The notes: generated from the letters alone by a model not told the origin. Numbered from the stretch's first letter, positions 1 through 64,000 are shown. The stretch is DNA of 64,000 bases from a virus (IMGVR_UViG_3300030339_000014:1-64000), one strand, 5' to 3'. Translations and numbers: made by a program.

Positions 1-126
1 ACTCAAGTAATTATTTATCTCATCAATTGTATAACCGTCTGTTTCTGTCCAATCAACTTTACCTATAACAAAATCTCCAATTTCGTATTTTTTTATTTTA
101 TTTTCAAAGTATTTTAAATGTTTCAT
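1..126 (-). CDS. Tagged small protein, 3' end beyond window
   Basis: This leftward reading frame starts at position 126 with MKHLKYFEN and runs off the left edge. The start is the tag seen on many short proteins in this window (M-K-x-L/I-K-x-F-E). After it comes YEIGDFVIGKV, which matches the GD(Y/F)V segment of several paralogues (for example at 3487-3759 and 6366-6674) and suggests a small SH3/KOW-like barrel. The expected C-terminal KFNL-type tag would lie outside the window. Function is not known from sequence. Confidence 0.75.
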   Translation of the reverse strand, partial: MKHLKYFENKIKKYEIGDFVIGKVDWTETDGYTIDEINNYLS

Positions 127-157
127 ATAGTTATATATTAATATTTTTAAATATTTT

Positions 158-343
158 TTATATTATGTTGTCTGTATCTATATTTTTTTCATTTTTTAGA
201 TATTCTCTTATTAGTTTTTCAACTATTTTTGATTTATTGACATCTTTTTCTATAGATACTTCTTCTAATAAATCGTATATTTTTTTATTTAAAGAAACTG
301 GTAAATTTTTTCTTTTGTCTTTTTCTTCTAATCGGTTTGCCAT
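158..343 (-). CDS. Ribbon-helix-helix DNA-binding protein
   Basis: The 61-residue protein has the pattern of a MetJ/Arc-type ribbon-helix-helix regulator: a short basic strand (LPVSLNKKIYDLL) followed by two helices ending KSKIVEKLIREYLK. Such proteins bind DNA as dimers and usually autoregulate. The divergent gene at 479-643 encodes a clear paralogue (shared K/N-KSK-(I/L)VE core and acidic C-terminus). The two probably share the control region between 344 and 478. The targets are unknown. Confidence 0.65.
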   Translation of the reverse strand: MANRLEEKDKRKNLPVSLNKKIYDLLEEVSIEKDVNKSKIVEKLIREYLKNEKNIDTDNII

Positions 344-478
344 AATTTTGTAATGTTTATTTGATGTATTAATTTTTGTTTTATTTGTTTTTATTATTTT
401 AAAAATAATGTAAAATAAATGTGAAAATAGTGTTTTATGACTTTTGATTATTTATATATAGTAATAAAAAAAGAAGTT

Positions 479-643
479 ATGAAAACAAAGAAAATAGGAA
501 CAACATTCACTATAAATCCGAAGATATTAGAATTATTAGAATTATTAAATGATGACACAAAAAACAAATCAAAATTGGTAGAATGGTTATTATTAAATTA
601 TTTTAAGAGTATTGGTAAAAATGTAGAAGATATAATATTATGA
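479..643 (+). CDS. Ribbon-helix-helix DNA-binding protein
   Basis: This is a 54-residue small regulator with the ribbon-helix-helix pattern (IGTTFTINPKILELLELL, then KNKSKLVEWLLLNYFK). I start it at the ATG at 479 (MKTKKIG) rather than at 437, because the shorter form aligns with the paralogue at 158-343 and a TTTATATATA motif lies about 20 nt upstream. Its stop overlaps the ATG of the endonuclease at 640 (ATGA), so the two are probably translationally coupled. It may control its own operon and thus the endonuclease. Confidence 0.65.
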   Translation: MKTKKIGTTFTINPKILELLELLNDDTKNKSKLVEWLLLNYFKSIGKNVEDIIL

Positions 644-1845
644 TAATAGATAAAAAAATAATAGTAAAGTTAAATGGTCGTAGTAAGTCTCATTATAGGA
701 ATTTTGGTTATGTTATAGCAGTAAGTGATAATGAAATTGAAGTAGATGTTTTAGATTTATCTAAAGGTAGTAATGTTAAAATAAATTGTAAATGTGATAA
801 TTGTGGTGATGTTCGTAGTATAACATATAGTAATTATAATTTACAAACTAATTTTGGAACTGATAATTTGTATTGTTTAAAATGTAAAAATATAAAATAT
901 AAAAAAACTTGCTTAAAAATATATGGAGTTGAAAATGTATCTCAATCAAAAAATATTAAAGATAAGAAAAAGGAGAAATCGTTATTAAAATATGATTGTG
1001 AATATGTTTTTCAATCAGAAGAAATTAAAGATAAAATAAAGAAAACTAATTTAGATAGATATGGAGTAGAATATGCATTACAAAATTATGATATTTATAA
1101 TAAAATGATGCAAACAAATTTAGATAAATATGGTTGCGAAAATGTTTTCCAGAATGAAGAAATAAAAAAAAGAATAGAAAAAGATAATTTAGACTTGTAT
1201 GGAGTCACAAATTTAAATAAGTTAGAATCTCAAAAAAATAAAATAAAAAATACTATAATAGAAAAATATGGAGTTGATAGTATATTTAAATCTGATGAAA
1301 TAAAAATAAAAAGCAAAAAAACTAATTTGAATAAATATGGGTTTGATCATCCTATGAAATCTGATATCGTAAAAGCCAAGACATTAAGAACAAATTTAGA
1401 ACGATATGGAGAATCATCTGCTATGAAATTAGATAGTGTTAAACTTAAAACAAAAGAGACAAATTTAAAAAGATATGGAGTAGAATGTACAATGCAAAAT
1501 ATAGATGTATTTAATAAACATTTAAAAAATTCGTATATTATAAATAAATATGAATCTATATCATATCAAGGAACTTATGAGTTGGATTTTTTAGAAAAAT
1601 ATTATAATATTGGAATTAATAAATATGACGCCATATCATATTTATATGAAAATAAGAATAGAATATATTATCCAGATTTTTATTATAAACCTTTAAATTT
1701 AATTATTGAGATAAAGTCAAATTATTATTATTATAAATGTTTATATAAAAATTTAGCAAAACAAAAATCTTGTATAGAACAAGGATATAATTTTATTTTT
1801 ATAATAGATAAGAATTATGATGAATTTAAAAAACTGATTAGTTAA
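640..1845 (+). CDS. Homing-type endonuclease with KYGV repeats
   Basis: The 401-residue protein has an N-terminal zinc-binding region (CKCDNCG, then YCLKC). About nine copies of a roughly 28-residue repeat follow (TNLDKYGVE-xx-xQSEEIKxKIKK), which are typical of mobile endonucleases of large phages and probably contact DNA. The C-terminal part (about 300-400) has a PD-(D/E)XK-like nuclease core: YYPDFYY, then LIIEIKS. Related proteins lie at 31423-32322 and 41258-43045. It overlaps the upstream ribbon-helix-helix gene by ATGA and converges on the DeoC-like gene. Family assignment is good; homing activity is inferred. Confidence 0.7.
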   Translation: MIIDKKIIVKLNGRSKSHYRNFGYVIAVSDNEIEVDVLDLSKGSNVKINCKCDNCGDVRSITYSNYNLQTNFGTDNLYCLKCKNIKYKKTCLKIYGVENVSQSKNIKDKKKEKSLLKYDCEYVFQSEEIKDKIKKTNLDRYGVEYALQNYDIYNKMMQTNLDKYGCENVFQNEEIKKRIEKDNLDLYGVTNLNKLESQKNKIKNTIIEKYGVDSIFKSDEIKIKSKKTNLNKYGFDHPMKSDIVKAKTLRTNLERYGESSAMKLDSVKLKTKETNLKRYGVECTMQNIDVFNKHLKNSYIINKYESISYQGTYELDFLEKYYNIGINKYDAISYLYENKNRIYYPDFYYKPLNLIIEIKSNYYYYKCLYKNLAKQKSCIEQGYNFIFIIDKNYDEFKKLIS

Positions 1846-2535
1846 TTAAGTAATCAGGGTTGATGTACCGATTCGATCTACCAAAGTTTTTATCTCTTTT
1901 ATTTGTTCGGTTGTTCTAATACCACCAGTGAATTTTATTTTAACATAATCAGGTAATATTTTTCTCATGAATTTAACTTTCTCAATTTTCTGCTCAAATG
2001 ATTCATCATTAGGAAGTTTTCCTGTTGATGTTGATATGTAATCTACATTATTTTCAATGCATATTCTACAAATTTTCTCAATTTCTTCATTATTTAGTGC
2101 ACCGATTTCAATAGTTAATTTTATAATAGAACCTTCTTTGTGACAATATTCAGATAATTTTCTGACTTCTGTTTCTAATTCATCTATTTTATCTTTTTTA
2201 ACTAATTCATAATTAAGAACTACATCAATTTCATCAGCTCCGTTTACGATTGATTTGTCAATTTGATCAAGTTTATATTTAGTTATTGAGTTTCCTTTTG
2301 GAAAATCAATTAGTGCTGATATTTTCATTTCATTTTTTACAAATGAATAAACTGATGCTACGTATTCAGGTAATATAGATACAGCATAAAAATTATTATC
2401 TTCTGCTTCTTTACAAAAATCTTTAATTTGATCATTAGTTAAACTATCTGATAATCTAGTGTAATCAATTAATTTGTAGTTTTCGTTCTTTTCTTTATTA
2501 TCTAAATATTCTAATATTCTTTTATAGACAATCAT
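1846..2535 (-). CDS. deoC: Deoxyribose-phosphate aldolase-like protein
   Basis: The 229-residue TIM-barrel protein aligns along its length with DeoC, which cleaves 2-deoxyribose-5-phosphate to acetaldehyde and glyceraldehyde-3-phosphate. Visible DeoC motifs are GADEIDVV (about 99-106), KLTIEIGAL (139-147), STSTGK (168-173) and IKFTGGIRT (200-208). The Schiff-base lysine of E. coli DeoC (K167, in FIKTSTGK) is a serine here (YISTSTGK, S168). The second lysine (E. coli K201) is kept. The protein may therefore be inactive as an aldolase or do something else. It converges with the endonuclease at 640. Confidence 0.75.
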   Translation of the reverse strand: MIVYKRILEYLDNKEKNENYKLIDYTRLSDSLTNDQIKDFCKEAEDNNFYAVSILPEYVASVYSFVKNEMKISALIDFPKGNSITKYKLDQIDKSIVNGADEIDVVLNYELVKKDKIDELETEVRKLSEYCHKEGSIIKLTIEIGALNNEEIEKICRICIENNVDYISTSTGKLPNDESFEQKIEKVKFMRKILPDYVKIKFTGGIRTTEQIKEIKTLVDRIGTSTLIT

Positions 2536-2585
2536 GTTTTGAAACCTTATTTTTCTATATATATTAAAAAATAATAATCAAATTA

Positions 2586-3113
2586 ATGACAGCAGGAAGA
2601 AATAGTATATCTAAAAATAAAACATGGAATACCCCACCTAAATTTGTAGAATTAATAAATAAAATGTTGGTTGAGGTTGAGTTAGATCCTTGTAGTAATG
2701 AGACTAGTATGATAGATGCTAAAATTAAATATATTTTACCAACAGATGGATTAAAAGAAAGTTGGAACTATAAAACGTTATTTGTTAATCCACCATACGG
2801 TTTTGATATAGAAAATAAAACAAAAATATATGATTGGATTAAAAAGGGAGTTGAAGCGAATGAAAATTATAAAAGTGAAATTTTGTATCTGATTCCAGTT
2901 GCTACTAATACTAAGCATTTTAAAGATTTGATATTCAAAAAAGCAAAAGGTTTGTGCTTTTTGAAAGATACAAGATTAAAATTTTGGAGTGAAGGTGTTG
3001 AAGATAAAAAAGGTGCTCCAATGGCTTGCTGCTTTATATATTTTGGGAATAATTATGAAAAATTTGATTTGTTATTTTCTGATTTTGGACAATGTTTTGA
3101 AATAAAATCATAA
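2586..3113 (+). CDS. DNA N6-adenine methyltransferase (phage Dam-like)
   Basis: The 175-residue protein fits the phage DNA N-6-adenine-methyltransferase family (Pfam Dam, PF05869). It has WNTPPKFVELI near the N-terminus, VELDPCSNE (an AdoMet-site region) and the catalytic (D/N)PP(Y) motif as FVNPPYG at about 69-75. It would methylate adenine in phage DNA, possibly to escape host restriction. No partner endonuclease is next to it. It ends convergently on the tagged-protein block, overlapping that block's last gene by 6 nt. Confidence 0.8.
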   Translation: MTAGRNSISKNKTWNTPPKFVELINKMLVEVELDPCSNETSMIDAKIKYILPTDGLKESWNYKTLFVNPPYGFDIENKTKIYDWIKKGVEANENYKSEILYLIPVATNTKHFKDLIFKKAKGLCFLKDTRLKFWSEGVEDKKGAPMACCFIYFGNNYEKFDLLFSDFGQCFEIKS

Positions 3114-3485
3114 ATTGAATTTATTTGCTGATAGTGACAAGTAATATTTTTCTGTTTCTTCTGGGGTGGCTTCTCTTAGATGTAATAAATCTTTTGATGT
3201 TAAAGATTTATTATATACGATTGTATTATTGAAAATAGTTTTAATATCTCCATGTGGATTATTGAAATCTATTGGATTTGCAAAATTCTTTCTTGGTTTT
3301 GGTGTTTCATCATAGCCGTTATCAAAAATATCATATAAACAATATAATTTTTGTGGTTCTATGTTCCTATGCTCAAATGGTTTAATTTTTCCAATTGCTA
3401 TATATCCAATAGTATCATAAATATATATTTTATTAAAGTCTATATCAATTGTAGATACATTTTCAAATGTTTTCAAATGCTTCAT
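3108..3485 (-). CDS. Double-tagged small protein
   Basis: This 125-residue protein starts MKHLKTFENVS and ends SANKFNL, carrying both tags of the family. Its body (IDFNKIYIYDTIGYIAIGK, then LYDIFDNGYDE) is clearly paralogous to the gene at 3761-4093, so the two arose by local duplication with one gene between them. It is the last gene of the leftward block 3108-6939 and is separated from its upstream neighbour by one base. Function is unknown; the N-tag resembles capsid-targeting sequences. Confidence 0.75.
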   Translation of the reverse strand: MKHLKTFENVSTIDIDFNKIYIYDTIGYIAIGKIKPFEHRNIEPQKLYCLYDIFDNGYDETPKPRKNFANPIDFNNPHGDIKTIFNNTIVYNKSLTSKDLLHLREATPEETEKYYLSLSANKFNL

Positions 3486-3486
3486 T

Positions 3487-3759
3487 TTATAAATTGAATT
3501 TATTTGTTGTTGTAGATATATTAGATATTTCTATATCTTCTGGTGTTGCTATTCTCATAATTTCGTCAGGATATATTTTAACAGTAGGATATTCATGATT
3601 GCCTTGATTTAAAAACTTACAAGTGTAACTACCAAAATCATTATCTGCTATGATTGTCATTATTTCTTCATCTATTTGATTGAATTCACTAATTACTAAT
3701 ACACAATCTCCAATTTTATATTCTTCATCAAATGTTTCAAATATTTTTAAATGTTTCAT
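3487..3759 (-). CDS. Double-tagged small protein, KOW-like body
   Basis: The 90-residue protein begins MKHLKIFETFDE and ends TTTNKFNL. The body contains YKIGDCVLVI, the glycine-aspartate strand motif seen in SH3/KOW-like barrels and in the paralogues at 5040, 6366 and 44728. It sits in a tightly packed leftward operon with one-base gaps on both sides. I infer a shared packaging or localisation signal at the ends with a variable central domain. Confidence 0.7.
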   Translation of the reverse strand: MKHLKIFETFDEEYKIGDCVLVISEFNQIDEEIMTIIADNDFGSYTCKFLNQGNHEYPTVKIYPDEIMRIATPEDIEISNISTTTNKFNL

Positions 3760-3760
3760 A

Positions 3761-4093
3761 TTATAGATTAAATTTGTTTGTTGATATTGCTAAATTGTAT
3801 TTTTCTGTTTCTTCAGTGGTAGCTTCTCTTATGTACAATAAATTTTCGATTGTTAGTTTCATGTAAAATTTTGATAAATGAACAAAATCTACATCACTAA
3901 GATATTTTCCAGTAGTACGAAAAATATCATCATAATCATTATCAAAAATATCTTTTAATTTATATGGTGTTTTTATATAGGTAAAAGGTTCAATTTTTCC
4001 AAATGCTACATATCCACTGTTTCCATATCTATATACTTTGTTAAAATCTATTTCTTTTTCTTTAATGCTTTCAAAATTTTTTAAATATTTCAT
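3761..4093 (-). CDS. Double-tagged small protein
   Basis: A 110-residue protein, MKYLKNFESIKE at the start and AISTNKFNL at the end. The central IDFNKVYRYGNSGYVAFGK and LKDIFDNDYDD segments match the protein at 3108-3485, showing a recent local duplication. IREATTEETEKY is also shared with that copy (LREATPEETEKY). Function unknown. Confidence 0.75.
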   Translation of the reverse strand: MKYLKNFESIKEKEIDFNKVYRYGNSGYVAFGKIEPFTYIKTPYKLKDIFDNDYDDIFRTTGKYLSDVDFVHLSKFYMKLTIENLLYIREATTEETEKYNLAISTNKFNL

Positions 4094-4094
4094 A

Positions 4095-4454
4095 TTATAG
4101 ATTAAATTTTTTTGATTGTATAATTAATGAAAGTTTATCAAAAACATCTTTTGATGTGTTAGCTTGATATACTATTTTATTATCTAAGTTTTTGAAACGG
4201 TAATATTCTCTATTACCAATCTTCCCCATTCTACGATCACTATAATTTTTTTCGTCTTGATATTCGTATAGTATCTTTAATGTTGTATCGTAATAATTGC
4301 TATTGGAATCATGTTTTAAAATTTTGAATATTACATATACTGGTTCTTCTCCTTCATTATAAAAATTTCTATCCCATCTATCTTCTTTGTTTAGTAAACA
4401 AAGAAGATATTTTTTTGGATTATTTAAGTTTTCAAATGTATTTAAATATTTCAT
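4095..4454 (-). CDS. Double-tagged small protein
   Basis: The 119-residue protein starts MKYLNTFENLNN and ends IIQSKKFNL. Its body (KKYLLCLLNKEDRWDR and following) does not resemble the other members, which fits a family with constant ends and variable middles. It is in the same leftward operon, one base from the gene downstream. Confidence 0.7.
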   Translation of the reverse strand: MKYLNTFENLNNPKKYLLCLLNKEDRWDRNFYNEGEEPVYVIFKILKHDSNSNYYDTTLKILYEYQDEKNYSDRRMGKIGNREYYRFKNLDNKIVYQANTSKDVFDKLSLIIQSKKFNL

Positions 4455-5036
4455 TTAGTCTATTATTTTCAATTTTGCACCGTCTTTTATTAAAGATTTT
4501 ATTTCATCTGTACTAATATTTTCTTTGAATTTAGATGTTTTCTTTTCTGTTTCTTTTAATATCCAATTGTTACCAGAATTTGATGTTTGATAAATATATG
4601 TGATATTATCTTGTGTTAATTTTATGGTTTTTGCTGTTAGTTTTTTGTAAAAATCTTCAACTTTACCTTTTATTAAATATATTTCAATAGGAAACCATTT
4701 ATCATCTTTGTAATATTGTAAAATTATATAATTTGGATTATCTAAAACTGTTTCATTTCTACTATAAAGAAAGAAAAATTTCATATCTATATCTTTTCTT
4801 AAAAAATTCTCAATTTCCATTGTTGTTTCCATTTCTCCTTTTTTAAGGTTTTGTTTAAAGAGTTGCTGATTGAAATCACTATCATCATATAAAAAATCTA
4901 TTGTTTTATTTATATAATCATCATTTGATAATCCAATTTTAAAGAAATCTACTTTGGTGTCATTTATGCTATTTAATAATCCATCAACATCAGTTGTTAT
5001 AGATTCTTTTATGTATTGTAAATATTTTTTTATCAT
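4455..5036 (-). CDS. N-terminally tagged protein
   Basis: The 193-residue protein starts MIKKYLQYIKES, a variant of the family N-tag that matches the T4 capsid-targeting pattern more closely (I-K-E before a small residue, as in T4 prohead protease sites of type I/L-x-E). It lacks the KFNL end (it ends KLKIID). The body has no domain I recognise. It is placed in the middle of the tagged operon. Confidence 0.65.
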   Translation of the reverse strand: MIKKYLQYIKESITTDVDGLLNSINDTKVDFFKIGLSNDDYINKTIDFLYDDSDFNQQLFKQNLKKGEMETTMEIENFLRKDIDMKFFFLYSRNETVLDNPNYIILQYYKDDKWFPIEIYLIKGKVEDFYKKLTAKTIKLTQDNITYIYQTSNSGNNWILKETEKKTSKFKENISTDEIKSLIKDGAKLKIID

Positions 5037-5039
5037 TTT

Positions 5040-5300
5040 TTATAAATTAAATTTATTTGTATTATATTCAATTTCAGATATAAATCTATCACATAGAAAT
5101 GTTCCTAAATTTTCTCCAATTGATTTGCCATTTATTTTACAGACATAATAATCATTTACATTTTTGAATATTTTTTTCACTAAATATCTCATTCCTTCAG
5201 TTAAGATTGAGTCTTCGTTATCTATACAAATAACATAGTCACCTTCTTTGAAATTTGAAGGACCTTTTTTTAAATTTTCGTATTTTTTAATGTATTTCAT
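5040..5300 (-). CDS. Double-tagged small protein, KOW-like body
   Basis: The 86-residue protein begins MKYIKKYENLKK and ends EYNTNKFNL. FKEGDYVICID is the GDYV strand motif shared with several paralogues and suggests an SH3/KOW-like barrel. It lies in the leftward tagged operon. Confidence 0.7.
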   Translation of the reverse strand: MKYIKKYENLKKGPSNFKEGDYVICIDNEDSILTEGMRYLVKKIFKNVNDYYVCKINGKSIGENLGTFLCDRFISEIEYNTNKFNL

Positions 5301-5318
5301 TATATGTTTAATAGTTTT

Positions 5319-5738
5319 TTAATCATTATAATTTTTTAATTTTTTAACTTTATCTTTAAATTTACCACCGCCTAACACAGATGTTGGTATGGTGCTACTA
5401 TATTGTAAAATTGAACATGTTATAAAATTTACACTAGCTCCATATGTTTGTTGATCTGGATGAGTCCACTCATCATCTTGTAATATCCACACATTCTCTC
5501 TTGGATAACAAGATATTATAAATGGATTTTCTGTAACTACTGATTTAACATAACGTCTATAATCAACAGTATCAGCAAATGTCATTGCTCTTTCTGGATA
5601 AAGTATTAAATTATCATTTTTACTTTCACGAACCAAATCATAGTAATGTTCTTCATTCGCATCATTTCCTTGAATAAAAACAAAACATTGTTCATTTTCC
5701 ATTATATTTTCTGATTCAAATTTTTTTAAATATATCAT
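5319..5738 (-). CDS. N-terminally tagged protein
   Basis: The 139-residue protein starts MIYLKKFESENIME (family N-tag) but ends KLKNYND without the KFNL tag. The body (CFVFIQGNDANEEHYYDLV, later WTHPDQQTYGASVNF) has no domain I recognise. It is in the same leftward block, with 18 bp to the gene downstream. Confidence 0.6.
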   Translation of the reverse strand: MIYLKKFESENIMENEQCFVFIQGNDANEEHYYDLVRESKNDNLILYPERAMTFADTVDYRRYVKSVVTENPFIISCYPRENVWILQDDEWTHPDQQTYGASVNFITCSILQYSSTIPTSVLGGGKFKDKVKKLKNYND

Positions 5739-5772
5739 ATATTTTAATTTTTTTTTACTTGAAATTATATAT

Positions 5773-6369
5773 TCACAAATTAAATTTATTTACATCTCTC
5801 TCAATTTCTAATGTTGAATATGCATCATCCAATGAATCGAACTCTTTTATTGTGTTCATATCTACATTGAAACTCATTATTGATTTGGGTGCGTTATTAA
5901 ATGTATCGTCAGAATATTTAAATATTTTATTTAATGTGTGATAATATTTAAAACGTAATTTTACAGTTGGAAATCTGTGTATGTATTTAATCCAAGGTTC
6001 TGTGTCAGTAACTTCATATAATCCAATATATTTTTCGTTTTCTCCTACTATGTATTTTTTATATACCTTAAAATTTTGTACATCATCATATAGATTAGAT
6101 ATTTTTATTAAACAATTTTTTAAGCTATCAGATTGATATATAACATTTAATGTATTTTTATTTAATCCAATACTGCCGCTTATTCTATCCAATCTTAATT
6201 CTGTTTTATCAAACCAATAAAAATATGACAAATATACATAATTAATTCTACTGGCTAATTTTACGCTACCTATATAAATTCTATCAGTTTCATCATCATC
6301 TACCATTACATAATCACTATGTACATCTTCGTATGATTCATTTAAGTATTGGTTATAGTCTTTTATCAT
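5773..6369 (-). CDS. Double-tagged protein
   Basis: The 198-residue protein begins MIKDYNQYLNES, the closest match in the block to T4 internal-protein capsid-targeting sequences, with L-N-E before a serine as a possible prohead-protease site. It ends ERDVNKFNL. The body is unknown. It overlaps its upstream neighbour by 4 nt. Confidence 0.7.
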   Translation of the reverse strand: MIKDYNQYLNESYEDVHSDYVMVDDDETDRIYIGSVKLASRINYVYLSYFYWFDKTELRLDRISGSIGLNKNTLNVIYQSDSLKNCLIKISNLYDDVQNFKVYKKYIVGENEKYIGLYEVTDTEPWIKYIHRFPTVKLRFKYYHTLNKIFKYSDDTFNNAPKSIMSFNVDMNTIKEFDSLDDAYSTLEIERDVNKFNL

Positions 6370-6674
6370 ATATTAAATTTTAGTGATGCTTTTTTTATTT
6401 CAAACTCTTCTATTTCTTCTTCAGTTAATTTTCTTTCAAAGAATTTTTCTTCTAAATAGTATTTGGATATTTTATCATCTTCAATTACTTCAAGAATATA
6501 ACGGTCATCATTTTTTATATTCAACCCTGTGATTTTAGCAAACTTAAAAACATCATTTGATATTTTACTTCTGTTGTTTTTCCAAAACTTTATAAACTCA
6601 TCTTTGAATAAAATATGATCACCAATTTCATAGTTTTTTTCATTGTTTTCTTCGAATAATCTGATGTGTCTCAT
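6366..6674 (-). CDS. Double-tagged small protein, KOW-like body
   Basis: The 102-residue protein starts MRHIRLFEENNE and ends KKASLKFNI. YEIGDHILFKDEF and YILEVIEDDKISKYYLEEKFF suggest a small beta-barrel like the KOW-type paralogues. It overlaps neighbours on both sides by 4 nt (ATGA-type coupling). Confidence 0.7.
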   Translation of the reverse strand: MRHIRLFEENNEKNYEIGDHILFKDEFIKFWKNNRSKISNDVFKFAKITGLNIKNDDRYILEVIEDDKISKYYLEEKFFERKLTEEEIEEFEIKKASLKFNI

Positions 6675-6939
6675 ATATTATATTTTCTTGTTGATAAAAA
6701 AATTTCCACATCATCTTTATTTCTTGAATGAAAATCAATATCTTTTATTTTCCACCATATTTCTTGGTTTTTACATTTTAATTTGATGTTTTGATTGTTG
6801 TTTGATAAGTTGTCTAATGTGATATATTTTTTAAAAAAAAATAATATCTTGGATGACATGATACATTAGATTTGAGTATGGTATAGTCACCTACTTCTAT
6901 ATTGTTGCTTGTACCTTCAAATGTTTTTATGTGTCTCAT
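6671..6939 (-). CDS. Double-tagged small protein needing a -1 frameshift
   Basis: Reading from the ATG at 6939 gives MRHIKTFEG, then IEVGDYTILKSN, and a stop at 6814. The -1 frame carries on with KKYITLDNLS and ends LSTRKYNI at 6671. Joined, they make a normal family member of about 89 residues with both tags. The switch point is a run of nine T then six A (on the coding strand) that contains a textbook slippery heptamer U UUA AAA. This could be programmed -1 frameshifting, a phase-variable run, a decaying gene or a sequencing slip. The downstream half also has its own ATG at 6859. Confidence 0.6.
6829..6835 (-). other. Slippery heptamer U UUA AAA
   Basis: On the minus strand, zero-frame codons TTA AAA are preceded by T, giving X XXY YYZ. 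A -1 slip here exactly joins the two halves of the tagged gene at 6671-6939. The surrounding T9A6 tract is also prone to replication or sequencing errors. Confidence 0.5.
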
Positions 6940-7008
6940 AATTAATCTATATATTAAAAATAAACTATTAAAAAAATAAGTTATATATTATTCAAAATAA
7001 AATATTAT

Positions 7009-8163
7009 ATGATGGATGATATGAATGAAAAATTAGTATCAAATAAATTACCTCCTTATTTATTTACTGATCAAGCATTAGATAGAAGAGAAGATGTTTA
7101 TGCTCTTACTGAATTTGGTAAAATTGTCAATCGACTTTTTATAAGTGACCAAATATATTCTGATGATTTTTGGAAATATATAAAAAATAAATTCAAATTG
7201 AAGTCTGAAAATATTACATTTTTTTGTGATATACATTCTGATACTAAGAATAGAGTTGAAAAAAACTATAAGTATATTATTAAAGTGGAAAAACCATATA
7301 AGCTTATTATTCAATTTTATGATGAAGAAAAAATTGTTGATCCTCAAATATATGAGAATGAAGATTCTCAAAAAAATAAAATATCAGATTTGTTGATATA
7401 TTTTGATTCTGATGCAATTAAATATGTTGATGATATATCTAATGATCTTAGAAATATTGTATTTGTTCAGCCAATAAATAAAACATTTTTTATAATATCA
7501 TCAAATGCAATGGGTTATGAATTACGTCCAGTTACAATAAAAGATTATGATATACAAATTGGATTGAATTATGGAGATTCTTTTGTTGATAAGCATAAAG
7601 AAATATTAGATAAAATTAAGAATAATAAACATGGCTTATTTTTATTTCATGGATTGGAAGGTTGCGGAAAAACTATGTATTTGCGTAAGCTTATTTCTGA
7701 ATTAGCGAATGAAAAAACTATAATTTATGTTCCATCTTTTTTAATGATGGATATTGCAAATCCTGGTTTGATATCTTTTGTGTCAAAATTTAAAAATTCT
7801 ATTTTATTGTTGGAAGATGCAGAATCTATATTAACTTCTCCTCAAGAAGAAAGAACTCAAGCTGTTAGTAATATTTTGAATATTAGTGATGGATTGTTAA
7901 ATGATCATATGGATATGCAAATAATAGCAACTTTTAATGTAGATAAAAAAATAATTGATAAAGCATTACTTAGAAAAGGAAGACTTATGGTGGATTGTAA
8001 ATTTAAAAAATTGACATCTAAGCAAGCAACTAAATTATCTGAATATATAGGATTGAATAAAAAATATGATGAACCATCTACACTAGCTGAGATTTATGAA
8101 GAAATTGATGGTAATAAACAGTTGATTGATTCAGATAATGATACTAATAAAATAGGATTTTAA
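7009..8163 (+). CDS. AAA+ ATPase
   Basis: The 384-residue protein has a C-terminal AAA+ module. Its Walker A motif is GLEGCGKT (215-222), Walker B is SILLLEDAES, the sensor-1 region is MQIIATFNVD, and an arginine-finger-like LLRKGRLMVDCKF follows. The N-terminal 190 residues match nothing I recognise. Layout and length resemble Bcs1/ClpA-like remodelling ATPases of large phages. It is a single-gene rightward unit, divergent from the tagged block and closed by a terminator at 8168-8199. Confidence 0.75.
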   Translation: MMDDMNEKLVSNKLPPYLFTDQALDRREDVYALTEFGKIVNRLFISDQIYSDDFWKYIKNKFKLKSENITFFCDIHSDTKNRVEKNYKYIIKVEKPYKLIIQFYDEEKIVDPQIYENEDSQKNKISDLLIYFDSDAIKYVDDISNDLRNIVFVQPINKTFFIISSNAMGYELRPVTIKDYDIQIGLNYGDSFVDKHKEILDKIKNNKHGLFLFHGLEGCGKTMYLRKLISELANEKTIIYVPSFLMMDIANPGLISFVSKFKNSILLLEDAESILTSPQEERTQAVSNILNISDGLLNDHMDMQIIATFNVDKKIIDKALLRKGRLMVDCKFKKLTSKQATKLSEYIGLNKKYDEPSTLAEIYEEIDGNKQLIDSDNDTNKIGF

Positions 8164-8167
8164 CTTA

Positions 8168-8199
8168 AAATCTATTTCAATTGAAATAGATTTTTTTTT
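8168..8199 (+). terminator. Rho-independent terminator
   Basis: A perfect 13-bp inverted repeat (AAATCTATTTCAA and its complement) is followed by a run of T, 4 nt after the AAA+ ATPase stop codon. Confidence 0.85.
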
Positions 8200-8220
8200 G
8201 TCTATTTACCTGTATTTTTA

Positions 8221-8232
8221 TTTTATATATAA
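8221..8232 (+). promoter_or_regulatory. TTTTATATATAA motif (putative phage promoter)
   Basis: An exact copy of the 12-mer that recurs upstream of start codons in this window, here 12 nt before the ATG at 8245 and just after the preceding terminator, which favours a promoter role. Confidence 0.45.
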
Positions 8233-8244
8233 ATTTAAAATACT

Positions 8245-8430
8245 ATGTCTATATTAACAGTTTTTATAGTTTTGATAGTGGTTGGTGTTATTTTATGGTT
8301 GGTGAATTCATATATTCCTATGGATGCAAAAATAAAGAACATATTGAACATTGTAGCTATTATTATTTTGATTATTTGGCTTCTTAAAGTGTTTGGAGTT
8401 TTAGCTATTATATCAAGTGTACATATATAA
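8245..8430 (+). CDS. Small two-helix membrane protein (Thivi_2564-like)
   Basis: The 61-residue protein has two predicted transmembrane helices (about 3-20 and 33-55) around WLVNSYIPMDAKIKNILN. This WLVN-YIPMD-IK-ILN signature fits the Thivi_2564 family of small bacterial membrane proteins, also found in phages. Its function is not established. It is flanked by terminators, so it is probably transcribed alone. Confidence 0.65.
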   Translation: MSILTVFIVLIVVGVILWLVNSYIPMDAKIKNILNIVAIIILIIWLLKVFGVLAIISSVHI

Positions 8431-8444
8431 ATGCATATACTTAT

Positions 8445-8481
8445 AAAAAAAGTGATTTCAAATTTGAAATCACTTTTTTTT
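8445..8481. terminator. Bidirectional terminator
   Basis: A perfect 18-bp inverted repeat with A-tract and T-tract arms. It lies between the convergent genes 8245-8430 and 8470-9450 and includes the latter's stop codon, so it can act on both strands. Confidence 0.85.
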
Positions 8482-9450
8482 ATTTAAATCTATTATGTTT
8501 TTAAATTCTTCTATTATTTTATTCTTGTTTATTGAATCTGAGTTGTTTATATAATCTACAATCATTTCATTTAAAGATAATGATGTTTCATTTAATTCTA
8601 AAATATCTTCCTTGTCTTTTATTATTTCATCATCAGAATAACTTATATTTACAATGTCATTTTCTGATATGAGCATATCGATTCTAAGTTTATTGTCTAT
8701 TAATAGATTTTTATTTATATTAAGACTTACATAATTTTTGTTGAATATTTCTTTATCTATGTTTAAATCTGATTCTGAGTTTATTGATATTTTCTTGAAA
8801 TTAGGACTTATTTTGTTCTTTATGAATTTGTCTTTATCATTATATGCATCTAATACTATAAATCCTTTTGTTTCATCACTCTCTGTGTTGTAAGGCGATC
8901 CTAAATTTTTGATGTTTTTTACTACACCATTTTTGTCATAATATCCATTATAGCATTTTTTGAATTTTCTCAACTTGTTTATTATAATATCTTTTTTTGA
9001 TGAATTTAAATAATCAAAATTAAAAAAACATACATCAGATTCAAATTTATCAATGTCTTCAATTTTTGTGTTATATGGGAATATAGTGAATACTTGCTCT
9101 ACCAATAATTTTATTTGGGTAGGCTCATTTATTATTTCTATGTTTTTGAAATTTTTGAGTATATTAAGTGATAGTTTATCATTTTCTCCCTCAATAATAT
9201 AAACAGGTAACATATTCGATATTTTTTCGAATAATGTTTGTATGAAATTTAATACAGATAGATCAACATTCTTTGATTTGTATAGAAAGTTTCCTAAGTG
9301 AATTAGTATATCGTTTGGTTTTACATTTTCTGTTAAATATGGTATAAAATCATTATTGTAATAATTTTCCATATTTTTAAGCCAATCTTTGGTTGATATG
9401 TTTTTTGAAATATTGAAATTTGTGTTGCTTATTATGAATATTTTTGACAT
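8470..9450 (-). CDS. gp47/SbcD-like protein with degenerate active site
   Basis: The 326-residue protein follows the order of T4 gp47 (Mre11/SbcD-type recombination nuclease subunit). The best segment is GYYDKNGVVKNIKNLGSPYN followed by GFIVLD, as in gp47 GHFH, YIGTPW, GFWMFD; the C-terminal region also fits. The metal-binding motifs are lost: D-x-H is NTN (9-11), GD is GN (53-54), GNHD is GEND (88-91) and GHxH is GYYD (169-172). It is therefore probably catalytically dead, serving structurally or as a regulator, with an active paralogue elsewhere. A divergent phosphoesterase-fold protein of another role is the alternative. Confidence 0.6.
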   Translation of the reverse strand: MSKIFIISNTNFNISKNISTKDWLKNMENYYNNDFIPYLTENVKPNDILIHLGNFLYKSKNVDLSVLNFIQTLFEKISNMLPVYIIEGENDKLSLNILKNFKNIEIINEPTQIKLLVEQVFTIFPYNTKIEDIDKFESDVCFFNFDYLNSSKKDIIINKLRKFKKCYNGYYDKNGVVKNIKNLGSPYNTESDETKGFIVLDAYNDKDKFIKNKISPNFKKISINSESDLNIDKEIFNKNYVSLNINKNLLIDNKLRIDMLISENDIVNISYSDDEIIKDKEDILELNETSLSLNEMIVDYINNSDSINKNKIIEEFKNIIDLNKKK

Positions 9451-9788
9451 TCTTCTATAAATTTTAATTTTATTTTTCGTATTATTTTCTTATATGATAT
9501 AAAATCATTGGTTGAAAAATCTACAATTTTTAAGACATGCGTGTTTTTGTTGTCTATTTCTATAGAATAATAGTTTGAAAATGTATCATCATTTAAATTG
9601 GTTATTTTTTCAAAATAAAAAAATTTGTCTAATATACTACGCAATAAATAATCATCATTTTTAATTATTATTAATATTGACCAATCAATTCTTGAATGAT
9701 AATATTTAATATTTAGAAATTCTAATATTTTTGTTGAGTATTCTGTTCCATATCTGCTATAATTATCACTACATATATAATAACTCAT
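9432..9788 (-). CDS. Hypothetical protein
   Basis: This 118-residue protein has no domain I recognise. It overlaps the downstream gp47-like gene by 19 nt and its start overlaps the stop of the tube-like gene upstream (ATGA), so it is part of that leftward operon. It is rich in aromatic and charged residues, with no signal peptide or membrane segment. Confidence 0.6.
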   Translation of the reverse strand: MSYYICSDNYSRYGTEYSTKILEFLNIKYYHSRIDWSILIIIKNDDYLLRSILDKFFYFEKITNLNDDTFSNYYSIEIDNKNTHVLKIVDFSTNDFISYKKIIRKIKLKFIEECQKYS

Positions 9789-10148
9789 ATTCTATTTAAT
9801 TTTTCAATTTTTTCTTTTCTTTCATATTGAATTAATACTTTTTCTATATCACCAACTATACAGTCTGAAGAGAATGTTATATTCATATCATTTTCATTAA
9901 AATCAAAATCTATTTGGAAAAACACCAATTAATTTTAGATTATTTGATATTATTATGTCTTTTTTGCTTATATTATAAATATTTTCAATTAACTTACTTA
10001 TTAATGCGTAGTTATCATTTGATGTTGTTGCTGAAAATCTTATTAAATCTCCATAGATCGTTATAGTTTTTAAATTGAATATCATACTAAACATCTTTAT
10101 GTTTATTTTGTATTTTTTTAATTTTATTTCTTTTATATCAAGCATCAT
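9785..10148 (-). pseudogene. Tail-tube-fold-like gene with frameshift
   Basis: The first frame (10148 to 9903) encodes 81 residues ending LKLIGVFPNRF. In the +1 frame, the sequence continues QIDFDFNENDMNITFSSD and then YERKEKIEKLNRI, stopping at 9785. The joined product aligns throughout with the intact neighbour at 10153-10587 (GVFPTNIEYNSYDNDINVNF, then KERKKRKEKLKKL), so a single-base frameshift near GTTTTTCC splits the gene. The GVFP-xI-xx-DxDxNINF pattern is typical of gp19-like tube-fold proteins. It may be a decayed paralogue, a +1-frameshifted gene or a sequencing error. Confidence 0.6.
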
Positions 10149-10152
10149 AACA

Positions 10153-10587
10153 TCAATTTACTTTGTTCGTCATATAAATTTCGTCCAATTTTTTTAATTT
10201 TTCTTTTCTTTTCTTTCTCTCTTTTTGTTTTCTGAGTTCTTTCGTTGTGTCATCATCAAAGTATGCGTAATCAACAGAGAAATTGACGTTTATATCATTG
10301 TCGTATGAATTATATTCAATATTCGTAGGGAAAACTCCTTTTAAAATATATCCTTTGTGTAATGTATCAAACTTATATGTTGATGCACGTACATTTTGAT
10401 TTGGGTTAAACCAATTCAGTAGTGATACATAATTACTTGAAGATGTTGTTGCTGTCATTTCTATAGTAGCACTGTTTATATTAGTGTATTGTGGTGCCTG
10501 TCCACGAAAATTGATTGGACTTGTCCCACTGGTTGTCATAGTTAGGTTTGTAATTTCAAATGAGATATTATTTATTATTGTGCTCAT
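10153..10587 (-). CDS. Tail-tube-fold-like protein
   Basis: The 144-residue protein has the pattern of gp19/gp48/gp54-type tube-fold proteins: an N-terminal strand region, ATIEMTATTSSSNYVSLLNWF, then GYILKGVFPTNIEY and DINVNFSVDYAYFDD near the end. A lysine/arginine-rich tail (KQKERKKRKEKLKKL) follows. It may be an accessory baseplate or tube component. The main tube gene is at 45798. The gene downstream is a frameshifted paralogue. Confidence 0.5.
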   Translation of the reverse strand: MSTIINNISFEITNLTMTTSGTSPINFRGQAPQYTNINSATIEMTATTSSSNYVSLLNWFNPNQNVRASTYKFDTLHKGYILKGVFPTNIEYNSYDNDINVNFSVDYAYFDDDTTKELRKQKERKKRKEKLKKLDEIYMTNKVN

Positions 10588-10695
10588 AATATTGAGTTAT
10601 TTTTATTATTTTTATATGATAAAAAATTTAAAATGTTTAATAGTATTCAATGAACTGATATTTTTTAATATATAAAATAAAATAATAACATAAAA

Positions 10696-11154
10696 ATGAT
10701 AAAATATTTTGCATATGGATCGAATGTATCAGAGTATAGAATGAAAACTGAAAGAAATATAAATTTCGCATCAAGAAAATTTTCAACTTTGGAAAATTAT
10801 AAGTTGGTTTTCAATAAAGTTTCTAAGAAAAATTGTTATTTAGGATTTGCTAACGTTGTTCCATCAAATGGTGATATTGTGGAAGGAGCATTGTATGAGA
10901 TTGATGATTCTGATATTTGTGTGATTGATAGATTTGAAGGTGCAAGTTCAAAAATAATACACTACACAAGGGAAGAAATTGAAGTTTTGTGTGAAGGTAT
11001 AAAAGTTAAAGCAATAGTTTATATTGCTAATCCAGCTATGATTAGAAAAAATATATTACCTGATAAGAATTATATGAAATATATTTTAGAAGGTAAAGAT
11101 ATATTTAGTTCTGATTACTATGAAAATCTTTCAAAAACAACTACATTAGATTAA
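10696..11154 (+). CDS. Gamma-glutamylcyclotransferase-like protein
   Basis: The 152-residue protein starts MIKYFAYGSNVSEYRM, the diagnostic glycine-rich YGSN loop of the GGCT/AIG2 fold, followed by VEGALYEIDDSDICVIDRFEG, which holds the region of the catalytic glutamate. Family members cyclise gamma-glutamyl amino acids or cleave related amines; the substrate here is unknown. It is a rightward single gene closed by a bidirectional terminator at 11157-11196. Confidence 0.8.
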   Translation: MIKYFAYGSNVSEYRMKTERNINFASRKFSTLENYKLVFNKVSKKNCYLGFANVVPSNGDIVEGALYEIDDSDICVIDRFEGASSKIIHYTREEIEVLCEGIKVKAIVYIANPAMIRKNILPDKNYMKYILEGKDIFSSDYYENLSKTTTLD

Positions 11155-11156
11155 AT

Positions 11157-11196
11157 TAAAATGAAGATATTAAATATCTTCATTTAATTGTTTTAT
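11157..11196. terminator. Bidirectional terminator
   Basis: A 12-bp inverted repeat (AAATGAAGATAT and complement) between convergent genes, with T-rich flanks on both sides. Confidence 0.75.
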
Positions 11197-11676
11197 TTTT
11201 TCTAATTTGTTTTTAGTATTAATTTTATAGAATTTGTTGTCATGTATCTCTTTATATCTGGTATATTTTTTTTCAATTTTGTAAACATAGAAACTGTTAT
11301 TTGAATTTTTTAGAATTTCTAATAAATCACCTTCAAAATCTACAACACTATTTTGGTGTGTATGAGTCATATTATCTTTTATTGAAAAATTTAAAAATGT
11401 TGGTTGATCTACAATTGTTACATTGTTAAATTTAGATACTTCTACAAATAAATTGAAATCAATTCTTTTTAAATATGACATTGAAATGACTGATCTTAAA
11501 TTTTCCTTTTCGTGTAATGTATTAATTACTAATTCAATTAGATTTCTATATTCTTTTGTAAATTTAGATTTTGTGTCATTAGATTTAAGTAGAGAATATA
11601 ATGTCACTTCATTTTTTTCTTTAAATATTTTCTTTATATCTCTAATTACTTTAATCTTAATCCATTCATTTTTCAT
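11170..11676 (-). CDS. Hypothetical protein
   Basis: This 168-residue protein is not recognised. It is highly charged in its first 60 residues and mixed alpha/beta by composition. Its start overlaps the stop of the histone-like gene by one base, and it is last in the leftward operon 13437 to 11170. Confidence 0.55.
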   Translation of the reverse strand: MKNEWIKIKVIRDIKKIFKEKNEVTLYSLLKSNDTKSKFTKEYRNLIELVINTLHEKENLRSVISMSYLKRIDFNLFVEVSKFNNVTIVDQPTFLNFSIKDNMTHTHQNSVVDFEGDLLEILKNSNNSFYVYKIEKKYTRYKEIHDNKFYKINTKNKLEKIKQLNEDI

Positions 11677-11966
11677 TATAATATTCCTTCGTTTTTTGCT
11701 TCTTCTATTGCGATTTTTTGTCGTTCTTCTATCTCTTTTCTATATTTTAGTGCGTCCCTTTTTAATTGTTTAGCAGTTTTTATTACAAATTCTAAATTTT
11801 GTCTTAAACGTATCGATGCTACTTTAAAATCTTTCTTATAAAGTTTATAATAATCTAATCTACAAAAATTTAACTTGTCAATAATCTCTTCTATTGGATT
11901 GTTTTCTGCATCATATAAGTCTTCTTCTTCGTATTCTGACTCATCATCTTCATAGTAATTTTTCAT
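11676..11966 (-). CDS. Histone H1-like (Hc1-type) DNA-binding protein
   Basis: The 96-residue protein has an acidic N-terminus (DDESEYEEEDLYD), then a segment that matches the short H1-like proteins of Bacteroidetes. These typically read FxxDFxKFYxKGNxAAGTRVRKxMQxLxxLAQxIRxEV; here it is LDYYKLYKKDFKVASIRLRQ followed by TAKQLKRDALKYRKEIE. Such proteins bind and condense DNA, so it may package phage DNA or remodel the host nucleoid. It lies in a leftward operon with overlaps on both sides. Confidence 0.6.
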   Translation of the reverse strand: MKNYYEDDESEYEEEDLYDAENNPIEEIIDKLNFCRLDYYKLYKKDFKVASIRLRQNLEFVIKTAKQLKRDALKYRKEIEERQKIAIEEAKNEGIL

Positions 11967-12162
11967 TTAGGTTGTTTATTTTTTCTTTCCTTAAAATTAT
12001 ATTTGCTTCTTGATAAAAACTATTAAAAATCTTTTTGTATTCCACAAATAATTCTATTTTTATGTATTCCATAGATAACTTCTTATTCTTTTTTGTTAAT
12101 CTAGAGTTTGCGTGACTTGTATATAATTTATACGCTATATTATCTATTTCTGATATTTTCAT
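11950..12162 (-). CDS. Hypothetical small protein
   Basis: A 70-residue, lysine-rich, probably all-helical protein (LTKKNKKLSMEYIKIELF and following). It overlaps the downstream gene by 17 nt and the upstream gene by 4 nt. No family recognised. Confidence 0.55.
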   Translation of the reverse strand: MKISEIDNIAYKLYTSHANSRLTKKNKKLSMEYIKIELFVEYKKIFNSFYQEANIILRKEKINNLNEKLL

Positions 12163-12482
12163 TTGTATATTTCTTTTAATTTTTCTTTTCTTAATTTTCT
12201 GAGCATTTTAAGTTTATCAATTTTTATTACAAAATCCATTATAGTTGAACAAGAACTACTGCCTATATAAATATATACTGATATAAATATCATATCAGAG
12301 CCAATTTTAAAATTATTTGATTCATCACATGTGACTTTGAATTGTGACACATTTCTATAGTTGTGACTATTTAACATTTCATAGATATTGTATATTATAA
12401 TATCTCTTGATTTTTTATTATTTTCATTAATAATTAAATTGTCTAATAATTCATATATGTTAGTTTGTATTTCTTGATACAT
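12159..12482 (-). CDS. Hypothetical protein, sheath-C-terminus-like
   Basis: The 107-residue protein contains FKVTCDESNN followed by a hydrophobic strand (MIFISVYIYIG). This order resembles the C-terminal domain of contractile sheath proteins, where a helix leads to F-x-V-x-C/M-D-E-x-N-N and then a D-x-Y-(I/V) strand, as in the sheath of this window (WNVCDESNN at its C-terminus). It may be an independent baseplate or terminator-type component sharing that fold. The resemblance is short, so confidence is low. It overlaps the kinase gene upstream by 23 nt. Confidence 0.4.
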   Translation of the reverse strand: MYQEIQTNIYELLDNLIINENNKKSRDIIIYNIYEMLNSHNYRNVSQFKVTCDESNNFKIGSDMIFISVYIYIGSSSCSTIMDFVIKIDKLKMLRKLRKEKLKEIYK

Positions 12483-13437
12483 TATAATATTCTTTCAGTA
12501 ATCTTTTTTTGTCAATTGAAACTACTCCAACTTTTTCACATGCCATTCCTCCTGCTAAATTTGATATTTTAGAAATTTCCTCTATGTCGATATCATTTAT
12601 TAACATTGATAATACAGAAATAACAGTATCTCCAGCACCAGATGGATCAACTAAATTTATTGGTGTGGTAGGTACAATCTTACTTATTATTTCATTATTT
12701 TTTTTGTATGAAATGAAAATACCATCTTCTGATAGCGTAATAAATATAATATTTATTCCTTTTTTGTGTAAAATGATAGCTCCTTCTTTGAGTAATTCAT
12801 TTTTATCAGATATGTTTAAATTAATACTTTCTTTAAATTCTTTGAAGTTTGGTTTTAAAAGTTCAATATTTTTGTAGTGATTGAAATTTTTCTTTTTAGG
12901 ATCAACTAATATCTTTATGTTTAGTGAATTCGCTTTTTTAATTATTGTATTTATGATATTTTCATTCAAAACTCCTTTGTCATAATCTTGAAATAATATA
13001 CAATCTAAATTTTCTGATTCAATAGCAGATGTGACTAATGATATAAAAATATCATATTCATCATTTAATTCTTCTTTTATTTCCTCATCAATTCTTAATA
13101 TTTGATGATTATTTCCAATTATTCTCGTTTTTGTAGTGGTGATTCGTTTTTCAGATTGATAAATATAATTTGATGATATTCCATATTCTTTCAATAATGA
13201 TAATATAATATCACCATTTTTATCTTTCCCTATTACAGAACATAATATTGGTGTACCTCCAAGATTTATTATATTGGAGGAGACATTTGCAGCACCACCT
13301 AATTTATTTTCTTTTCTTTCTATATCTACAATTGGAACAGGAGCTTCAGGCGAAATCCTATCAACATTACCAAAAAAATAAGAATCTAGCATAATATCTC
13401 CTATGATCAATATTTTTTTATTTTTAAATAATTTCAT
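12460..13437 (-). CDS. rfaE1: D-glycero-D-manno-heptose-7-phosphate kinase-like (PfkB family)
   Basis: The 325-residue protein is a PfkB-family sugar kinase with the RfaE/HldE N-domain signature: GDIMLDSYFFGNVDRISPEA near the N-terminus, then PVPIVD, GGAANVSSNI, DPKKKNF, LKPNFKEF and the catalytic PSGAGDT (near 265). RfaE1 phosphorylates heptose-7-phosphate at C1 in the ADP-heptose pathway to LPS core sugars. The adenylyltransferase half of HldE is absent. In a phage it may alter LPS or make a heptose nucleotide for glycosylation; this is inference. Confidence 0.75.
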   Translation of the reverse strand: MKLFKNKKILIIGDIMLDSYFFGNVDRISPEAPVPIVDIERKENKLGGAANVSSNIINLGGTPILCSVIGKDKNGDIILSLLKEYGISSNYIYQSEKRITTTKTRIIGNNHQILRIDEEIKEELNDEYDIFISLVTSAIESENLDCILFQDYDKGVLNENIINTIIKKANSLNIKILVDPKKKNFNHYKNIELLKPNFKEFKESINLNISDKNELLKEGAIILHKKGINIIFITLSEDGIFISYKKNNEIISKIVPTTPINLVDPSGAGDTVISVLSMLINDIDIEEISKISNLAGGMACEKVGVVSIDKKRLLKEYYNVSRNTN

Positions 13438-13495
13438 TTACAAATATTAATTTATAAGTTTATATGAATATTTGTAATAAAAGTTTTTATTGTAT

Positions 13496-15340
13496 TTAAC
13501 CAAATACTGTACCACCTATTGTTATTCCGCCACTTGCAAGTAAATTGTTTCTATAACCAATATTAGTTCCAGCCCCATATGCTTTTGTTGATGCCGCTGT
13601 GAATTTTACGATATTTTTAGGTACTTTTGATAATATATAAATTGCACATTGAAATATACTATTTTGATTTTTAGTGTTTGGTCCATCTGTGAAATTCTTA
13701 CTTGGTCTGTGTCCATTAGCATTAGTCCCAGTAACTGATTGGAACTGATTTTTTGCAGTTAAAATAGAATATACGCTGTTGCTACCACCTTTTGTTCTTG
13801 CTCTGTTTAACATAACAGCCATACACCAAGCTCTTTCTTCTGTGTTGTGAGACGCTTCTGCGTACACCGCTCTTATTAGCATGTTCCATTCAGTTATACT
13901 CATTGCTCTACCTAAATATGTATCTGCTGATTTTTTTGCTGCAGCTGCACTAACAGAATCTCCAACTACAATTGGAGAATCATAAATATCATCAAGTGAA
14001 ACATTGTTGTTTACATCACATGGGAAATTTGATGTAGATGCTGTATATACGCTTCCTTTGTATTCCCCCTTACCTGTGTTACTACCTTTTTGCTTGTCAC
14101 CCTTTCTTGAAGGCCATTCAAAATATAATTCTGGATCAACTTTTTTATTTGCAGGTGTAGTCACTGAAAAATGTAAGTGTGATCCAAATGAGTGTGTTCC
14201 TGTGTTTCCAACTAAACCTATCGGATTTCCTGTTTTTACAATGGCATTTACATTAACTAACATTTTACTTAAATGACAATAACCAGTTTTAAATCCGTTT
14301 GTGTGTTTTATTACAATTGTATTGCCACCACCATGTATACTATCAAATGCAGCAGACACAACAATTCCATCAAATGAACTCACAACAACTGTACCAGTAG
14401 GTGCCGCTATATCTATACCACCATGAAATGTTACTCCTTCTCCTTTGAGCTGTCTTGGACCAAATCTACATGATACACGAACTCCTAATAATGGAAGAAC
14501 CATTTCAGAACTTGTTGGTACATAATCAGTAACATTAGCTGAAGTTAGTTCTTCACATCCAGCAGCGTTTAACATATTTATACGATTTAATAGATTTGCA
14601 TAATCTGCATCTTTTGGTAATATTAAATCTATATCATTCACAGAACTATATGTTTCTGATGGTCTTTCTGCTGAATTTACAGCATTGTTGTCCACAATTT
14701 TTACATTTCTTGATACAAAATCTTCTCTTATTGCAGTATATTCATCACATATAATATCAAGTCCTGTTTTAGTAAGAGGACCCAATGAACTATCAACCAT
14801 TGATCCTATTTTTCTGAATTCATTTATAAATTTGTCCATCCAGTCAAAAAATCTTGTACCTAATACAGCCTCTTGCCCTGCATTTTTTGAACCTAAATTT
14901 AGAGTTCTTGTGTTATCTTTAAGCTCTAAATTTATGTTTTCTCTTTCTATTGAAATTTTATTGTAATAATAATCAAGAGATAATGAATTATCATCTGAAT
15001 ATATTTGTGTTCTATCATCATATAATAATGCAGAAAATCTTGTATATTCATCGTCACTTAATCCATTAAGTCTGGTCTGTAAATTTATGTTATTATTTTC
15101 TGAATATATGTAATATGGAGAGTATAAATCATCAGATAAATAAAGTACATTTACTAATTTACCAATCGCTGGTACAGAAAATTCTTTACCACTCAAATCT
15201 CCGAATGGATAAGCCCAAGGTATGTCTTTAACGTCAATTCCATGATATAATGTTTGTACTCTTACTTTTATTCTACCTTTTTTTGCTGGATCAATATTTT
15301 CTTCTACTACTCCAACGTAAAAATCTCTTAATAATTCCAT
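13496..15340 (-). CDS. Baseplate hub lysin: OB fold + M23 peptidase + SleB-like hydrolase
   Basis: The 614-residue protein begins with a gp5-like OB domain (FYVGVVEENIDPAKKGRIKV, IPWAYPFGD). The middle has an M23 zinc endopeptidase (about 280-410) with ligands in HGGIDIA and SHLHF. The C-terminal part (about 470-614) matches SleB/CwlJ-type hydrolases: IRAVYAEASHNTEERAW, MLNRAR, then NQFQSV. It would sit in the tail tip and open peptidoglycan with two activities during DNA injection. T4 gp5 instead carries a lysozyme. It is in the leftward baseplate module. Confidence 0.8.
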   Translation of the reverse strand: MELLRDFYVGVVEENIDPAKKGRIKVRVQTLYHGIDVKDIPWAYPFGDLSGKEFSVPAIGKLVNVLYLSDDLYSPYYIYSENNNINLQTRLNGLSDDEYTRFSALLYDDRTQIYSDDNSLSLDYYYNKISIERENINLELKDNTRTLNLGSKNAGQEAVLGTRFFDWMDKFINEFRKIGSMVDSSLGPLTKTGLDIICDEYTAIREDFVSRNVKIVDNNAVNSAERPSETYSSVNDIDLILPKDADYANLLNRINMLNAAGCEELTSANVTDYVPTSSEMVLPLLGVRVSCRFGPRQLKGEGVTFHGGIDIAAPTGTVVVSSFDGIVVSAAFDSIHGGGNTIVIKHTNGFKTGYCHLSKMLVNVNAIVKTGNPIGLVGNTGTHSFGSHLHFSVTTPANKKVDPELYFEWPSRKGDKQKGSNTGKGEYKGSVYTASTSNFPCDVNNNVSLDDIYDSPIVVGDSVSAAAAKKSADTYLGRAMSITEWNMLIRAVYAEASHNTEERAWCMAVMLNRARTKGGSNSVYSILTAKNQFQSVTGTNANGHRPSKNFTDGPNTKNQNSIFQCAIYILSKVPKNIVKFTAASTKAYGAGTNIGYRNNLLASGGITIGGTVFG

Positions 15341-15357
15341 TTATTTTATTATTTTAT

Positions 15358-16821
15358 TTAAAAATTCAATGCTGATTTTGTTTCATCTACTAAATCAGTT
15401 AATAATCCAGATGCTAGTTCTTTTCCAAAATTTTTAACACTTGTTCTATTGTTAAAATCTGAGTTGTATACATTATCTGGTTCTATTTTATTTATATTTG
15501 TTGAATTAGTGAATTGATTTAATAATCCATTCACTGCTGTTCCTCTAGATTCTCTTAATTTTGTTTCAAGACTTGATATATAATTATTTCCTATTGTGCT
15601 TATTGTACCTTGAGCTTTTGTCATTAAACTATTTAAATAACCTTTACTGATCGGAGAGCTATTTTTTTCTAAATCTTGTAAATCACTTGTATAAGTTAAT
15701 ATACTGGAAATATTACCAGATTTTTCTCTTGATGCTATAATATCTTCGTACGGCTCAATGGTGTAACTATTTTTAATTAATGGAAAAATACTAGATCTTT
15801 CAACTGATTTATAATAAATATCAAATGAAAGTGTAGATGGAGTATTCGATACACTATTGTTATAACCGCCTATTTCTATGTTATCACCATAATTTTTACT
15901 AGAGAAAAAATCAAAATTGCAATCATTTAAAGTATATATTATTGCTGACTTGCTAGATATTGTATTTTTAACATTATTAGATATGTTATTTTTATCTGAT
16001 GATGTATTATTTAATGATTCTGATTTATTTTGTGGTATAGTGAAATTCCTCATATCATTGATTTTTATTGTCATATTAAATTTTAAAACATTTTCAGGAA
16101 ACATATGTCTTTTATTTTTATAACTATAAATCATAGTATTATATAATTCTGTTAAATACCAGCCTATCATTGAAACATCCTCATTTATTGTTATCGTGAT
16201 TTTGTCTTCTCCATATTTTGTCATTTTGGCATTTAGATTATTAATACCATCAATTTTTGTTACATAGTATGATTTGTTAGATATGCTTCTATTTGAATTG
16301 CTATTTAATGTAGTTTCGAATATTTTAAAAAATACGTTTCTAAATTCTGACCAAATTTTAAATCTATTTGTATAATCAACAGAGTTTATGCTAGTGTATT
16401 TATTTATAAAAGATGAAAAACTATTATTAACAGAGTAATTTTCTACAAATAACGGAGAATTTTGATCAAATGATAATTCAAATGATGGAATGAGAGGATC
16501 TTCATAATCAAAATCTTCATCATTTTTGTGTAATGATCTTTTGAATATGTTAGTATCATTATCAGTCAGTGCCTGTATGTCTCTACCAAAACTTTTTGTA
16601 GTACCATCAGAGTTATACCAAAATTCTTCTGGTTTTGCATCTGATGTGTGATTAGGATCATATGCATCTGTTTTACCTTGATTTAGTCCTAATGTATTAC
16701 CCAAGTCACTATTTAATAATTGTCCTAATGCAGATTTATCAGAATATCCTTGAATATATTTTGCACTGTTGCTACTTGTGTCATTTAATAATTCACCTTT
16801 TAAAATTCCTAACATATTCAT
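15358..16821 (-). CDS. Baseplate/tube-initiator-like structural protein
   Basis: This 487-residue protein contains YYVTKIDGINNLNAKMTKYG, ITINEDVSMIGWYLTELYN, HMFPENVLKFNMTIKINDMR and LNDCNFDFFSS. These have the order seen in tube-fold proteins of T4-like phages (gp19, gp48, gp54): strand, long helix with R/K, FP-N-L-F-M-I-I, then C-x-F. Position between the hub lysin and the gp27-like gene supports a tube-initiator or cap role. I am not certain which T4 protein it corresponds to. Confidence 0.5.
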   Translation of the reverse strand: MNMLGILKGELLNDTSSNSAKYIQGYSDKSALGQLLNSDLGNTLGLNQGKTDAYDPNHTSDAKPEEFWYNSDGTTKSFGRDIQALTDNDTNIFKRSLHKNDEDFDYEDPLIPSFELSFDQNSPLFVENYSVNNSFSSFINKYTSINSVDYTNRFKIWSEFRNVFFKIFETTLNSNSNRSISNKSYYVTKIDGINNLNAKMTKYGEDKITITINEDVSMIGWYLTELYNTMIYSYKNKRHMFPENVLKFNMTIKINDMRNFTIPQNKSESLNNTSSDKNNISNNVKNTISSKSAIIYTLNDCNFDFFSSKNYGDNIEIGGYNNSVSNTPSTLSFDIYYKSVERSSIFPLIKNSYTIEPYEDIIASREKSGNISSILTYTSDLQDLEKNSSPISKGYLNSLMTKAQGTISTIGNNYISSLETKLRESRGTAVNGLLNQFTNSTNINKIEPDNVYNSDFNNRTSVKNFGKELASGLLTDLVDETKSALNF

Positions 16822-16830
16822 ATTTAATAA

Positions 16831-18294
16831 TTATTTTGTTTTTTCTCCTGTACTAACAGTTGTGCCTCCTGCATTGTTTGATGTCGCAGCCGCCGATAAA
16901 TCATGTTGTTCATTGTTACCATTTCCATAATCTATATTTAAATCTCTTCTCATTAGAGTTATTTCTTGTTCAACTCCATCTTCATATTTGAAAATGTAAT
17001 TTATTCCAGTTACATACCAATATCCAGATAATTTAGTGTTTATGTTATTTAATGGTTTTTTTGTATTTGCATTACTTGATAATAAATCATTTATATTAAA
17101 TACTTCAACTTTGATATTTTGAAATCTTTTTATTGAAAAATTTATTACATCCAATGTGAGAATTAATTTCATTCTTTCCATAGAAATTAAATTGTATTCA
17201 TTGGATAATTTTGCATAGTTATAATTTTCATGTACATTTTCATTGTCCATCTTACCAATAAAATATTCATCATTTACGTTACCATTAAATAACTGAGATT
17301 GCTTATCTTTTAGTATTTTTAATTTACTACCTACTTTATTTTCATCTGTTTCTAAATCCGCTATCAGTTTCTTTGTTACAGTATTTGTGTTTTTTGTGAA
17401 CCATGTTGAATATGTTTGATAACACAATTCTAAATTTATGCTATATGATTGATTCATAATATTAAATTTACTGAAGTATTGATTTGTTCCTTTGAGTGCA
17501 TCATTATTAGATAAATATAAAAGAACATTTTTTTCTTCTGGTACTTTTTCTAATTGAGGATTTGCCAAACTTTGTGTTTCATTTTTTAGTACACTATTTA
17601 GTTCAGCTTGAACATCTACATAATTTAAATTATAATAGAAATCAATAAATGTCCAAACAAATGATTGATCTGAAACATAAGAATATTTGGTGATATCTTT
17701 TATGAATACTTGATTGACATCGCTAGGATTTATCCATTTCATTGCATCAGCACTATCATCAATATTTGATGCAAATCCTAAATTCATTCTGAGAGCTAAT
17801 TGTTTTATTGCTTGATAACTAGTTGCATTAATTGTTTCATAATTTGAATATTGTAGCTCGTCTACATCAAGTATTCCTTTTATTAAAAATTGTAATCCAT
17901 GAGAATCAGGATCTGATTTTATAGTTTGAAATTCAGTTAGTCTAAAATCCATTCTTAAAGGCATTAATTGTTCAGAACTTGCTTTAACAAAAACACTTAT
18001 TATAGTATCATGATCAAAAGGATAGAAATCTGTAAATAAAACACCAAGAGAATCTTCACAAAATAATTCCACTGACGGTAAAAATTTATCGTTGAATAAT
18101 TTTAGTGATATAATATCACTAGGATCCACAGTTGTTCCGTTTAGAGGCGGATTGCTGGTGTCATACAATTTGCTGATAAACACAAGAGGTGTATAATCAA
18201 GAGATTGTACAAAAACTTCTGTTGATGCTTTGTCATATAATTGAAAATTTAATTCTTTTGTTTTTATTTTTGCTTTATCGGTAACTTGTATCAT
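16831..18294 (-). CDS. Baseplate hub protein, gp27-like
   Basis: The 487-residue protein begins with beta-rich sequence and has TSYQAIKQLALRMNLGFASN, then FVWTFIDFYYNLNYVDVQ, the pattern of gp27/gpD-type hub proteins that make the ring between tube and spike. The C-terminus is low complexity (NNEQHDLSAAATSNN). Between the OB-fold spike gene and a LysM-containing wedge gene, it fits the T4 order of hub genes. Homology is by pattern, not strong sequence identity. Confidence 0.6.
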   Translation of the reverse strand: MIQVTDKAKIKTKELNFQLYDKASTEVFVQSLDYTPLVFISKLYDTSNPPLNGTTVDPSDIISLKLFNDKFLPSVELFCEDSLGVLFTDFYPFDHDTIISVFVKASSEQLMPLRMDFRLTEFQTIKSDPDSHGLQFLIKGILDVDELQYSNYETINATSYQAIKQLALRMNLGFASNIDDSADAMKWINPSDVNQVFIKDITKYSYVSDQSFVWTFIDFYYNLNYVDVQAELNSVLKNETQSLANPQLEKVPEEKNVLLYLSNNDALKGTNQYFSKFNIMNQSYSINLELCYQTYSTWFTKNTNTVTKKLIADLETDENKVGSKLKILKDKQSQLFNGNVNDEYFIGKMDNENVHENYNYAKLSNEYNLISMERMKLILTLDVINFSIKRFQNIKVEVFNINDLLSSNANTKKPLNNINTKLSGYWYVTGINYIFKYEDGVEQEITLMRRDLNIDYGNGNNEQHDLSAAATSNNAGGTTVSTGEKTK

Positions 18295-18308
18295 ATTTTA
18301 TTGTTTTT

Positions 18309-18794
18309 TTATTCAAAAGAATTTATTATTTTTATTTTGTTGTCATTCGTTACACTAACTTGCTTTAATAATGTTGGTTTTATTGATATTGGTAAATTTG
18401 CGTCATTAAATAAGTTCTTTTTGTTTCTATCAGTTTGTATTGAATTTATTAATGATTGTCTTGCTTTGTCTTGCTGAGTTGGTATCTCATCAGTTGTATA
18501 TAATTGAGCCAAATCATCATATTGACAGAAATAAATATATTGACCTTCTTTGACACAATATGGACTTATCAAATCATTTAGTACCATCAATTCTTCTATG
18601 TAATCAGATGAGCCATATAAATGTTTAGATATTCTATCTAGTCTCATTTCATATTCTCTAGGTACGATGTATATTCTTTTGCCTATTGATAAATTATTGA
18701 CTATATTTTTTTGAAATATGTCTAATAGATTATTTTGATCTGAATCTCTTTTAATCCTATAATTTCCATTATTATCGAATGATAGTATTTTCAT
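18309..18794 (-). CDS. LysM-domain baseplate protein, gp53-like
   Basis: The 161-residue protein has a LysM-like segment, MRLDRISKHLYGSSDYIEEL followed by NDLISPYCVKEGQYIYF. This occurs in T4 gp53 (baseplate wedge) and in similar short tail proteins. It lies directly upstream of the gp27-like gene, 14 bp away. Assignment rests on the LysM pattern and gene order. Confidence 0.6.
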   Translation of the reverse strand: MKILSFDNNGNYRIKRDSDQNNLLDIFQKNIVNNLSIGKRIYIVPREYEMRLDRISKHLYGSSDYIEELMVLNDLISPYCVKEGQYIYFCQYDDLAQLYTTDEIPTQQDKARQSLINSIQTDRNKKNLFNDANLPISIKPTLLKQVSVTNDNKIKIINSFE

Positions 18795-18808
18795 AGTTAT
18801 TTTTATTT

Positions 18809-20866
18809 TTAAGTTATGTTATCATTACCTTGAACTTTATCAATAAAGCCATTAGCATTATCTTGTGCTCTAAGAGAGTTTAACCATTGAGTATTCTGCT
18901 CAGATGTTCCTCTATAGTTTGGTATACCTGCTTTTGCCGCCATAGCTTTTCTTTGTTTATATGTATACCAATTGCCATCTTTACTGTGCATATAATTTTC
19001 AATTGATGGATCTAATAATGATGTATTTTCAGGATTATTACCAGGTGTCTTTGATTCTGCTGTTACTACTACCTCTGGTATAGAACCTCCGTTGTATACT
19101 TTTTCTTCTTGAGGTTTAACTTCTCCTTTGTATTGTACTGGTGTTGTTGGTACTGAAGAATATTCTCTTCTGTATGTATTATTAAACATTCTCATTAATT
19201 CTTGTTTACCTAATGATCTTGATAATTCACATTGAAATTTTGCTGTTAATCTTTGTGGCATATCATTAAATCCCATTTCATTGCTAGTTTCTACTGAACA
19301 ACTTTTTAATATTATATGACTGGTATTTAGCCAAGGAGAATAAGGATTTCCTATAGTTAAATGCCAAGGTGCAGCACTATCTTGTCCTCCAGTCATTAAT
19401 TCTATTGATCCTCTTAGTTCAAATCTATGAATAGCAACTGTACTAGTTAATATTGTTTGTATTATTTTCAATCCTTCTCCAACTACCTTAGTCAATAATG
19501 ATGCTGATGCAACTTTAGCTGCTGCTATATTAGTTTCAGCACTTTGTTTTGCTGCTGATAAATGATCTGTTTTTCCTTCTGAATTGGCGTTATCTACTAT
19601 TCCTTTATTATAATCATATGATTTTTTAGCATTTTGGTATATTTTAGCATCTGGATATTTAGAACCAGGAGCATGAGCATCCATATTTTTTTTTGCTACT
19701 GCCATATTATTTTTAGAATTATCAATGACAGATTGTTTATTTTTTATTGATTGTTCATTTGCTGCTTGAGTTTTTTTATCTTTTTCTGATTGACTAGTAA
19801 GCATAGTTTTTTCTACTTCTTCTGCTTTTGATACAAATTCAGTAAATAATTCTTTTAACGTTTTCCAAAAACTCTCTGTTATAGTTACAACAAGATCCCA
19901 CCATTCACTTAAATTGTTTCCTCTGTTGTCTGTTGCTCCTTTCGCTTTTTGCATTATTTTTGATGAATCACTCCAATAAAATGCCATATTTGATGTTCCC
20001 ATCGCATATATATTATCTAATATATCTAGCATAGCAGAGCCTGGATCAACGTCTCCTAATAATTTTTGTTCATATGTAGTAATTAGTTCAAAGTTGAAAG
20101 ATGATTTTATGTTTTGAGTTTCTGGATCTCTGAAAGGACCTTCTTTTAATACATTAGGATTACCTATTGGTATGTTGTTGAGTCCCCAATAGTTTGGTGA
20201 TTTGTCATCAGCTTCTTCATTTACACCATTTCCTGTTAATCCCATTTTTTTGTATATTTCAAATAGCATACCTTGGGCAAAACTTGGAACAGGAATTATA
20301 TTAGCGATGTCAACTTTTGTTACTTTTTTAACTATATCTGAAATTTTTTCATCAAATCTTTTGTTTGTTATGCCCCAAGTTTCATTGAAATTTATTGTAC
20401 CAAAATTATCATCTTGTTTAATCCATCCAATTATTGTTGATATGGGTTCTACATTCATAAGTCCTAAATTTTCAGGTACAAAAACTCCTTCTGGAAATCT
20501 TCTAAGTATAGCCATTCTATTGATAGGATATACGCCTAAATCTCTTAAATACGCAAAATATGATGGTTTTAATCTTAATCCTGCACCTGGTTTGTGTGAA
20601 AGGGTAGTGAAAGTTGGATCTTTCAACATTTTAACATAAGGATTTACACTATTAGTTTCATTGTTGTAGATATTTTCTTGAATATAATCTTTTATTTTAT
20701 TTGTGCCTGTTACAAGTGCGCTATTGTCATTCTTTTTATATACAGTATATTTAGAATTAAAAACACTATGAGTATTTCCAACACTTGTATTGTTTAATTG
20801 CTGTGTAATTGAATCCCTATTTGTTTGACTATCAAACAGAAAATCCATTTCAGAATAATGTGCCAT
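18809..20866 (-). CDS. Large virion structural protein, baseplate-associated
   Basis: The 685-residue protein has an N-terminal globular region, a long alanine/lysine-rich helical segment (about 355-460) likely to be a coiled coil, and a folded segment with APWHLTIGNPYSPW and then MGFNDMPQRLTAKFQCELSR. The latter resembles hub or tube-attachment proteins of large Bacteroidetes phages, but I cannot assign a T4 counterpart. It is the first gene of the baseplate operon and has a TTTTATATATAA motif 21 nt upstream. Confidence 0.55.
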   Translation of the reverse strand: MAHYSEMDFLFDSQTNRDSITQQLNNTSVGNTHSVFNSKYTVYKKNDNSALVTGTNKIKDYIQENIYNNETNSVNPYVKMLKDPTFTTLSHKPGAGLRLKPSYFAYLRDLGVYPINRMAILRRFPEGVFVPENLGLMNVEPISTIIGWIKQDDNFGTINFNETWGITNKRFDEKISDIVKKVTKVDIANIIPVPSFAQGMLFEIYKKMGLTGNGVNEEADDKSPNYWGLNNIPIGNPNVLKEGPFRDPETQNIKSSFNFELITTYEQKLLGDVDPGSAMLDILDNIYAMGTSNMAFYWSDSSKIMQKAKGATDNRGNNLSEWWDLVVTITESFWKTLKELFTEFVSKAEEVEKTMLTSQSEKDKKTQAANEQSIKNKQSVIDNSKNNMAVAKKNMDAHAPGSKYPDAKIYQNAKKSYDYNKGIVDNANSEGKTDHLSAAKQSAETNIAAAKVASASLLTKVVGEGLKIIQTILTSTVAIHRFELRGSIELMTGGQDSAAPWHLTIGNPYSPWLNTSHIILKSCSVETSNEMGFNDMPQRLTAKFQCELSRSLGKQELMRMFNNTYRREYSSVPTTPVQYKGEVKPQEEKVYNGGSIPEVVVTAESKTPGNNPENTSLLDPSIENYMHSKDGNWYTYKQRKAMAAKAGIPNYRGTSEQNTQWLNSLRAQDNANGFIDKVQGNDNIT

Positions 20867-20887
20867 CTTTGTTTATATATTTTTCTC

Positions 20888-20899
20888 TTATATATAAAA
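20888..20899 (-). promoter_or_regulatory. TTTTATATATAA motif (putative phage promoter)
   Basis: An exact copy on the minus strand, 21 nt upstream of the first baseplate gene, where a late promoter would be expected. Confidence 0.5.
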
Positions 20900-20916
20900 A
20901 AAACTTCTGTTGAATA

Positions 20917-21318
20917 TTAATAATCTCTAATTATTTGAATTGAGTCAAATAAAGAAATGCTTGATAGTAAATCGTCAAATAGTTTTTGATTGTCTTTGAA
21001 ATCTTCATAAAAAAACAATAAGTTGAAATTTATTTTTCCTATTAAATTTTCTTTTATTTGAAAAATGTCATCAATTTCCAATGTGGTTATTTTATGTAAA
21101 TTAGGAATATAATATACATCTTTACTTTTTCTTATTGTTTGAGATATCTTTGTGTAAATTATGAGATTAAAATATTCCTTCCATTCATTTACATCCTCTA
21201 AACCATGATCATCAAGTTGCTGTCTGATGTCTATTATAGTTTTGTTACGAATTTTATTGATTTTTATATATTTATCAAGTTTTTTTCTATTTTTCACGAA
21301 CACTATGTAGAATTCCAT
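20917..21318 (-). CDS. Hypothetical protein
   Basis: A 133-residue protein with no motif I recognise (no P-loop or membrane segment). It resembles a small alpha/beta domain: MEFYIVFVKNRKKLDKY at the start and LLFFYEDFKDNQKLFDD near the end. It lies leftward, ahead of the baseplate operon, and is divergent from uvsX. Confidence 0.55.
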   Translation of the reverse strand: MEFYIVFVKNRKKLDKYIKINKIRNKTIIDIRQQLDDHGLEDVNEWKEYFNLIIYTKISQTIRKSKDVYYIPNLHKITTLEIDDIFQIKENLIGKINFNLLFFYEDFKDNQKLFDDLLSSISLFDSIQIIRDY

Positions 21319-21573
21319 AAATCTTATAATATTAATTTTGAATTATATATATTTTCATGTAGGTTCAATTTAAAAATAATATACTAATATATTTAAAACT
21401 TTTGTCGTTTTTGTGTATAAAATTAATACATATATTAGTATTTTGATTTGAATATACTGTGTATGTAATTATAATTAATCAATTTATGAATAATAAATAT
21501 ATTATAAAAAACTTTTTATGTACTTTTTCTTATAATATTTGATTTTTATAATCAAAAAAATAATTAATTAAAG

Positions 21574-22818
21574 ATGGCAAAAAAAACCGCACAAACTTCT
21601 CAAAAAAATAGTTTTAATTTTTCTAATATTTCTGGATTGATAGATACTATGTCAAAGAAAGAAATTATCTCAATTGAGGATTTTGAAAAAGAAAAAAGCT
21701 TTATTTCAACTGGAGTTTATATTTTAGATGCACTTTTATCTAAAAGTATTCTACATGGAGGGATATCTAATAATAGAATAACTCTATTAGCTGGACCAAA
21801 ACAAACAGGTAAATCTTTTCTTTCTCTTAATATAGCAAGAAATGCTCAGAAATTAGGATATAATATTGTATGGATTGATACTGAGTTTTCTATTGAAAAA
21901 TCTGATTTTGATATGTATGGAATTAATACATCTGATTCAAATACTTTTATGTTAATTAGAACTAATATTGTGGAGAAAATTAAAATGTTTATGACATCAA
22001 TGTTAGATGATATGACAAAATTGAAAGAAAAAGGAATGGATGTTTCAAAAACAATTTTCTTTTTAGATTCTATTGGTATGTTATCATCAGAAAAAGAAAA
22101 AGCTGATACTCTTAAATTAGATATTAAACAAGATATGACACGTGCAAAACAAATTAAATCTCTTGTTAGACTTATTACAAATGATTTAGGATTTGTAGGA
22201 GTACCATTAGTGGCAACAAATCATATTTATTTGACACAAGATATGTTTCCTCAAACTATTATGTCAGGTGGAGAAGGACTATATTACGCTGCTAGTAGTA
22301 TTGTTTTTTTAAGTGATGCAAAATTGAAAACTGGAGAAGAAGATGAAATGGATTTAGGTCGTTCTGGTTCTATTATAACTGCAAAAGCAGGTAAAAATAG
22401 ATTGGCAAAACCAAAGAAAGTTAAGTTTGAAATTGATCACACCAAAGGTATCAATCCATTTAAAGGATTAGATTTATTCTGTACTCCTGAGAATTTCAGT
22501 AAGATTGGAATTGCAAAAGTCAAACCAGTTTTAAATAAAGAAACAGGTGAAATAACTTATCAGCCAACAAATAGATGGTATGTTAAACATTTGGATAAAT
22601 CAGTTGCAGCAACCCAATTATTTAACAGAAAGGTATTTACTCAAGATGTATTAGAAAAAATGGAACCAATTATTTATGATTATTTCAAATATCCTTCATA
22701 TGAAGAATGTATGAAAGATTTAGAAGAAATGGATGAAAGATTAAATGAAATTGAAGATAAAGATATGATAACTTCAGATGAATTTGATATTGATTCTGAT
22801 GAAACATTATTTACTTAA
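21574..22818 (+). CDS. uvsX: UvsX/RecA-like recombinase
   Basis: The 414-residue RecA-fold protein has Walker A GPKQTGKS (74-81), NIVWIDTEFS, a Walker B-like TIFFLDSIGML, and a conserved region with GVPLVATNHIY, as in T4 UvsX. It would form filaments on ssDNA for strand exchange in recombination-dependent replication. It heads the rightward replication segment. The helicase follows 67 bp downstream. The C-terminus is acidic (EEMDERLNEIEDKD), as in other UvsX/RecA. Confidence 0.85.
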   Translation: MAKKTAQTSQKNSFNFSNISGLIDTMSKKEIISIEDFEKEKSFISTGVYILDALLSKSILHGGISNNRITLLAGPKQTGKSFLSLNIARNAQKLGYNIVWIDTEFSIEKSDFDMYGINTSDSNTFMLIRTNIVEKIKMFMTSMLDDMTKLKEKGMDVSKTIFFLDSIGMLSSEKEKADTLKLDIKQDMTRAKQIKSLVRLITNDLGFVGVPLVATNHIYLTQDMFPQTIMSGGEGLYYAASSIVFLSDAKLKTGEEDEMDLGRSGSIITAKAGKNRLAKPKKVKFEIDHTKGINPFKGLDLFCTPENFSKIGIAKVKPVLNKETGEITYQPTNRWYVKHLDKSVAATQLFNRKVFTQDVLEKMEPIIYDYFKYPSYEECMKDLEEMDERLNEIEDKDMITSDEFDIDSDETLFT

Positions 22819-22885
22819 ATACAAATAATAATTAAAAAATAGAAAATAAATAAACAATAATTAAATTTTAATATAATACTTTTAT

Positions 22886-24226
22886 ATGGCAGATACAACA
22901 AACACAAACATGGAAAAACATTACTTTGTTCATATTTTGGTCAATCCTGATCAGTTTTCCAAAGTAGAACCTTTTTTCTTTAGAAATTCGGATATACAAT
23001 TTATTTACACCGTAATAAGAGAAGAGTATATTAAAAGTGAAAGTCATAGTGTACCTAGTTCTCAGCAAATTTATTCTATGGTTAAATTAGCTGATTCAGA
23101 TAATAAAGTAAATGATAAAGTAATAAAGATACTTCTTCAATCCGATAACAGTGATTTCAGTCCAGAATGGTTACTTCCTATGTTTAAAGGTTGGAAAATT
23201 CAAAACCAATTAAAAGGAGATGTACTTAAAAGTATTGATATGGTTAGAGGCATTGAAGAAGTGAATTATGATAATGCTCTTGAAATCGCTCAAAAAATGA
23301 AAGGTATGTTTTCAAATGTACTTATGGTTGATGATGATGATGATGATTTAGGATCAGATTTTGATGATCCAGAATCTCATAAACAAATGGTATCAAAGAA
23401 TTGTATACCATCAGGATGGCCATGTATAGATAATATATTAGGAGGAGGATGGAGTAAATCTACTTTTAATGTAATTATGGGTGAGACAAATGTTGGAAAA
23501 TCAATGTGGTTACATAATATAGCTACAAATGCTGCAAATGCAGGAACAAATGTTTTGCTCATTACATTAGAAATGGCAACTAGGAAAGTAATGAAAAGAT
23601 TAGGTTCAATGAGACTTAAAATTAACGTAGATGAATATGATGAGAAATCAAAAGATACATCTTATATGAAACACAAATTAAATAATATTAAATCTCAATC
23701 TTCTGTTGGAGGATTGTTTGATTCACAACCAGGTAAAATATTTGTAAAAAAATATAATACTAGTGATTGTACAGTAACTGATATTGATAATTATATTAAA
23801 AAATTCGAAGAAGTTAAAAGAATTAAAGTTGGAATGGTGATTGTGGATTATATAAATATTATGTCAATTGAAAAAGGATTTGATATTTCAAGTATGTTAT
23901 ATCTTAAAGGTAAACATTTAGCAGAAGGATTAAGACGTATTGCTGATAAATATGAATGCGCGGTTATCACAGCAACACAAACAGATAAAAGTGTTTGGGG
24001 AGCATCTGATATCAATCTTGCTGCTATACCAGAAAGTAAAGCGATTGCTGATACAGCAGATTCAGTTTGGGGTATTATTAGAAATCCAGAAATGAAAAGA
24101 AACAATATATACAGGCTTAAAATATTAAAATTGAGAGATGGTGAACATCATGAAGAACAAGTGAGATTTGATTTTAATACAAAATATTTAACCATGGAGA
24201 ATGATGTTTTAATAGGAGCTAAATAA
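22886..24226 (+). CDS. Replicative DNA helicase, DnaB/gp41-like
   Basis: The 446-residue protein has a DnaB-type C-terminal ATPase: Walker A GETNVGKS (199-206), LLITLEMATRKVMKRLGSMR, the Walker B region KVGMVIVDYINIM, and AVITATQTDKS. The N-terminal about 150 residues form the helical collar domain. It unwinds the lagging-strand template at the fork. It follows uvsX, and its stop overlaps the ATG of an inserted endonuclease (TAATG). An acidic run (about 149-162) links the two domains. Confidence 0.85.
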   Translation: MADTTNTNMEKHYFVHILVNPDQFSKVEPFFFRNSDIQFIYTVIREEYIKSESHSVPSSQQIYSMVKLADSDNKVNDKVIKILLQSDNSDFSPEWLLPMFKGWKIQNQLKGDVLKSIDMVRGIEEVNYDNALEIAQKMKGMFSNVLMVDDDDDDLGSDFDDPESHKQMVSKNCIPSGWPCIDNILGGGWSKSTFNVIMGETNVGKSMWLHNIATNAANAGTNVLLITLEMATRKVMKRLGSMRLKINVDEYDEKSKDTSYMKHKLNNIKSQSSVGGLFDSQPGKIFVKKYNTSDCTVTDIDNYIKKFEEVKRIKVGMVIVDYINIMSIEKGFDISSMLYLKGKHLAEGLRRIADKYECAVITATQTDKSVWGASDINLAAIPESKAIADTADSVWGIIRNPEMKRNNIYRLKILKLRDGEHHEEQVRFDFNTKYLTMENDVLIGAK

Positions 24227-24951
24227 TGAGCAAACGATTAAATACTGAAATGTTTATAGAAAGATCAAATAAAATTCATAATTATTATTATACATATTCA
24301 AATACTGAATATGTAAATAATAAGATAGAAGTAGAAATTTTATGTAACATTCATGGTATTTTTTATCAAAGACCAGATTCTCATCTTAGAGGAATAGGAT
24401 GTATAAAATGCGGAACAGAAAGAAGCAAAATAAATCAAAGTAAAGATATAAAAATAGTTATTGAGGATTTTAATAAATATCACAATTTTAAATATGATTA
24501 TAGTTTAATTGAAAATGATTATAAAAATGCTCACACTAAAGTGAATATTATTTGTAAAAAATGCGGTAATATTTTTTATCAAACTCCTGATACACATTTA
24601 AGGTGTGGTTGTCCTAGATGTAGAGAATCAAAAGGTGAAATATTAATTAACGATTTTCTATTAGAAAATAATATAAATTATGAGAGACAAAAGAAGTTTG
24701 ATGGCTGTATTTATAAGTCTGCTCTATTTTTTGATTTTTATTTAATAGATTATAATATTTGTATAGAATATGATGGACTTCAACATTATAAAGAAATTGA
24801 AAGATTTGGAGGTAAGTCACAATTTATAATATCTAAAAAAAGAGATAAAATAAAAAATAACTTTTGTGATAAAAATAATATAATATTAATAAGAATAAAA
24901 TATGATGAAGATATTACTGAAAAATTAATTTTTATAATAAATAATAAATAA
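24226..24951 (+). CDS. Homing-type endonuclease, zinc-finger repeat + PD-(D/E)XK
   Basis: The 241-residue protein has two copies of a zinc-finger module (LCNIHGIFYQRPDSHLRGIG then CIKCG; ICKKCGNIFYQTPDTHLRCG then CPRC) resembling DUF723-type repeats. A nuclease domain follows (LFFDFYLIDYNICIEYDG), with the D...E-x-D pattern of the Vsr/PD-(D/E)XK fold. It is inserted next to the helicase gene, which is a usual place for phage homing endonucleases. It overlaps the helicase stop by one base. Confidence 0.7.
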   Translation: MSKRLNTEMFIERSNKIHNYYYTYSNTEYVNNKIEVEILCNIHGIFYQRPDSHLRGIGCIKCGTERSKINQSKDIKIVIEDFNKYHNFKYDYSLIENDYKNAHTKVNIICKKCGNIFYQTPDTHLRCGCPRCRESKGEILINDFLLENNINYERQKKFDGCIYKSALFFDFYLIDYNICIEYDGLQHYKEIERFGGKSQFIISKKRDKIKNNFCDKNNIILIRIKYDEDITEKLIFIINNK

Positions 24952-24961
24952 TAAATAATAA

Positions 24962-25669
24962 ATGAAAAACAATAAAAAGATTGATGATGATTTAGATGAT
25001 GATTTAGATAATGAATCTACTGAAGAATTGGAAGAAGAATTGGAAGAAGACTTGGAAGATGATTTGAATCTATTAGATGAAAATTTGGATGTTTCATCTG
25101 ATGATGATTCTACTTCTGTTGAAGATGATGAAGATGATGAAGATGATATTGATATAATGGTTAAATTTAACACTAATAATCATAAGCTTGAAGGTAAACA
25201 TGCATTATCAAGAGATACTATATTTAAAGGTAAAGTTGAAGATAACGCAGATCAGCAAGAGTATGATTATAATATTAATCAACAAGAAGATTTTAATTTA
25301 AATGATGGATTACCAATAGAAGCTGGATCATCTTATGAATTTGAAAGTAAACATTATGAAGATTATATAGATAGATTAAATCTTCAAAGAGATATTTATA
25401 CTTTACTTAATGATAAAACAGATTTGGACTTTTCATCCAATAGAAGAAAACCAAACAAACAAGCATTTAATGACTATTATAAAATGCTATTAAATAATAT
25501 TGGTAAGGAATATAGTAAATCTGAAATATTTGTAGAACTATCATATTATTTCACAGATAATATATTTAATATGTTTAAATTATTAGATAAAGAATATGCA
25601 ACACATATAATAGTAGAACTAAAACAACGTGGGTATTTAACAAACCTAAATAATATAAATTTTATATAA
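24962..25669 (+). CDS. Acidic protein of unknown function
   Basis: The 235-residue protein has a first third that is almost entirely D/E with leucines (DDDLDDDLDNESTEELEEEL), probably disordered. The C-terminal part (about 140-235) is a folded helical domain containing NDYYKMLLNNIGKEYSKSEI and FTDNIFNMFKLLDKEYA. Its position among replication genes suggests a role at DNA or in transcription, for example mimicking nucleic acid or binding a polymerase, but no family is recognised. Confidence 0.6.
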   Translation: MKNNKKIDDDLDDDLDNESTEELEEELEEDLEDDLNLLDENLDVSSDDDSTSVEDDEDDEDDIDIMVKFNTNNHKLEGKHALSRDTIFKGKVEDNADQQEYDYNINQQEDFNLNDGLPIEAGSSYEFESKHYEDYIDRLNLQRDIYTLLNDKTDLDFSSNRRKPNKQAFNDYYKMLLNNIGKEYSKSEIFVELSYYFTDNIFNMFKLLDKEYATHIIVELKQRGYLTNLNNINFI

Positions 25670-25689
25670 TAAAAACAAAAATAAATAAC

Positions 25690-28248
25690 ATGAATTTTAA
25701 AAGAGAAGACGCATTTGATGCATCATTAAAATATTTCAAGGGTGATACATTAGCCTCTGATGTTTGGGTAAATAAGTATGCATTAAAAGATACCGCAGAT
25801 AACGATACTGTTTATTATGAACTGACTCCTAATGATATGCACAGAAGATTATCAAAAGAGATATATAGAATAGAATTAAAATATCAAAATCCATTATCTG
25901 AAGATTTTATATTTGATTTGATAAAGGATTTTAAATATATTATACCACAAGGCTCACCAATGTCTGGAATTGGTAATGATAACCAGGTTGTGTCAATATC
26001 TAATTGCTTTGTGATTGGAAATCCTGCAGATTCTTATGGATCAATTATGCAAGTTGATGAAGAACAAATTCAATTAATGAAAAGACGTGGAGGAGTTGGA
26101 CATGATCTTTCACATATTAGACCAGCAGGAATGCCAGTTAAAAATTCTGCTTTGACATCAACAGGATTGGTTCCATTTATGAGTAGATATTCAAATTCTA
26201 CTAATGAAGTGGCTCAAGGAGGAAGAAGAGGAGCATTGATGCTATCTTGTTCTGTTCTTCATCCTGATTCTGAAGCATTTATAGATGCTAAACTAGAACA
26301 AGGAAAAGTAACAGGAGCAAATATATCAATTAAATTGACAGATGAATTTATGAAAGCTTCAATTAATTCTGGTATGTTTACTCAATTGTTTCCAATAGAT
26401 TCTGATACACCATTGATTACAAAACAAATTGATGCTAATAAACTTTGGAAAAAAATTATTCATAATGCATGGAAATCAGCAGAACCTGGTATATTATTCT
26501 GGGATACTGTTATGAGAGAATCTGTTCCTGATTGTTATCAACAGCATGGTTTTAAGACAGTTAGTACAAATCCTTGTGGCGAAATAACTTTGTGTCCATA
26601 TGATAGTTGTCGTTTGCTTGCTATAAATCTATATAGTTATGTAGTAAATCCTTTCACCAAGGATGCATATTTTGATTGGGATTTGTTTAAAGAACATATA
26701 ATTTATGCTGAAAGATTTATGGACGATATTGTTGATTTGGAACTTGAAAAAATCGATAAGATTTTGGAGAAAATTGAGCAAGATTCAGAACCTGAAAATA
26801 CTAAAAGAGTTGAAAGAGAAACTTGGATTAAAATTAAAAATATGACTATTAAAGGTCGTAGAACAGGTTTAGGCGTGACTGCTGAAGGAGATATGTTAGC
26901 CGCTCTTGGTTTGATTTATGGAACATCAGAAGCAACAGAATTTTCAACAGAAGTTCACAAAAATTTGGCTATATGTGCATATAAATCTTCTGCTATAATG
27001 GCAAAAGAAAGAGGCTCATTTCCAATTTATGATTATGATAGTGAAATCAACAATCCATTTGTACAAAGATTGAAAGATTTAGATCCTGAATTGGATAATA
27101 TGCTGAAAGAATATGGTAGGAGAAATATCGCACTACTCACGATTGCACCAACTGGCTCAGTTTCAATTTTAACTCAAACTACATCAGGTATAGAGCCAGC
27201 ATATAAAGTGTCATACAAGAGAAGAAGAAAGATAAACCCAAGTGACAAAAATGCTCGTGTTGACTTTGTTGATGCAGAAGGACAAAAATGGGAAGAATAT
27301 TATGTGTTTCATAAGAAATTTGAAGTATGGTTGGAAATCAATGGATATAATGTTGATGAAGTTAAATTGATGAAAGACTCAGAATTAAAGCCAATTATAG
27401 AAAAATCACCATATCATAAAGCAACAGCTAATGATGTGAATTGGGTTGAAAAAGTTAAAATGCAAGGTAGTATTCAGAAATTTGTTGATCATTCTATTTC
27501 AGTAACAGTGAATTTGCCAAATAACGTAACAGAAGAAATAGTTTCAAAAGTTTATGAAACAGGATGGAGAAGTGGTTGTAAAGGTATTACTGTTTATCGT
27601 GATGGATCAAGAGAAGGAGTTATTATGTCAAACGAAGGCACTACACAAAATGTAGTATCAGAATCAGGTGAAAATAATGCTAGAAAACGTCCAAAAAAAT
27701 TAGAATGTGATGTAGTTAGATTTACAAACAAAGGTGAAAAATGGATTGGATTTTTAGGATTAGATGTAGATGATAAAGGTGAAAAATATCCTTATGAATT
27801 ATTTACTGGTGTCGCTGATGCATTTCTTATTCCTATAAATGTAGAAAAAGGTGAGATTGTTAGAATTAAATCTGAACCAAAGAATGGAGAAGAAGGTAAA
27901 AGTAGATATGACTTTGTGTATAAAGATAAAGATGGCTATAATGTAACTATGGAAGGCTTGAATAGAGCATTTAATAGAGAATTATGGAATACAAGTAAAT
28001 TGCTATCAGCTTTCTTGAGACATAGAATTCATTTACCAAGTGTTATTCACCTCATAGATACATTAGAAATGACAGATAATGCTGTATTTGGTACATGGAA
28101 GAGTGGAGTAAAAAGAATAATTAAGAAATATATTAATTCTGTTGTAGTTGGAGAAAAATGTCCAAATTGTGGAGCAACTGGAGACGATTTAGTTTATGAG
28201 AATGGCTGCAGGACCTGCAAGGCATGTGGTTTTTCTAAATGTGACTGA
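25690..28248 (+). CDS. nrdJ: Adenosylcobalamin-dependent (class II) ribonucleotide reductase
   Basis: The 852-residue enzyme reduces ribonucleotides to deoxyribonucleotides for phage DNA synthesis using coenzyme B12. Visible are GSPMSGIGN, SISNCFVIG, MKRRGGVGHDLSHIRPAG, the active-site TNPCGEI (about 295), NIALLTIAPTGSVSILTQTT and a C-terminal zinc ribbon (CPNCG, CKACGFSKC) with redox cysteines, typical of the long class II enzymes. No class I or III genes and no cobalamin riboswitch are visible. It ends the rightward replication segment. Confidence 0.9.
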   Translation: MNFKREDAFDASLKYFKGDTLASDVWVNKYALKDTADNDTVYYELTPNDMHRRLSKEIYRIELKYQNPLSEDFIFDLIKDFKYIIPQGSPMSGIGNDNQVVSISNCFVIGNPADSYGSIMQVDEEQIQLMKRRGGVGHDLSHIRPAGMPVKNSALTSTGLVPFMSRYSNSTNEVAQGGRRGALMLSCSVLHPDSEAFIDAKLEQGKVTGANISIKLTDEFMKASINSGMFTQLFPIDSDTPLITKQIDANKLWKKIIHNAWKSAEPGILFWDTVMRESVPDCYQQHGFKTVSTNPCGEITLCPYDSCRLLAINLYSYVVNPFTKDAYFDWDLFKEHIIYAERFMDDIVDLELEKIDKILEKIEQDSEPENTKRVERETWIKIKNMTIKGRRTGLGVTAEGDMLAALGLIYGTSEATEFSTEVHKNLAICAYKSSAIMAKERGSFPIYDYDSEINNPFVQRLKDLDPELDNMLKEYGRRNIALLTIAPTGSVSILTQTTSGIEPAYKVSYKRRRKINPSDKNARVDFVDAEGQKWEEYYVFHKKFEVWLEINGYNVDEVKLMKDSELKPIIEKSPYHKATANDVNWVEKVKMQGSIQKFVDHSISVTVNLPNNVTEEIVSKVYETGWRSGCKGITVYRDGSREGVIMSNEGTTQNVVSESGENNARKRPKKLECDVVRFTNKGEKWIGFLGLDVDDKGEKYPYELFTGVADAFLIPINVEKGEIVRIKSEPKNGEEGKSRYDFVYKDKDGYNVTMEGLNRAFNRELWNTSKLLSAFLRHRIHLPSVIHLIDTLEMTDNAVFGTWKSGVKRIIKKYINSVVVGEKCPNCGATGDDLVYENGCRTCKACGFSKCD

Positions 28249-28279
28249 TAATAAGATAGTTACATAATAAATTAACATG

Positions 28280-28320
28280 AATCCACATATTTATCTAATA
28301 GATAGATGTGTGGATTTGTT
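28280..28320 (+). terminator. Hairpin after nrdJ
   Basis: AATCCACA and TGTGGATT arms with further pairing inside. There is only a short T run, so it could be a weak terminator or a 3'-end stabiliser. Confidence 0.5.
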
Positions 28321-28351
28321 GTAAAAATTTAGTTCCTTGATATATTAATTC

Positions 28352-28386
28352 AAAAAAAAGCTGCTAATTAAATTAGCAGCTTTTTA
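28352..28386. terminator. Bidirectional terminator
   Basis: A perfect 15-bp stem (AAAAAGCTGCTAATT and complement) with a one-base loop between convergent nrdJ and the MoxR-like gene; T-tracts on both strands. Confidence 0.9.
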
Positions 28387-28405
28387 TTTATATATTTAAT
28401 GATAA

Positions 28406-29674
28406 TTATTTTTTATCATCATCATCATCAACATGTTTGAAGATGGTGTCTCTGAATTTATTGAACCTCTTATCTGCTAAGAACTTTTCAGTTGTCTTAT
28501 TAGGTTTTGAGTCCTCAGATAATGTATATTCAGTATCAAGAACATGAAGTAAATAACCAATAACTTCATCATCTGAAATTGTACCAAGAAATTTAACAAG
28601 ATTTTCAAGTTGTTTAGGTTTCAATACTGAAACACTACGTTCCTTCATATTTGCAAGAAGTTCAGATTTCTTATCACGATTGAAGTTTTTTACATCATCA
28701 AGAATATCATCAAAACGATCAAGTACATCATCAAGAGTTATTCTTAGAGTATCTTCACAATATCTAACAAATGGTGCATTTGACGCTCCAATGTAACCAT
28801 GTCCAATTTCTTTTATTTCGTCAATCCAAACACGAATATTTGGAAATTTCTTAATCATCACTGTTTTTCCGCCTGCATCTTTTACTACATTACCAGAAAT
28901 ATCTGTTTTTTCAACATATTCTCCATGATTTTCAAAAATGTAATCACTTAAAAATGTCCAAGAACGAGGGGTTGCATAAGCTTTGTTCGTTTTGTTGGTT
29001 GTGTTCCTTTGATCAGGTTTCTTGTAATAATGTTCTGTGTGAGTTTTTAAGAATTGAACAATTACAGGAGCAACATTTTTACTTGCATATTGATCAACCC
29101 ATTCTGGAAATGGCATAGTGTGCTCAATGTGAATTAAACGATTGTTAAGAGCTTGATCAAATTCTTCTACATCTGTACCATCTTCTTCTCCAAGATTACC
29201 TGAAGAACACATAAGTACATTTGAATTAAATGCGAAAAATGCACCAATCTCTCTTTCAAGTAAGATTTGAAGAGCTGCATTTCGTACTGCAAGAGTAGAA
29301 CGGTTCAATTCTTCAAAGTGAATAATAGTTGGTTTGTCATTAGCCTTATATGCCCATTTAGGTGCAACGTGAGCCAACATTCTTTGTGAAACTCCATCAA
29401 TCACTTCTTCATCTAATGATGGATATAACCCAACGTCTGTTTCATCAATCATTGATAATCGAATATCAAAATATTGATAACCAATTTTTCCAGCAATGGA
29501 TCTCATAATTGCTGATTTTGCATATCCAGGAGCGGAAGTTATAAAAAGAACACCACTTTTAGAATTCATCATCTTAAAGTACTTTTTTTCTCTACTTGAT
29601 AGAGCTTCATAACCTTCTGGAAATCTGTTCGCTGGTGTCATTGTTACACCTTTACCCAAGTTTTTTTCTGACAT
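28406..29674 (-). CDS. MoxR-like AAA+ ATPase
   Basis: The 422-residue protein has a MoxR-type ATPase core: SAPGYAKSA (47-55) as Walker A, PTIIHFEELNRS as Walker B, then NLGEEDG and ALNNRLIHIEH. MoxR proteins usually work with a von Willebrand A-domain partner to assemble or metallate targets. The partner is probably the VWA protein at 32357-34018, now separated by hypothetical genes and an endonuclease. A host-like -7 box lies at 29740-29747. The role in a phage is unknown. Confidence 0.8.
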   Translation of the reverse strand: MSEKNLGKGVTMTPANRFPEGYEALSSREKKYFKMMNSKSGVLFITSAPGYAKSAIMRSIAGKIGYQYFDIRLSMIDETDVGLYPSLDEEVIDGVSQRMLAHVAPKWAYKANDKPTIIHFEELNRSTLAVRNAALQILLEREIGAFFAFNSNVLMCSSGNLGEEDGTDVEEFDQALNNRLIHIEHTMPFPEWVDQYASKNVAPVIVQFLKTHTEHYYKKPDQRNTTNKTNKAYATPRSWTFLSDYIFENHGEYVEKTDISGNVVKDAGGKTVMIKKFPNIRVWIDEIKEIGHGYIGASNAPFVRYCEDTLRITLDDVLDRFDDILDDVKNFNRDKKSELLANMKERSVSVLKPKQLENLVKFLGTISDDEVIGYLLHVLDTEYTLSEDSKPNKTTEKFLADKRFNKFRDTIFKHVDDDDDKK

Positions 29675-29739
29675 AATTAATTCAATTTACTATTTGTTAT
29701 TGTTTTATTTAATTGATAATTTTATTTTTTAATACACTA

Positions 29740-29747
29740 CAAAGATA
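29740..29747 (-). promoter_or_regulatory. Host-type -7 box TATCTTTG
   Basis: It matches the Bacteroidetes TAnnTTTG element on the minus strand, about 65 nt upstream of the MoxR-like start. No clear -33 TTTG at the right distance. Confidence 0.5.
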
Positions 29748-29786
29748 CAACTTATTTTTGATATAAAAAAACATTTTTGAAGTTTT

Positions 29787-30902
29787 TTATTGAATATTTT
29801 CATATTCTTCATTTTTAGTATCTTCTTTATTATTTTCAACTTCTAATTCAGTTATAGTATCAATAGATAGTTCATTTTTTTTATCATCAACATCTGTTTC
29901 TTCTTTTTCGGTTTCTTCTTTTTCGGTTTCTGCTAATTTTTTTAGAAATTCTTGAGTTTTAGCATCCTTAGCTTCTTTAAAAATTGGAACCAAATAATCA
30001 ATTGTATATTCAAATTTTTCGGTTTCATTTTTATATTTCCAATCTTTTACTGATTTGAAATCAATGTCATATAATAATGATAATATATCATAGTCTGATT
30101 TGAAATCTGGTATTATATCATCATGTTCTATTTTCACAACATTTTCAGTTTCAATCATTGTGTTCTGAAATCTCAATGTTGCAGTATATGAATAATCATT
30201 GTTGTCAGTTAAATATACATTAACCCTATCTTTTTCCAATGATAATATTTCAATTCTGCAAACATACGGTATATCATTTATTTTTATCCATGTTTCAGGA
30301 TTTACTAAGTTTCCAATTATTTTTTGAAATTCAACGTCAAAAGAAAAATCTCGTTTTTCATATTCAATTATACTTTCAAAATACTCTTTTAAAAGTTTAA
30401 TTAAGTCATTTTCATATGCCATTATTGCATCTGTTCTGGACTTGACTTTATCTTCTATCTGTTTAGTGTACTCACCCCATAACTCTTTCTGGTGTTCAGC
30501 ATGTTCTTTCTGTTTAGCTTCTTGATAAGCTTCAGGATTATTTTTATATAATAGTGAGTCTTTAACTTCCAATATTCTATATTCTTCCTTGATGCTATCA
30601 ATAAAAACTGAAAAATCTAAATTTTTAGACATTTTCAAATTCAATTTTTCAGATAAATCATTTATATCAGTTTCATCTGTAAAATATATTGATGGAGCGA
30701 ATTTTTCAATTTTAACCGAACATTGATTAACCAATTCTTCTGCAATTTTTAATGTCGAAAATTCTAATGTTTCTAAATTTAAGTCTTTCCCATTTCTAAT
30801 CATGTAAATTAGATTTCCATTTGGCTCAGTGGTTGGTACTATGTGATAATTATACTCTACATCTTCTGAAAATAAAGATAATAATCTTTCTTTGTTGGTC
30901 AT
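29787..30902 (-). CDS. Hypothetical protein between MoxR and VWA genes
   Basis: The 371-residue protein is mainly helical and charged, with an N-terminal domain (YNYHIVPTTEPNGNLIYMI), a likely coiled coil (about 130-180) and an acidic, disordered C-terminus with a repeated TEKEETEKEE motif. It may be an accessory to the MoxR/VWA pair because of its location, but nothing in the sequence proves that. Confidence 0.6.
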   Translation of the reverse strand: MTNKERLLSLFSEDVEYNYHIVPTTEPNGNLIYMIRNGKDLNLETLEFSTLKIAEELVNQCSVKIEKFAPSIYFTDETDINDLSEKLNLKMSKNLDFSVFIDSIKEEYRILEVKDSLLYKNNPEAYQEAKQKEHAEHQKELWGEYTKQIEDKVKSRTDAIMAYENDLIKLLKEYFESIIEYEKRDFSFDVEFQKIIGNLVNPETWIKINDIPYVCRIEILSLEKDRVNVYLTDNNDYSYTATLRFQNTMIETENVVKIEHDDIIPDFKSDYDILSLLYDIDFKSVKDWKYKNETEKFEYTIDYLVPIFKEAKDAKTQEFLKKLAETEKEETEKEETDVDDKKNELSIDTITELEVENNKEDTKNEEYENIQ

Positions 30903-30903
30903 A

Positions 30904-31086
30904 TTATTTTTTTTGTTTTTTGAATAATAATTTTGTGTGAATTTTGCTTATATATTCAATATAATTTTTTCCTGTTATGATATAAGGAATTGTAGTGAAT
31001 ATGGCTGATATGAAGCATACTATTATTACAGTAATCCATAATATACTCTCATATAATCTATATGAGTATTTTTTTATGTATTCCAT
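30904..31086 (-). CDS. Small membrane protein
   Basis: A 60-residue protein with one strong transmembrane segment (ILWITVIIVCFISAIFTTIP) and a basic C-terminus (KLLFKKQKK). It lies one base upstream of the 371-residue gene and 2 bp downstream of another small membrane protein. Confidence 0.55.
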   Translation of the reverse strand: MEYIKKYSYRLYESILWITVIIVCFISAIFTTIPYIITGKNYIEYISKIHTKLLFKKQKK

Positions 31087-31088
31087 AA

Positions 31089-31268
31089 TTATATTTTTTT
31101 ATGTTTTATTGAGTAATAAAAAGAATAAGGGAAAATTATTAAATTCATTATGAATGAAATAATTAGATTATAGAATTTTTTACCTAATCTACCCATTTTG
31201 CTTGTTCTGTATGAACAATATATTGCCCATATTATTGCTAATGCTAAATATATTATTATATAAATCAT
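31089..31268 (-). CDS. Small membrane protein (59 residues)
   Basis: The ATG at 31268 opens a 59-codon frame, MIYIIIYLALAIIWAIYC, followed by a basic stretch (RTSKMGRLGKK), a second hydrophobic segment (LIISFIMNLIIFPYSF) and a basic end (KHKKI). It has a host-like -7 box (TACTTTTG) 20 nt upstream and is 2 bp from the next membrane gene, so a small membrane-protein operon is likely. Function unknown. Confidence 0.55.
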   Translation of the reverse strand: MIYIIIYLALAIIWAIYCSYRTSKMGRLGKKFYNLIISFIMNLIIFPYSFYYSIKHKKI

Positions 31269-31287
31269 GTTCTATTTTTTTGTATTA

Positions 31288-31295
31288 CAAAAGTA
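31288..31295 (-). promoter_or_regulatory. Host-type -7 box TACTTTTG
   Basis: An exact TAnnTTTG match on the minus strand, 20 nt upstream of the 59-residue membrane protein; no clear -33 element. Confidence 0.5.
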
Positions 31296-31422
31296 ATAAA
31301 AAAAATTGATATTTCATAGGATATAATGAATTATTTTTAAAAAAGATAAAATTAAGGCTTAGGAGGAACAACAAATATTTATATATAGACTATAATAAAA
31401 TAAATAAATAAATTAACATATT

Positions 31423-32322
31423 ATGCTACTAACTAAAAAAGTCTATATTAAAGCTATGAACTTCAGATATTATAATTCTATTGGATATAATGTAAAAAAT
31501 TCAAAAGAATATTTTTATGCAAATATAGAAGATTTGACAAATGGTTCTCATACTATTGTTGATGTCAGTTGTGATTATTGTGGAGACGTTTTAAGTGTGC
31601 CATATAAGAGATATATAAAATATACTAATGTCTGTGATAAATACTCTTGCTCAAAAAAAGAGTGCACAAATCAAAAAATTAAAGATGTTTGTCTAATAAA
31701 ATATAATGTGGAAAATCCATTTCAAGCAGATTTTGTTAAAGAAAAATCTAAAAAAACATTAATTAAAAATTATGGAGTTTCACATCAAATGTATTCCCAA
31801 GAAGTTAAAGATAAAATTAAAAAAACTTGCTTAATTAGATATGGAGTTGATAATCCTAATAGATTAGTTGTTCAGAATAATAGAAAAAAAACTTGTGTGA
31901 TTAAATTTGGAGTTGAACATGATTCTAAATTGCCATCACAACAATTAAAGAGAAAAAATACAAGAATTAAAAAAGGTAATCAAATTCCTGATAATATGTT
32001 AGAACCTTATATTTTATATAGAAAACAAGTAGATAATATGTCTACTATATTAAAAGTGGAATTATTAAATAATTGGAATGGCTATGACTACTATGATAAT
32101 GAATATATTAAAGATAATTTTAATTTAAAATCAAGTCATAAGAATTACCCAACAATGGATCATAAAACAAGTTGTTATTACGGATATTTGAATAATATTC
32201 CTGTGAGTGAAATTGCGTCATTGAATAATTTGTGCATGACAAAAAATAAATTGAATGCTCAGAAACGTGATAAGAATGAATGCGAGTATAAAAACAAATT
32301 AAAAAAAGACAAATCTATATAA
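31423..32322 (+). CDS. Homing-type endonuclease, KYGV repeats + HNH-like
   Basis: The 299-residue protein has zinc-binding cysteines (CDYCGD, CSKKEC), then copies of the K-x-x-L-I-K-x-Y-G-V repeat shared with the proteins at 640 and 41258. The C-terminus carries an HNH-like core: YPTMDHKTSCYYGYLNN, then NLCMTKNKLNAQK. It points rightward inside a leftward operon, splitting the MoxR and VWA genes, which suggests an insertion. A terminator hairpin overlaps its stop codon. Confidence 0.7.
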   Translation: MLLTKKVYIKAMNFRYYNSIGYNVKNSKEYFYANIEDLTNGSHTIVDVSCDYCGDVLSVPYKRYIKYTNVCDKYSCSKKECTNQKIKDVCLIKYNVENPFQADFVKEKSKKTLIKNYGVSHQMYSQEVKDKIKKTCLIRYGVDNPNRLVVQNNRKKTCVIKFGVEHDSKLPSQQLKRKNTRIKKGNQIPDNMLEPYILYRKQVDNMSTILKVELLNNWNGYDYYDNEYIKDNFNLKSSHKNYPTMDHKTSCYYGYLNNIPVSEIASLNNLCMTKNKLNAQKRDKNECEYKNKLKKDKSI

Positions 32323-32336
32323 ATTTGTCTTTTTTA
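32302..32336. terminator. Bidirectional terminator
   Basis: AAAAAGACAAAT and its complement around a 6-7 nt loop, overlapping the endonuclease stop and facing the convergent VWA gene. Confidence 0.75.
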
Positions 32337-32356
32337 ATTTAATTGTTTTTTAATTA

Positions 32357-34018
32357 TTAATCCTGTTTACCAATATTTACAATCTGTTTTACTTTTCCAT
32401 TATCGAATGATATAGGACATTTTTCTGCTGTTGATAATATTAACGTCCTAGTTTTTACCTTACGAAAATCAAGTGAGTCTGTATAACCATCAGTTAAAAT
32501 TACTGTATTAAATGCACTTAGTTTGTTTTTAGGATCTGAAATATAGTCAATTCCTGGAGTAAGGGTAGTCCCTCCAAGCCCCGATATCTTCATTTTTTCA
32601 ATTTCTTTTTTATCTTTAATGTGAAGAACCTTTTGAATTTGAGCATCACACTGAATTAAATTTATTTGAATGTCATTCTGAAAGATATAAGAAAGAACTT
32701 TTTCAAATTCTCCTCCCATTGATCCAGATGTATCAAGAAGAACATTAATTTCGTTCTTGAATTTCTTGTGTCCCTTCATTCCTGGTATGCCTTTACGATT
32801 AGGACGTACAATTGTTTTTTCTTTTTTTGAACCAAACACTTGACTACTCATAGCTCTCTTAATTTCTTTCAAATAATCTTTTTTAGATTTTCTAAGTTTA
32901 TTAAGAATTGCATCTACATCACCAGACTCCAATCCACGATTTTTAAGTCTTGTCATGATACCTTCAACTATTTCTCTTTTCAGTTCTTGTGGTATATCAT
33001 CTCCTAAGTGTGCATCAAGAGTATTTTGTTCTTGGCGTTCTTCACCTTCAAAGATTGTTTCAAGAGAATAACATTCAGCATCATTCTTACCATATTTACC
33101 ATATCTATCTTTTCCAGATGTATCAGATTTACCTTGACGAGATTGATTATTGTTGTGTTCATGTCCACAATTTGGACATTTTTTACCATTTCCTTCACCA
33201 TCTCCATCTTGACCTTCTTCATCTGATGATCCTCCTTTACCACTACCTTTACCACTACCTTTACCTTCTCCTTGTCCTTCACCTTGTCCTTCACCTTGTC
33301 CTTCACCTTCAGAACCTTCACCTTTACCTTTTTTGTCCTTATCTGATTTTTCTCCTTTTCCTTCACCATCTTGATTACCATCTTCATTTTTTTGCTCTCC
33401 ATCATCTTTTGGTGTCATAGATGAACCACATTTAGGACATTTATTGGCTTGATCCTGCATTTTTTTGATTTTGTCCTTATTTTTTTCTTGCCATTGTCTT
33501 TTTTCATTAACATACCATTCATACAAATCTTCAAATATTTGCTCTCCTTTGTAATCTTTCGGTACCATAAGAGCACTATTATTTCCTAATTCATCTTTTG
33601 GTATGCCAATGAAAGGCTTCGAACCTGTACCAAGTCCTTGTTTTTTCATTATTTCATCATATATGATTTGGTTGATAATCATATCTTGTACAACATTCGC
33701 ATCTTTCAAATTGTAACCAACACTTCTTTTGATGTGATCAAAAAGAATGTGAAATTCCTCATGAATTAAAAGAAAGTTGATTTCTGGTTGTGGTAATGAC
33801 TCAATGAATTTTCTATCCCAATAAAAATTCATACCAGAAGATGTGACATTCACACCTGCAGTAGGAATATAAGGATTGTTTTTACTTTCAAAGAAATTAA
33901 TGAACAATGCAAATTCACCATAATATGGTAAATTACCAGTTGCCATCATAGCTACGACTGCTTCTGTGAGCTTTTCGTGCATTTGATCAGGAATTACGAA
34001 TTTATAAAAATCTGTCAT
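32357..34018 (-). CDS. VWA-domain protein with metallopeptidase-like N-terminus (DUF2201-like)
   Basis: The 553-residue protein has an N-terminal metallopeptidase-like segment with HEEFHILFDH (H86, E87, H90), a CPKCG...CPNCG zinc pair, a long G/E/K/Q low-complexity linker (about 205-270), and a C-terminal von Willebrand A domain with the MIDAS motif DTSGSMGG (about 430) and later TDG. This architecture matches DUF2201/VWA-like proteins that pair with MoxR ATPases, such as the one at 28406. The pair may act as a chaperone or assembly machine. A host-type -7 box precedes it. Confidence 0.8.
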   Translation of the reverse strand: MTDFYKFVIPDQMHEKLTEAVVAMMATGNLPYYGEFALFINFFESKNNPYIPTAGVNVTSSGMNFYWDRKFIESLPQPEINFLLIHEEFHILFDHIKRSVGYNLKDANVVQDMIINQIIYDEIMKKQGLGTGSKPFIGIPKDELGNNSALMVPKDYKGEQIFEDLYEWYVNEKRQWQEKNKDKIKKMQDQANKCPKCGSSMTPKDDGEQKNEDGNQDGEGKGEKSDKDKKGKGEGSEGEGQGEGQGEGQGEGKGSGKGSGKGGSSDEEGQDGDGEGNGKKCPNCGHEHNNNQSRQGKSDTSGKDRYGKYGKNDAECYSLETIFEGEERQEQNTLDAHLGDDIPQELKREIVEGIMTRLKNRGLESGDVDAILNKLRKSKKDYLKEIKRAMSSQVFGSKKEKTIVRPNRKGIPGMKGHKKFKNEINVLLDTSGSMGGEFEKVLSYIFQNDIQINLIQCDAQIQKVLHIKDKKEIEKMKISGLGGTTLTPGIDYISDPKNKLSAFNTVILTDGYTDSLDFRKVKTRTLILSTAEKCPISFDNGKVKQIVNIGKQD

Positions 34019-34046
34019 ATTTTGTTGTTTTTATTTATTTGATTTA

Positions 34047-34054
34047 CAAAAGTA
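34047..34054 (-). promoter_or_regulatory. Host-type -7 box TACTTTTG
   Basis: An exact TAnnTTTG match on the minus strand, 29 nt upstream of the VWA gene; the -33 region is not clear. Confidence 0.5.
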
Positions 34055-34074
34055 ATACTTTTTTTTCTAATAAC

Positions 34075-34368
34075 CTATTCTTTTCCTCTATTTTTTAAAA
34101 AAAGTAAGAAAAAAACTATAAAAATGAATAGAGGAACAAATGCAAAAGAATTTGCTTTTATAGTTTTCTTTAAACCATACACACGAACCTCTTCTACTAT
34201 AATAGAAACTCCTTTTTTTCCAACATCAATTGTTTCTCCTATAAGTTTTTTCTGCTCATTTATGTCTTTAACTACTTGTTTTGCTTCAAGTTCTTTTTCC
34301 TCTGATGACACATTAGAATAAGAAAACAACGGAATTAATAAAACTAAAATAATTAATATTTTTTTCAT
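34075..34368 (-). CDS. Envelope protein with signal peptide and C-terminal helix
   Basis: The 97-residue protein has a typical signal peptide (MKKILIILVLLIPLFSYS, cleavage possible before NVSSEE), a charged helical middle (about 20-60) and a C-terminal transmembrane helix (AFVPLFIFIVFFLLFL) followed by KNRGKE. It would span or anchor in the envelope with a periplasmic middle. It could take part in lysis or superinfection control, but no family is recognised. Confidence 0.6.
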   Translation of the reverse strand: MKKILIILVLLIPLFSYSNVSSEEKELEAKQVVKDINEQKKLIGETIDVGKKGVSIIVEEVRVYGLKKTIKANSFAFVPLFIFIVFFLLFLKNRGKE

Positions 34369-34379
34369 ATTGAAGATAT

Positions 34380-34646
34380 TTATTTATTGTGAGTTTCTGT
34401 GTTTGAACAATTTTTATTGTAACCTATTTTACAATTTTGACAACCATGTTTTTGTGTGTTATAATACACACACTTTGAATACCCATTTTCACATCCTATG
34501 ATTTTTATTATTATGTGCATCTCAGCATCTAATTCATTTTTGAAATGCTCAATATTGTTTTGAGTTTCTACATTCCAATTAGATGTAAATCCACTTTTAA
34601 ACTTTATATAATCACCATTGGTTTCATAACCTGATTTTGTTTTCAT
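34380..34646 (-). CDS. Cysteine-rich hypothetical protein
   Basis: The 88-residue protein ends with a cluster of five cysteines (GCENGYSKCVYYNTQKHGC, then NCKIGYNKNC) that could bind zinc. It starts one base after the rhomboid stop, so it is co-transcribed with it. Function unknown. Confidence 0.55.
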   Translation of the reverse strand: MKTKSGYETNGDYIKFKSGFTSNWNVETQNNIEHFKNELDAEMHIIIKIIGCENGYSKCVYYNTQKHGCQNCKIGYNKNCSNTETHNK

Positions 34647-34647
34647 G

Positions 34648-35376
34648 TTAATATGTATGAATTTGTTTTTTTGCTTTCCAATACATCATTATTAAATAGC
34701 CTCCTATTAATCCTCCTAAGTGACCAAAATGAGCAATTCCAAATCCTATATTTGGATTTATTAATGATAATATACCAAATATCAATGAGAATGCTGCAAA
34801 TCCATACACAAAATTCTTTATTTTTATTGGAATAACAAAAAATAATAGAATTGATGATTCTGGTGCTAAAAATAAAAGTGCAGCAATTACCCCACTAATT
34901 GCTCCTGATGCTCCTACAGCAGGAGATGGACTAATGAGCATACACAATACGCTTGATGCAATTCCACTTATGAAATATAATAGTAAGAATTTATTACTGT
35001 TGATTGATTTGTCTATAAAATTTCCAGCAAACCATAACGCAAGCATATTACCAAGTAAATGCATAAAACTACCATGAAGAAACATTGATGTTATAATTTG
35101 ATATGGCTGAAAATTAGGATCAGATATATTATAAATAGCTCCGCTATCAATTAATGATGGCATAAAATAACTAATTATGAATATAATAGTATTTAAAATT
35201 ATTAGATACTTTACAGCATCAGTAGAATAACCAATTGACGTGAATTTGTATGCTGTTTCTTTTCTCTTTTGTGTTTTTTTGGTTTTTATTTTATAGTCTC
35301 TGAATTCTTGGGTATCAAGAAGTTCTCTAATTGATTTCATTTTTTCTGAAATTCCATTTCCATTTGTATTTCTCAT
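34648..35376 (-). CDS. Rhomboid family intramembrane serine protease
   Basis: The protein (242 residues from the ATG at 35376) has six or so membrane helices and the rhomboid catalytic dyad: serine in GASGAISG and histidine in AHFGHLGGLIGG. The N-terminal loop motif GNMLALWFAG is also typical. It would cleave transmembrane helices of host or phage proteins. I use ATG 35376 because a longer TTG start at 35409 would place the host-type -7 box (35407-35414) over the start codon. It heads a leftward operon. Confidence 0.85.
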   Translation of the reverse strand: MRNTNGNGISEKMKSIRELLDTQEFRDYKIKTKKTQKRKETAYKFTSIGYSTDAVKYLIILNTIIFIISYFMPSLIDSGAIYNISDPNFQPYQIITSMFLHGSFMHLLGNMLALWFAGNFIDKSINSNKFLLLYFISGIASSVLCMLISPSPAVGASGAISGVIAALLFLAPESSILLFFVIPIKIKNFVYGFAAFSLIFGILSLINPNIGFGIAHFGHLGGLIGGYLIMMYWKAKKQIHTY

Positions 35377-35406
35377 AATTTTAAAATTTATATTTAAATT
35401 GAGATA

Positions 35407-35414
35407 CAAAGATA
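35407..35414 (-). promoter_or_regulatory. Host-type -7 box TATCTTTG
   Basis: An exact TAnnTTTG match about 31 nt upstream of the rhomboid ATG; it rules out the TTG start at 35409. The -33 match is weak. Confidence 0.5.
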
Positions 35415-35498
35415 CTATGTTTATTTCAATAATTGATTATAAATATGATATATTTATAATTATAAATTGATATATTATTCAACTTCCTGATTATTAGA

Positions 35499-35759
35499 TT
35501 AGTCTTCTCTGTCTAATTTTGTGGAAAATTTGTACATTTTGCTTATTTCTACGTGAGCTTTTATTTCTGTCCATCTTTTTCGTAGAATTTTTGTGTCATT
35601 GTCTATGTGATGATCCATCACCAAATAATCAATCCATAGTTGAACATCAATAAAGTTTTTAAACTGAAGAAATAGGGCATATAAATACCATCTATTTCTC
35701 CATAATTTTATATACCAATTTGATGATTCATAAGAAATTATCTTATTTTTCTCCTTCAT
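35499..35759 (-). CDS. Hypothetical protein coupled to the sigma factor gene
   Basis: The 86-residue protein is rich in W/Y and helix-forming residues (NWYIKLWRNRWYLYALFLQF). Its start overlaps the end of the sigma-factor gene by 17 nt, so the two are translationally coupled. Genes in this position often encode anti-sigma factors, but the sequence shows no known anti-sigma domain. Confidence 0.5.
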   Translation of the reverse strand: MKEKNKIISYESSNWYIKLWRNRWYLYALFLQFKNFIDVQLWIDYLVMDHHIDNDTKILRKRWTEIKAHVEISKMYKFSTKLDRED

Positions 35760-36369
35760 TGTAATCTATATCTTTGAATTTTTTTTCTACTTTTTTCCTG
35801 ATTATTGTTCTTCCTTTTTTAATCTGAGATTTTATTGTAGATAGATTTATGTTCAATTCATCTGAAATTTCTTTATATTGCATTCCTTCAATTTCTCTCA
35901 TTATAAGAACTTTCTTATATTTAGAATCTTTTTCCGGTAAATTGTATATTGCATCTTTTATAATAGTTGCTTTTTTTACAAAAATATTATATTCCTCAGT
36001 TGGTTTTTTACTGTCATCATATGCTATGATATTAGATAAGCTAAAATTTATTGCTAAATCTTTATCAATTGAATCTGTCGGTAATCTTTCACTATCTTTG
36101 TGTACTTTTTTGACTATATTTTCTGCTATTTTATATATCCAAGTATTTAATTGTGCACCACCTTCATCTGGCCTTTTGTAAGTTTCTATATTCAACAATG
36201 CTTGAATGAATGCATCTTCTACATGATCTTCTGCGATACCAGAGTCTTTAGTATATTTTGCGATATACCATATTAATTTAGGTTTGTGATTTTTATAAAA
36301 TTCTTGAAAATTTATACCTGTGCGAGTTTCGAACTGTGCTTCGAGTTCATTATTTTTAGTTGATATCAT
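35743..36369 (-). CDS. ECF-like sigma-70 family factor
   Basis: The 208-residue protein has sigma region 2 (LIWYIAKYTKDSGIAEDHVE, then DAFIQALLNI and NTWIYKIAENIVKK) and region 4 with a helix-turn-helix (LIMREIEGMQYKEISDELNI, then STIKSQIKKGR), without region 3, as in ECF factors. It would redirect host RNA polymerase to phage promoters, possibly the TTTTATATATAA sites. A 424-bp non-coding stretch lies upstream. An overlapping 86-residue gene follows. Confidence 0.8.
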   Translation of the reverse strand: MISTKNNELEAQFETRTGINFQEFYKNHKPKLIWYIAKYTKDSGIAEDHVEDAFIQALLNIETYKRPDEGGAQLNTWIYKIAENIVKKVHKDSERLPTDSIDKDLAINFSLSNIIAYDDSKKPTEEYNIFVKKATIIKDAIYNLPEKDSKYKKVLIMREIEGMQYKEISDELNINLSTIKSQIKKGRTIIRKKVEKKFKDIDYNEGEK

Positions 36370-36793
36370 AAAGTTTATGTTTGATTTATTGTATTAAAAA
36401 TGTATTCATTTGTTTTAAAAAATACATTTATTTAACTATTTTTTTGATAATATATAATTCTATCATACAGACTAACATAAGTCTTACTATATTAAATAGT
36501 TATGATTGAGTTGAGAAATTAATTCATTTATGACACATATTAATTTATGTGCTGATAATTTTAATTTGTTCAACATTAGAATATTATATAATTTATACTG
36601 TACTGATAATTTTTTATAATCAGATTTTAAATATTATAATTTATTTAGTCTTATTTTTTTAGTTTTGTATGATTTGTTTAATTGTTAATATTAATTTAGT
36701 TAATTATCTCATTTCTTATATTAATAACTACTATGAATTTCATCTTTTTTTAATGTGTTATTTTTCAGCTCACGTTTCATAGTCAAATTATAT
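36370..36793. other. Non-coding AT-rich region upstream of sigma gene
   Basis: No ORF of useful size, no tRNA-like fold and no clear terminator. It contains two near copies of CTGATAATTTTAATTT and a weak inverted repeat (CACATATTAATTTATGTG). It could be a long leader of the sigma-factor gene or a decayed region; I see no defined element. Confidence 0.3.
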
Positions 36794-37315
36794 CTAAGAT
36801 TCTGTTATGCTTATTATGTTATTTAATTTGTTTTTTCTTATTGTTTTTATATTTTCTTCAAACTTAAATTCGTAAATAGGTATGTGCTTATCAGTAAAAT
36901 GTTCATATTCAACATCAACATACACAATATCTTCCGATTTTACTATTTTACCTTTTTTCCTATGTGATAATAATACAACAACATCACCAACATTAGGCTT
37001 GTATAATATTCTATTTTTTTCAAAGAAATTAAAAGGATTGAAATAATTTATGAATTTAATAAATTCATCATCCGTTACTTTTATGCATTTTTTATATTCA
37101 AAATTGCTTATGCTATTTCCTTTTAATATTTTTTTAAAAAATACCCCTAAAATATCATATATATTAATTACCATATCACCTGTAAATATTGGTATGTTAT
37201 ATTTATCATAACCAACTAAATAAGATTCTGACTCAGTTGATGTATATTTCATATTTCTATCTGTGTATGTTTTCATTCTTATTTTATTTATTGAACTTGT
37301 TGTTATACAAGCCAT
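36794..37315 (-). CDS. Hypothetical protein
   Basis: The 173-residue protein has several GD-containing strands (IPIFTGDMVINIYD, KPNVGDVVVLLSHRKKGKIV) that may form small beta-barrels like the KOW-type tagged proteins, but lacks the tags. It is preceded by a good two-part host-type promoter (37339-37369). Confidence 0.5.
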   Translation of the reverse strand: MACITTSSINKIRMKTYTDRNMKYTSTESESYLVGYDKYNIPIFTGDMVINIYDILGVFFKKILKGNSISNFEYKKCIKVTDDEFIKFINYFNPFNFFEKNRILYKPNVGDVVVLLSHRKKGKIVKSEDIVYVDVEYEHFTDKHIPIYEFKFEENIKTIRKNKLNNIISITES

Positions 37316-37338
37316 ATGTTTTTTATTGTTTGTTTATA

Positions 37339-37369
37339 TAAAGGTAGTAAAAAAATTGAATAAAACAAA
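37339..37369 (-). promoter_or_regulatory. Host-type promoter (TTTG-N19-TACCTTTA)
   Basis: Minus strand: TTTG, 19 bp, then TACCTTTA, close to the Bacteroidetes sigma consensus. It would start transcription shortly before the ATG at 37315. Confidence 0.6.
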
Positions 37370-37516
37370 TTTTATCATCATTTATTTTGCATCTTTTCCT
37401 GCTATTTTTCAATTAATCTATTTAATATATATTGTAAGTGAAAAAGTAAAATATCACCAATTAGTATTTTTTTTTATAAAAATATTTAATATATACATAA
37501 AAATAATTTTTAAATT

Positions 37517-40500
37517 ATGCCAATAAAAGACGCAGATTTCGGAAAATACAAAAGACCAGGTATTTTCTTTCAGGAAATAGATCAAAGTATTGTTCAACTT
37601 CCAGTGCAAAATGTTTTAATTAATTTAGTTCCTGGATTTTCAAAAAAAGGTCCATTTAATACTCCTATTTATGTTACAAATCCATCTGATTTTAGTACAA
37701 TATTTGGAGATGATGATAGAAGATTAGAAAATAAAGGTTCTTTTTTTCACAAAACAGTTAAACAAATGCTTAAAAGTGGTCCAGTTTGGGCTTTGAACCT
37801 TTTAGCAACAGATCCAAATAGAGATAAAGTGGATTTGCAATCTATAGGTGTTTCAGCAAGCATCAATTCTCAAAATGGTGCAGTTGTTAGATCTGCATAT
37901 GAGTCATTTTATAATAGACAAGATTTCTGGGAAAGAGATACAGATTCTTTTTTGAATGTAGTAAAAGCAAATAATTTTGGTGTTCAAGATACTGATAGAT
38001 TGTTTCACATCACAAATATGAGTGATACTGTAATAACAGTATTTATGTTTAAATCATCTGTTTCTGGCTTTGACGTTACTGCTGAAGCATGGTATGGTGA
38101 TAGAACAAAGGTGCCAGCTTATCTCGATTATAGAGATTGGATATCAGATTACTTGGTGTCTGTTGTTGTTGTTGCAGGTGATTGGTCAGATTACAAAACA
38201 TTGTCTAATGATACCACATTTAGCAAATATTTTAATAGAAATGGTTTAATTAAAACTAAAATTTCATCATTCCTTAATGAAGGTACTGTATCTATTCTTG
38301 CTAGTTATGATTGCTCATTAATTCCATATTTTAAAGATTTGAACAATAGAGATATGTATATTAAAAATATTATAAATAATGACACAGATAAAACTGGATT
38401 GTTCTGTGCATATAACGAAGATGTTCTACTAGAGGCTGATTTTAGAGTGAGTAGTCTTGATATTATAGGTGGTACAATTGTCAATGAAGATGTGAATAAT
38501 GTTAATTTTATGTCATATAATACAACTCTAAATGAACAAATAAAATATTCTCAAAAATATTTAGATTCTACTAATAATGTTATTACTAATAATTTAGATA
38601 GTTATAATACAGATTTTATTTCAGACGGAGTTGATGTTAGATCAGGCGCTTATGTAAATGGTAATATATTTGGTGTTACATGTAATACAACATCAATAAC
38701 AGGAACAACAGGAGGAACATTATCTACTAGTTTTACATTCAGTCCTAATGCATATTATGTAATAGGCGGCTCAATGATAACAGGAGGAACTTTTGTAGTT
38801 AATCATTCATCTAATGTACCATATCAATATGGTTCTAGATATGATGTTCTTTATCTTACTAATGATAATACCATTAATGTATTAGAAGGAGTTGCATCAC
38901 CTTCAGTGACTGGTGCAATTTTACCTGATTATTTATTTAGCTTAACAAATACTATAATTGTTGGATATGTAAGAATAGTAAATTCTGGTTCAACAGCAAC
39001 ATTAACATATAATCCAATATCTATTGATTCTAGTGGATATATTGCAGTTGGAACTGTATCAGGTTATAAAACTGTTATAAGTGACGGTTTCGATACTCAA
39101 GCTTATATGAATATAGAATTTGAAGGTACATCTGGGCAAACAGGAATTTATAATAATTATAATTATATTAGAGAATCACAAGCATTTTATGAAATTTATG
39201 AAAATGTTAATACAAAAAGTGTTTTAATTCAACAAAACGTTGGCGATTTTATTGCTGGATTTAAAGACTCAGTATCATCAGTTTCTGCTACAGAAGCAAC
39301 ATCAAATCACAATGCAAATATTAAAATATATATTAATAGTAATGAACCTAGTAAATGTCATGATGGTAATGTATTCTTAATGTATTATACTGATGATGAA
39401 TTTTTGTTACATGATAAAATTGTTGATACAACAACATTAATAACAAGATATGATGTTCTTGGTACATCAGGACAAACAGGAATTGTGTCACAATATTCTA
39501 AAATGTATTTGGATTATTATAATGGTGTTATTAATAATTATGATTATTTTTATGTTAATAATAATAGCGGATCAACCAAAATATACTTAGAAATGTTTAT
39601 TGATCAAAATAATATATTAACAGTTAATTTCTTATCATCAATTAATCCATCTACATCATATTCTGTTTCCAATGCAAACTGGGTAAATGTTAATGAATAT
39701 AATAATAGTTTAAATATATTTTCTAATAGAAGTAATTGGAAACAATCTGTTGAAATTTTAAAAACTGATGTTGATGATCTTACAATTTGCCAACAAATTT
39801 ATATTGACAAAAATAGATATTCTGAAATAACAATAGGTAGTTTCTTAACAGCATATTATGATGAATCATATTGGGCAGCACCTAATGGTGAAGGCTATTT
39901 AGAAGGATCTGTTCCTAGAAAATTGACCAGAATTATTAATGTTAAAAATGATCCAACAAATGTTGATAGAAAAATAATTTATACTGATGCACCTATTAAA
40001 ATTGATACATTTAATTTAAGTGGACAAACACAATCTTTACAAACATTTAGTTATTCTGAAATTGATGTGTATGTTGATGAGTATAAAGCTTTAGTTTTAT
40101 CTTCATTTAAAGTACATGCAGATTCTATTCCTAATGGTACTGATGCAAGACAAAATTCAATACTTGATATTGTAGATATGAATACTAATCTTGGAAAAGC
40201 ATTAGCAGATAAGAATAAAATTTCATGGAGATACCTTGTTGATTCATTTGGATTAGGACTTACTCCAGTTAATGGACTTGGTTCAAAACAACAACTTGTT
40301 GACCTTTGTGGATTGAAACTTAACTGTTTAGGTTTTATTAGTATGCCAAGTGCTAAAATATTTAGAGAATCAAATAATCCATCATTTGTGAATGCTGATT
40401 ATACACTAAATTTAGAATTTGTGAAGGCAGGAGCTGATGATAGTAAAAATCCAGATTATTATTATCAATTTGCTCAACCAAATCAAGGAATTGACGGTAG

Positions 40501-41146
40501 AAGTTGTGTTGGATATTTCTTTCCATATATTAGAATATATGATAATGGTATACCAAAATGGGTCCCACCAGCAGCTTATGCAGCTACAACTTATATGCAG
40601 AAATTTACATCTAATGTTGCAGGTATGACTCCTTGGACAATATGTGCAGGAATAACAAATGGTAGAGTTCAAACCATCACTAAAACTGAAATGGACTTTA
40701 ATAATACAGATCTTGAATCTTTACATGGAATGAATGCAAATCCAATTGTTTATAAATTGAATAACGGATATTGTATCAATGATGAAACATCAGCACAAGT
40801 ATTTCCATATTCATCTCTTAGCTTCTTACATTCAAGAGAAGTTCTTATCGAACTTGAAAATAGAATGTATGATATGTTATTAGGATATCAATGGCAATTT
40901 AATACTGCAGAAATTAGAGCAGAAATTAAATATAGAGCTGATAAAATTTGTAAAGATATGCTAGATAATGATGCATTGTATGATTTCTGGAATGTTTGTG
41001 ATGAAAGTAATAATAATGATTATGTTATTGATTTACAGATGGGTGTAATTGACACATATGTAGAATTGATAAAAGGAATGGGAATTATTGTTAATAATAT
41101 TACAATAATGAAGAAAGGTGATATAAAATCAATGGGATTTCATTAA
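37517..41146 (+). CDS. Contractile tail sheath protein (gp18-like), unusually long
   Basis: The 1209-residue protein starts with a sheath N-domain (KRPGIFFQEIDQSIVQLPVQ, then INLVPGFSKKGPFNTP) and ends with the conserved sheath C-domain (YSSLSFLHSREVLIELENRM, then DFWNVCDESNN and VIDLQMGVIDTYVELIKGMG). T4 gp18 has 659 residues. The extra length is in the middle (about 350-760): a threonine/glycine-rich, beta-like insertion with two GTSGQTGI motifs, probably surface domains. It forms the contractile outer tube. A terminator follows. Confidence 0.85.
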   Translation: MPIKDADFGKYKRPGIFFQEIDQSIVQLPVQNVLINLVPGFSKKGPFNTPIYVTNPSDFSTIFGDDDRRLENKGSFFHKTVKQMLKSGPVWALNLLATDPNRDKVDLQSIGVSASINSQNGAVVRSAYESFYNRQDFWERDTDSFLNVVKANNFGVQDTDRLFHITNMSDTVITVFMFKSSVSGFDVTAEAWYGDRTKVPAYLDYRDWISDYLVSVVVVAGDWSDYKTLSNDTTFSKYFNRNGLIKTKISSFLNEGTVSILASYDCSLIPYFKDLNNRDMYIKNIINNDTDKTGLFCAYNEDVLLEADFRVSSLDIIGGTIVNEDVNNVNFMSYNTTLNEQIKYSQKYLDSTNNVITNNLDSYNTDFISDGVDVRSGAYVNGNIFGVTCNTTSITGTTGGTLSTSFTFSPNAYYVIGGSMITGGTFVVNHSSNVPYQYGSRYDVLYLTNDNTINVLEGVASPSVTGAILPDYLFSLTNTIIVGYVRIVNSGSTATLTYNPISIDSSGYIAVGTVSGYKTVISDGFDTQAYMNIEFEGTSGQTGIYNNYNYIRESQAFYEIYENVNTKSVLIQQNVGDFIAGFKDSVSSVSATEATSNHNANIKIYINSNEPSKCHDGNVFLMYYTDDEFLLHDKIVDTTTLITRYDVLGTSGQTGIVSQYSKMYLDYYNGVINNYDYFYVNNNSGSTKIYLEMFIDQNNILTVNFLSSINPSTSYSVSNANWVNVNEYNNSLNIFSNRSNWKQSVEILKTDVDDLTICQQIYIDKNRYSEITIGSFLTAYYDESYWAAPNGEGYLEGSVPRKLTRIINVKNDPTNVDRKIIYTDAPIKIDTFNLSGQTQSLQTFSYSEIDVYVDEYKALVLSSFKVHADSIPNGTDARQNSILDIVDMNTNLGKALADKNKISWRYLVDSFGLGLTPVNGLGSKQQLVDLCGLKLNCLGFISMPSAKIFRESNNPSFVNADYTLNLEFVKAGADDSKNPDYYYQFAQPNQGIDGRSCVGYFFPYIRIYDNGIPKWVPPAAYAATTYMQKFTSNVAGMTPWTICAGITNGRVQTITKTEMDFNNTDLESLHGMNANPIVYKLNNGYCINDETSAQVFPYSSLSFLHSREVLIELENRMYDMLLGYQWQFNTAEIRAEIKYRADKICKDMLDNDALYDFWNVCDESNNNDYVIDLQMGVIDTYVELIKGMGIIVNNITIMKKGDIKSMGFH

Positions 41147-41162
41147 TCAAATATAATAAATA

Positions 41163-41201
41163 AAAAAAAAGAGAAATAATTTAATTATTTCTCTTTTTTT
41201 T
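41163..41201 (+). terminator. Terminator after the sheath gene
   Basis: A strong hairpin with A and T tracts. Its 23-bp core (41171-41193) is identical to that of the terminator at 44246-44282. Confidence 0.85.
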
Positions 41202-41257
41202 ATAAACTTTATATTAAAAAATTTATTATTAGAGTAATAAAAACATACGTAGAGTTT

Positions 41258-43045
41258 ATGAACAAAAATGAAAATGTAGAAGCAATAAAAAAAGAAAATG
41301 GTCCTTCTGGAAGAATGTACGCAGAGAAATACGTTAAAAATAATTATCCTGATATTTTTAATGATGTCATAGAATTTTGTAATGATAAATTGATAGATTT
41401 ACCATTTAAAGAAAAAGTTTATCATTATGTTAATGATTTAAAAGAAATTATATATTGCTCAAATGAAAATTGTCATAATATAGTAAAATTTAAAAATTCA
41501 ACATTGGGCTATAGTAAGCGTTGTTCAAATTCTTGTGTGAGTAGTGATCCTGAAATAAAGAAAGTCAAAGAAGAAAAATCATATGCCAAATACGGAACTA
41601 AAGCACCTGGTATGAATAAAGATATTAAAGAAAAAATGATAAAAACCAATCAAGAAAGATATGGTAGTAATAGTCCTTTGCAAAACGATGAAATACAAAA
41701 AAAATCTAAAGACACATTATTTAAAAATTATGGAGTTAATAATCCAAACAAATCTGAAGAAATAAAAAAATTAAGAATTGAGTCTTTCAAAAAAAGTAAT
41801 TATAAAGAAAATTATACAAAAACTATGATGGCTCGTTATGGAGTAAAATATACTTTTCAGAATGAAGAATTTTTCAAAAAATCTAAAGATACATTATTTA
41901 AAAATTATGGAGTTAATAATCCATATGAAAATAAAGATATATTGAATAAATCTGTGAGTAATAGAAAAAATACAATTAAAAATAATAAAATATTGAATCA
42001 AGATAATAATATAATTGATGTTGATTATGACGCAAGAGAATATTTAATGAATTGTGATTCTGGAAAAAAACACACGTTTAAGATTAGTTTTGAATTATTT
42101 AAATCCAGAAAACAATTTGCAAATTACATGTGTACTGAATGTTTTCCAGAGCATTTTAATCAAACTTCAATGAGTGAATTCGAATTACTTAATTTTATAA
42201 AAGAAAATTATGATGATGAAATTATAGTAAATAGTAAGAAAATTATTTCTCCATATGAATTAGATATTTATTTACCAAAAATGAAACTTGCATTTGAATT
42301 TAATGGTATTTATTGGCACAGTGAAGTATATAAAACAAGTGATTATCATTTAAAAAAGACTGAATTATCAGAAAGTAAAGGAATAAAATTAATTCATGTT
42401 TATGAAGATGATTGGACAAATAAGAATCATATTATTAAATCAAGAATATTAAATTTATTGAATAAAAATGATAGTGTATTATATGCAAGAAAATGCGAAA
42501 TTAAAGAAATTGCTGATAATATTTTATTGAAAGAATTTTTAGATAAAAATCATATACAAGGATTTATTGGCGCACAAATAAAAATAGGATTATTTTTTGA
42601 AAATGTTCTAGTTAGTTTAATGACATTTGGAAATCAAAGAAAAAATATGGGAATAAAAAGTCATGATGGCTCATATGAACTTTTAAGATTTTGCAACAAA
42701 TTAAATACCAGTGTAGTTGGAGGAGCATCTAAATTATTTAAATATTTTTTAAAAACATATGAATATAATGAAATTGTTACATATGCAGATAGAAGTTGGA
42801 GTCAAGGTGATTTGTATTATAAATTAGGTTTTGAATTCGTTCATAAATCTAAATCTAATTATTATTATGTGATAGATGGTATACGTAAAAATAGATTCAA
42901 TTTCAGAAAAGATATTCTTATAAAAGATGGATATGATAAAAACAAAACAGAACATGAAATAATGTTGGAAAGAAAAATATATAGAATATATGATTCTGGA
43001 CAATTGAAATTTATTTGGAAAATAATTAATATCAATAAACATTAA
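41258..43045 (+). CDS. Homing-type endonuclease (Hef-like) with KYGV repeats
   Basis: The 595-residue protein has an N-terminal zinc-binding region (YCSNENCHNIV, RCSNSC), KYG repeats (FKNYGVNNPNKSEEIKK and similar) and a Vsr-like nuclease core: ELDIYLPKMKLAFEFNGIYW, HSE, YHLKKTELSESKGIKLIHVY, then EDDW. A further domain at the C-terminus (RFCNKLNTSVVGGASKLFKY) follows. This is the architecture of Hef-like homing endonucleases of T4-like phages. It lies between the sheath and the tube gene. Confidence 0.75.
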   Translation: MNKNENVEAIKKENGPSGRMYAEKYVKNNYPDIFNDVIEFCNDKLIDLPFKEKVYHYVNDLKEIIYCSNENCHNIVKFKNSTLGYSKRCSNSCVSSDPEIKKVKEEKSYAKYGTKAPGMNKDIKEKMIKTNQERYGSNSPLQNDEIQKKSKDTLFKNYGVNNPNKSEEIKKLRIESFKKSNYKENYTKTMMARYGVKYTFQNEEFFKKSKDTLFKNYGVNNPYENKDILNKSVSNRKNTIKNNKILNQDNNIIDVDYDAREYLMNCDSGKKHTFKISFELFKSRKQFANYMCTECFPEHFNQTSMSEFELLNFIKENYDDEIIVNSKKIISPYELDIYLPKMKLAFEFNGIYWHSEVYKTSDYHLKKTELSESKGIKLIHVYEDDWTNKNHIIKSRILNLLNKNDSVLYARKCEIKEIADNILLKEFLDKNHIQGFIGAQIKIGLFFENVLVSLMTFGNQRKNMGIKSHDGSYELLRFCNKLNTSVVGGASKLFKYFLKTYEYNEIVTYADRSWSQGDLYYKLGFEFVHKSKSNYYYVIDGIRKNRFNFRKDILIKDGYDKNKTEHEIMLERKIYRIYDSGQLKFIWKIININKH

Positions 43046-43094
43046 TTAAATATAAACATTAATTAAAAAAATTTAGAATATAGAAAAATAGTAG

Positions 43095-43102
43095 TATCTT
43101 TG
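43095..43102 (+). promoter_or_regulatory. Host-type -7 box TATCTTTG
   Basis: An exact TAnnTTTG match 47 nt upstream of the gene at 43150; TTTA stands near the -33 position. Confidence 0.55.
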
Positions 43103-43149
43103 TATATTCAAAAAAAAATTAATATATACAACAAAAACAAATAAAGATT

Positions 43150-43491
43150 ATGAAAAAAATTAAAACATTTGAAGAACAACAGAATTATTTAGGTGTAGAA
43201 GATTATCGAAAAGAAATTGTAAAAAGTGATGGTATTAAAAAATCTATTTTTTTTAATGTTATTAAAAGTGGTAAGATTTCTGGTTTGACAGATGAAGAAA
43301 TAGAAGAATTTAAAAAATTTATTTTATCTTTAGAAAAACATGATGCTATTATGATTTTATTAAAATTTATTGATAATAATATTAAAAATAATAGTATTGG
43401 ATCTAATAATAAGATGAGCTTATTTTTATCAGATGATAGATTTTGTGAATTATATAATTATGCAATTGAAAGTTTTAATAAGTATAACTAA
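43150..43491 (+). CDS. N-terminally tagged small protein
   Basis: The 113-residue protein begins MKKIKTFEEQQN, a family-type N-tag. The C-terminus (FNKYN) only loosely recalls the C-tag. The middle is helical. A host-type -7 box precedes it, so unlike most structural genes it may be expressed early. Confidence 0.55.
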   Translation: MKKIKTFEEQQNYLGVEDYRKEIVKSDGIKKSIFFNVIKSGKISGLTDEEIEEFKKFILSLEKHDAIMILLKFIDNNIKNNSIGSNNKMSLFLSDDRFCELYNYAIESFNKYN

Positions 43492-43507
43492 TTTAAAAAT
43501 CAAAAAT

Positions 43508-44221
43508 ATGAAAGTAACAACAGAAGATTGCATCAAATTAATAGTTGAACATTTAATTGAGAAAGAACACAACTTCACCAATGCTAAAGATTGGAAAAGG
43601 ATTTCTAAATCAGGCACAGGTGATAATATCATCCGTAAGTTTCAAAACAAAGTTTCAAATAGAGAAATCTATGTCAGAGCAAGTGAATCTGAAATATTTG
43701 AAGTTAGTGATAAAGAGTTTGGAATGGTAACTAACTTTAAAAAATTCTCATCGTTAACTTCAGATTTGGAAAAAGATTTTCCATATAAAGAAGTTTTTGA
43801 TTATGCTACTGTGTATTTAAAAGAAAAACCATCATATGGTGATTTATCTGGTAGTATTGATGATGATGAAATGAAAGAAGATGAATATAAAAAATTTGAA
43901 ATTGAAAAAGGAACAAGAATAGGGTTTGGTGAACAAGATGGAACTGACAATCAAGGTGAATATAATGATGATTTTGTAATTAAAGGTGTCATAGATTTCA
44001 CAAAAAAAGGATATTATTATAATTATGAAGAAAGATTTATATGTGATGGTATTATTACTTTTGAAGTTGAGAAAGGTAACGGTTATGTACCATCTCAAGA
44101 ACCTGTTGATTTAATTGAAACTGATTATGATAATGGAGGTGGTGAAAAAATAAATAATAAATCTAAAATTAAAAAACTGGTTGGTTTGTATAAATTAAAT
44201 GTTCTTTTGATTGGTGTATAA
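43508..44221 (+). CDS. Hypothetical protein
   Basis: The 237-residue protein starts at ATG 43508 (MKVTTEDCIKLI) after the previous gene's stop; an upstream in-frame ATG at 43433 lies inside that gene. The sequence is acidic (SGSIDDDEMKEDEYKKFE, ETDYDNGGGEK) and has no recognised domain. It is closed by a terminator at 44246-44282. Confidence 0.6.
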   Translation: MKVTTEDCIKLIVEHLIEKEHNFTNAKDWKRISKSGTGDNIIRKFQNKVSNREIYVRASESEIFEVSDKEFGMVTNFKKFSSLTSDLEKDFPYKEVFDYATVYLKEKPSYGDLSGSIDDDEMKEDEYKKFEIEKGTRIGFGEQDGTDNQGEYNDDFVIKGVIDFTKKGYYYNYEERFICDGIITFEVEKGNGYVPSQEPVDLIETDYDNGGGEKINNKSKIKKLVGLYKLNVLLIGV

Positions 44222-44245
44222 ATAATTAAAAACAAATAAATAAAC

Positions 44246-44282
44246 AAAAAGAGAAATAATTTAATTATTTCTCTCTTTTTTT
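44246..44282. terminator. Terminator, repeat of the 41163 hairpin
   Basis: Shares an identical 23-bp hairpin core with the terminator after the sheath gene. It lies between convergent genes. Confidence 0.85.
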
Positions 44283-44682
44283 ATACATTGTATTTTTTTG
44301 TGTGTTTTTCTAATTCTAATTTTTCCTCCAATTCTCCTTTTTTATGATTGTATAAAGTGAAAGTTTGAGTTTTATTTATCTTTCTATTTGTTAAACCATA
44401 CCATATATTATTCATATTAACTAATATATCGTATTCATAAACTGAAGAATATTCATCAACTAATTTAATGTCTTTACATCTTCCAGTTATATTTTTTGCT
44501 GTATATATATAATTATCATCTTCATCATAAATTCGATAACATTGAAATGTTATTATATTATTTAATATCATTTCTTTAAGTAAATCAAAAAAATCAATAT
44601 CATATGTTAGACAATCATCCATCAATTCTTTAATTGATATCTCTGTATTTTTTAAGTCTTCAAAAGTTTTTATGTATCTCAT
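44281..44682 (-). CDS. Double-tagged small protein
   Basis: The 133-residue protein starts MRYIKTFEDLKN and ends KHTKKYNV, with both family tags. The middle (IKELMDDCLTYDIDFFDLLK) is not similar to the other members. It is convergent with the preceding gene and divergent from the tagged gene at 44728. Confidence 0.7.
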   Translation of the reverse strand: MRYIKTFEDLKNTEISIKELMDDCLTYDIDFFDLLKEMILNNIITFQCYRIYDEDDNYIYTAKNITGRCKDIKLVDEYSSVYEYDILVNMNNIWYGLTNRKINKTQTFTLYNHKKGELEEKLELEKHTKKYNV

Positions 44683-44727
44683 AACAATATATATAAAAAT
44701 AAAATTATTAAATTAATATATAATGAT

Positions 44728-45087
44728 ATGAAACATTTGAAAATATACGAAGACTATGAAGAATCAGATATTAAAATCGGAAATTATGTTGTACTTAATA
44801 TAAAAAAAGAAGATATTATTTGGTACGGTCAGAGTAATGACAAAAAGAAAAAGATAGTAGAATTTACCAATAATACAATAGGAGAGATTGTTAATATAAA
44901 AGAAGGCTATTATGAAAAGGAGATAACAGTTAAATATAATGACATACCATTTGATATAGATTTCTATTTTGGTAAAGAGAAATCTATTGTTGTAAATTCA
45001 AAAGAAATTTTTGATGTTTCTGATGAAAAACAAGAATTAATAGATAGATATAATTTAAGACAAAATGCAAACAAATTTAATGTGTAA
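44728..45087 (+). CDS. Double-tagged small protein, KOW-like body
   Basis: The 119-residue protein starts MKHLKIYEDYEESD, has IKIGNYVVLNIKKED (the G-(D/N)-Y-V strand motif) and ends NANKFNV. It is divergent from the tagged gene at 44281 and 2 bp upstream of another at 45090. Confidence 0.7.
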   Translation: MKHLKIYEDYEESDIKIGNYVVLNIKKEDIIWYGQSNDKKKKIVEFTNNTIGEIVNIKEGYYEKEITVKYNDIPFDIDFYFGKEKSIVVNSKEIFDVSDEKQELIDRYNLRQNANKFNV

Positions 45088-45089
45088 AT

Positions 45090-45620
45090 ATGAAGTTGAA
45101 AAGATTTAATGAAAGTATAGAAGATGATGATAATACCTACTTAGATATACTATATGATAAGATTAAAAATGATAAAAAAACCATTAATGATTTCGAATTT
45201 TACGTGGATAGTAGTTCAGGCTCTTTTGTATGGAGTTCTAATGATTTTGTGATATATGCCACTCCATATTGGGAAGATGGACAATTTCTTCCTATAAATG
45301 TAATTAACTTTGATGGAGATGAAATATACGATAAACAAATAAAAATGAAAATTCTTAATTCTCAAAAATCTATTGATGATACCATAAAATACTATTACGA
45401 AATAATAGATTCATTGACTTTAGATTTAAATAAAATTTCAGAATTGATAAAAGTATCAGAAATTATATTAAATAAATTACCAAATATAACTGTTGGTGAT
45501 CTTACTGTGTCATCAGTTGATAATATAAAAACACTTTCAATTAACAAATCACTTGAAATATATGATTTCTTAATTGATAAATATCCTGAACTATTTATAA
45601 TATCAAAATATAATGTATAA
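45090..45620 (+). CDS. Double-tagged protein
   Basis: The 176-residue protein begins MKLKRFNESIEDD, closer to the capsid-targeting form (F-N-E-S), and ends FIISKYNV. The middle (SGSFVWSSNDFVIYATPYWE) is unknown. It forms an operon with the gene at 44728. Confidence 0.65.
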   Translation: MKLKRFNESIEDDDNTYLDILYDKIKNDKKTINDFEFYVDSSSGSFVWSSNDFVIYATPYWEDGQFLPINVINFDGDEIYDKQIKMKILNSQKSIDDTIKYYYEIIDSLTLDLNKISELIKVSEIILNKLPNITVGDLTVSSVDNIKTLSINKSLEIYDFLIDKYPELFIISKYNV

Positions 45621-45797
45621 ACCTATTATATATAAATATTTTTTTTTGATTTTTTTATTTGTATACTAAAAAATCAATATATAAGCAACTATTTAGGTAA
45701 TTAAAAATATTTGTTTATTTTTTTGATTACAGTGTGTTAAATTTAATATATAGAACTGAATTATATATTTAATTTATAAAAAATAATCTAATAAAAA

Positions 45798-46361
45798 ATG
45801 GGATTAGCACACTTTACAACAGTGGATACGGCAAGAGAAAAATGGGAGCCTATTCACAAAAATTTATATGAAGTAACAATTATTTTACCAACTGTTCTTC
45901 AGTCACTACATCCAAATGCAACTCACCTTCTTTTGGAAAATACTAAATCAGCAAAATTCCCAACTTATCCTGATTTGTCAACTGGTGTACAAAGATTCAA
46001 ATACTCTACAAGAGCATTTGTTATGATGCCAGAAAAAACTCACATTGATGATTTATCTATCTCTTTTAATCTTAACCAAAATGACGACTATCAAATCTTT
46101 TGCTTCAAAATTCTAAAAGACTGGTACGATTTAGGTTGGAATAATGAAACTGGCACTCTTCATTATAAGAAAAATCTTGTTGGTGATATTATTATTCATG
46201 CACACGATAAAGAAGGTAAAGTTATTCGTAGGGTAACATACCATAACGCCATGATGAAAAGTTTCACTGGATTCGAAGAACTAAGCTGGGAAAGCTCAAC
46301 TGATATCTTTGATTTGACTGCAAACTTTGTAGCCGACTACTGGGAAGATTTTTACTACTAA
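45798..46361 (+). CDS. Tail tube protein (gp19-like)
   Basis: The 187-residue protein has the size and pattern of gp19-like tube proteins: YEVTIILPTVL, KFPTYPDLSTG, DDLSISFNLNQNDDYQI, YHNAMMKSFTGFEELSWESS and a C-terminal beta strand (DIFDLTANFVADYW). It forms the inner tube inside the sheath. Its codons are less A/T-biased than its neighbours, as expected for a very abundant protein. The 177 bp upstream hold no ORF. Confidence 0.85.
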   Translation: MGLAHFTTVDTAREKWEPIHKNLYEVTIILPTVLQSLHPNATHLLLENTKSAKFPTYPDLSTGVQRFKYSTRAFVMMPEKTHIDDLSISFNLNQNDDYQIFCFKILKDWYDLGWNNETGTLHYKKNLVGDIIIHAHDKEGKVIRRVTYHNAMMKSFTGFEELSWESSTDIFDLTANFVADYWEDFYY

Positions 46362-46382
46362 GTCATTAAAAATCAATGACTT
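46360..46382 (+). terminator. Hairpin at the tube gene stop
   Basis: A perfect 8-bp stem (AAGTCATT and complement) with a 7-nt loop overlaps the tube stop codon. There is no T run, so it may stabilise the mRNA end rather than terminate. Confidence 0.4.
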
Positions 46383-46442
46383 ACAACTTAAATATAAATA
46401 GTTTAAATTATTGAGAAGAAAAATTGAACAAAACCTGATTAT

Positions 46443-46454
46443 TTTTATATATAA
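46443..46454 (+). promoter_or_regulatory. TTTTATATATAA motif (putative phage promoter)
   Basis: An exact copy 24 nt upstream of the HNH endonuclease gene. Confidence 0.4.
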
Positions 46455-46478
46455 AGTATAAAATTAATCAGGTTTATT

Positions 46479-47207
46479 ATGTTATATAAAAAATGTAGAG
46501 TTTGTGAAGACATCAAAGAAATTGATGAGTTTCACATGAAAAAAGGTTCACCAGATGGGCATAGAAATGAATGTAAAGAATGTGTTAAAGATATTCAAAA
46601 GAAATATAAAGAAGCGCCAGGGTTTAAAGAAAAAAGAAAATTATACGATGAGAATCGTTATACAGAAAATAGAGAAGCTATTTTAGAACACAAGAAAGAT
46701 TATCATATTGAAAACAGAGAAAAGATTTTAGCTGATAAAAAGATTTACAGAAAAGAAAATAAAGATAGTATAAAAAAATATCTTGATAATTATAGAGAAG
46801 AACACAGAGAAGAAATGAGAGATTATGTTAAAAATAATCCAGATAAGAATTCAAAAAATCAAATAAAGTATAGAGAAAATAATCCTCACATTATTGCATG
46901 GAGATCAGTTTTACATTCTACAATAAAAAGATTTGGTACAATAAAAGAAGGACATACAATAGACATATTAGGATATTCTGCATTAGAATTTAAGATTAGC
47001 ATTGAAAGTAAATTCACTACTAATATGAGTTGGAATAATTATGGTGATTGGCATATAGACCATATAAAAGGTGTGATAAATTTTTCAAGTGATTCTGACA
47101 TAAGAGAGGTGTGTTCATTAAATAATTTGCAGCCTTTGTGGGCTACAACAAGAGAGATAGATGGTATTATTTATGAAGGAAATTTAAATAAATCAAAGTA
47201 TATTTGA
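46479..47207 (+). CDS. HNH homing-type endonuclease
   Basis: The 242-residue protein has an N-terminal zinc finger (CRVCEDIKEIDEFHM, CKECVKD), a long charged helix (about 50-130) and a C-terminal HNH nuclease (DWHIDHIKGVINF, then VCSLNNLQPLWA). It is inserted between the tube and gp26-like genes and ends at a terminator. Confidence 0.75.
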   Translation: MLYKKCRVCEDIKEIDEFHMKKGSPDGHRNECKECVKDIQKKYKEAPGFKEKRKLYDENRYTENREAILEHKKDYHIENREKILADKKIYRKENKDSIKKYLDNYREEHREEMRDYVKNNPDKNSKNQIKYRENNPHIIAWRSVLHSTIKRFGTIKEGHTIDILGYSALEFKISIESKFTTNMSWNNYGDWHIDHIKGVINFSSDSDIREVCSLNNLQPLWATTREIDGIIYEGNLNKSKYI

Positions 47208-47210
47208 ACA

Positions 47211-47239
47211 AAAAAAGAATCCATTAGGATTCTTTTTTT
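47211..47239. terminator. Bidirectional terminator
   Basis: AAAAAAGAATCC and complement around an ATTA loop, between convergent genes. Confidence 0.85.
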
Positions 47240-47454
47240 ATTTCATGCTTGAAGATTTCATGAGGTGTTTTTATACACATGACAATTAATATTATTATAG
47301 TTAAATAATCTACAAATATTACATCACTTGATGTACATCCTGAAACACCACAAATTAATCCTACACAAAATGCCATCAATATTGGGATTAAAGATTTCCA
47401 TTTCCATTCTTTTCTCCATGCGAATATTGTTAGAATAATTTCGATTATGCCCAT
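47224..47454 (-). CDS. Small membrane protein
   Basis: The 76-residue protein has two or three hydrophobic segments (MGIIEIILTIFAW, SLIPILMAFCVGLICGV, YLTIIILIVMCI) and a basic tail (HEIKKES). It could be a holin or other small membrane protein by size and topology, but there is no family match. It is a single leftward gene. Confidence 0.5.
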   Translation of the reverse strand: MGIIEIILTIFAWRKEWKWKSLIPILMAFCVGLICGVSGCTSSDVIFVDYLTIIILIVMCIKTPHEIFKHEIKKES

Positions 47455-47542
47455 ATTTTTATTTTATATAATAAGATATAACATTAAAGTTTATATAATT
47501 TGATTTTTGGTTGATATTTATTTTATAGGGGGTACAGAATCA

Positions 47543-47554
47543 TTTTATATATAA
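47543..47554 (+). promoter_or_regulatory. TTTTATATATAA motif (putative phage promoter)
   Basis: An exact copy 18 nt upstream of the gp26-like baseplate gene. Confidence 0.45.
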
Positions 47555-47572
47555 TAGAAAATAATTAAATAT

Positions 47573-48532
47573 ATGAGTAATTTCAATGATAAGAAAGAAG
47601 AAGATGCATTATCTTATTTAGAAAATAATTTTATTAGTGATGATAAAGATGATGTAATTTCTATAAAAAAACCAGATATGTCATATTTGGATAATAATAC
47701 GCCGTCAAATGAATACACTATGATTCCATTTGATATTTTACCATGTGGTATATTTTATAAAAATGGGACAAAACTTAGTATTAGAGCGGCTAGAGTTCAG
47801 GAAGTTCAAGCATATTCTGTGGTTGATGATAAAAATTATTTAGACATAACTGAAAAAATGAATCAGATATTAAGTTCTTGTGTAAGATTTTTTCATCCAA
47901 ATGGTAAACAAGGTTCTTATAAAGATATTCGTGATGGTGATAGATTGTCATTGATTTTCATGATAAGGGAGTTGACATTTCCAGGAGGTAAGAATTTATC
48001 AAAAGAAGTAGTTTGCGGAAATTGTGGAAAAGAATTTAAGATGGAATTAAGAGCTACTAGTTCTGATACTGTTGAGAAATCTTTCGTTAATCATGATATG
48101 CCTGAAAAATTAAAGAAATTCTATGATCCAATTAACAAAGTTTTTGTTTTTAATATTGATGGAATTGATTATAATTTAGCGCCACCTACAATTGGTATAC
48201 AAGAGATATTTTTTGGTGATATTAAAAATAAAATTCAGATTGAAAAAAATCCTAATGTAGCATTTTTGAAATTAGCTTCATTTTTATTGCATGATAGAAA
48301 TAATATAACTGAAGATGGTATAAAAGTAAAAGAACAAGAATTTAAAAGGATGGATATGAAAAATTTTCAGATTTTAAATCAAGCTGTTAATAAGATGTTA
48401 TTTGGTATAAAAGAGATGAAGAATCAATGTCCAGAATGTGGAATGGAGGTCCACACTGATATGAGCTTTCCCACAGGAGCCTCAAATATTTTCGTTATTC
48501 CAGATGCCTTTGATGACTATTTTGGACAATAA
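47573..48532 (+). CDS. Baseplate protein, T4 gp26-like, with zinc knuckles
   Basis: The 319-residue protein fits the T4 baseplate family of gp26: TMIPFDILPCGIFYKNGTKL near the N-terminus, REVQ-type helix, DRLSLIFMIRELTFPGG, and IGIQEIFFGD later. Two zinc-binding pairs are visible, CGNCGK (about 144) and CPECGM (about 296). gp26 is a hub component or assembly factor. The next small gene begins just after its stop, in the +1 frame. Confidence 0.65.
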   Translation: MSNFNDKKEEDALSYLENNFISDDKDDVISIKKPDMSYLDNNTPSNEYTMIPFDILPCGIFYKNGTKLSIRAARVQEVQAYSVVDDKNYLDITEKMNQILSSCVRFFHPNGKQGSYKDIRDGDRLSLIFMIRELTFPGGKNLSKEVVCGNCGKEFKMELRATSSDTVEKSFVNHDMPEKLKKFYDPINKVFVFNIDGIDYNLAPPTIGIQEIFFGDIKNKIQIEKNPNVAFLKLASFLLHDRNNITEDGIKVKEQEFKRMDMKNFQILNQAVNKMLFGIKEMKNQCPECGMEVHTDMSFPTGASNIFVIPDAFDDYFGQ

Positions 48533-48542
48533 ATTTGGATTT

Positions 48543-48752
48543 ATGGATGCTGATCATATAGCACCTAGATATATAAATGAATTAGGTTGGTGGGAATATG
48601 AGGAATATGTAAAAAGATTAAATGCAAGAATTGAAAGAGATAATAAGCAGCAAAAAGAATCATCAAGTGATAATTCAGGAGCATCAAATTACTCAAATAA
48701 AATTCCTAACATGAATTCTGTAATGAATAATTTGGGTAGATATAAGCCATAA
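48543..48752 (+). CDS. Small protein following the gp26-like gene
   Basis: The 69-residue frame starts MDADHIAPRYINELGWWEYE, has a helix with many charges (YVKRLNARIERDNKQQ) and a polar tail. An open frame with no stop reaches back to 48504, inside the gp26-like gene in the +1 frame, so a +1 frameshifted extension of that protein is possible, as in tail-assembly chaperones. An internal ATG at 48543 is the simple start. Confidence 0.5.
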   Translation: MDADHIAPRYINELGWWEYEEYVKRLNARIERDNKQQKESSSDNSGASNYSNKIPNMNSVMNNLGRYKP

Positions 48753-48755
48753 AAT

Positions 48756-48784
48756 AAAATCACTATTTTTAATAGTGATTTTTT
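48756..48784 (+). terminator. Rho-independent terminator
   Basis: AAAATCACTATT and complement with a TTT loop, followed by Ts that merge into the TTTTATATATAA motif. Confidence 0.8.
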
Positions 48785-48792
48785 ATATATAA
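48781..48792 (+). promoter_or_regulatory. TTTTATATATAA motif
   Basis: An exact copy ending only 3 nt before the ATG at 48796, too close for a -10 box unless the mRNA starts inside the gene; it may act in translation here. Confidence 0.35.
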
Positions 48793-48795
48793 CAT

Positions 48796-49233
48796 ATGTT
48801 TAAAAAATTTAAAGATTATATATCAAATAATAGTACGGCTTCTTCTAATATCGAAGAATCTCAGGAAGAACTTAATTTTATGTTAAATAATTCAATTCGT
48901 ACCTGTGATTATTGTGACTTCAACTATTCAATAAATAAAGGTGCTGATATTAATAATATTACTATTGGAGGAAAGGATAAAGATGACGATGATTATTATG
49001 TATCTCCTTTGATATTGTGCATTATATATGATAGAATAAAGATGTTTAAAAAACTCATTGATTTGAATGTTGATTTAATTAATGTTATATCTGATGATGA
49101 TATTTATGATTATATTATGAAAATGATGACAGTTGATAATAGAAAAAATATCATAAAATACATTATTGAAAAACATCCAGATTTCATGAAAGATTATGAA
49201 ATCAGGCAAAACTCAAAAAAGTATAATATTTAA
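48796..49233 (+). CDS. Double-tagged protein with ankyrin-like body
   Basis: The 145-residue protein starts MFKKFKDYISNN, a capsid-targeting-like tag, and ends QNSKKYNI. The body has ankyrin-like helices (INKGADINNITIGG, YVSPLILCIIYDRIKMFKKL, IDLNVDLINVIS). Such repeats usually bind proteins. Confidence 0.65.
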   Translation: MFKKFKDYISNNSTASSNIEESQEELNFMLNNSIRTCDYCDFNYSINKGADINNITIGGKDKDDDDYYVSPLILCIIYDRIKMFKKLIDLNVDLINVISDDDIYDYIMKMMTVDNRKNIIKYIIEKHPDFMKDYEIRQNSKKYNI

Positions 49234-49310
49234 TAAAAATAGTTAATTTATTTAGTTAATTTATTTGATTTTAATTATTTATATATATACCAAAATCAAA
49301 AATTATAAAT

Positions 49311-49526
49311 ATGTCAAAAATAATGAATTTTCAAAAATTTTTAAGTGAAGCACTTGCAATGACATCCGATGAATTATCTGTTATTGATGACATGACAGAT
49401 AATATTGATTGGAAAGAAGGAGATAAATTTGCATTTATAGATTTTAATGGTATAAAAGATATACCTATTAGTATTAGTAATAAAAAAAGTAGAAGAGATT
49501 TAATTGATATTAAGAATAAAAACTAA
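49311..49526 (+). CDS. N-terminally tagged small protein
   Basis: The 71-residue protein starts MSKIMNFQKFLSEALAM, strikingly like T4 capsid-targeting sequences, with L-S-E before alanine as a possible prohead-protease site. The body (WKEGDKFAFIDFNG) has a GD-containing strand. It lacks the KFNL end. Confidence 0.6.
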   Translation: MSKIMNFQKFLSEALAMTSDELSVIDDMTDNIDWKEGDKFAFIDFNGIKDIPISISNKKSRRDLIDIKNKN

Positions 49527-49545
49527 ATGTAATTTATAATATTAT

Positions 49546-50028
49546 ATGGTGAAATTTGATGAGTATATAGTTGAATTCAAAAAATATCAAGAAAAAGAGG
49601 TAAAATCTCATAAACTTTCTGGTGTTGTTCTTATATGTAATAATAAGATATTATTAGTAAGACCAAAAAAATTCAAGAAAAAAGAGAAAAAGTGGTCTAT
49701 TCCAAAGGGACATATTGAGGATGATATGAGCAAAATAAAAACAGCTATCACGGAATTAAGGGAAGAAGCTGGAATAAAGATCGCAAAGAAACAAATTAAT
49801 TCTAGTGATAAATTTGTTATTGAGTATCAAAAATCTGGAGTTAATAAAAATTTAACTTGTTATGTGGTAGATATTGAATATATAGATATCAACATAAAAT
49901 TAGTTAATGATATGATTTTGAAGAATTTTTTAAAAAATGAGATTGTAGAAGCTGGATTTTTTACAAAAAAAGCTGCTGAAGAACTTATAGAAGATAATCA
50001 ATTAGATATACTAAAAATTTTAAAATAA
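49546..50028 (+). CDS. NUDIX hydrolase with N-terminal tag-like extension
   Basis: The 160-residue protein has a NUDIX box (GHIEDDMSKIKTAITELREE, then AGI). Two consensus positions deviate (M for the first E, T for R), but the ELREE metal-binding core is intact. NUDIX enzymes cleave nucleoside diphosphates linked to other groups, including NAD-related and cap-like substrates. The N-terminus MVKFDEYIVEFKKYQEKE resembles the tag region, so the enzyme might be packaged; this is inference. Confidence 0.75.
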   Translation: MVKFDEYIVEFKKYQEKEVKSHKLSGVVLICNNKILLVRPKKFKKKEKKWSIPKGHIEDDMSKIKTAITELREEAGIKIAKKQINSSDKFVIEYQKSGVNKNLTCYVVDIEYIDINIKLVNDMILKNFLKNEIVEAGFFTKKAAEELIEDNQLDILKILK

Positions 50029-50029
50029 T

Positions 50030-50911
50030 ATGGGTAAAGAAATCGCCTTTTTTGATCTGGATAATACACTTTGGTACATAAAGAGTGATATATGGTTAAT
50101 TGATAAAAATAAACCATCTGTGCCTATATTAAAGATTTCTCCCATTGAATTTGCGTTAGTGAAAAGTGGAATTTATTCAAAGGATGAATTACCAGTTGAT
50201 TATAACGGAGAAACATTTTGTATTTCTAAAGATATGTTGGAAAGAGTACAAAGAAAAAATAGAAATATTAGATTATCTAATTTAGGAATATCATATAGTG
50301 AATTTTTCAATGAAGATATTTTAAATGATAAAAATGTTATACTATTATTAGATAATGTGAAGCATCTTATTGGTAAAGATATCGAAATAGGAGTTTTGAC
50401 AGCTAGAAGTGATAGAAAAAAACACTCAAATTTATTAAATAAATTAAGAACCAAATTAAATGAATATGGATTAGAAATAAGTAAAATTTATTTTGTGTCT
50501 GAATCAATTAGATCTACTGGCTTTATGGATAAAATTATTTATGATAAAAACAAAGTTCTATTGGAACATATGATAGGGTTGACAATTGAGGATAAACGTT
50601 TTGTTCCAATTAAAAAGGAAGCTTATGATAAAGTTTATTTTTATGACGATGTTAAGTCCAATTTTATGAATACTAATAATTTACAGGATTATTTTGATTT
50701 TTTGATACGAAATAGCGATGACGAGTGTATAGAATATATAACAAATAGAATAAAAAATAACAACATATCTTTAATAAATAATTTAGTGAGTAACAATACA
50801 GTTAATCCTTTCGAAACTAAATTAATAGAATTAAAAACACCTATTAAATATCCAATTAAAGTTTCTGGTGATAAGCTTACTGTCAAATTCGATAATTTTA
50901 AAAAAAATTAA
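50030..50911 (+). CDS. HAD superfamily hydrolase-like protein
   Basis: The 293-residue protein has HAD motif I (FFDLDNTLW, D9 and D11), a motif II-like IGVLTARSDR and a motif III/IV-like YFYDDVKSN. HAD enzymes are mostly phosphatases. It follows the NUDIX gene by one base, so both may act in the same nucleotide or end-processing step. Confidence 0.7.
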   Translation: MGKEIAFFDLDNTLWYIKSDIWLIDKNKPSVPILKISPIEFALVKSGIYSKDELPVDYNGETFCISKDMLERVQRKNRNIRLSNLGISYSEFFNEDILNDKNVILLLDNVKHLIGKDIEIGVLTARSDRKKHSNLLNKLRTKLNEYGLEISKIYFVSESIRSTGFMDKIIYDKNKVLLEHMIGLTIEDKRFVPIKKEAYDKVYFYDDVKSNFMNTNNLQDYFDFLIRNSDDECIEYITNRIKNNNISLINNLVSNNTVNPFETKLIELKTPIKYPIKVSGDKLTVKFDNFKKN

Positions 50912-52320
50912 TCCCTTTTTATCTGAACTGAAGATATAGTAATTCTTCCTGTACCATCAGTCACTTTTACTGAATATTTTGATATTTCTGGAGACGAAAT
51001 AACAAGAGTTCTATTAAAAAATGGAATATATGGGGTTAATGTTCTTGTGCCATCATCATAATCTAGATTTTGATCATTATATATTATGTTACCGTATGAA
51101 TCAGTCCATTCATATGTGTAATTATAATCTCCTCCATTAGCATTCACACTAAGTATTGATGTTTGACCTATACTAATGTGATCAGGTGTTGCTATTGCAA
51201 AAGCTTTGAATTGTACATTATCTGATCTCTTTTTAATTTTACTAAACAATGCCAATATAATGGACAATACGCCAAATATGCTTGTTATAGAGGATGTTAT
51301 AGTTTTTATAATTGCTAATATTCCTATTATTGTTGCTAATATTCCTGTCAAAACTGATATTGGTAATAAATATCCTACAAAATCAAATGCGCTTAAAAAT
51401 GGAAATATTTCACCTATTTTAGATTGTAAATTTTTTATAGCGATTATCATAGATTTTACTGCTGTTAAAGCTGTTGGTATTCCAGCACCAAATGGTAAAA
51501 TTACTAATGATGAGACTAATGATGATAGAGACAACGCAATTGTTTCAATGGTGTCAGCTATTAAATCTACAAATTCTCCTAATTTTATTCCTAACTGCTT
51601 TAATGAATCTTTTAATTCTTTTATCCATTTGTCAATTTGTTTTGATATCGGATGAGTTTCGCTTAAAGATGGATAATATTTATCATCAGTTGGTTTTGAT
51701 ACACAACTTGGATCTATTAAATCATTATCATATAATACATCATTTTTATAATACAATTTTCCATATATGAATAATTGAGCATTTTCTTCTGTCATTTCTG
51801 GTGTTGATATTAATAATATTTTTTTTGCTGTTTGTTTTTTAGTTAATAATAGAGGTTCAATTACATTCCATAGATTAGTAGTTATTTTAGATATAGGAGA
51901 CAAACCTAATTCTTGAAGAGTGACAATATCTTCCTTTATTCCATCTATATTCTTTTTTAATTCATCAGTCCCTAATTTTACAATGTTTCCTGATGTAGCT
52001 CCTGATGTTGATATCAGAGCTGATTTTGATGTTGAAATATTTTTTTCTGTATTTATACCACTAATATTTGCTGTGTTTGTTGTAGTGTCTGAAAAACTTG
52101 TAAATGGATATAATATATTTGTACTATTAGAATAATATCCTTTTCCAGTTTCAATCCTAGCTTTAATTGAACGTATAGCTCCATCCTCACCTGAATAAGA
52201 AACTCCATTGATATATGGCTTAAAATAAGTAACAAATTGTTGAGTATCAATTACCTCACCATTATATCTTATTTCAACATAAATTGTACCATCTGATGTA
52301 TAACTTTTAAATTCAAACAT
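50908..52320 (-). CDS. Virion structural protein with hydrophobic core and Ig-like C-terminus
   Basis: The 470-residue protein has an N-terminal beta region, a middle with three long hydrophobic stretches (about 245-375, with LIADTIETIALSLSSLVSSL and VGYLLPISVLTGILATIIGI) and a C-terminal Ig/PKD-like domain (ILSVNANGGDYNYTYEWTDS). Membrane-inserting virion proteins and tape-measure-like proteins can look like this, but its length is too short for a tape measure of a long tail. It is convergent with the HAD gene (4-nt overlap) and has a TTTTATATATAA motif 17 nt upstream. Confidence 0.55.
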   Translation of the reverse strand: MFEFKSYTSDGTIYVEIRYNGEVIDTQQFVTYFKPYINGVSYSGEDGAIRSIKARIETGKGYYSNSTNILYPFTSFSDTTTNTANISGINTEKNISTSKSALISTSGATSGNIVKLGTDELKKNIDGIKEDIVTLQELGLSPISKITTNLWNVIEPLLLTKKQTAKKILLISTPEMTEENAQLFIYGKLYYKNDVLYDNDLIDPSCVSKPTDDKYYPSLSETHPISKQIDKWIKELKDSLKQLGIKLGEFVDLIADTIETIALSLSSLVSSLVILPFGAGIPTALTAVKSMIIAIKNLQSKIGEIFPFLSAFDFVGYLLPISVLTGILATIIGILAIIKTITSSITSIFGVLSIILALFSKIKKRSDNVQFKAFAIATPDHISIGQTSILSVNANGGDYNYTYEWTDSYGNIIYNDQNLDYDDGTRTLTPYIPFFNRTLVISSPEISKYSVKVTDGTGRITISSVQIKRD

Positions 52321-52337
52321 ATTATTATTAATTTTTA

Positions 52338-52349
52338 TTATATATAAAA
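52338..52349 (-). promoter_or_regulatory. TTTTATATATAA motif (putative phage promoter)
   Basis: An exact copy 17 nt upstream of the structural gene at 50908-52320. Confidence 0.45.
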
Positions 52350-52408
52350 ATGTTAATGTTATATTTGAATTTCAAATATTAATATATAATAAAAAATAAA
52401 ATTTTCAC

Positions 52409-53692
52409 ATGAGAAATCTATATTCAAAGACTGAATTTTTAAATATTAAAAATGATATAAATCCAATAAATGAAGGATTATTTAACTTTATAGGTAAACT
52501 ATTTAGTAATATTTCAACTTACATAAAAAAAGTAAAAGGTGGACAAGAAATTCAAGACATATATAATAAATATTTAAAAAAAATTAATGATGATATTAAG
52601 AAAAAAGTACAAGTTGATTTGAACTTGACTGCTGAGGTACAAATAAATTCTACTACAAAAACAACTACTCCTACTACAACTATTGAACCTGTTGCTTCAA
52701 GTACAACCAATGATACTAAGCCTGCTGACACTGAAGTAAAAAAAGAAAGTAACACAGTAAGAGTACATTTGAAAAATAAAATAAATGAAGCTGATGTTGC
52801 AACAGCAGTTGACAAAGCAACAAATGCTGTAAATACAGTTAAAAACACAGTTAATCAAGCTAAGGAAGCAATCTCACCAGGCACAGAAGCAAAAGAAGCA
52901 GGTACCAATGTTAAAATGTCAATCTCTGCATTAAAAGGCAAAGCAAATCTAATTCAGCAAATAATTGATGCTGATGCTGAAGTTGCAAAAAATGAAATGA
53001 ATAGAGTTTTGGCTAAATATGGTGGAGCAGAAAAAAATCCAAAATTGACTACTATAATAGCAAACAAAGTTGACGAATTTAAATTGGCATTTTTAAACGC
53101 CAAAATAAAAATATATGATGCTGGTGGAGACAAAACATCATCTCTTGCTGTTGCAAAAAATAGAGATGTATTATCTAAACAGTTAGATGAGAAATGGAAA
53201 AATTTATCGAAAGAGACTCCTGCTGATGCATCATCTGAGCAATCTACTGATTTTAAAATTGGTGATACCGTAAAATATCATTCAGATTCATTGAATAAAA
53301 ACGTTGAAGAAAAAATAATTAAAGTAGAAGGAGATAAATTAACATTTAATGGAGCTAACGGAGAATTTACTAAAAATAAAAGTGAAGTAACTAAAAATAA
53401 TACTACAGAAACTCCTGTTGAAAAACCTGTTGAAAAACCTTCTGAAAAACCTGTTGAAAAACCTGTTGAAAAACCTTCTGAACCAATAGTATTTAAAGAA
53501 GGAGATAGAATTAGTTGGACGCCAGAAGGGCAAGATAAAGAAATAATCAGAACTATAACTAAAGTAGAAGGAGATAAATTAACATTCAAAGAAGGAGATA
53601 AGACAGAAGGTAAAGATATGACTAAAAAATCAAGTGATGTTAAAAAAATAGAAGCAAAAACTGCTGCCTCTCAAGTTCAGCCTGCAAAATAA
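52409..53692 (+). CDS. Internal or scaffold-like protein with duplicated domains
   Basis: The 427-residue protein starts MRNLYSKTEFLNIKNDINPI, NEGLFNFIGKLF, a variant of the tag-like start. A helical, alanine- and threonine-rich middle (about 80-270) is followed by two copies of a small barrel-like domain (KIGDTVKYHSDSLNKN, then KEGDRISWTPEGQD) each ending KVEGDKLTF. The two copies are joined by a VEKPVEKPSEKP linker. This looks like a head-core or internal virion protein, inferred from composition and tag only. Confidence 0.55.
   Translation: MRNLYSKTEFLNIKNDINPINEGLFNFIGKLFSNISTYIKKVKGGQEIQDIYNKYLKKINDDIKKKVQVDLNLTAEVQINSTTKTTTPTTTIEPVASSTTNDTKPADTEVKKESNTVRVHLKNKINEADVATAVDKATNAVNTVKNTVNQAKEAISPGTEAKEAGTNVKMSISALKGKANLIQQIIDADAEVAKNEMNRVLAKYGGAEKNPKLTTIIANKVDEFKLAFLNAKIKIYDAGGDKTSSLAVAKNRDVLSKQLDEKWKNLSKETPADASSEQSTDFKIGDTVKYHSDSLNKNVEEKIIKVEGDKLTFNGANGEFTKNKSEVTKNNTTETPVEKPVEKPSEKPVEKPVEKPSEPIVFKEGDRISWTPEGQDKEIIRTITKVEGDKLTFKEGDKTEGKDMTKKSSDVKKIEAKTAASQVQPAK
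53414..53482 (+). repeat. 36-bp tandem repeat (PVEKPVEKPSEK linker)
   Basis: About 1.9 copies of a 36-bp unit made of 12-bp blocks (CCTGTTGAAAAA twice, CCTTCTGAAAAA once) encode a proline linker. Such arrays expand and contract by slippage. Confidence 0.8.
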
Positions 53693-53703
53693 AAAGAAAT
53701 GAA

Positions 53704-54546
53704 ATGAATATAATAACATACTGTGAATATTTAACAGAAAATTCACAATCTTCTATATCTGAGTTCTTGAAATCTCAATATCATAAAATATTTCCTGAAC
53801 CTACTGAGTCCCTAAATACATTATTCTCATCTTTCATTAAACGATTAGATATTGATAAAAATGTATCTGTTTTATATCAGAGTTATTTGAAAAATAGTCA
53901 ATCACTTACTCAAAATGAGATAAATAATTCTAAAACTATTATTGATGTCGATAAAATATTAACTGAGAGTATTAAATATTTTTATTTTTCTTTAATTCCA
54001 ATTGTTAATAGATTACAAACAGATGAATTTACTGTAAGTGAAATATTTAGTAGATCAAGAGACAAGAGATTGATGACATTAATGAGCTATTCAGAAGATA
54101 AATTTTCAAATGCTGTGTCCACCTATGCTTCTGCTGTTATTGAGGAAATTAAAACTTCAGCAAATATAACAACTGGTACTACAACACCAATAGCTAATAC
54201 TACTGTTACAGAAGCTATAATATATAGAATAAATTATAAAATTGATAAAATACTAGAAGCTGATGATACTTCTACTATAACTAATTTGATAAATTATAAA
54301 AAAGCTGTTATAAATTGGATCAATATAACGTTGTATGATTTAATAAAACCTAAACTTCAATTATTAAGGCAGTTAGGCTTAAATACTAGCGATAGTGTAG
54401 ATCAATTGGCGAATCAAATGAAAGGAACTACCAATGAAAATGCAAAAAAAATGATTCTTAATAAAATTTTTAATATGAATAAAGAAGAATTACAAGCATT
54501 GACTAATACATTAGGATTAACTAAAGAACAATTAGGAGATTTATAA
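53704..54546 (+). CDS. Hypothetical helical protein, tag-like start
   Basis: The 280-residue protein starts MNIITYCEYLTENSQSS, again with L-T-E as in capsid-targeting leaders. It is largely alpha-helical with two threonine-rich linkers. The end (MNKEELQALTNTLGLTKEQL) is a helix pair. It follows the gene at 52409 by 11 bp and may be co-packaged. Confidence 0.55.
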   Translation: MNIITYCEYLTENSQSSISEFLKSQYHKIFPEPTESLNTLFSSFIKRLDIDKNVSVLYQSYLKNSQSLTQNEINNSKTIIDVDKILTESIKYFYFSLIPIVNRLQTDEFTVSEIFSRSRDKRLMTLMSYSEDKFSNAVSTYASAVIEEIKTSANITTGTTTPIANTTVTEAIIYRINYKIDKILEADDTSTITNLINYKKAVINWINITLYDLIKPKLQLLRQLGLNTSDSVDQLANQMKGTTNENAKKMILNKIFNMNKEELQALTNTLGLTKEQLGDL

Positions 54547-54561
54547 AAATAATAAATAAAA

Positions 54562-54939
54562 ATGGAAATACAAAAATTTGAAGCATATCAATATAGAGGC
54601 AAAAAATTAGATGTTATAAATAGAAAAGAATTTATAAATGAACTCAATGATGTTTTTACTTCTGAAATGTTTGGATATAATAATAATGGTACAACTTATC
54701 ATCCTAATACAGAAACATTAGATATTTATTTACATGATGATAAAACAGGAGAAGATAAAACAATAAGATTGGATTTATCTGACATGGGAATAGAAATAGG
54801 ACACACTGATTGGTATGATGAAGATGAACAAGAAGACGATGGAGACTTAGGTGTATTTGTACCAGAAAGAAATTTAGATTTGTCAATAACCAAAGCTTAT
54901 AAGTCTCAAAAAAAGGATATGAATAAATTTAACATATAA
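54562..54939 (+). CDS. Double-tagged small protein
   Basis: The 125-residue protein begins MEIQKFEAYQYRG and ends KKDMNKFNI. The body (VINRKEFINELNDVFTSEMF) is unknown. It closes the rightward block 52409-54939. Confidence 0.65.
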   Translation: MEIQKFEAYQYRGKKLDVINRKEFINELNDVFTSEMFGYNNNGTTYHPNTETLDIYLHDDKTGEDKTIRLDLSDMGIEIGHTDWYDEDEQEDDGDLGVFVPERNLDLSITKAYKSQKKDMNKFNI

Positions 54940-54953
54940 TATACCTGAAATAT

Positions 54954-54984
54954 TTTGATATTTAAAAAGAATTTATTATCTTTG
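54954..54984 (+). promoter_or_regulatory. Host-type promoter (TTTG-N19-TATCTTTG)
   Basis: A perfect match to both Bacteroidetes boxes, with the -7 box ending 17 nt before the ATG at 55002. Confidence 0.75.
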
Positions 54985-55001
54985 TGATCTAATATAAAAC
55001 T

Positions 55002-55343
55002 ATGAAGATAATAAATTTTTTGTTTTGTAAATCTGAACAAACTATGCATATAGTTAGTGATGATATTGATAATTGTGTTAAATATAAAGATAAATGGATT
55101 CAGCCTTATACAGAAGGAATTAAGAATAGAATAATTGATGATTCTAATAATTTAATTGACGAAGTTAATTTGAAATATAAAAAAAGAAACAAAAAAGAAT
55201 TAATCAGTGAAATAACATTATGTTTAAATAGAATAGATATAAACTATGAAGAACATGGTATTAGTGATAAACAATATCAATTTGAATTTGATCATTTCAT
55301 AAAATCTACAATATTAATGTATAAAAAAGAAGATAATAAATGA
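55002..55343 (+). CDS. Hypothetical protein
   Basis: The 113-residue protein is predominantly helical (KYKKRNKKELISEITLCLNR) and not recognised. It has a perfect host-type promoter just upstream, suggesting early expression, and its stop overlaps the next start by 4 nt. Confidence 0.6.
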   Translation: MKIINFLFCKSEQTMHIVSDDIDNCVKYKDKWIQPYTEGIKNRIIDDSNNLIDEVNLKYKKRNKKELISEITLCLNRIDINYEEHGISDKQYQFEFDHFIKSTILMYKKEDNK

Positions 55344-55738
55344 AAGTAAATAAAATTTATGATAATTTGATTAAGAAAATCGATTTTTCATATGAAGATA
55401 TGAATGAATTCGAAGGTTGGAAATCATTATCAAATGCTAACTATTTTATGAGAGATTTTTATAATAGCAGTGATGATAATCGTAAAAACAATAATATACA
55501 CTGTATCAAATTTGGTAGACTGAAAAATGTATTTGGAGAACCTAATTTTCAAGATAATTATAATGGCTCATTTTGGTGGATATTAGAATATAAGGGAGAT
55601 AAATATTCTATAGATATTAATACACACGAAGGAAGTGGTGTTTGTAAATATATTACTGATGATATCAATGTTATGTATGATGATAAATTTAACAAAGATG
55701 CATCAGAATTTAGCGAACAATTATTTAAACAAATATAA
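55340..55738 (+). CDS. Hypothetical protein
   Basis: The 132-residue protein is coupled to the gene at 55002 by an ATGA overlap. WKSLSNANYFMRDFYNSSDD and GSFWWILEYKGDKYSID are its clearest segments. No family recognised. Confidence 0.55.
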   Translation: MKVNKIYDNLIKKIDFSYEDMNEFEGWKSLSNANYFMRDFYNSSDDNRKNNNIHCIKFGRLKNVFGEPNFQDNYNGSFWWILEYKGDKYSIDINTHEGSGVCKYITDDINVMYDDKFNKDASEFSEQLFKQI

Positions 55739-55760
55739 ATTAAAAATAATTCAATAAATA

Positions 55761-55792
55761 TTTGGTAGTTTCAAAACTTTATATTACTTTTG
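55761..55792 (+). promoter_or_regulatory. Host-type promoter (TTTG-N20-TACTTTTG)
   Basis: A perfect two-box match. The predicted start (about 55798) opens on a structured, non-coding stretch, not on an ORF. Confidence 0.7.
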
Positions 55793-55797
55793 TTCTA

Positions 55798-55940
55798 TAA
55801 ATAAAAAATAAATTGATTGATATAAAAAATGTGTAGTTGAACGTTACAGGAAAGTGTATCAAGATTAAGTAAATGAGTTAATGTCTTTCTATTGCTCTAA
55901 ATAAATCTTAAAAAAAGTTCTTCATATCAATCAATTTTTA
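55798..55940 (+). ncRNA. Candidate structured non-coding RNA
   Basis: Directly after a perfect host-type promoter, a 14-nt arm (AAATTGATTGATAT, 810-823 of this kilobase) pairs perfectly with 55924-55937, which is followed by a short T run. Inside, GAAC/GTTC and AAGATT/AATCTT can pair in nested order, giving a rod about 130 nt long. The interior is less AT-rich than its surroundings. No ORF fits. It is not a tRNA or RNase P RNA by motif; a 6S-like or novel phage RNA is possible. Confidence 0.5.
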
Positions 55941-56029
55941 AAAATAGAAAAAAATGACATTTTTTATATAATATATAAGAAAGTAGAAAATAAATTAAAC
56001 AAAAAATAGATTTTAATATATACAATATC

Positions 56030-56131
56030 ATGAACAACATTAGTAGAAATATCACAGCGAACACAACAGCAACTACTCCCGTAACAGGAGGCAGACCAGT
56101 GGCGTATTTGGGTGATAACAATCTAAGTTGA
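56030..56131 (+). CDS. 33-residue ORF
   Basis: An ATG at 56030 opens MNNISRNITANTTATTPVTG, ending RPVAYLGDNNLS, with codons noticeably richer in GC than the surroundings. It lies between the candidate RNA and a strong terminator, and has TTTATATAATATATAAG about 60 nt upstream. The compact GGRPVAYLG end suggests a real, perhaps abundant, structural peptide. No family recognised. Confidence 0.45.
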   Translation: MNNISRNITANTTATTPVTGGRPVAYLGDNNLS

Positions 56132-56160
56132 TATTTTTATAAAATATTTTAATAGTGTTA

Positions 56161-56200
56161 AAACCCAAAGATGATTATTCAACTTTGGGTTTTTCTTTTT
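56161..56200 (+). terminator. Terminator before the tRNA array
   Basis: AAACCCAAAG and CTTTGGGTTT arms with a 12-nt loop and a T run. Confidence 0.85.
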
Positions 56201-56212
56201 TTATAATTAATT

Positions 56213-56291
56213 GGTCCTGTAGTGGCAGAATTTCCTAAATTCTATGTGCATAATGGAATGAAAAATGAGAGTTCGAATCTCTTCTGGATCA
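56213..56291 (+). tRNA. tRNA-like, anticodon CCT (Arg?), no D-arm
   Basis: The acceptor (GGTCCTG with CTGGATC, one T-T mismatch) and T-arm (GAGAG-TTCGAAT-CTCTT) are clear. The best anticodon arm is AGAAT-TTCCTAA-ATTCT, giving CCT with T33 and A37. Only 5 nt separate positions 8-9 from it, so there is no D-arm, and the variable region is 23 nt. The near copy at 56399 keeps this stem by compensating changes. A GCA (Cys) reading with stem TCTAT/ATGGA is possible but needs T37. Confidence 0.5.
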
Positions 56292-56317
56292 CAAATGAGT
56301 TCTTTGAGTAAATAAAT

Positions 56318-56393
56318 ATAGTAGTATAGGAGTCAGGCTTATCTAGCTATCCTTGGACGATAGAGCACGTGAGTTCAAATCTCACCTACTATA
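56318..56393 (+). tRNA. tRNA-Pro (TGG)
   Basis: Perfect acceptor (ATAGTAG/CTACTAT), anticodon stem CTATC/GATAG with loop CTTGGAC, T-arm GTGAG-TTCAAAT-CTCAC. The D-stem is short (TAG/CTA). A37 instead of the usual G37 is noted. Confidence 0.75.
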
Positions 56394-56398
56394 CAAAT

Positions 56399-56477
56399 GG
56401 TCTTGTAATGGCGGAGTTTTCTAAACTCTATGTGCATAATGGAATGAAAAATGAGGGTTCGACCCCCTCCTGGACTA
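56399..56477 (+). tRNA. tRNA-like, anticodon TCT (Arg?), no D-arm
   Basis: A near duplicate of 56213-56291. Acceptor GGTCTTG/CTGGACT, anticodon arm GGAGT-TTTCTAA-ACTCT, T-arm GAGGG-TTCGACC-CCCTC. The anticodon stem differs from the copy at 56213 by paired changes, supporting the fold. The 23-nt variable region is identical in both copies, and the D-arm is missing. Confidence 0.5.
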
Positions 56478-56486
56478 CAATGAATA

Positions 56487-56548
56487 TCAGGTGTATGTGG
56501 TAGTGTCTCGGGATCCGACACAAGAAAGTTCGACTCTTTCTCACCTGA
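56487..56548 (+). tRNA. Short tRNA-like element, identity unclear
   Basis: Acceptor TCAGGTG/CACCTGA and T-arm GAAAG-TTCGACT-CTTTC are good. The middle arm GTGTC/GACAC encloses a 9-nt loop (TCGGGATCC) and there are only about 7 nt where the D-arm should be. At 62 nt it is shorter than normal. It may be degenerate or a minimal tRNA; the amino acid cannot be assigned. Confidence 0.35.
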
Positions 56549-56556
56549 CAATAAAT

Positions 56557-56632
56557 AGAGTAGTAGACCAATTGGCAGGTCGCTTCATTTGGGATGAAGA
56601 CATTACTGCGGGTTCGATGCCCGTCTACTCTA
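56557..56632 (+). tRNA. tRNA-Pro (TGG)
   Basis: Full cloverleaf: acceptor AGAGTAG/CTACTCT, D-arm GACC/GGTC, anticodon stem CTTCA/TGAAG with loop TTTGGGA (G37 as in proline tRNAs), T-arm GCGGG-TTCGATG-CCCGT. Confidence 0.85.
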
Positions 56633-56683
56633 CTGATTATCAAGTAGTTATACTTGTGTTCTTTGAAATGATGATACAAAAAT

Positions 56684-56758
56684 GGGGGCGCATGTACCAT
56701 GGCTCGGCGATGAACACTTGCAATGTTCGTGTGGTGGATTCAATTTCCATCGTCTCCA
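56684..56758 (+). tRNA. tRNA-Ala (TGC)
   Basis: Acceptor GGGGGCG/CGTCTCC (with G-T pairs), anticodon stem GAACA/TGTTC with loop CTTGCAA, T-arm GTGGA-TTCAATT-TCCAT. The D-arm pairs poorly. Confidence 0.75.
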
Positions 56759-56804
56759 CAATTTTTAACGTTCAGTTCAAAATGACTTTTTTCCACTTTT
56801 TTAT

Positions 56805-56816
56805 TTTTATATATAA
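56805..56816 (+). promoter_or_regulatory. TTTTATATATAA motif (putative phage promoter)
   Basis: An exact copy 14 nt upstream of the HNH endonuclease gene inside the tRNA array. Confidence 0.4.
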
Positions 56817-56830
56817 AAATAAAAATAATT

Positions 56831-57733
56831 ATGAAGTGTAAAAATTGTGGCAATGAAATAGCTGAAAATAGAACATATTGTTCTTTGAGTTGTAGAAATA
56901 TTTATGTTAATAAAAATTTAAGAGATTATACAAAAGTAAAAGATACTGCTGATAAAAAAAGAAAAATTAAAGAAGATTTATATTATGTTAATCCTAAACA
57001 TTGTAGACAATGTGACAATGTTATAAGTTTTGAAAATAAGAGATTAGACTTCTGCAACCATAGTTGTTCTGCTTCTTATACAAATAAGGGAAACAAAGGA
57101 AGAAAACATAATTTGAGTGATGATGGTAGAAAGGCTTTAATTGAATCTGCATATAAGAATTTTAATAATCCTGATATAATAAGAAAAGATTGTTTCTTAA
57201 AAGAAAAAGAATATTATTATGAAGAACCAAAGAAGTGTTTAAATTGTGAAAAAATATTAGAATTTAAAAAAAGAAATAATATTTTTTGTAATATTAATTG
57301 CAAAAAAGAATATTATAGTAAAAATTTAGAAGATTTTAAATTATATAAATCATTAACCAAATTTAAATTTCATTTAAAATATTATAGTGATGAGTTTGAT
57401 TTTATTTTGATTGAGAATAATGGTTGGTATAAAGCTAAAAATAATGGAGATAATGTTGATGGTGTTAGTAGAGATCATATGATATCTGTAAAAGATGGAT
57501 TTAGAAAATTGATAAATCCTTTGTTAATTTCTCATCCATCAAATTGTGAATTGATTATTAATAGAAAAAATCAAAGCAAATCTGACAAATGTTCTTTAAC
57601 AATAGAAGAACTTTTAAATAGAGTAGAAATTTTTGAAATTAAATATGGTAAATATTATGAAAAAGATATCAAAACATATATAGATTTGAATGAGTTGAAA
57701 GATATTTATAATGAATATAAATATTGTAATTAA
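56831..57733 (+). CDS. HNH homing-type endonuclease in tRNA array
   Basis: The 300-residue protein has three zinc-finger-like pairs (CKNCGNEIAENRTYCSLSC, CRQCDN...CNHSC, CLNCEK...CNINC) and a C-terminal HNH core (GVSRDHMISVKDGF, then LLISHPSNCELIINRKNQSK). It splits the tRNA array between tRNA-Ala and tRNA-Gly and has its own TTTTATATATAA motif. Confidence 0.7.
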   Translation: MKCKNCGNEIAENRTYCSLSCRNIYVNKNLRDYTKVKDTADKKRKIKEDLYYVNPKHCRQCDNVISFENKRLDFCNHSCSASYTNKGNKGRKHNLSDDGRKALIESAYKNFNNPDIIRKDCFLKEKEYYYEEPKKCLNCEKILEFKKRNNIFCNINCKKEYYSKNLEDFKLYKSLTKFKFHLKYYSDEFDFILIENNGWYKAKNNGDNVDGVSRDHMISVKDGFRKLINPLLISHPSNCELIINRKNQSKSDKCSLTIEELLNRVEIFEIKYGKYYEKDIKTYIDLNELKDIYNEYKYCN

Positions 57734-57735
57734 AT

Positions 57736-57806
57736 GCGAATGTAGCACAATGGTAGTGCATCTGTTTACCAAGCAGAGGATGACAGTTCGATTCTGTTTA
57801 TTCGCT
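57736..57806 (+). tRNA. tRNA-Gly (ACC)
   Basis: Full cloverleaf: acceptor GCGAATG/TATTCGC, D-arm GCAC/GTGC with GG in the loop, anticodon stem TCTGT/GCAGA with loop TTACCAA, T-arm GACAG-TTCGATT-CTGTT, discriminator T as in glycine tRNAs. A34 is unusual for bacterial glycine tRNAs. Confidence 0.8.
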
Positions 57807-57817
57807 CAATAAAAAAT

Positions 57818-57902
57818 GCGATAGTCGCCTAGTGACCGATGGCGCTGGGTTGCCAATCCAGTAAGCGAAAGCACACCGTGAGTTTGAATCTCATCTATCG
57901 CT
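57818..57902 (+). tRNA. Class II tRNA-Gly (GCC), long variable arm
   Basis: Acceptor GCGATAG/CTATCGC, D-stem GCC/GGC, anticodon stem CTGGG/TCCAG with loop TTGCCAA, T-arm GTGAG-TTTGAAT-CTCAT, discriminator T. The 16-nt variable region includes a GCGAAAGC mini-hairpin. Glycine identity bases (G1, C2, G3, C35, C36, U73) sit in a serine/leucine-like body. Confidence 0.75.
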
Positions 57903-57904
57903 CA

Positions 57905-58375
57905 AATTTAAAAATTAATAAGTATGAAAGAGCTAAAAGCATAACTCCTACTCAAAAGAAGAGTAGGAAATATTCAGATTCATTCAATGAATCATTTAAA
58001 TTTTATTTAGATTGTTACAGAAAAATTGGATTAGATTTTTCTGGTACATACAATCCAATTATAAAAAATGATATCAATGGTGATAGTTGCAAAGAGATTT
58101 TCAAAAAATTTGAAAATGGAGAATTCAAATTTAAAGAAATATTAACTAAACACCCAAATATAGTATTTGGTGTTATAAAAGGAAAGAAAAGTTGGGGATT
58201 ACATGTTAAAATGTGGTCAGAAGGAATTTCAGAAGGTTCATTTAGAAAAATAGAAGTCCTTGAGGAATTTTATGAAAAAAATGTCATAATACCTGATTCT
58301 TTTATGAGAGAGTTTAATGAATCAGTAATAAGACACACTAAAAAGTATCTAGATAATTATAGAATAAATAAATAA
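57905..58375 (+). pseudogene. 5'-truncated or oddly started hypothetical ORF
   Basis: The open frame directly after the tRNA encodes a coherent C-terminal protein (FNESFKFYLDCYRKIGLDFS, FGVIKGKKSWGLHVKMWSEG, IRHTKKYLDNYRINK) but has no in-frame ATG, GTG or TTG between the tRNA and the conserved-looking part. An ATG at 57924 is in another frame and stops after six codons. It looks like a gene that lost its 5' end when the tRNA arrived, or one read by frameshift. Function unknown. Confidence 0.45.
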
Positions 58376-58383
58376 ATTAACAA

Positions 58384-58469
58384 GCGAGTGTCGCATAGCG
58401 GTCGATTGCACTAGCCTTCCAAGCTAGAAAGATAATATCACATCTGGGGTCCGACTCCCCATACTCGCT
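58384..58469 (+). tRNA. Class II tRNA-Gly (TCC), long variable arm
   Basis: Acceptor GCGAGTG/TACTCGC, D-stem GCA/TGC with a serine-like loop TAGCGGTCGAT, anticodon stem CTAGC/GCTAG with loop CTTCCAA, 17-nt variable region with GAT/ATC pairing, T-arm TGGGG-TCCGACT-CCCCA, discriminator T. Confidence 0.75.
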
Positions 58470-58515
58470 CATAATCAGATAGTTATAATAATTATAACTT
58501 AGATATTTTAGATTT

Positions 58516-58586
58516 GGCCCTGTGGCGTAACGGAAGCGTATGACTATTACAAGGTTTGGGAGATGGTTCGATTCCATCTGGGGCTA
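58516..58586 (+). tRNA. tRNA-Val (TAC)
   Basis: Acceptor GGCCCTG/TGGGGCT (G-T pairs), anticodon loop ATTACAA closed by GACT/GGTT, T-arm GATGG-TTCGATT-CCATC. The D-arm is weak and the outermost anticodon pair is a mismatch. Confidence 0.65.
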
Positions 58587-58600
58587 CTTTTTTTGAATAT

Positions 58601-58675
58601 AGGATTTTAACTCAGTTGGTTCAGAGTATTTGTTTAACAAGCAAAAAGTCATTGGTTCGATTCCAATAAGTCCTA
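58601..58675 (+). tRNA. tRNA-Val (AAC)
   Basis: Full cloverleaf: acceptor AGGATTT/AAGTCCT, D-arm ACTC/GAGT, anticodon stem TTTGT/GCAAA with loop TTAACAA, T-arm ATTGG-TTCGATT-CCAAT. A34 is unusual for bacterial valine tRNAs. Confidence 0.8.
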
Positions 58676-58682
58676 CAATAAT

Positions 58683-58754
58683 GCCGATGTAGCTCAGTGA
58701 TAGAGCGCCACCTTAGTAACGTGGATGTCGTGAGTTTAATCCTCACCCTTGGCT
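58683..58754 (+). tRNA. tRNA-Thr (AGT)
   Basis: Acceptor GCCGATG/CCTTGGC (one mismatch), D-arm GCTC/GAGC, anticodon stem CCACC/CGTGG with a C-C pair next to loop TTAGTAA, T-arm GTGAG-TTTAATC-CTCAC. A34 again. Confidence 0.75.
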
Positions 58755-58762
58755 CAATAAAA

Positions 58763-58837
58763 CGGGATGCGATCCATAGTGAGAGGTTACTGGTATTGGA
58801 CACCAGGTTATTGCAAGTTCGAGTCTTGTCATTCCGA
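58763..58837 (+). tRNA. tRNA-Pro (TGG)
   Basis: Acceptor CGGGATG/CATTCCG with C1-G72 and A73 as in proline tRNAs, anticodon stem CTGGT/ACCAG with loop ATTGGAC, T-arm GCAAG-TTCGAGT-CTTGT. Confidence 0.8.
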
Positions 58838-58847
58838 CAATAAAAAT

Positions 58848-58920
58848 GCTTTAGTAGTTCAATTGGTAGAACGTTACCCTTGTAAGGTAAATGTTGAGGG
58901 CTCAAGTCCTTTTTAAAGCT
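58848..58920 (+). tRNA. tRNA-Thr (TGT)
   Basis: Full cloverleaf: acceptor GCTTTAG/TTAAAGC, D-arm GTTC/GAAC, anticodon stem TTACC/GGTAA with loop CTTGTAA, T-arm GAGGG-CTCAAGT-CCTTT. Confidence 0.85.
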
Positions 58921-58928
58921 CAAATAAT

Positions 58929-59012
58929 GCACAATTCGCATAGTGGCTATTGCTCTGGCTTTGTAACCCAGCATCCGAAAGGATATCATCAGTTCGAGTC
59001 TGATATTGTGCT
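58929..59012 (+). tRNA. Class II tRNA-Thr (TGT), long variable arm
   Basis: Acceptor GCACAAT/ATTGTGC, D-stem GCA/TGC, anticodon stem CTGGC/CCCAG (C-C next to the loop TTTGTAA), T-arm ATCAG-TTCGAGT-CTGAT, discriminator T. The 16-nt variable region forms a perfect ATCC-GAAA-GGAT hairpin, typical of serine/leucine tRNAs, not threonine. Confidence 0.75.
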
Positions 59013-59061
59013 CAATTAAATAAACTTTTATAAAAATTATATCTATATTTATTATAAATAA

Positions 59062-59093
59062 TTTGGTATTATGAGAATAAATAATTACTTTTA
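59062..59093 (+). promoter_or_regulatory. Host-type promoter (TTTG-N20-TACTTTTA)
   Basis: Good two-box match 24 nt upstream of the last tRNA gene, in a 105-bp gap without other features. Confidence 0.6.
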
Positions 59094-59117
59094 TAACATA
59101 ACACAATGAAAAATTAT

Positions 59118-59189
59118 GCCTTCATAGTTAAAGGGATATAACCAAAAATTTCTAATTTTTAATTCCTGGTTCGAGTCCAGGTGAGGGTA
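59118..59189 (+). tRNA. tRNA-Arg (TCT)
   Basis: Full cloverleaf: acceptor GCCTTCA/TGAGGGT, D-arm GTTA/TAAC, anticodon stem AAAAA/TTTTT with loop TTTCTAA, T-arm CCTGG-TTCGAGT-CCAGG. It reads AGA, the main arginine codon here. Confidence 0.85.
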
Positions 59190-59190
59190 C

Positions 59191-59226
59191 AAAAAATCAA
59201 GAATCTATTTAGGTTCTTGATTTTTT
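59191..59226 (+). terminator. Terminator of the tRNA array
   Basis: AAAAAATCAAGAA and complement with a 10-nt loop and a T run, directly after the last tRNA. Confidence 0.85.
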
Positions 59227-59249
59227 ATATAAAAAATAATAATGTAATA

Positions 59250-60188
59250 TTGTTTAAATGTGATAAGTGTAATATAGATTTTAATAGTAAGATTGGTTTA
59301 TCAAATCATATGAGATTTCATATAAATTTTGATGATGATACTATAAACTCTATTATTGATGATTATTCTAATAATAACTTCACATATAGAGAGCTTATAG
59401 TTAAATATAAAGTTACTAATACTTCATTAGCTAAAATATTAAAAGCTGAAAATGTTAATATTACTGATAAAAAGAAAAAAAGAGGTACATGTTTTAAAAA
59501 ACATACTGAAGAGACTAAGAAAAAAATATCAAAACTTAGAACAGAATGGTTGATAAATAATCCTGATAAACATGTATGGAAGAGAAATACTAAATTTATA
59601 TCACAGCCATGCGAACACTTAAAAACTATTTTTGAAGAAAATAATATAAAATTCTTGCCTGAGTTTCCATATAATGAAGAAGAATTTGTTAAATATAGTA
59701 ATTTATTTACAAAATATAGAAACTATTCTATTGATATATCATTTCCAGAAAAAAGAATAGGTGTTGAAATTAATGGCAATCAACATTATAATTCAGATAA
59801 AACATTAAAACCACATTATCAGGAAAAACATGACTATTTTATAAAAAATGATTGGAAAATATATGAAATATACTATTTGAAAGTTTATGATAGTGATTTT
59901 GTGTCCAATCTTATTGAAATAATAAAAAATGATAATGTTGGTGAATTTAATTATGATTTTGAATTAAGAACAAAAAATAAAACAATTTATTATTGTGATA
60001 ATTGTCATGACAATAAAGTTTATAGAAAAGGTAATATTTGTCCAGATTGTTCACATTTAAAGCAAAGAAAAGTAAAAAATAGACCAAAAAAAGAGGAACT
60101 AAAAAAATTAATTAATGAACATGGATTAGAAGGTGTTGGTAGAATATATAATGTTTCTGGTAATGCTGTTAAAAAATGGATAAAATAA
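59250..60188 (+). CDS. Homing-type endonuclease, zinc finger + PD-(D/E)XK (TTG start)
   Basis: The protein of about 312 residues has a C2H2-like finger at the start (FKCDKCNIDFNSKIGLSNHM, RFH), a middle domain with PEFPYNEEEF, and a nuclease core (YSIDISFPEKRIGVEINGNQ, then HY). It ends with another zinc pair (YYCDNCHDN, CPDCSH) and a helix-turn-helix-like tail (GRIYNVSGNAVKKWIK). There is no in-frame ATG after the tRNA terminator. TTG at 59250, just before the finger, is the likeliest start. An upstream start at 59181 would lie inside the tRNA. Confidence 0.65.
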   Translation: MFKCDKCNIDFNSKIGLSNHMRFHINFDDDTINSIIDDYSNNNFTYRELIVKYKVTNTSLAKILKAENVNITDKKKKRGTCFKKHTEETKKKISKLRTEWLINNPDKHVWKRNTKFISQPCEHLKTIFEENNIKFLPEFPYNEEEFVKYSNLFTKYRNYSIDISFPEKRIGVEINGNQHYNSDKTLKPHYQEKHDYFIKNDWKIYEIYYLKVYDSDFVSNLIEIIKNDNVGEFNYDFELRTKNKTIYYCDNCHDNKVYRKGNICPDCSHLKQRKVKNRPKKEELKKLINEHGLEGVGRIYNVSGNAVKKWIK

Positions 60189-60204
60189 TTTTATAGTAAT
60201 ATTT

Positions 60205-60537
60205 TTACAAATTAAATTTATTTCCAGCCTGCAATAATTCGAATTTTTCTGAAAATTCGAATGTTTCCACTTCATATTCTTCGTAATTAAATTCTACAGG
60301 TTCCAGATAATATTTACCATTCCAATAATTCAGCACATCTTCATAATCTATCATATCTTTGCAATCATAATTTTCATTATGTGATTTATCATAATCGTGT
60401 ATGAATGTTATCGAATATTTTATGCAACTTTCTTCACTATCAAACAATTTTACTTTCACTGTATCTTCATCAAAATTTTGTATAGTATATACAAAATATT
60501 TTTGACTATTATTTTCGAATAATTTGATATGTTTCAT
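60205..60537 (-). CDS. Double-tagged small protein
   Basis: The 110-residue protein starts MKHIKLFENNSQ (L-F-E, an I/L-x-E site) and ends LQAGNKFNL. The body (KYFVYTIQNFDEDTVKVKLF) is a small beta-rich domain. It overlaps the tagged gene upstream by 4 nt. Confidence 0.7.
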   Translation of the reverse strand: MKHIKLFENNSQKYFVYTIQNFDEDTVKVKLFDSEESCIKYSITFIHDYDKSHNENYDCKDMIDYEDVLNYWNGKYYLEPVEFNYEEYEVETFEFSEKFELLQAGNKFNL

Positions 60538-61031
60538 ATATTGAATTTTTTTGTGTTTATATAGAAATCAAACTCTATTTCAATTTCTTTGATAATATTA
60601 TCTAATATAGACAAATCATTTTTGTCTATTATTTTTATATCGTGAACATTTGATCTATCCCAATAAATGTAAGCATCTATTGTTTCATACTTATTAAGTG
60701 CTGATGTTATAATATCATAAATATCATTATTTTTGCTTTTAAAATCATCATAATTTCTTCTTTCCAAGATCACACATAGTTCCAATCCTTCTGATCTGTG
60801 ATATGTTAATAATCTTATTTTGAATAAATCTGTATATTTATATCTATATGATATAGTAATTTCATTAGAATCATCAAAATATATTTTAACTGATGATCCT
60901 TTGAAGTCATCTAATTCTTTTAGTCTAAATAGAATATCTTTTAATTTTTCTGAAAAATCTTTAAATATATTATTTTTGACTTTTGAACTATCATGTTTTA
61001 ATAATGTTTCAAACTGTTTGATATATTTCAT
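60534..61031 (-). CDS. Double-tagged protein
   Basis: The 165-residue protein starts MKYIKQFETLLKHD and ends YINTKKFNI. A helix (about 25-45) is followed by a beta-rich region (SVKIYFDDSNEITISYRYKY). It is divergent from the lysozyme at 61079. Confidence 0.7.
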   Translation of the reverse strand: MKYIKQFETLLKHDSSKVKNNIFKDFSEKLKDILFRLKELDDFKGSSVKIYFDDSNEITISYRYKYTDLFKIRLLTYHRSEGLELCVILERRNYDDFKSKNNDIYDIITSALNKYETIDAYIYWDRSNVHDIKIIDKNDLSILDNIIKEIEIEFDFYINTKKFNI

Positions 61032-61063
61032 ATGTTATATATTAAAATTTTTTGTTGTTATTT

Positions 61064-61075
61064 TTTTATATATAA
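61064..61075 (+). promoter_or_regulatory. TTTTATATATAA motif
   Basis: An exact copy ending 3 nt before the lysozyme ATG, the same short spacing as at 48781-48792. Confidence 0.35.
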
Positions 61076-61078
61076 GAT

Positions 61079-61783
61079 ATGGAATATATAAAAGAATACA
61101 ACAAATACAATGAGGATTTAATCATTGAAAAATTAGACATTAAATCTCTATTAGACACATTTAAATCTTTGGATAGTAGAAAGGTTGCAACCTTTCTTGT
61201 TGGTAGCTTATTAACAGTTATGTCTGTAACACAGACTATAAATTATATAAGCAGTTTGAATGTAAATTCAGCTCAGAAAGCAGTATTAATACAAACTGTC
61301 GATAAATTTAAAGATCCATTGAGTTTTGGTGTAAGTAGATTGGCTTATGAACACATAATGAGTCATGAAAAATTGAAATTAAAAGCTTATACTATTAATG
61401 ACGGAAAAGTCACAGTAGGATATGGGCATGCAGAACCAATTAAAAAATCAAAATTTAAAATAGGTCAACAAATAACGCCAGAAAAAGCAAATGAATTATT
61501 AAAGCAAGATGTTAAAGTTGCATATGATGGAGTTAGACGTATATTTGAAGAATGGCACAAAAAGGGAATAAATATAAAATTGACACAAAATCAATTCGAT
61601 GTTTTGGTATCTTTAGCATTTAACATGGGAATTGATGGATTAAGAACATCAGAATTTATTCAAGCATTAAAAAATAAAGATATTAAGAATGCATCTGAAT
61701 TAATAAAAACAACTGGATTAAGAGACGGATTTGCAGGACTAGTTGATAGAAGAGAAGAAGAATATAACATATTTATATCATAA
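61079..61783 (+). CDS. GH24 (T4-type) lysozyme with tag and membrane helix
   Basis: The 234-residue protein has a phage lysozyme domain (about 85-234): EKLKLKAYTINDGKVTVGYG, then HAEP, and later NQFDVLVSLAFNMGIDGLR. These hold the E and T of the E-D-T triad; the aspartate is shifted two places (NDG). The N-terminus MEYIKEYNKYNEDLIIEKL resembles the tag, and a hydrophobic helix (ATFLVGSLLTVMSVTQTI) follows. It may be a membrane-anchored endolysin or a packaged virion lysin. Terminator downstream. Confidence 0.8.
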   Translation: MEYIKEYNKYNEDLIIEKLDIKSLLDTFKSLDSRKVATFLVGSLLTVMSVTQTINYISSLNVNSAQKAVLIQTVDKFKDPLSFGVSRLAYEHIMSHEKLKLKAYTINDGKVTVGYGHAEPIKKSKFKIGQQITPEKANELLKQDVKVAYDGVRRIFEEWHKKGINIKLTQNQFDVLVSLAFNMGIDGLRTSEFIQALKNKDIKNASELIKTTGLRDGFAGLVDRREEEYNIFIS

Positions 61784-61814
61784 AAAAAGAGATTCAAATG
61801 AATCTCTTTTTTTT
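61782..61814. terminator. Bidirectional terminator
   Basis: AAAAAAAGAGATTC and complement around an AAAT loop, between convergent genes and overlapping the lysozyme stop. Confidence 0.85.
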
Positions 61815-62121
61815 ATTTAAGTCCTTTAAGAACATCTATTTGTTCAGTTAACCATTTCATATCAAAGTTTTGATAAACATTCAATTTAACATGTTCTAAT
61901 GCAAGTATTCTTTCATCAAGTCTATTATTTTCAATTAAACTTTTGATTTTTTCAACTAATTCTTCTTTGCCATTGATGGTAATATCTTTGTCAATTGAAT
62001 CATCATTGGTAATTTTAATAGAAATTGATTCATCTATTAAATCATAGATTTGATTTCTCAAAATATCTTTTGATTCATACTTTTTTTCAACTACTTCTTC
62101 TATTTTACTAAATTTAATCAT
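61813..62121 (-). CDS. Hypothetical helical protein
   Basis: The 102-residue protein is helical and charged, with a short beta-like stretch (SISIKITNDDSIDKDITING). It follows the gene at 62140 by 18 bp and probably shares its promoter. No family recognised. Confidence 0.6.
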   Translation of the reverse strand: MIKFSKIEEVVEKKYESKDILRNQIYDLIDESISIKITNDDSIDKDITINGKEELVEKIKSLIENNRLDERILALEHVKLNVYQNFDMKWLTEQIDVLKGLK

Positions 62122-62139
62122 ATTTATTTTATTTATTTT

Positions 62140-62409
62140 TTATTTGTAAGTATACCCTGATCTATTAGCCCAAACAAGTCCAGAAACTTGAATATATGTA
62201 ACATCATTCACCATGATAGCAGGATATGTATTAGATAGAGTAGTTCCTGTTATATATGGATATTCATATCTCAATACGCTATCCACAGTTGACATTTTTT
62301 TAATTGACCATATAGGATCTGTGTCTTGAGTACCTGGTGTAGCATAACCATAATATACTGTTGCTCCACTTCCAGTTGCAGGATCAACTCTTAAAAGTTC
62401 CATTGCCAT
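62140..62409 (-). CDS. Small putative virion protein
   Basis: The 89-residue protein (MAMELLRVDPATGSGATVYY, ..., VSGLVWANRSGYTYK) is beta-rich, without lysine-rich tags, and uses less biased codons than most neighbours, as for an abundant virion protein. A TTTTATATATAA motif lies 19 nt upstream. Short tail or decoration proteins look like this, but the identity is not established. Confidence 0.55.
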   Translation of the reverse strand: MAMELLRVDPATGSGATVYYGYATPGTQDTDPIWSIKKMSTVDSVLRYEYPYITGTTLSNTYPAIMVNDVTYIQVSGLVWANRSGYTYK

Positions 62410-62428
62410 AATAATTTATATTTTTCTT

Positions 62429-62440
62429 TTATATATAAAA
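62429..62440 (-). promoter_or_regulatory. TTTTATATATAA motif (putative phage promoter)
   Basis: An exact copy on the minus strand, 19 nt upstream of the small virion-like gene and after the tmRNA terminator, supporting a promoter role. Confidence 0.5.
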
Positions 62441-62470
62441 AAACACATTTCATATTTTATGTATATATAA

Positions 62471-62500
62471 AAAAAACTTGTAATAAATTACAAGTTTTTT
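62471..62500 (-). terminator. Terminator of the tmRNA gene
   Basis: AAAAAACTTGTAAT and complement with an AA loop, 3 nt after the encoded CCA end of the tmRNA. Confidence 0.9.
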
Positions 62501-62502
62501 AT

Positions 62503-62869
62503 TGGTGGAGATGTCGATATCCGAGAATCGAGTCCAATATTGCCTTTCAGCTTCGTCTACAAGTTTAGTTCATTTTTTCTAAAATAAACAAAAATACATA
62601 ATTTTTAAGTGGTCATCATTAAATCCACCAAACATTTTTACACCTTAAAATAGTTTGCTAACAAGGTTTCTGATTTTAGTCTGTTTAGGCTACTAAAACT
62701 TCATTACCAACAACAGCTTCAGAAACTGCGAAAGTGGAATTAGAAGTTAAAATATGCGTATGTGCGTTGCCATTTAAATTTTACCCATTAATTTATTAAT
62801 CGCTAACTTAGATAATGCGATACTTGCTGATAACCTTATTCTACATTACTGTCAAAACCGTTCATCCCC
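62503..62869 (-). ncRNA. ssrA: Transfer-messenger RNA (tmRNA)
   Basis: The 367-nt RNA begins GGGGATGAACGGTTTTGACAG and ends CATCTCCACCA. The ends form a 7-bp acceptor with one G-U pair, as in E. coli, and CCA is encoded. The T-arm region (GGACTCGATTCTC) is in place. A GCA resume codon (62727-62729) opens a 14-codon tag, AVSEAVVGNEVLVA, then TAA (62685-62687). tmRNA frees stalled ribosomes and tags their products for proteolysis. Its 5' end lies 20 nt after the stop of the gene at 62890, and a terminator follows. Confidence 0.9.
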
Positions 62870-62889
62870 TTTTGTTCTTTATATAGTAT

Positions 62890-63192
62890 TTAAAAATTAT
62901 AAAGTTTTTCTATTTTTAATAATTTAACCTTTCTGACATCATTATTAAGATATTTTTTAATTTCATTCATAATTTCCAATGTATAGTTATCAAATATTTT
63001 ATTTTTTAATGCACTATCAATCTCTAAGAATAAGTGTTCTAATTTTGAATTATCATTAATATCAATAGATATAAACTTAAGTGCCAGTTCTCTTATACAT
63101 GATGCTTGACTATAATATTGACTACTTACATAATACATTTTTATAAATTCAAGTTTATTGATTAGAGTTTGTTTTCTACATATTGTTTTCAT
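62890..63192 (-). CDS. Hypothetical protein upstream of the tmRNA
   Basis: The 100-residue protein starts at ATG 63192 (MKTICRKQTLINKL). A longer TTG start at 63207 is unlikely because the host-type -7 box would overlap it. It is helical (IRELALKFISIDINDNSK), not recognised, and may be transcribed together with the tmRNA. Confidence 0.55.
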   Translation of the reverse strand: MKTICRKQTLINKLEFIKMYYVSSQYYSQASCIRELALKFISIDINDNSKLEHLFLEIDSALKNKIFDNYTLEIMNEIKKYLNNDVRKVKLLKIEKLYNF

Positions 63193-63196
63193 TTTA

Positions 63197-63228
63197 CAAA
63201 TATACAATAATTAATTTGATTTATCAAA
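63197..63228 (-). promoter_or_regulatory. Host-type promoter (TTTG-N20-TATATTTG)
   Basis: A perfect two-box match on the minus strand just upstream of the 100-residue gene and the tmRNA. Confidence 0.7.
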
Positions 63229-63233
63229 AAACA

Positions 63234-63455
63234 TTAGTTTTTATGTAATAAAGTTTCATCATAATTTTCACTATCTAAAAAATTTTCAATTATACTATTT
63301 ATATAATCTTTATTTTTTTCGTATCTTGGTAAAACGTCAATAGAGTTATTTACATTTTTTCTAAAAAAAATATCTCCTTTATTTAAATCTATCATTTCAA
63401 TTGCATATAATGAAATAATATTATCTTTTTTTTCTACGCTAAATTTTTCAATCAT
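63234..63455 (-). CDS. Hypothetical small protein
   Basis: The 73-residue protein (MIEKFSVEKKDNIISLYAIE, ..., DEFLHKN-like end) has no recognised domain. It is 4 bp from the gene upstream, in a leftward operon continuing past the right edge. Confidence 0.5.
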   Translation of the reverse strand: MIEKFSVEKKDNIISLYAIEMIDLNKGDIFFRKNVNNSIDVLPRYEKNKDYINSIIENFLDSENYDETLLHKN

Positions 63456-63459
63456 ACTA

Positions 63460-63831
63460 TTATTCCGTTATTTTTGAACTTATATCATTTTTAATTTCAT
63501 CTGTTGTTATATTTGGATATTTTTCTTTTATAGATAAATACAATCTATCTCTATCATCTTTCAATTTTTCAATTTTTTCATAATAAGGTTGTATTATACT
63601 TTGAATTGATTTTATTTCTCTTTCCAAATATATCAATTTTTCATTTAGTTCCATTGTTTTTCTAATATCATTTTCATCAGAATAAACTATAATTTTCATT
63701 TCATCTTGAATTTTTTGAAACATTTCTTTTTTCTTCATTATTATTGGCTCTTGTTCTGCAATTTCCTTTAAGTTCTGAAGATAATAGTTTCTTATCCTTA
63801 CAGCTTCATCAATATATTGTTCTGCTATCAT
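63460..63831 (-). CDS. Hypothetical coiled-coil protein
   Basis: The 123-residue protein is predominantly heptad-like helix (IMKKKEMFQKIQDEMKIIVY, LIYLEREIKSIQSIIQPYYE), so a dimeric coiled coil is likely. ATGA overlap with the gene upstream shows coupling. Function unknown. Confidence 0.55.
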   Translation of the reverse strand: MIAEQYIDEAVRIRNYYLQNLKEIAEQEPIIMKKKEMFQKIQDEMKIIVYSDENDIRKTMELNEKLIYLEREIKSIQSIIQPYYEKIEKLKDDRDRLYLSIKEKYPNITTDEIKNDISSKITE

Positions 63832-64000
63832 TTTTCCGAATTTCTTTTTTCTATTAAATATGAAACATATTCATCATCAGTCATTGACTCAGTTAATTTA
63901 TACTCATCTTCTGTATTAGAAATATCAGAAGAGAAATTATTTTCTATTTCATATTTTATTTTATACCACTCATCAATGTCAAAATCAACATCTTCAATTC
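63828..64000 (-). CDS. Hypothetical acidic protein, 5' end beyond window
   Basis: The frame enters from the right edge and ends at TGA 63828 with YVSYLIEKRNSEK. The visible 56 residues (DVDFDIDEWYKIKYEIENNF, then SNTEDEYKLTESMTDDEY) are very acidic. Its stop overlaps the next ATG. Confidence 0.55.
   Translation of the reverse strand, partial: IEDVDFDIDEWYKIKYEIENNFSSDISNTEDEYKLTESMTDDEYVSYLIEKRNSEK

Follow-up and report, generated by a model that had tools for sequence, protein, structure and literature searches.

Small proteins with conserved ends and variable middles in large T4-like phages: candidate cargo of the phage head

Tagged genes in the window and its relatives

The window is the whole stretch of DNA that was analysed, the first 64 kb (64,000 nucleotides) of a 96,316-base virus record (IMGVR_UViG_3300030339_000014, here G000). 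The C-tag, a terminal K-[FY]-N-[LIV], is found on fifteen of its ORFs, which are listed in Table 1 with the genes that carry a conserved start, the N-tag. Over the whole 96-kb record 18 ORFs are C-tagged, against 0.04 expected from the tetrapeptide frequency within proteins. The N-tag takes two forms. The short form, M-K-[HY]-[LI]-K-x-[FY]-E, makes up the majority of N-tags in the window's clade; the full form, M-K-H-[IV]-K-L-F-E-x-F-[IVL]-N-E, is found in many T4-like contigs, where it comes without a C-tag.

A preliminary description of this DNA had counted at least 14 proteins with constant ends, and every gene that it listed is present. The packing of ten genes into positions 3108-6939 was borne out as well, with one of them broken into two frames (6671-6859 and 6814-6939) that form a single gene, unbroken in relatives L003-L008. 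Members with an N-tag alone had also been announced; in this block, the genes at 4455 and 5319 lack the C-tag. The supposed partial member at the window's edge proved to be the start of an N-tagged SH3-like gene. The N-terminal pattern is real but was drawn too narrowly, as C-tagged proteins also begin MITNFKIFE, MKTYQQFNE, MKSFDQYINEN or MKIEKFNE.

Table 1. Tagged genes and associated features (positions counted from the first base of the record)
Position	Strand	Feature	Termini
1..126	-	5′ part of N-tagged SH3-like gene, cut at window edge	MKHLKYFENK; intact relative ends EKFNL
3108..3485	-	N- and C-tagged; last gene of operon	MKHLKTFE...SANKFNL
3487..3759	-	N- and C-tagged	MKHLKIFE...TTNKFNL
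3761..4093	-	N- and C-tagged	MKYLKNFE...STNKFNL
4095..4454	-	N- and C-tagged	MKYLNTFE...QSKKFNL
4455..5036	-	Full-length N-tag, no C-tag	MIKKYLQYIKES
5040..5300	-	N- and C-tagged	MKYIKKYE...NTNKFNL
5319..5738	-	Short N-tag, no C-tag	MIYLKKFE...KNYND
5773..6369	-	Full-length N-tag and C-tag, a rare combination	MIKDYNQYLNES...VNKFNL
6366..6674	-	N- and C-tagged	MRHIRLFE...SLKFNI
6671..6939	-	N- and C-tagged, broken into two frames	MRHIKTFE...STRKYNI
7009-8163		AAA ATPase	
43150..43491	+	N-tag, no true C-tag	MKKIKTFEEQ...FNKYN
44281..44682	-	N- and C-tagged	MRYIKTFE...TKKYNV
44717..44722	+	TATATA element, predicted promoter of leaderless mRNA, 11 nt before ATG of 44728	
44728..45087	+	SH3-like, N- and C-tagged; structure predicted	MKHLKIYE...ANKFNV
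45090..45620	+	N-tag variant and C-tag	MKLKRFNES...ISKYNV
48784..48791	+	TATATATA element, 10-12 nt before ATG of 48796	
48796..49233	+	Ankyrin-like tagged protein (C-tagged)	MFKKFKDYIS...SKKYNI
49311..49526	+	Full-length N-tag, no C-tag	MSKIMNFQKFLSEA
49546..50028	+	Full-length N-tag, no C-tag	MVKFDEYIVEF
53704..54546	+	Full-length N-tag, no C-tag	MNIITYCEYLTEN
54562..54939	+	N-tag variant and C-tag	MEIQKFEAY...MNKFNI
60205..60537	-	N- and C-tagged	MKHIKLFE...GNKFNL
60534..61031	-	N- and C-tagged	MKYIKQFE...TKKFNI
93065-93373		Tagged gene between portal and protease (record G000)	
93462-95807		Scaffold-protease (record G000)	

Among the heads of tagged operons, 48% have a TATATA element near the start, mostly at -10 to -13, compared with 7% of other operon heads, where its position peaks near -27. 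Because it stands so near the start in tagged operons, leaderless mRNAs are predicted. The portal, sheath and protease genes carry TATATA at -25 to -27. An argument from this element for late promoters was not upheld, since it also precedes some replication genes.

Relatives were collected through the adjoining AAA gene and a DNA pattern. A pattern that runs from a C-tag to the next N-tag occurs in at least 119 IMG/VR stretches and in one stretch of 257 Gb of GTDB genomes; the single GTDB match was rejected, as it lies on a bacterial contig with no tagged ORF there. The very large T4-like phages of this group carry dozens to about 100 small tagged proteins each. The C-tags number 98 in a 330-kb record (0.18 expected), 55 in a 214-kb record (0.18) and 39 in a 235-kb record (0.07), with 28 (0.07), 13 (0.03) and 9 (0.03) in three other relative records. 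When co-occurrence of the two tags was checked in related phages, as had been suggested, they were found to be associated in every record (p from 3e-5 to 1e-44, the latter in the 330-kb record). The C-tag is limited to one clade and N-tags are widespread. In the sampled parts of PTm1 and of three huge phages (LR756501, LR756504 and LR745206) no C-tag was found; a few short N-tags occur in LR745206, all without one. UvsX, DnaB-like helicase or RNR genes are found on G000, G001, G003 and G009, and polymerase, UvsW and gp32 genes on G005 and G007; given this differing content, these clade contigs are probably different pieces of larger genomes.

The C-tag and the variable middles

A profile built from one sequence per cluster gave the C-tag as E(-14), E(-11), [LI](-10), [ND](-7), [TAS](-6), [NK](-5), K, [FY], N, [LI]. 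It is conserved as amino acids, with F/Y and L/I exchanged and codons varying. The last codon is biased to xxA before TGA, because the ATGA overlap with the next gene forces the final A, and all 129 overlapped genes (129/129) end in TGA. In the clade, 75 C-tagged genes lack a neighbour on the same strand within 20 nt; the tag is kept in them, and its codons are freer. Based on these genes and the varying codons, we rejected the C-tag as a DNA element. By its C-terminal form alone, [FY]-N-[LI]-COOH matches the PDZ class II form hydrophobic-x-hydrophobic-COOH.

The C-tag goes with the short N-tag. In C-tag genomes, 177 short N-tags are accompanied by a C-tag and 25 are not, while the corresponding numbers for the full N-tag are 10 and 34 (odds ratio 24, p = 4e-17, with proteins counted that are not independent events). 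Similarly, an LRR family has the short N-tag and the C-tag in this clade, and the N-tag without a C-tag in other lineages. The second, C-terminal signal announced in the preliminary description stands as a conserved element, while its part in packaging is conjectural. No earlier description was found in the open-access literature searched. The C-tag is real and, within that literature, undescribed, and it may act in packaging.

With both ends removed, the 335 distinct proteins fell into 156 BLAST clusters, an upper bound on the number of families, as BLAST may miss remote homology and a few of the clusters are spurious matches. The largest clusters are SH3-like (61 members, about 28% mean identity) and ankyrin (26), and LRR is smaller (5). 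In the AF2 model of an SH3-like member the mean pLDDT was 86.6; residues 1-5 stayed under 50 and the last block reached 68. For an ankyrin member the mean was 90.5, residues 1-7 again stayed under 50 and the last block reached 59. Foldseek returned clear ankyrin matches for the latter and weak SH3/tudor-barrel matches for the former. Both tags are therefore placed at low confidence, outside the core, on two unrelated folds, in agreement with the earlier view that the ends and not the folds are conserved; in neither model do they form part of one globular fold. The Pfam and PHROGs searches of window members gave no convincing match (a DarA_C match, E = 0.12, was dropped), and a single SH3-like member searched against phages gave none.

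The N-tag, the scaffold repeat and virion proteins

The core of the full N-tag is [YF]xx[YF][ILVM]xE. In T4-like contigs without a C-tag it occurs 231 times in total, and within the first 14 residues of 155 out of 1164 proteins. Among 314 T4 ORFs, only IPII, IPIII and gp61.1, which begins MKTFKEFIKED, have it within the first 12 residues (3/314). It is also present in T4 gp23 as FGSFLTE, ending at Glu65, where this protein is known to be cleaved. A model of the full form ranked IPIII 6th, IPII 11th and IPI 16th among the 314 ORFs; with the short form the ranks were 3 for IPI, 27 for IPIII and 32 for IPII, a partial similarity. A 20-residue N-tag gave no match to phages by tblastn, being too short for one to be expected.

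The same core is repeated in the scaffold-protease of G000, with 13 copies against 0.2 in shuffles, mostly YSEYIAE or near variants. Over all loci compared, 13 of the 15 ORFs with at least four copies are scaffold-proteases (the limit was set at four, and a few other scaffold-proteases fall below it). Six of them are from lineages without the C-tag and have 5-13 copies each. The tagged gene that lies between portal and protease in G000 takes the interval occupied in T4 by genes 67 and 68.

S-CREM2 is a cyanophage with a published MS virion proteome (PMC10665884). Using deposited gene starts, its SAM hydrolase, APH/ChoK kinase and cytidylyltransferase have the core within the first 16 residues. 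All three were detected by MS, and none of the 167 genes without MS detection has the core there (p = 0.013, on small numbers; p = 0.0098 with our own gene calls). A Cas9-like nuclease detected by MS has the core near residue 18. The core is at residue 4 in the cytidylyltransferases of S-SM1, P-SSM3 and S-CAM7, and the homologues of SP27, Erwinia phage SNUABM_47 and Paride have no leader and begin at the enzyme. Virion presence of full-tag proteins has been shown by others for T4 (PMC12373910) and S-CREM2 (PMC10665884).

As with T4-type capsid-targeting sequence (CTS) proteins, the leader is common to proteins with unrelated mature parts, and prohead protease and scaffold are encoded by the genome. 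The likeness to the T4 targeting sequence that had been proposed for the N-tag holds for the full form, which fits the T4 CTS motif, the scaffold repeat and the S-CREM2 enzymes, and in part for the short form. The proposed (I/L)-x-E cleavage sites found no support in the short form: (I/L/V/M)-x-E is found in 25 of 89 short N-tags, near the background of about 22%, and in 145 of 176 N-tags of relatives without a C-tag. Lacking a conserved protease site, short-tagged proteins are not classed as strict CTS proteins. Targeting to the head by the N-tag is well supported by the core held in common and by the independent S-CREM2 proteome, and the tag is a variant CTS of the T4 kind.

Possible roles and known systems

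On balance, the tagged proteins are probably cargo of the phage head, and the signal that loads them would lie partly at one end and partly at the other. Given the likeness of the N-tag to the phage's own prohead scaffold repeat, a tagged protein would co-assemble with the scaffold core, and would stay in the head once the fused S77-type prohead protease digests the scaffold. Related T4-like lineages would rely on the full, cleavable N-tag (aromatic-x-x-aromatic-[ILV]-x-E). In this clade the C-tag would supply the targeting half missing from the shortened N-tag, a replacement of the leader's second half that is proposed because the short N-tag goes with the C-tag and a protease site is not conserved in it. 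Of all the steps this is the least secure. The 25 short N-tags without a C-tag, the 10 full N-tags with one and the few short N-tags of LR745206, which lack a C-tag, speak against a split signal, just as the missing protease site speaks against reading the short form as a CTS. We infer that the tagged proteins are packaged in this clade's heads, and their middles may be delivered into the host along with the DNA. The analogy here is to T4 Ip1-3, proteins that reach the host by injection and inhibit its type IV restriction enzymes (PMC12373910).

It is unlikely, but deserves real weight, that the N-tag targets the capsid while the C-tag has another job, such as receptor docking after injection, holding near the portal or turnover control. 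In favour of this, a single clade has the C-tag whereas N-tags are found widely, aromatic-x-aliphatic-COOH resembles a PDZ class II ligand, and the ankyrin, LRR and SH3-like middles are as in adaptor families; an unrelated post-injection role would not, however, predict the tie to the short N-tag or the rarity on the full form. We find it improbable that the two tags serve for docking within the host cell, in a takeover system where a single phage machine, for example the AAA ATPase, binds the tagged adaptors and the head is uninvolved. Although a BCS1-like AAA ATPase gene adjoins the tagged block in several relatives and the middles are interaction modules, AAA homologues are present in phages of other lineages too, and the full N-tag agrees with the scaffold repeat as well as with the packaged proteins of T4 and S-CREM2.

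Very little credence is given to a single family of paralogues that diverge fast and whose ends belong structurally to a shared fold. The largest cluster is diverse and BLAST clustering may hide homology, but this reading is contradicted by the two confident models, which differ in fold and place the ends outside the core; LRR is a third fold, and cyanophage enzymes have the full tag as well. Finally, the ends could be DNA-level features, either start/stop context of overlaps or borders of cassette recombination, with the peptides as by-products. This agrees with the common ATGA junction and biased last codons of overlapped genes and is hardly credible given the 75 C-tagged genes that keep the tag with no close downstream gene, and the F/Y and L/I exchanges, which indicate amino-acid conservation. 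A DNA-level origin is contradicted as the sole cause, though cassette exchange at gene ends can contribute.

To return to head cargo with a split signal, it is nearly as likely as not that a clade of very large phages has made of it a general delivery platform, in which a two-ended label loads about a hundred different, interchangeable proteins of each genome into the head, from which they would be injected. The full N-tag core is a simple rule marking packaged proteins in T4 and S-CREM2, and injected proteins could therefore be predicted with it in T4-like phages that have not been cultured, in whose genomes most genes have no function assigned. Candidate anti-defence proteins can be drawn directly from the cargo lists. 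Should the C-tag belong to the signal, it would be a capsid-loading label not described before.

Encapsulin cargo-loading peptides are short C-terminal peptides that direct unrelated proteins into a protein shell; their sequence is unrelated to the C-tag, and the analogy concerns its possible action only. The giant phages SPN3US and phiKZ, according to the available text of PMC5694885, load many inner-head proteins via N-terminal propeptides cut by the prohead protease, which is their likeness to this clade. Unlike the clade's tags, several of these propeptides exceed 100 residues, and that text describes neither a scaffold-like repeat motif nor a C-tag. The S-CREM2 enzymes, found in virions with the full N-tag at residue 4 (PMC10665884), represent few cargo proteins, without a C-tag. 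Closest is T4, where a short N-terminal leader precedes otherwise unrelated small internal proteins (PMC12373910, PMC3012670) and is all that Ip1-3 have in common (PMC12373910); at least 10 internal proteins are reported in related T-evens (PMC12373910). As in the clade, one short leader is found on unrelated small proteins and a prohead protease is present, and the T4 targeting sequence has the aromatic-x-x-aromatic-[ILV]-x-E motif of the full N-tag. The clade differs from T4 in its mostly shortened N-tags without a conserved protease site, in its C-terminal tag, which T4 does not have, and in its number of cargo genes, about a hundred in one record compared with three in T4.

Tagged genes and their surroundings

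The tagged gene that is split between two frames carries the break close to a T/A homopolymer run, and an unbroken version was found in six relatives. A BCS1-like AAA ATPase gene adjoins the tagged block; several relatives also have such a gene beside tagged genes. TATATA stands 10-13 nt upstream of the start codon at roughly half of the heads of tagged operons, a proximity that suggests leaderless mRNAs for these operons.

Coordinates of the features (G000, whole 96,316-base record; L-numbers, loci of G000 or other phages)
Feature	Location
Tagged gene in two frames	window 6671-6939
BCS1-like AAA ATPase gene	window 7009-8163
TATATA element	window 44717-44722 and 48784-48791; also other tagged operon heads
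Ten predicted tRNA genes, clustered	window 56318-59190
Prohead scaffold and protease, fused	G000 93462-95807 (beyond window) = L002 13063-15408
T4 gp61.1	L191 18966-19130
S-CREM2 gp12, Cas9-like nuclease	L328 7704-10313

Leader-type motifs in other proteins

The fused scaffold-protease contains 13 YSEYIAE-type repeats and is 58% identical to its counterpart in LR756501, a 735-kb uncultured huge phage. In a separate lineage (L017 and L082), about eight adjacent genes share a homogenised N-tag peculiar to that lineage, MKHIKLFEDYSDEELRDLIG, and the C-tag is absent. S-CREM2 gp12, which is present in virions, has a FASFMAE motif near residue 18. Finally, the N-terminus of T4 gp61.1, MKTFKEFIKED, resembles an internal-protein leader, and gp61.1 is possibly an unrecognised T4 internal protein.
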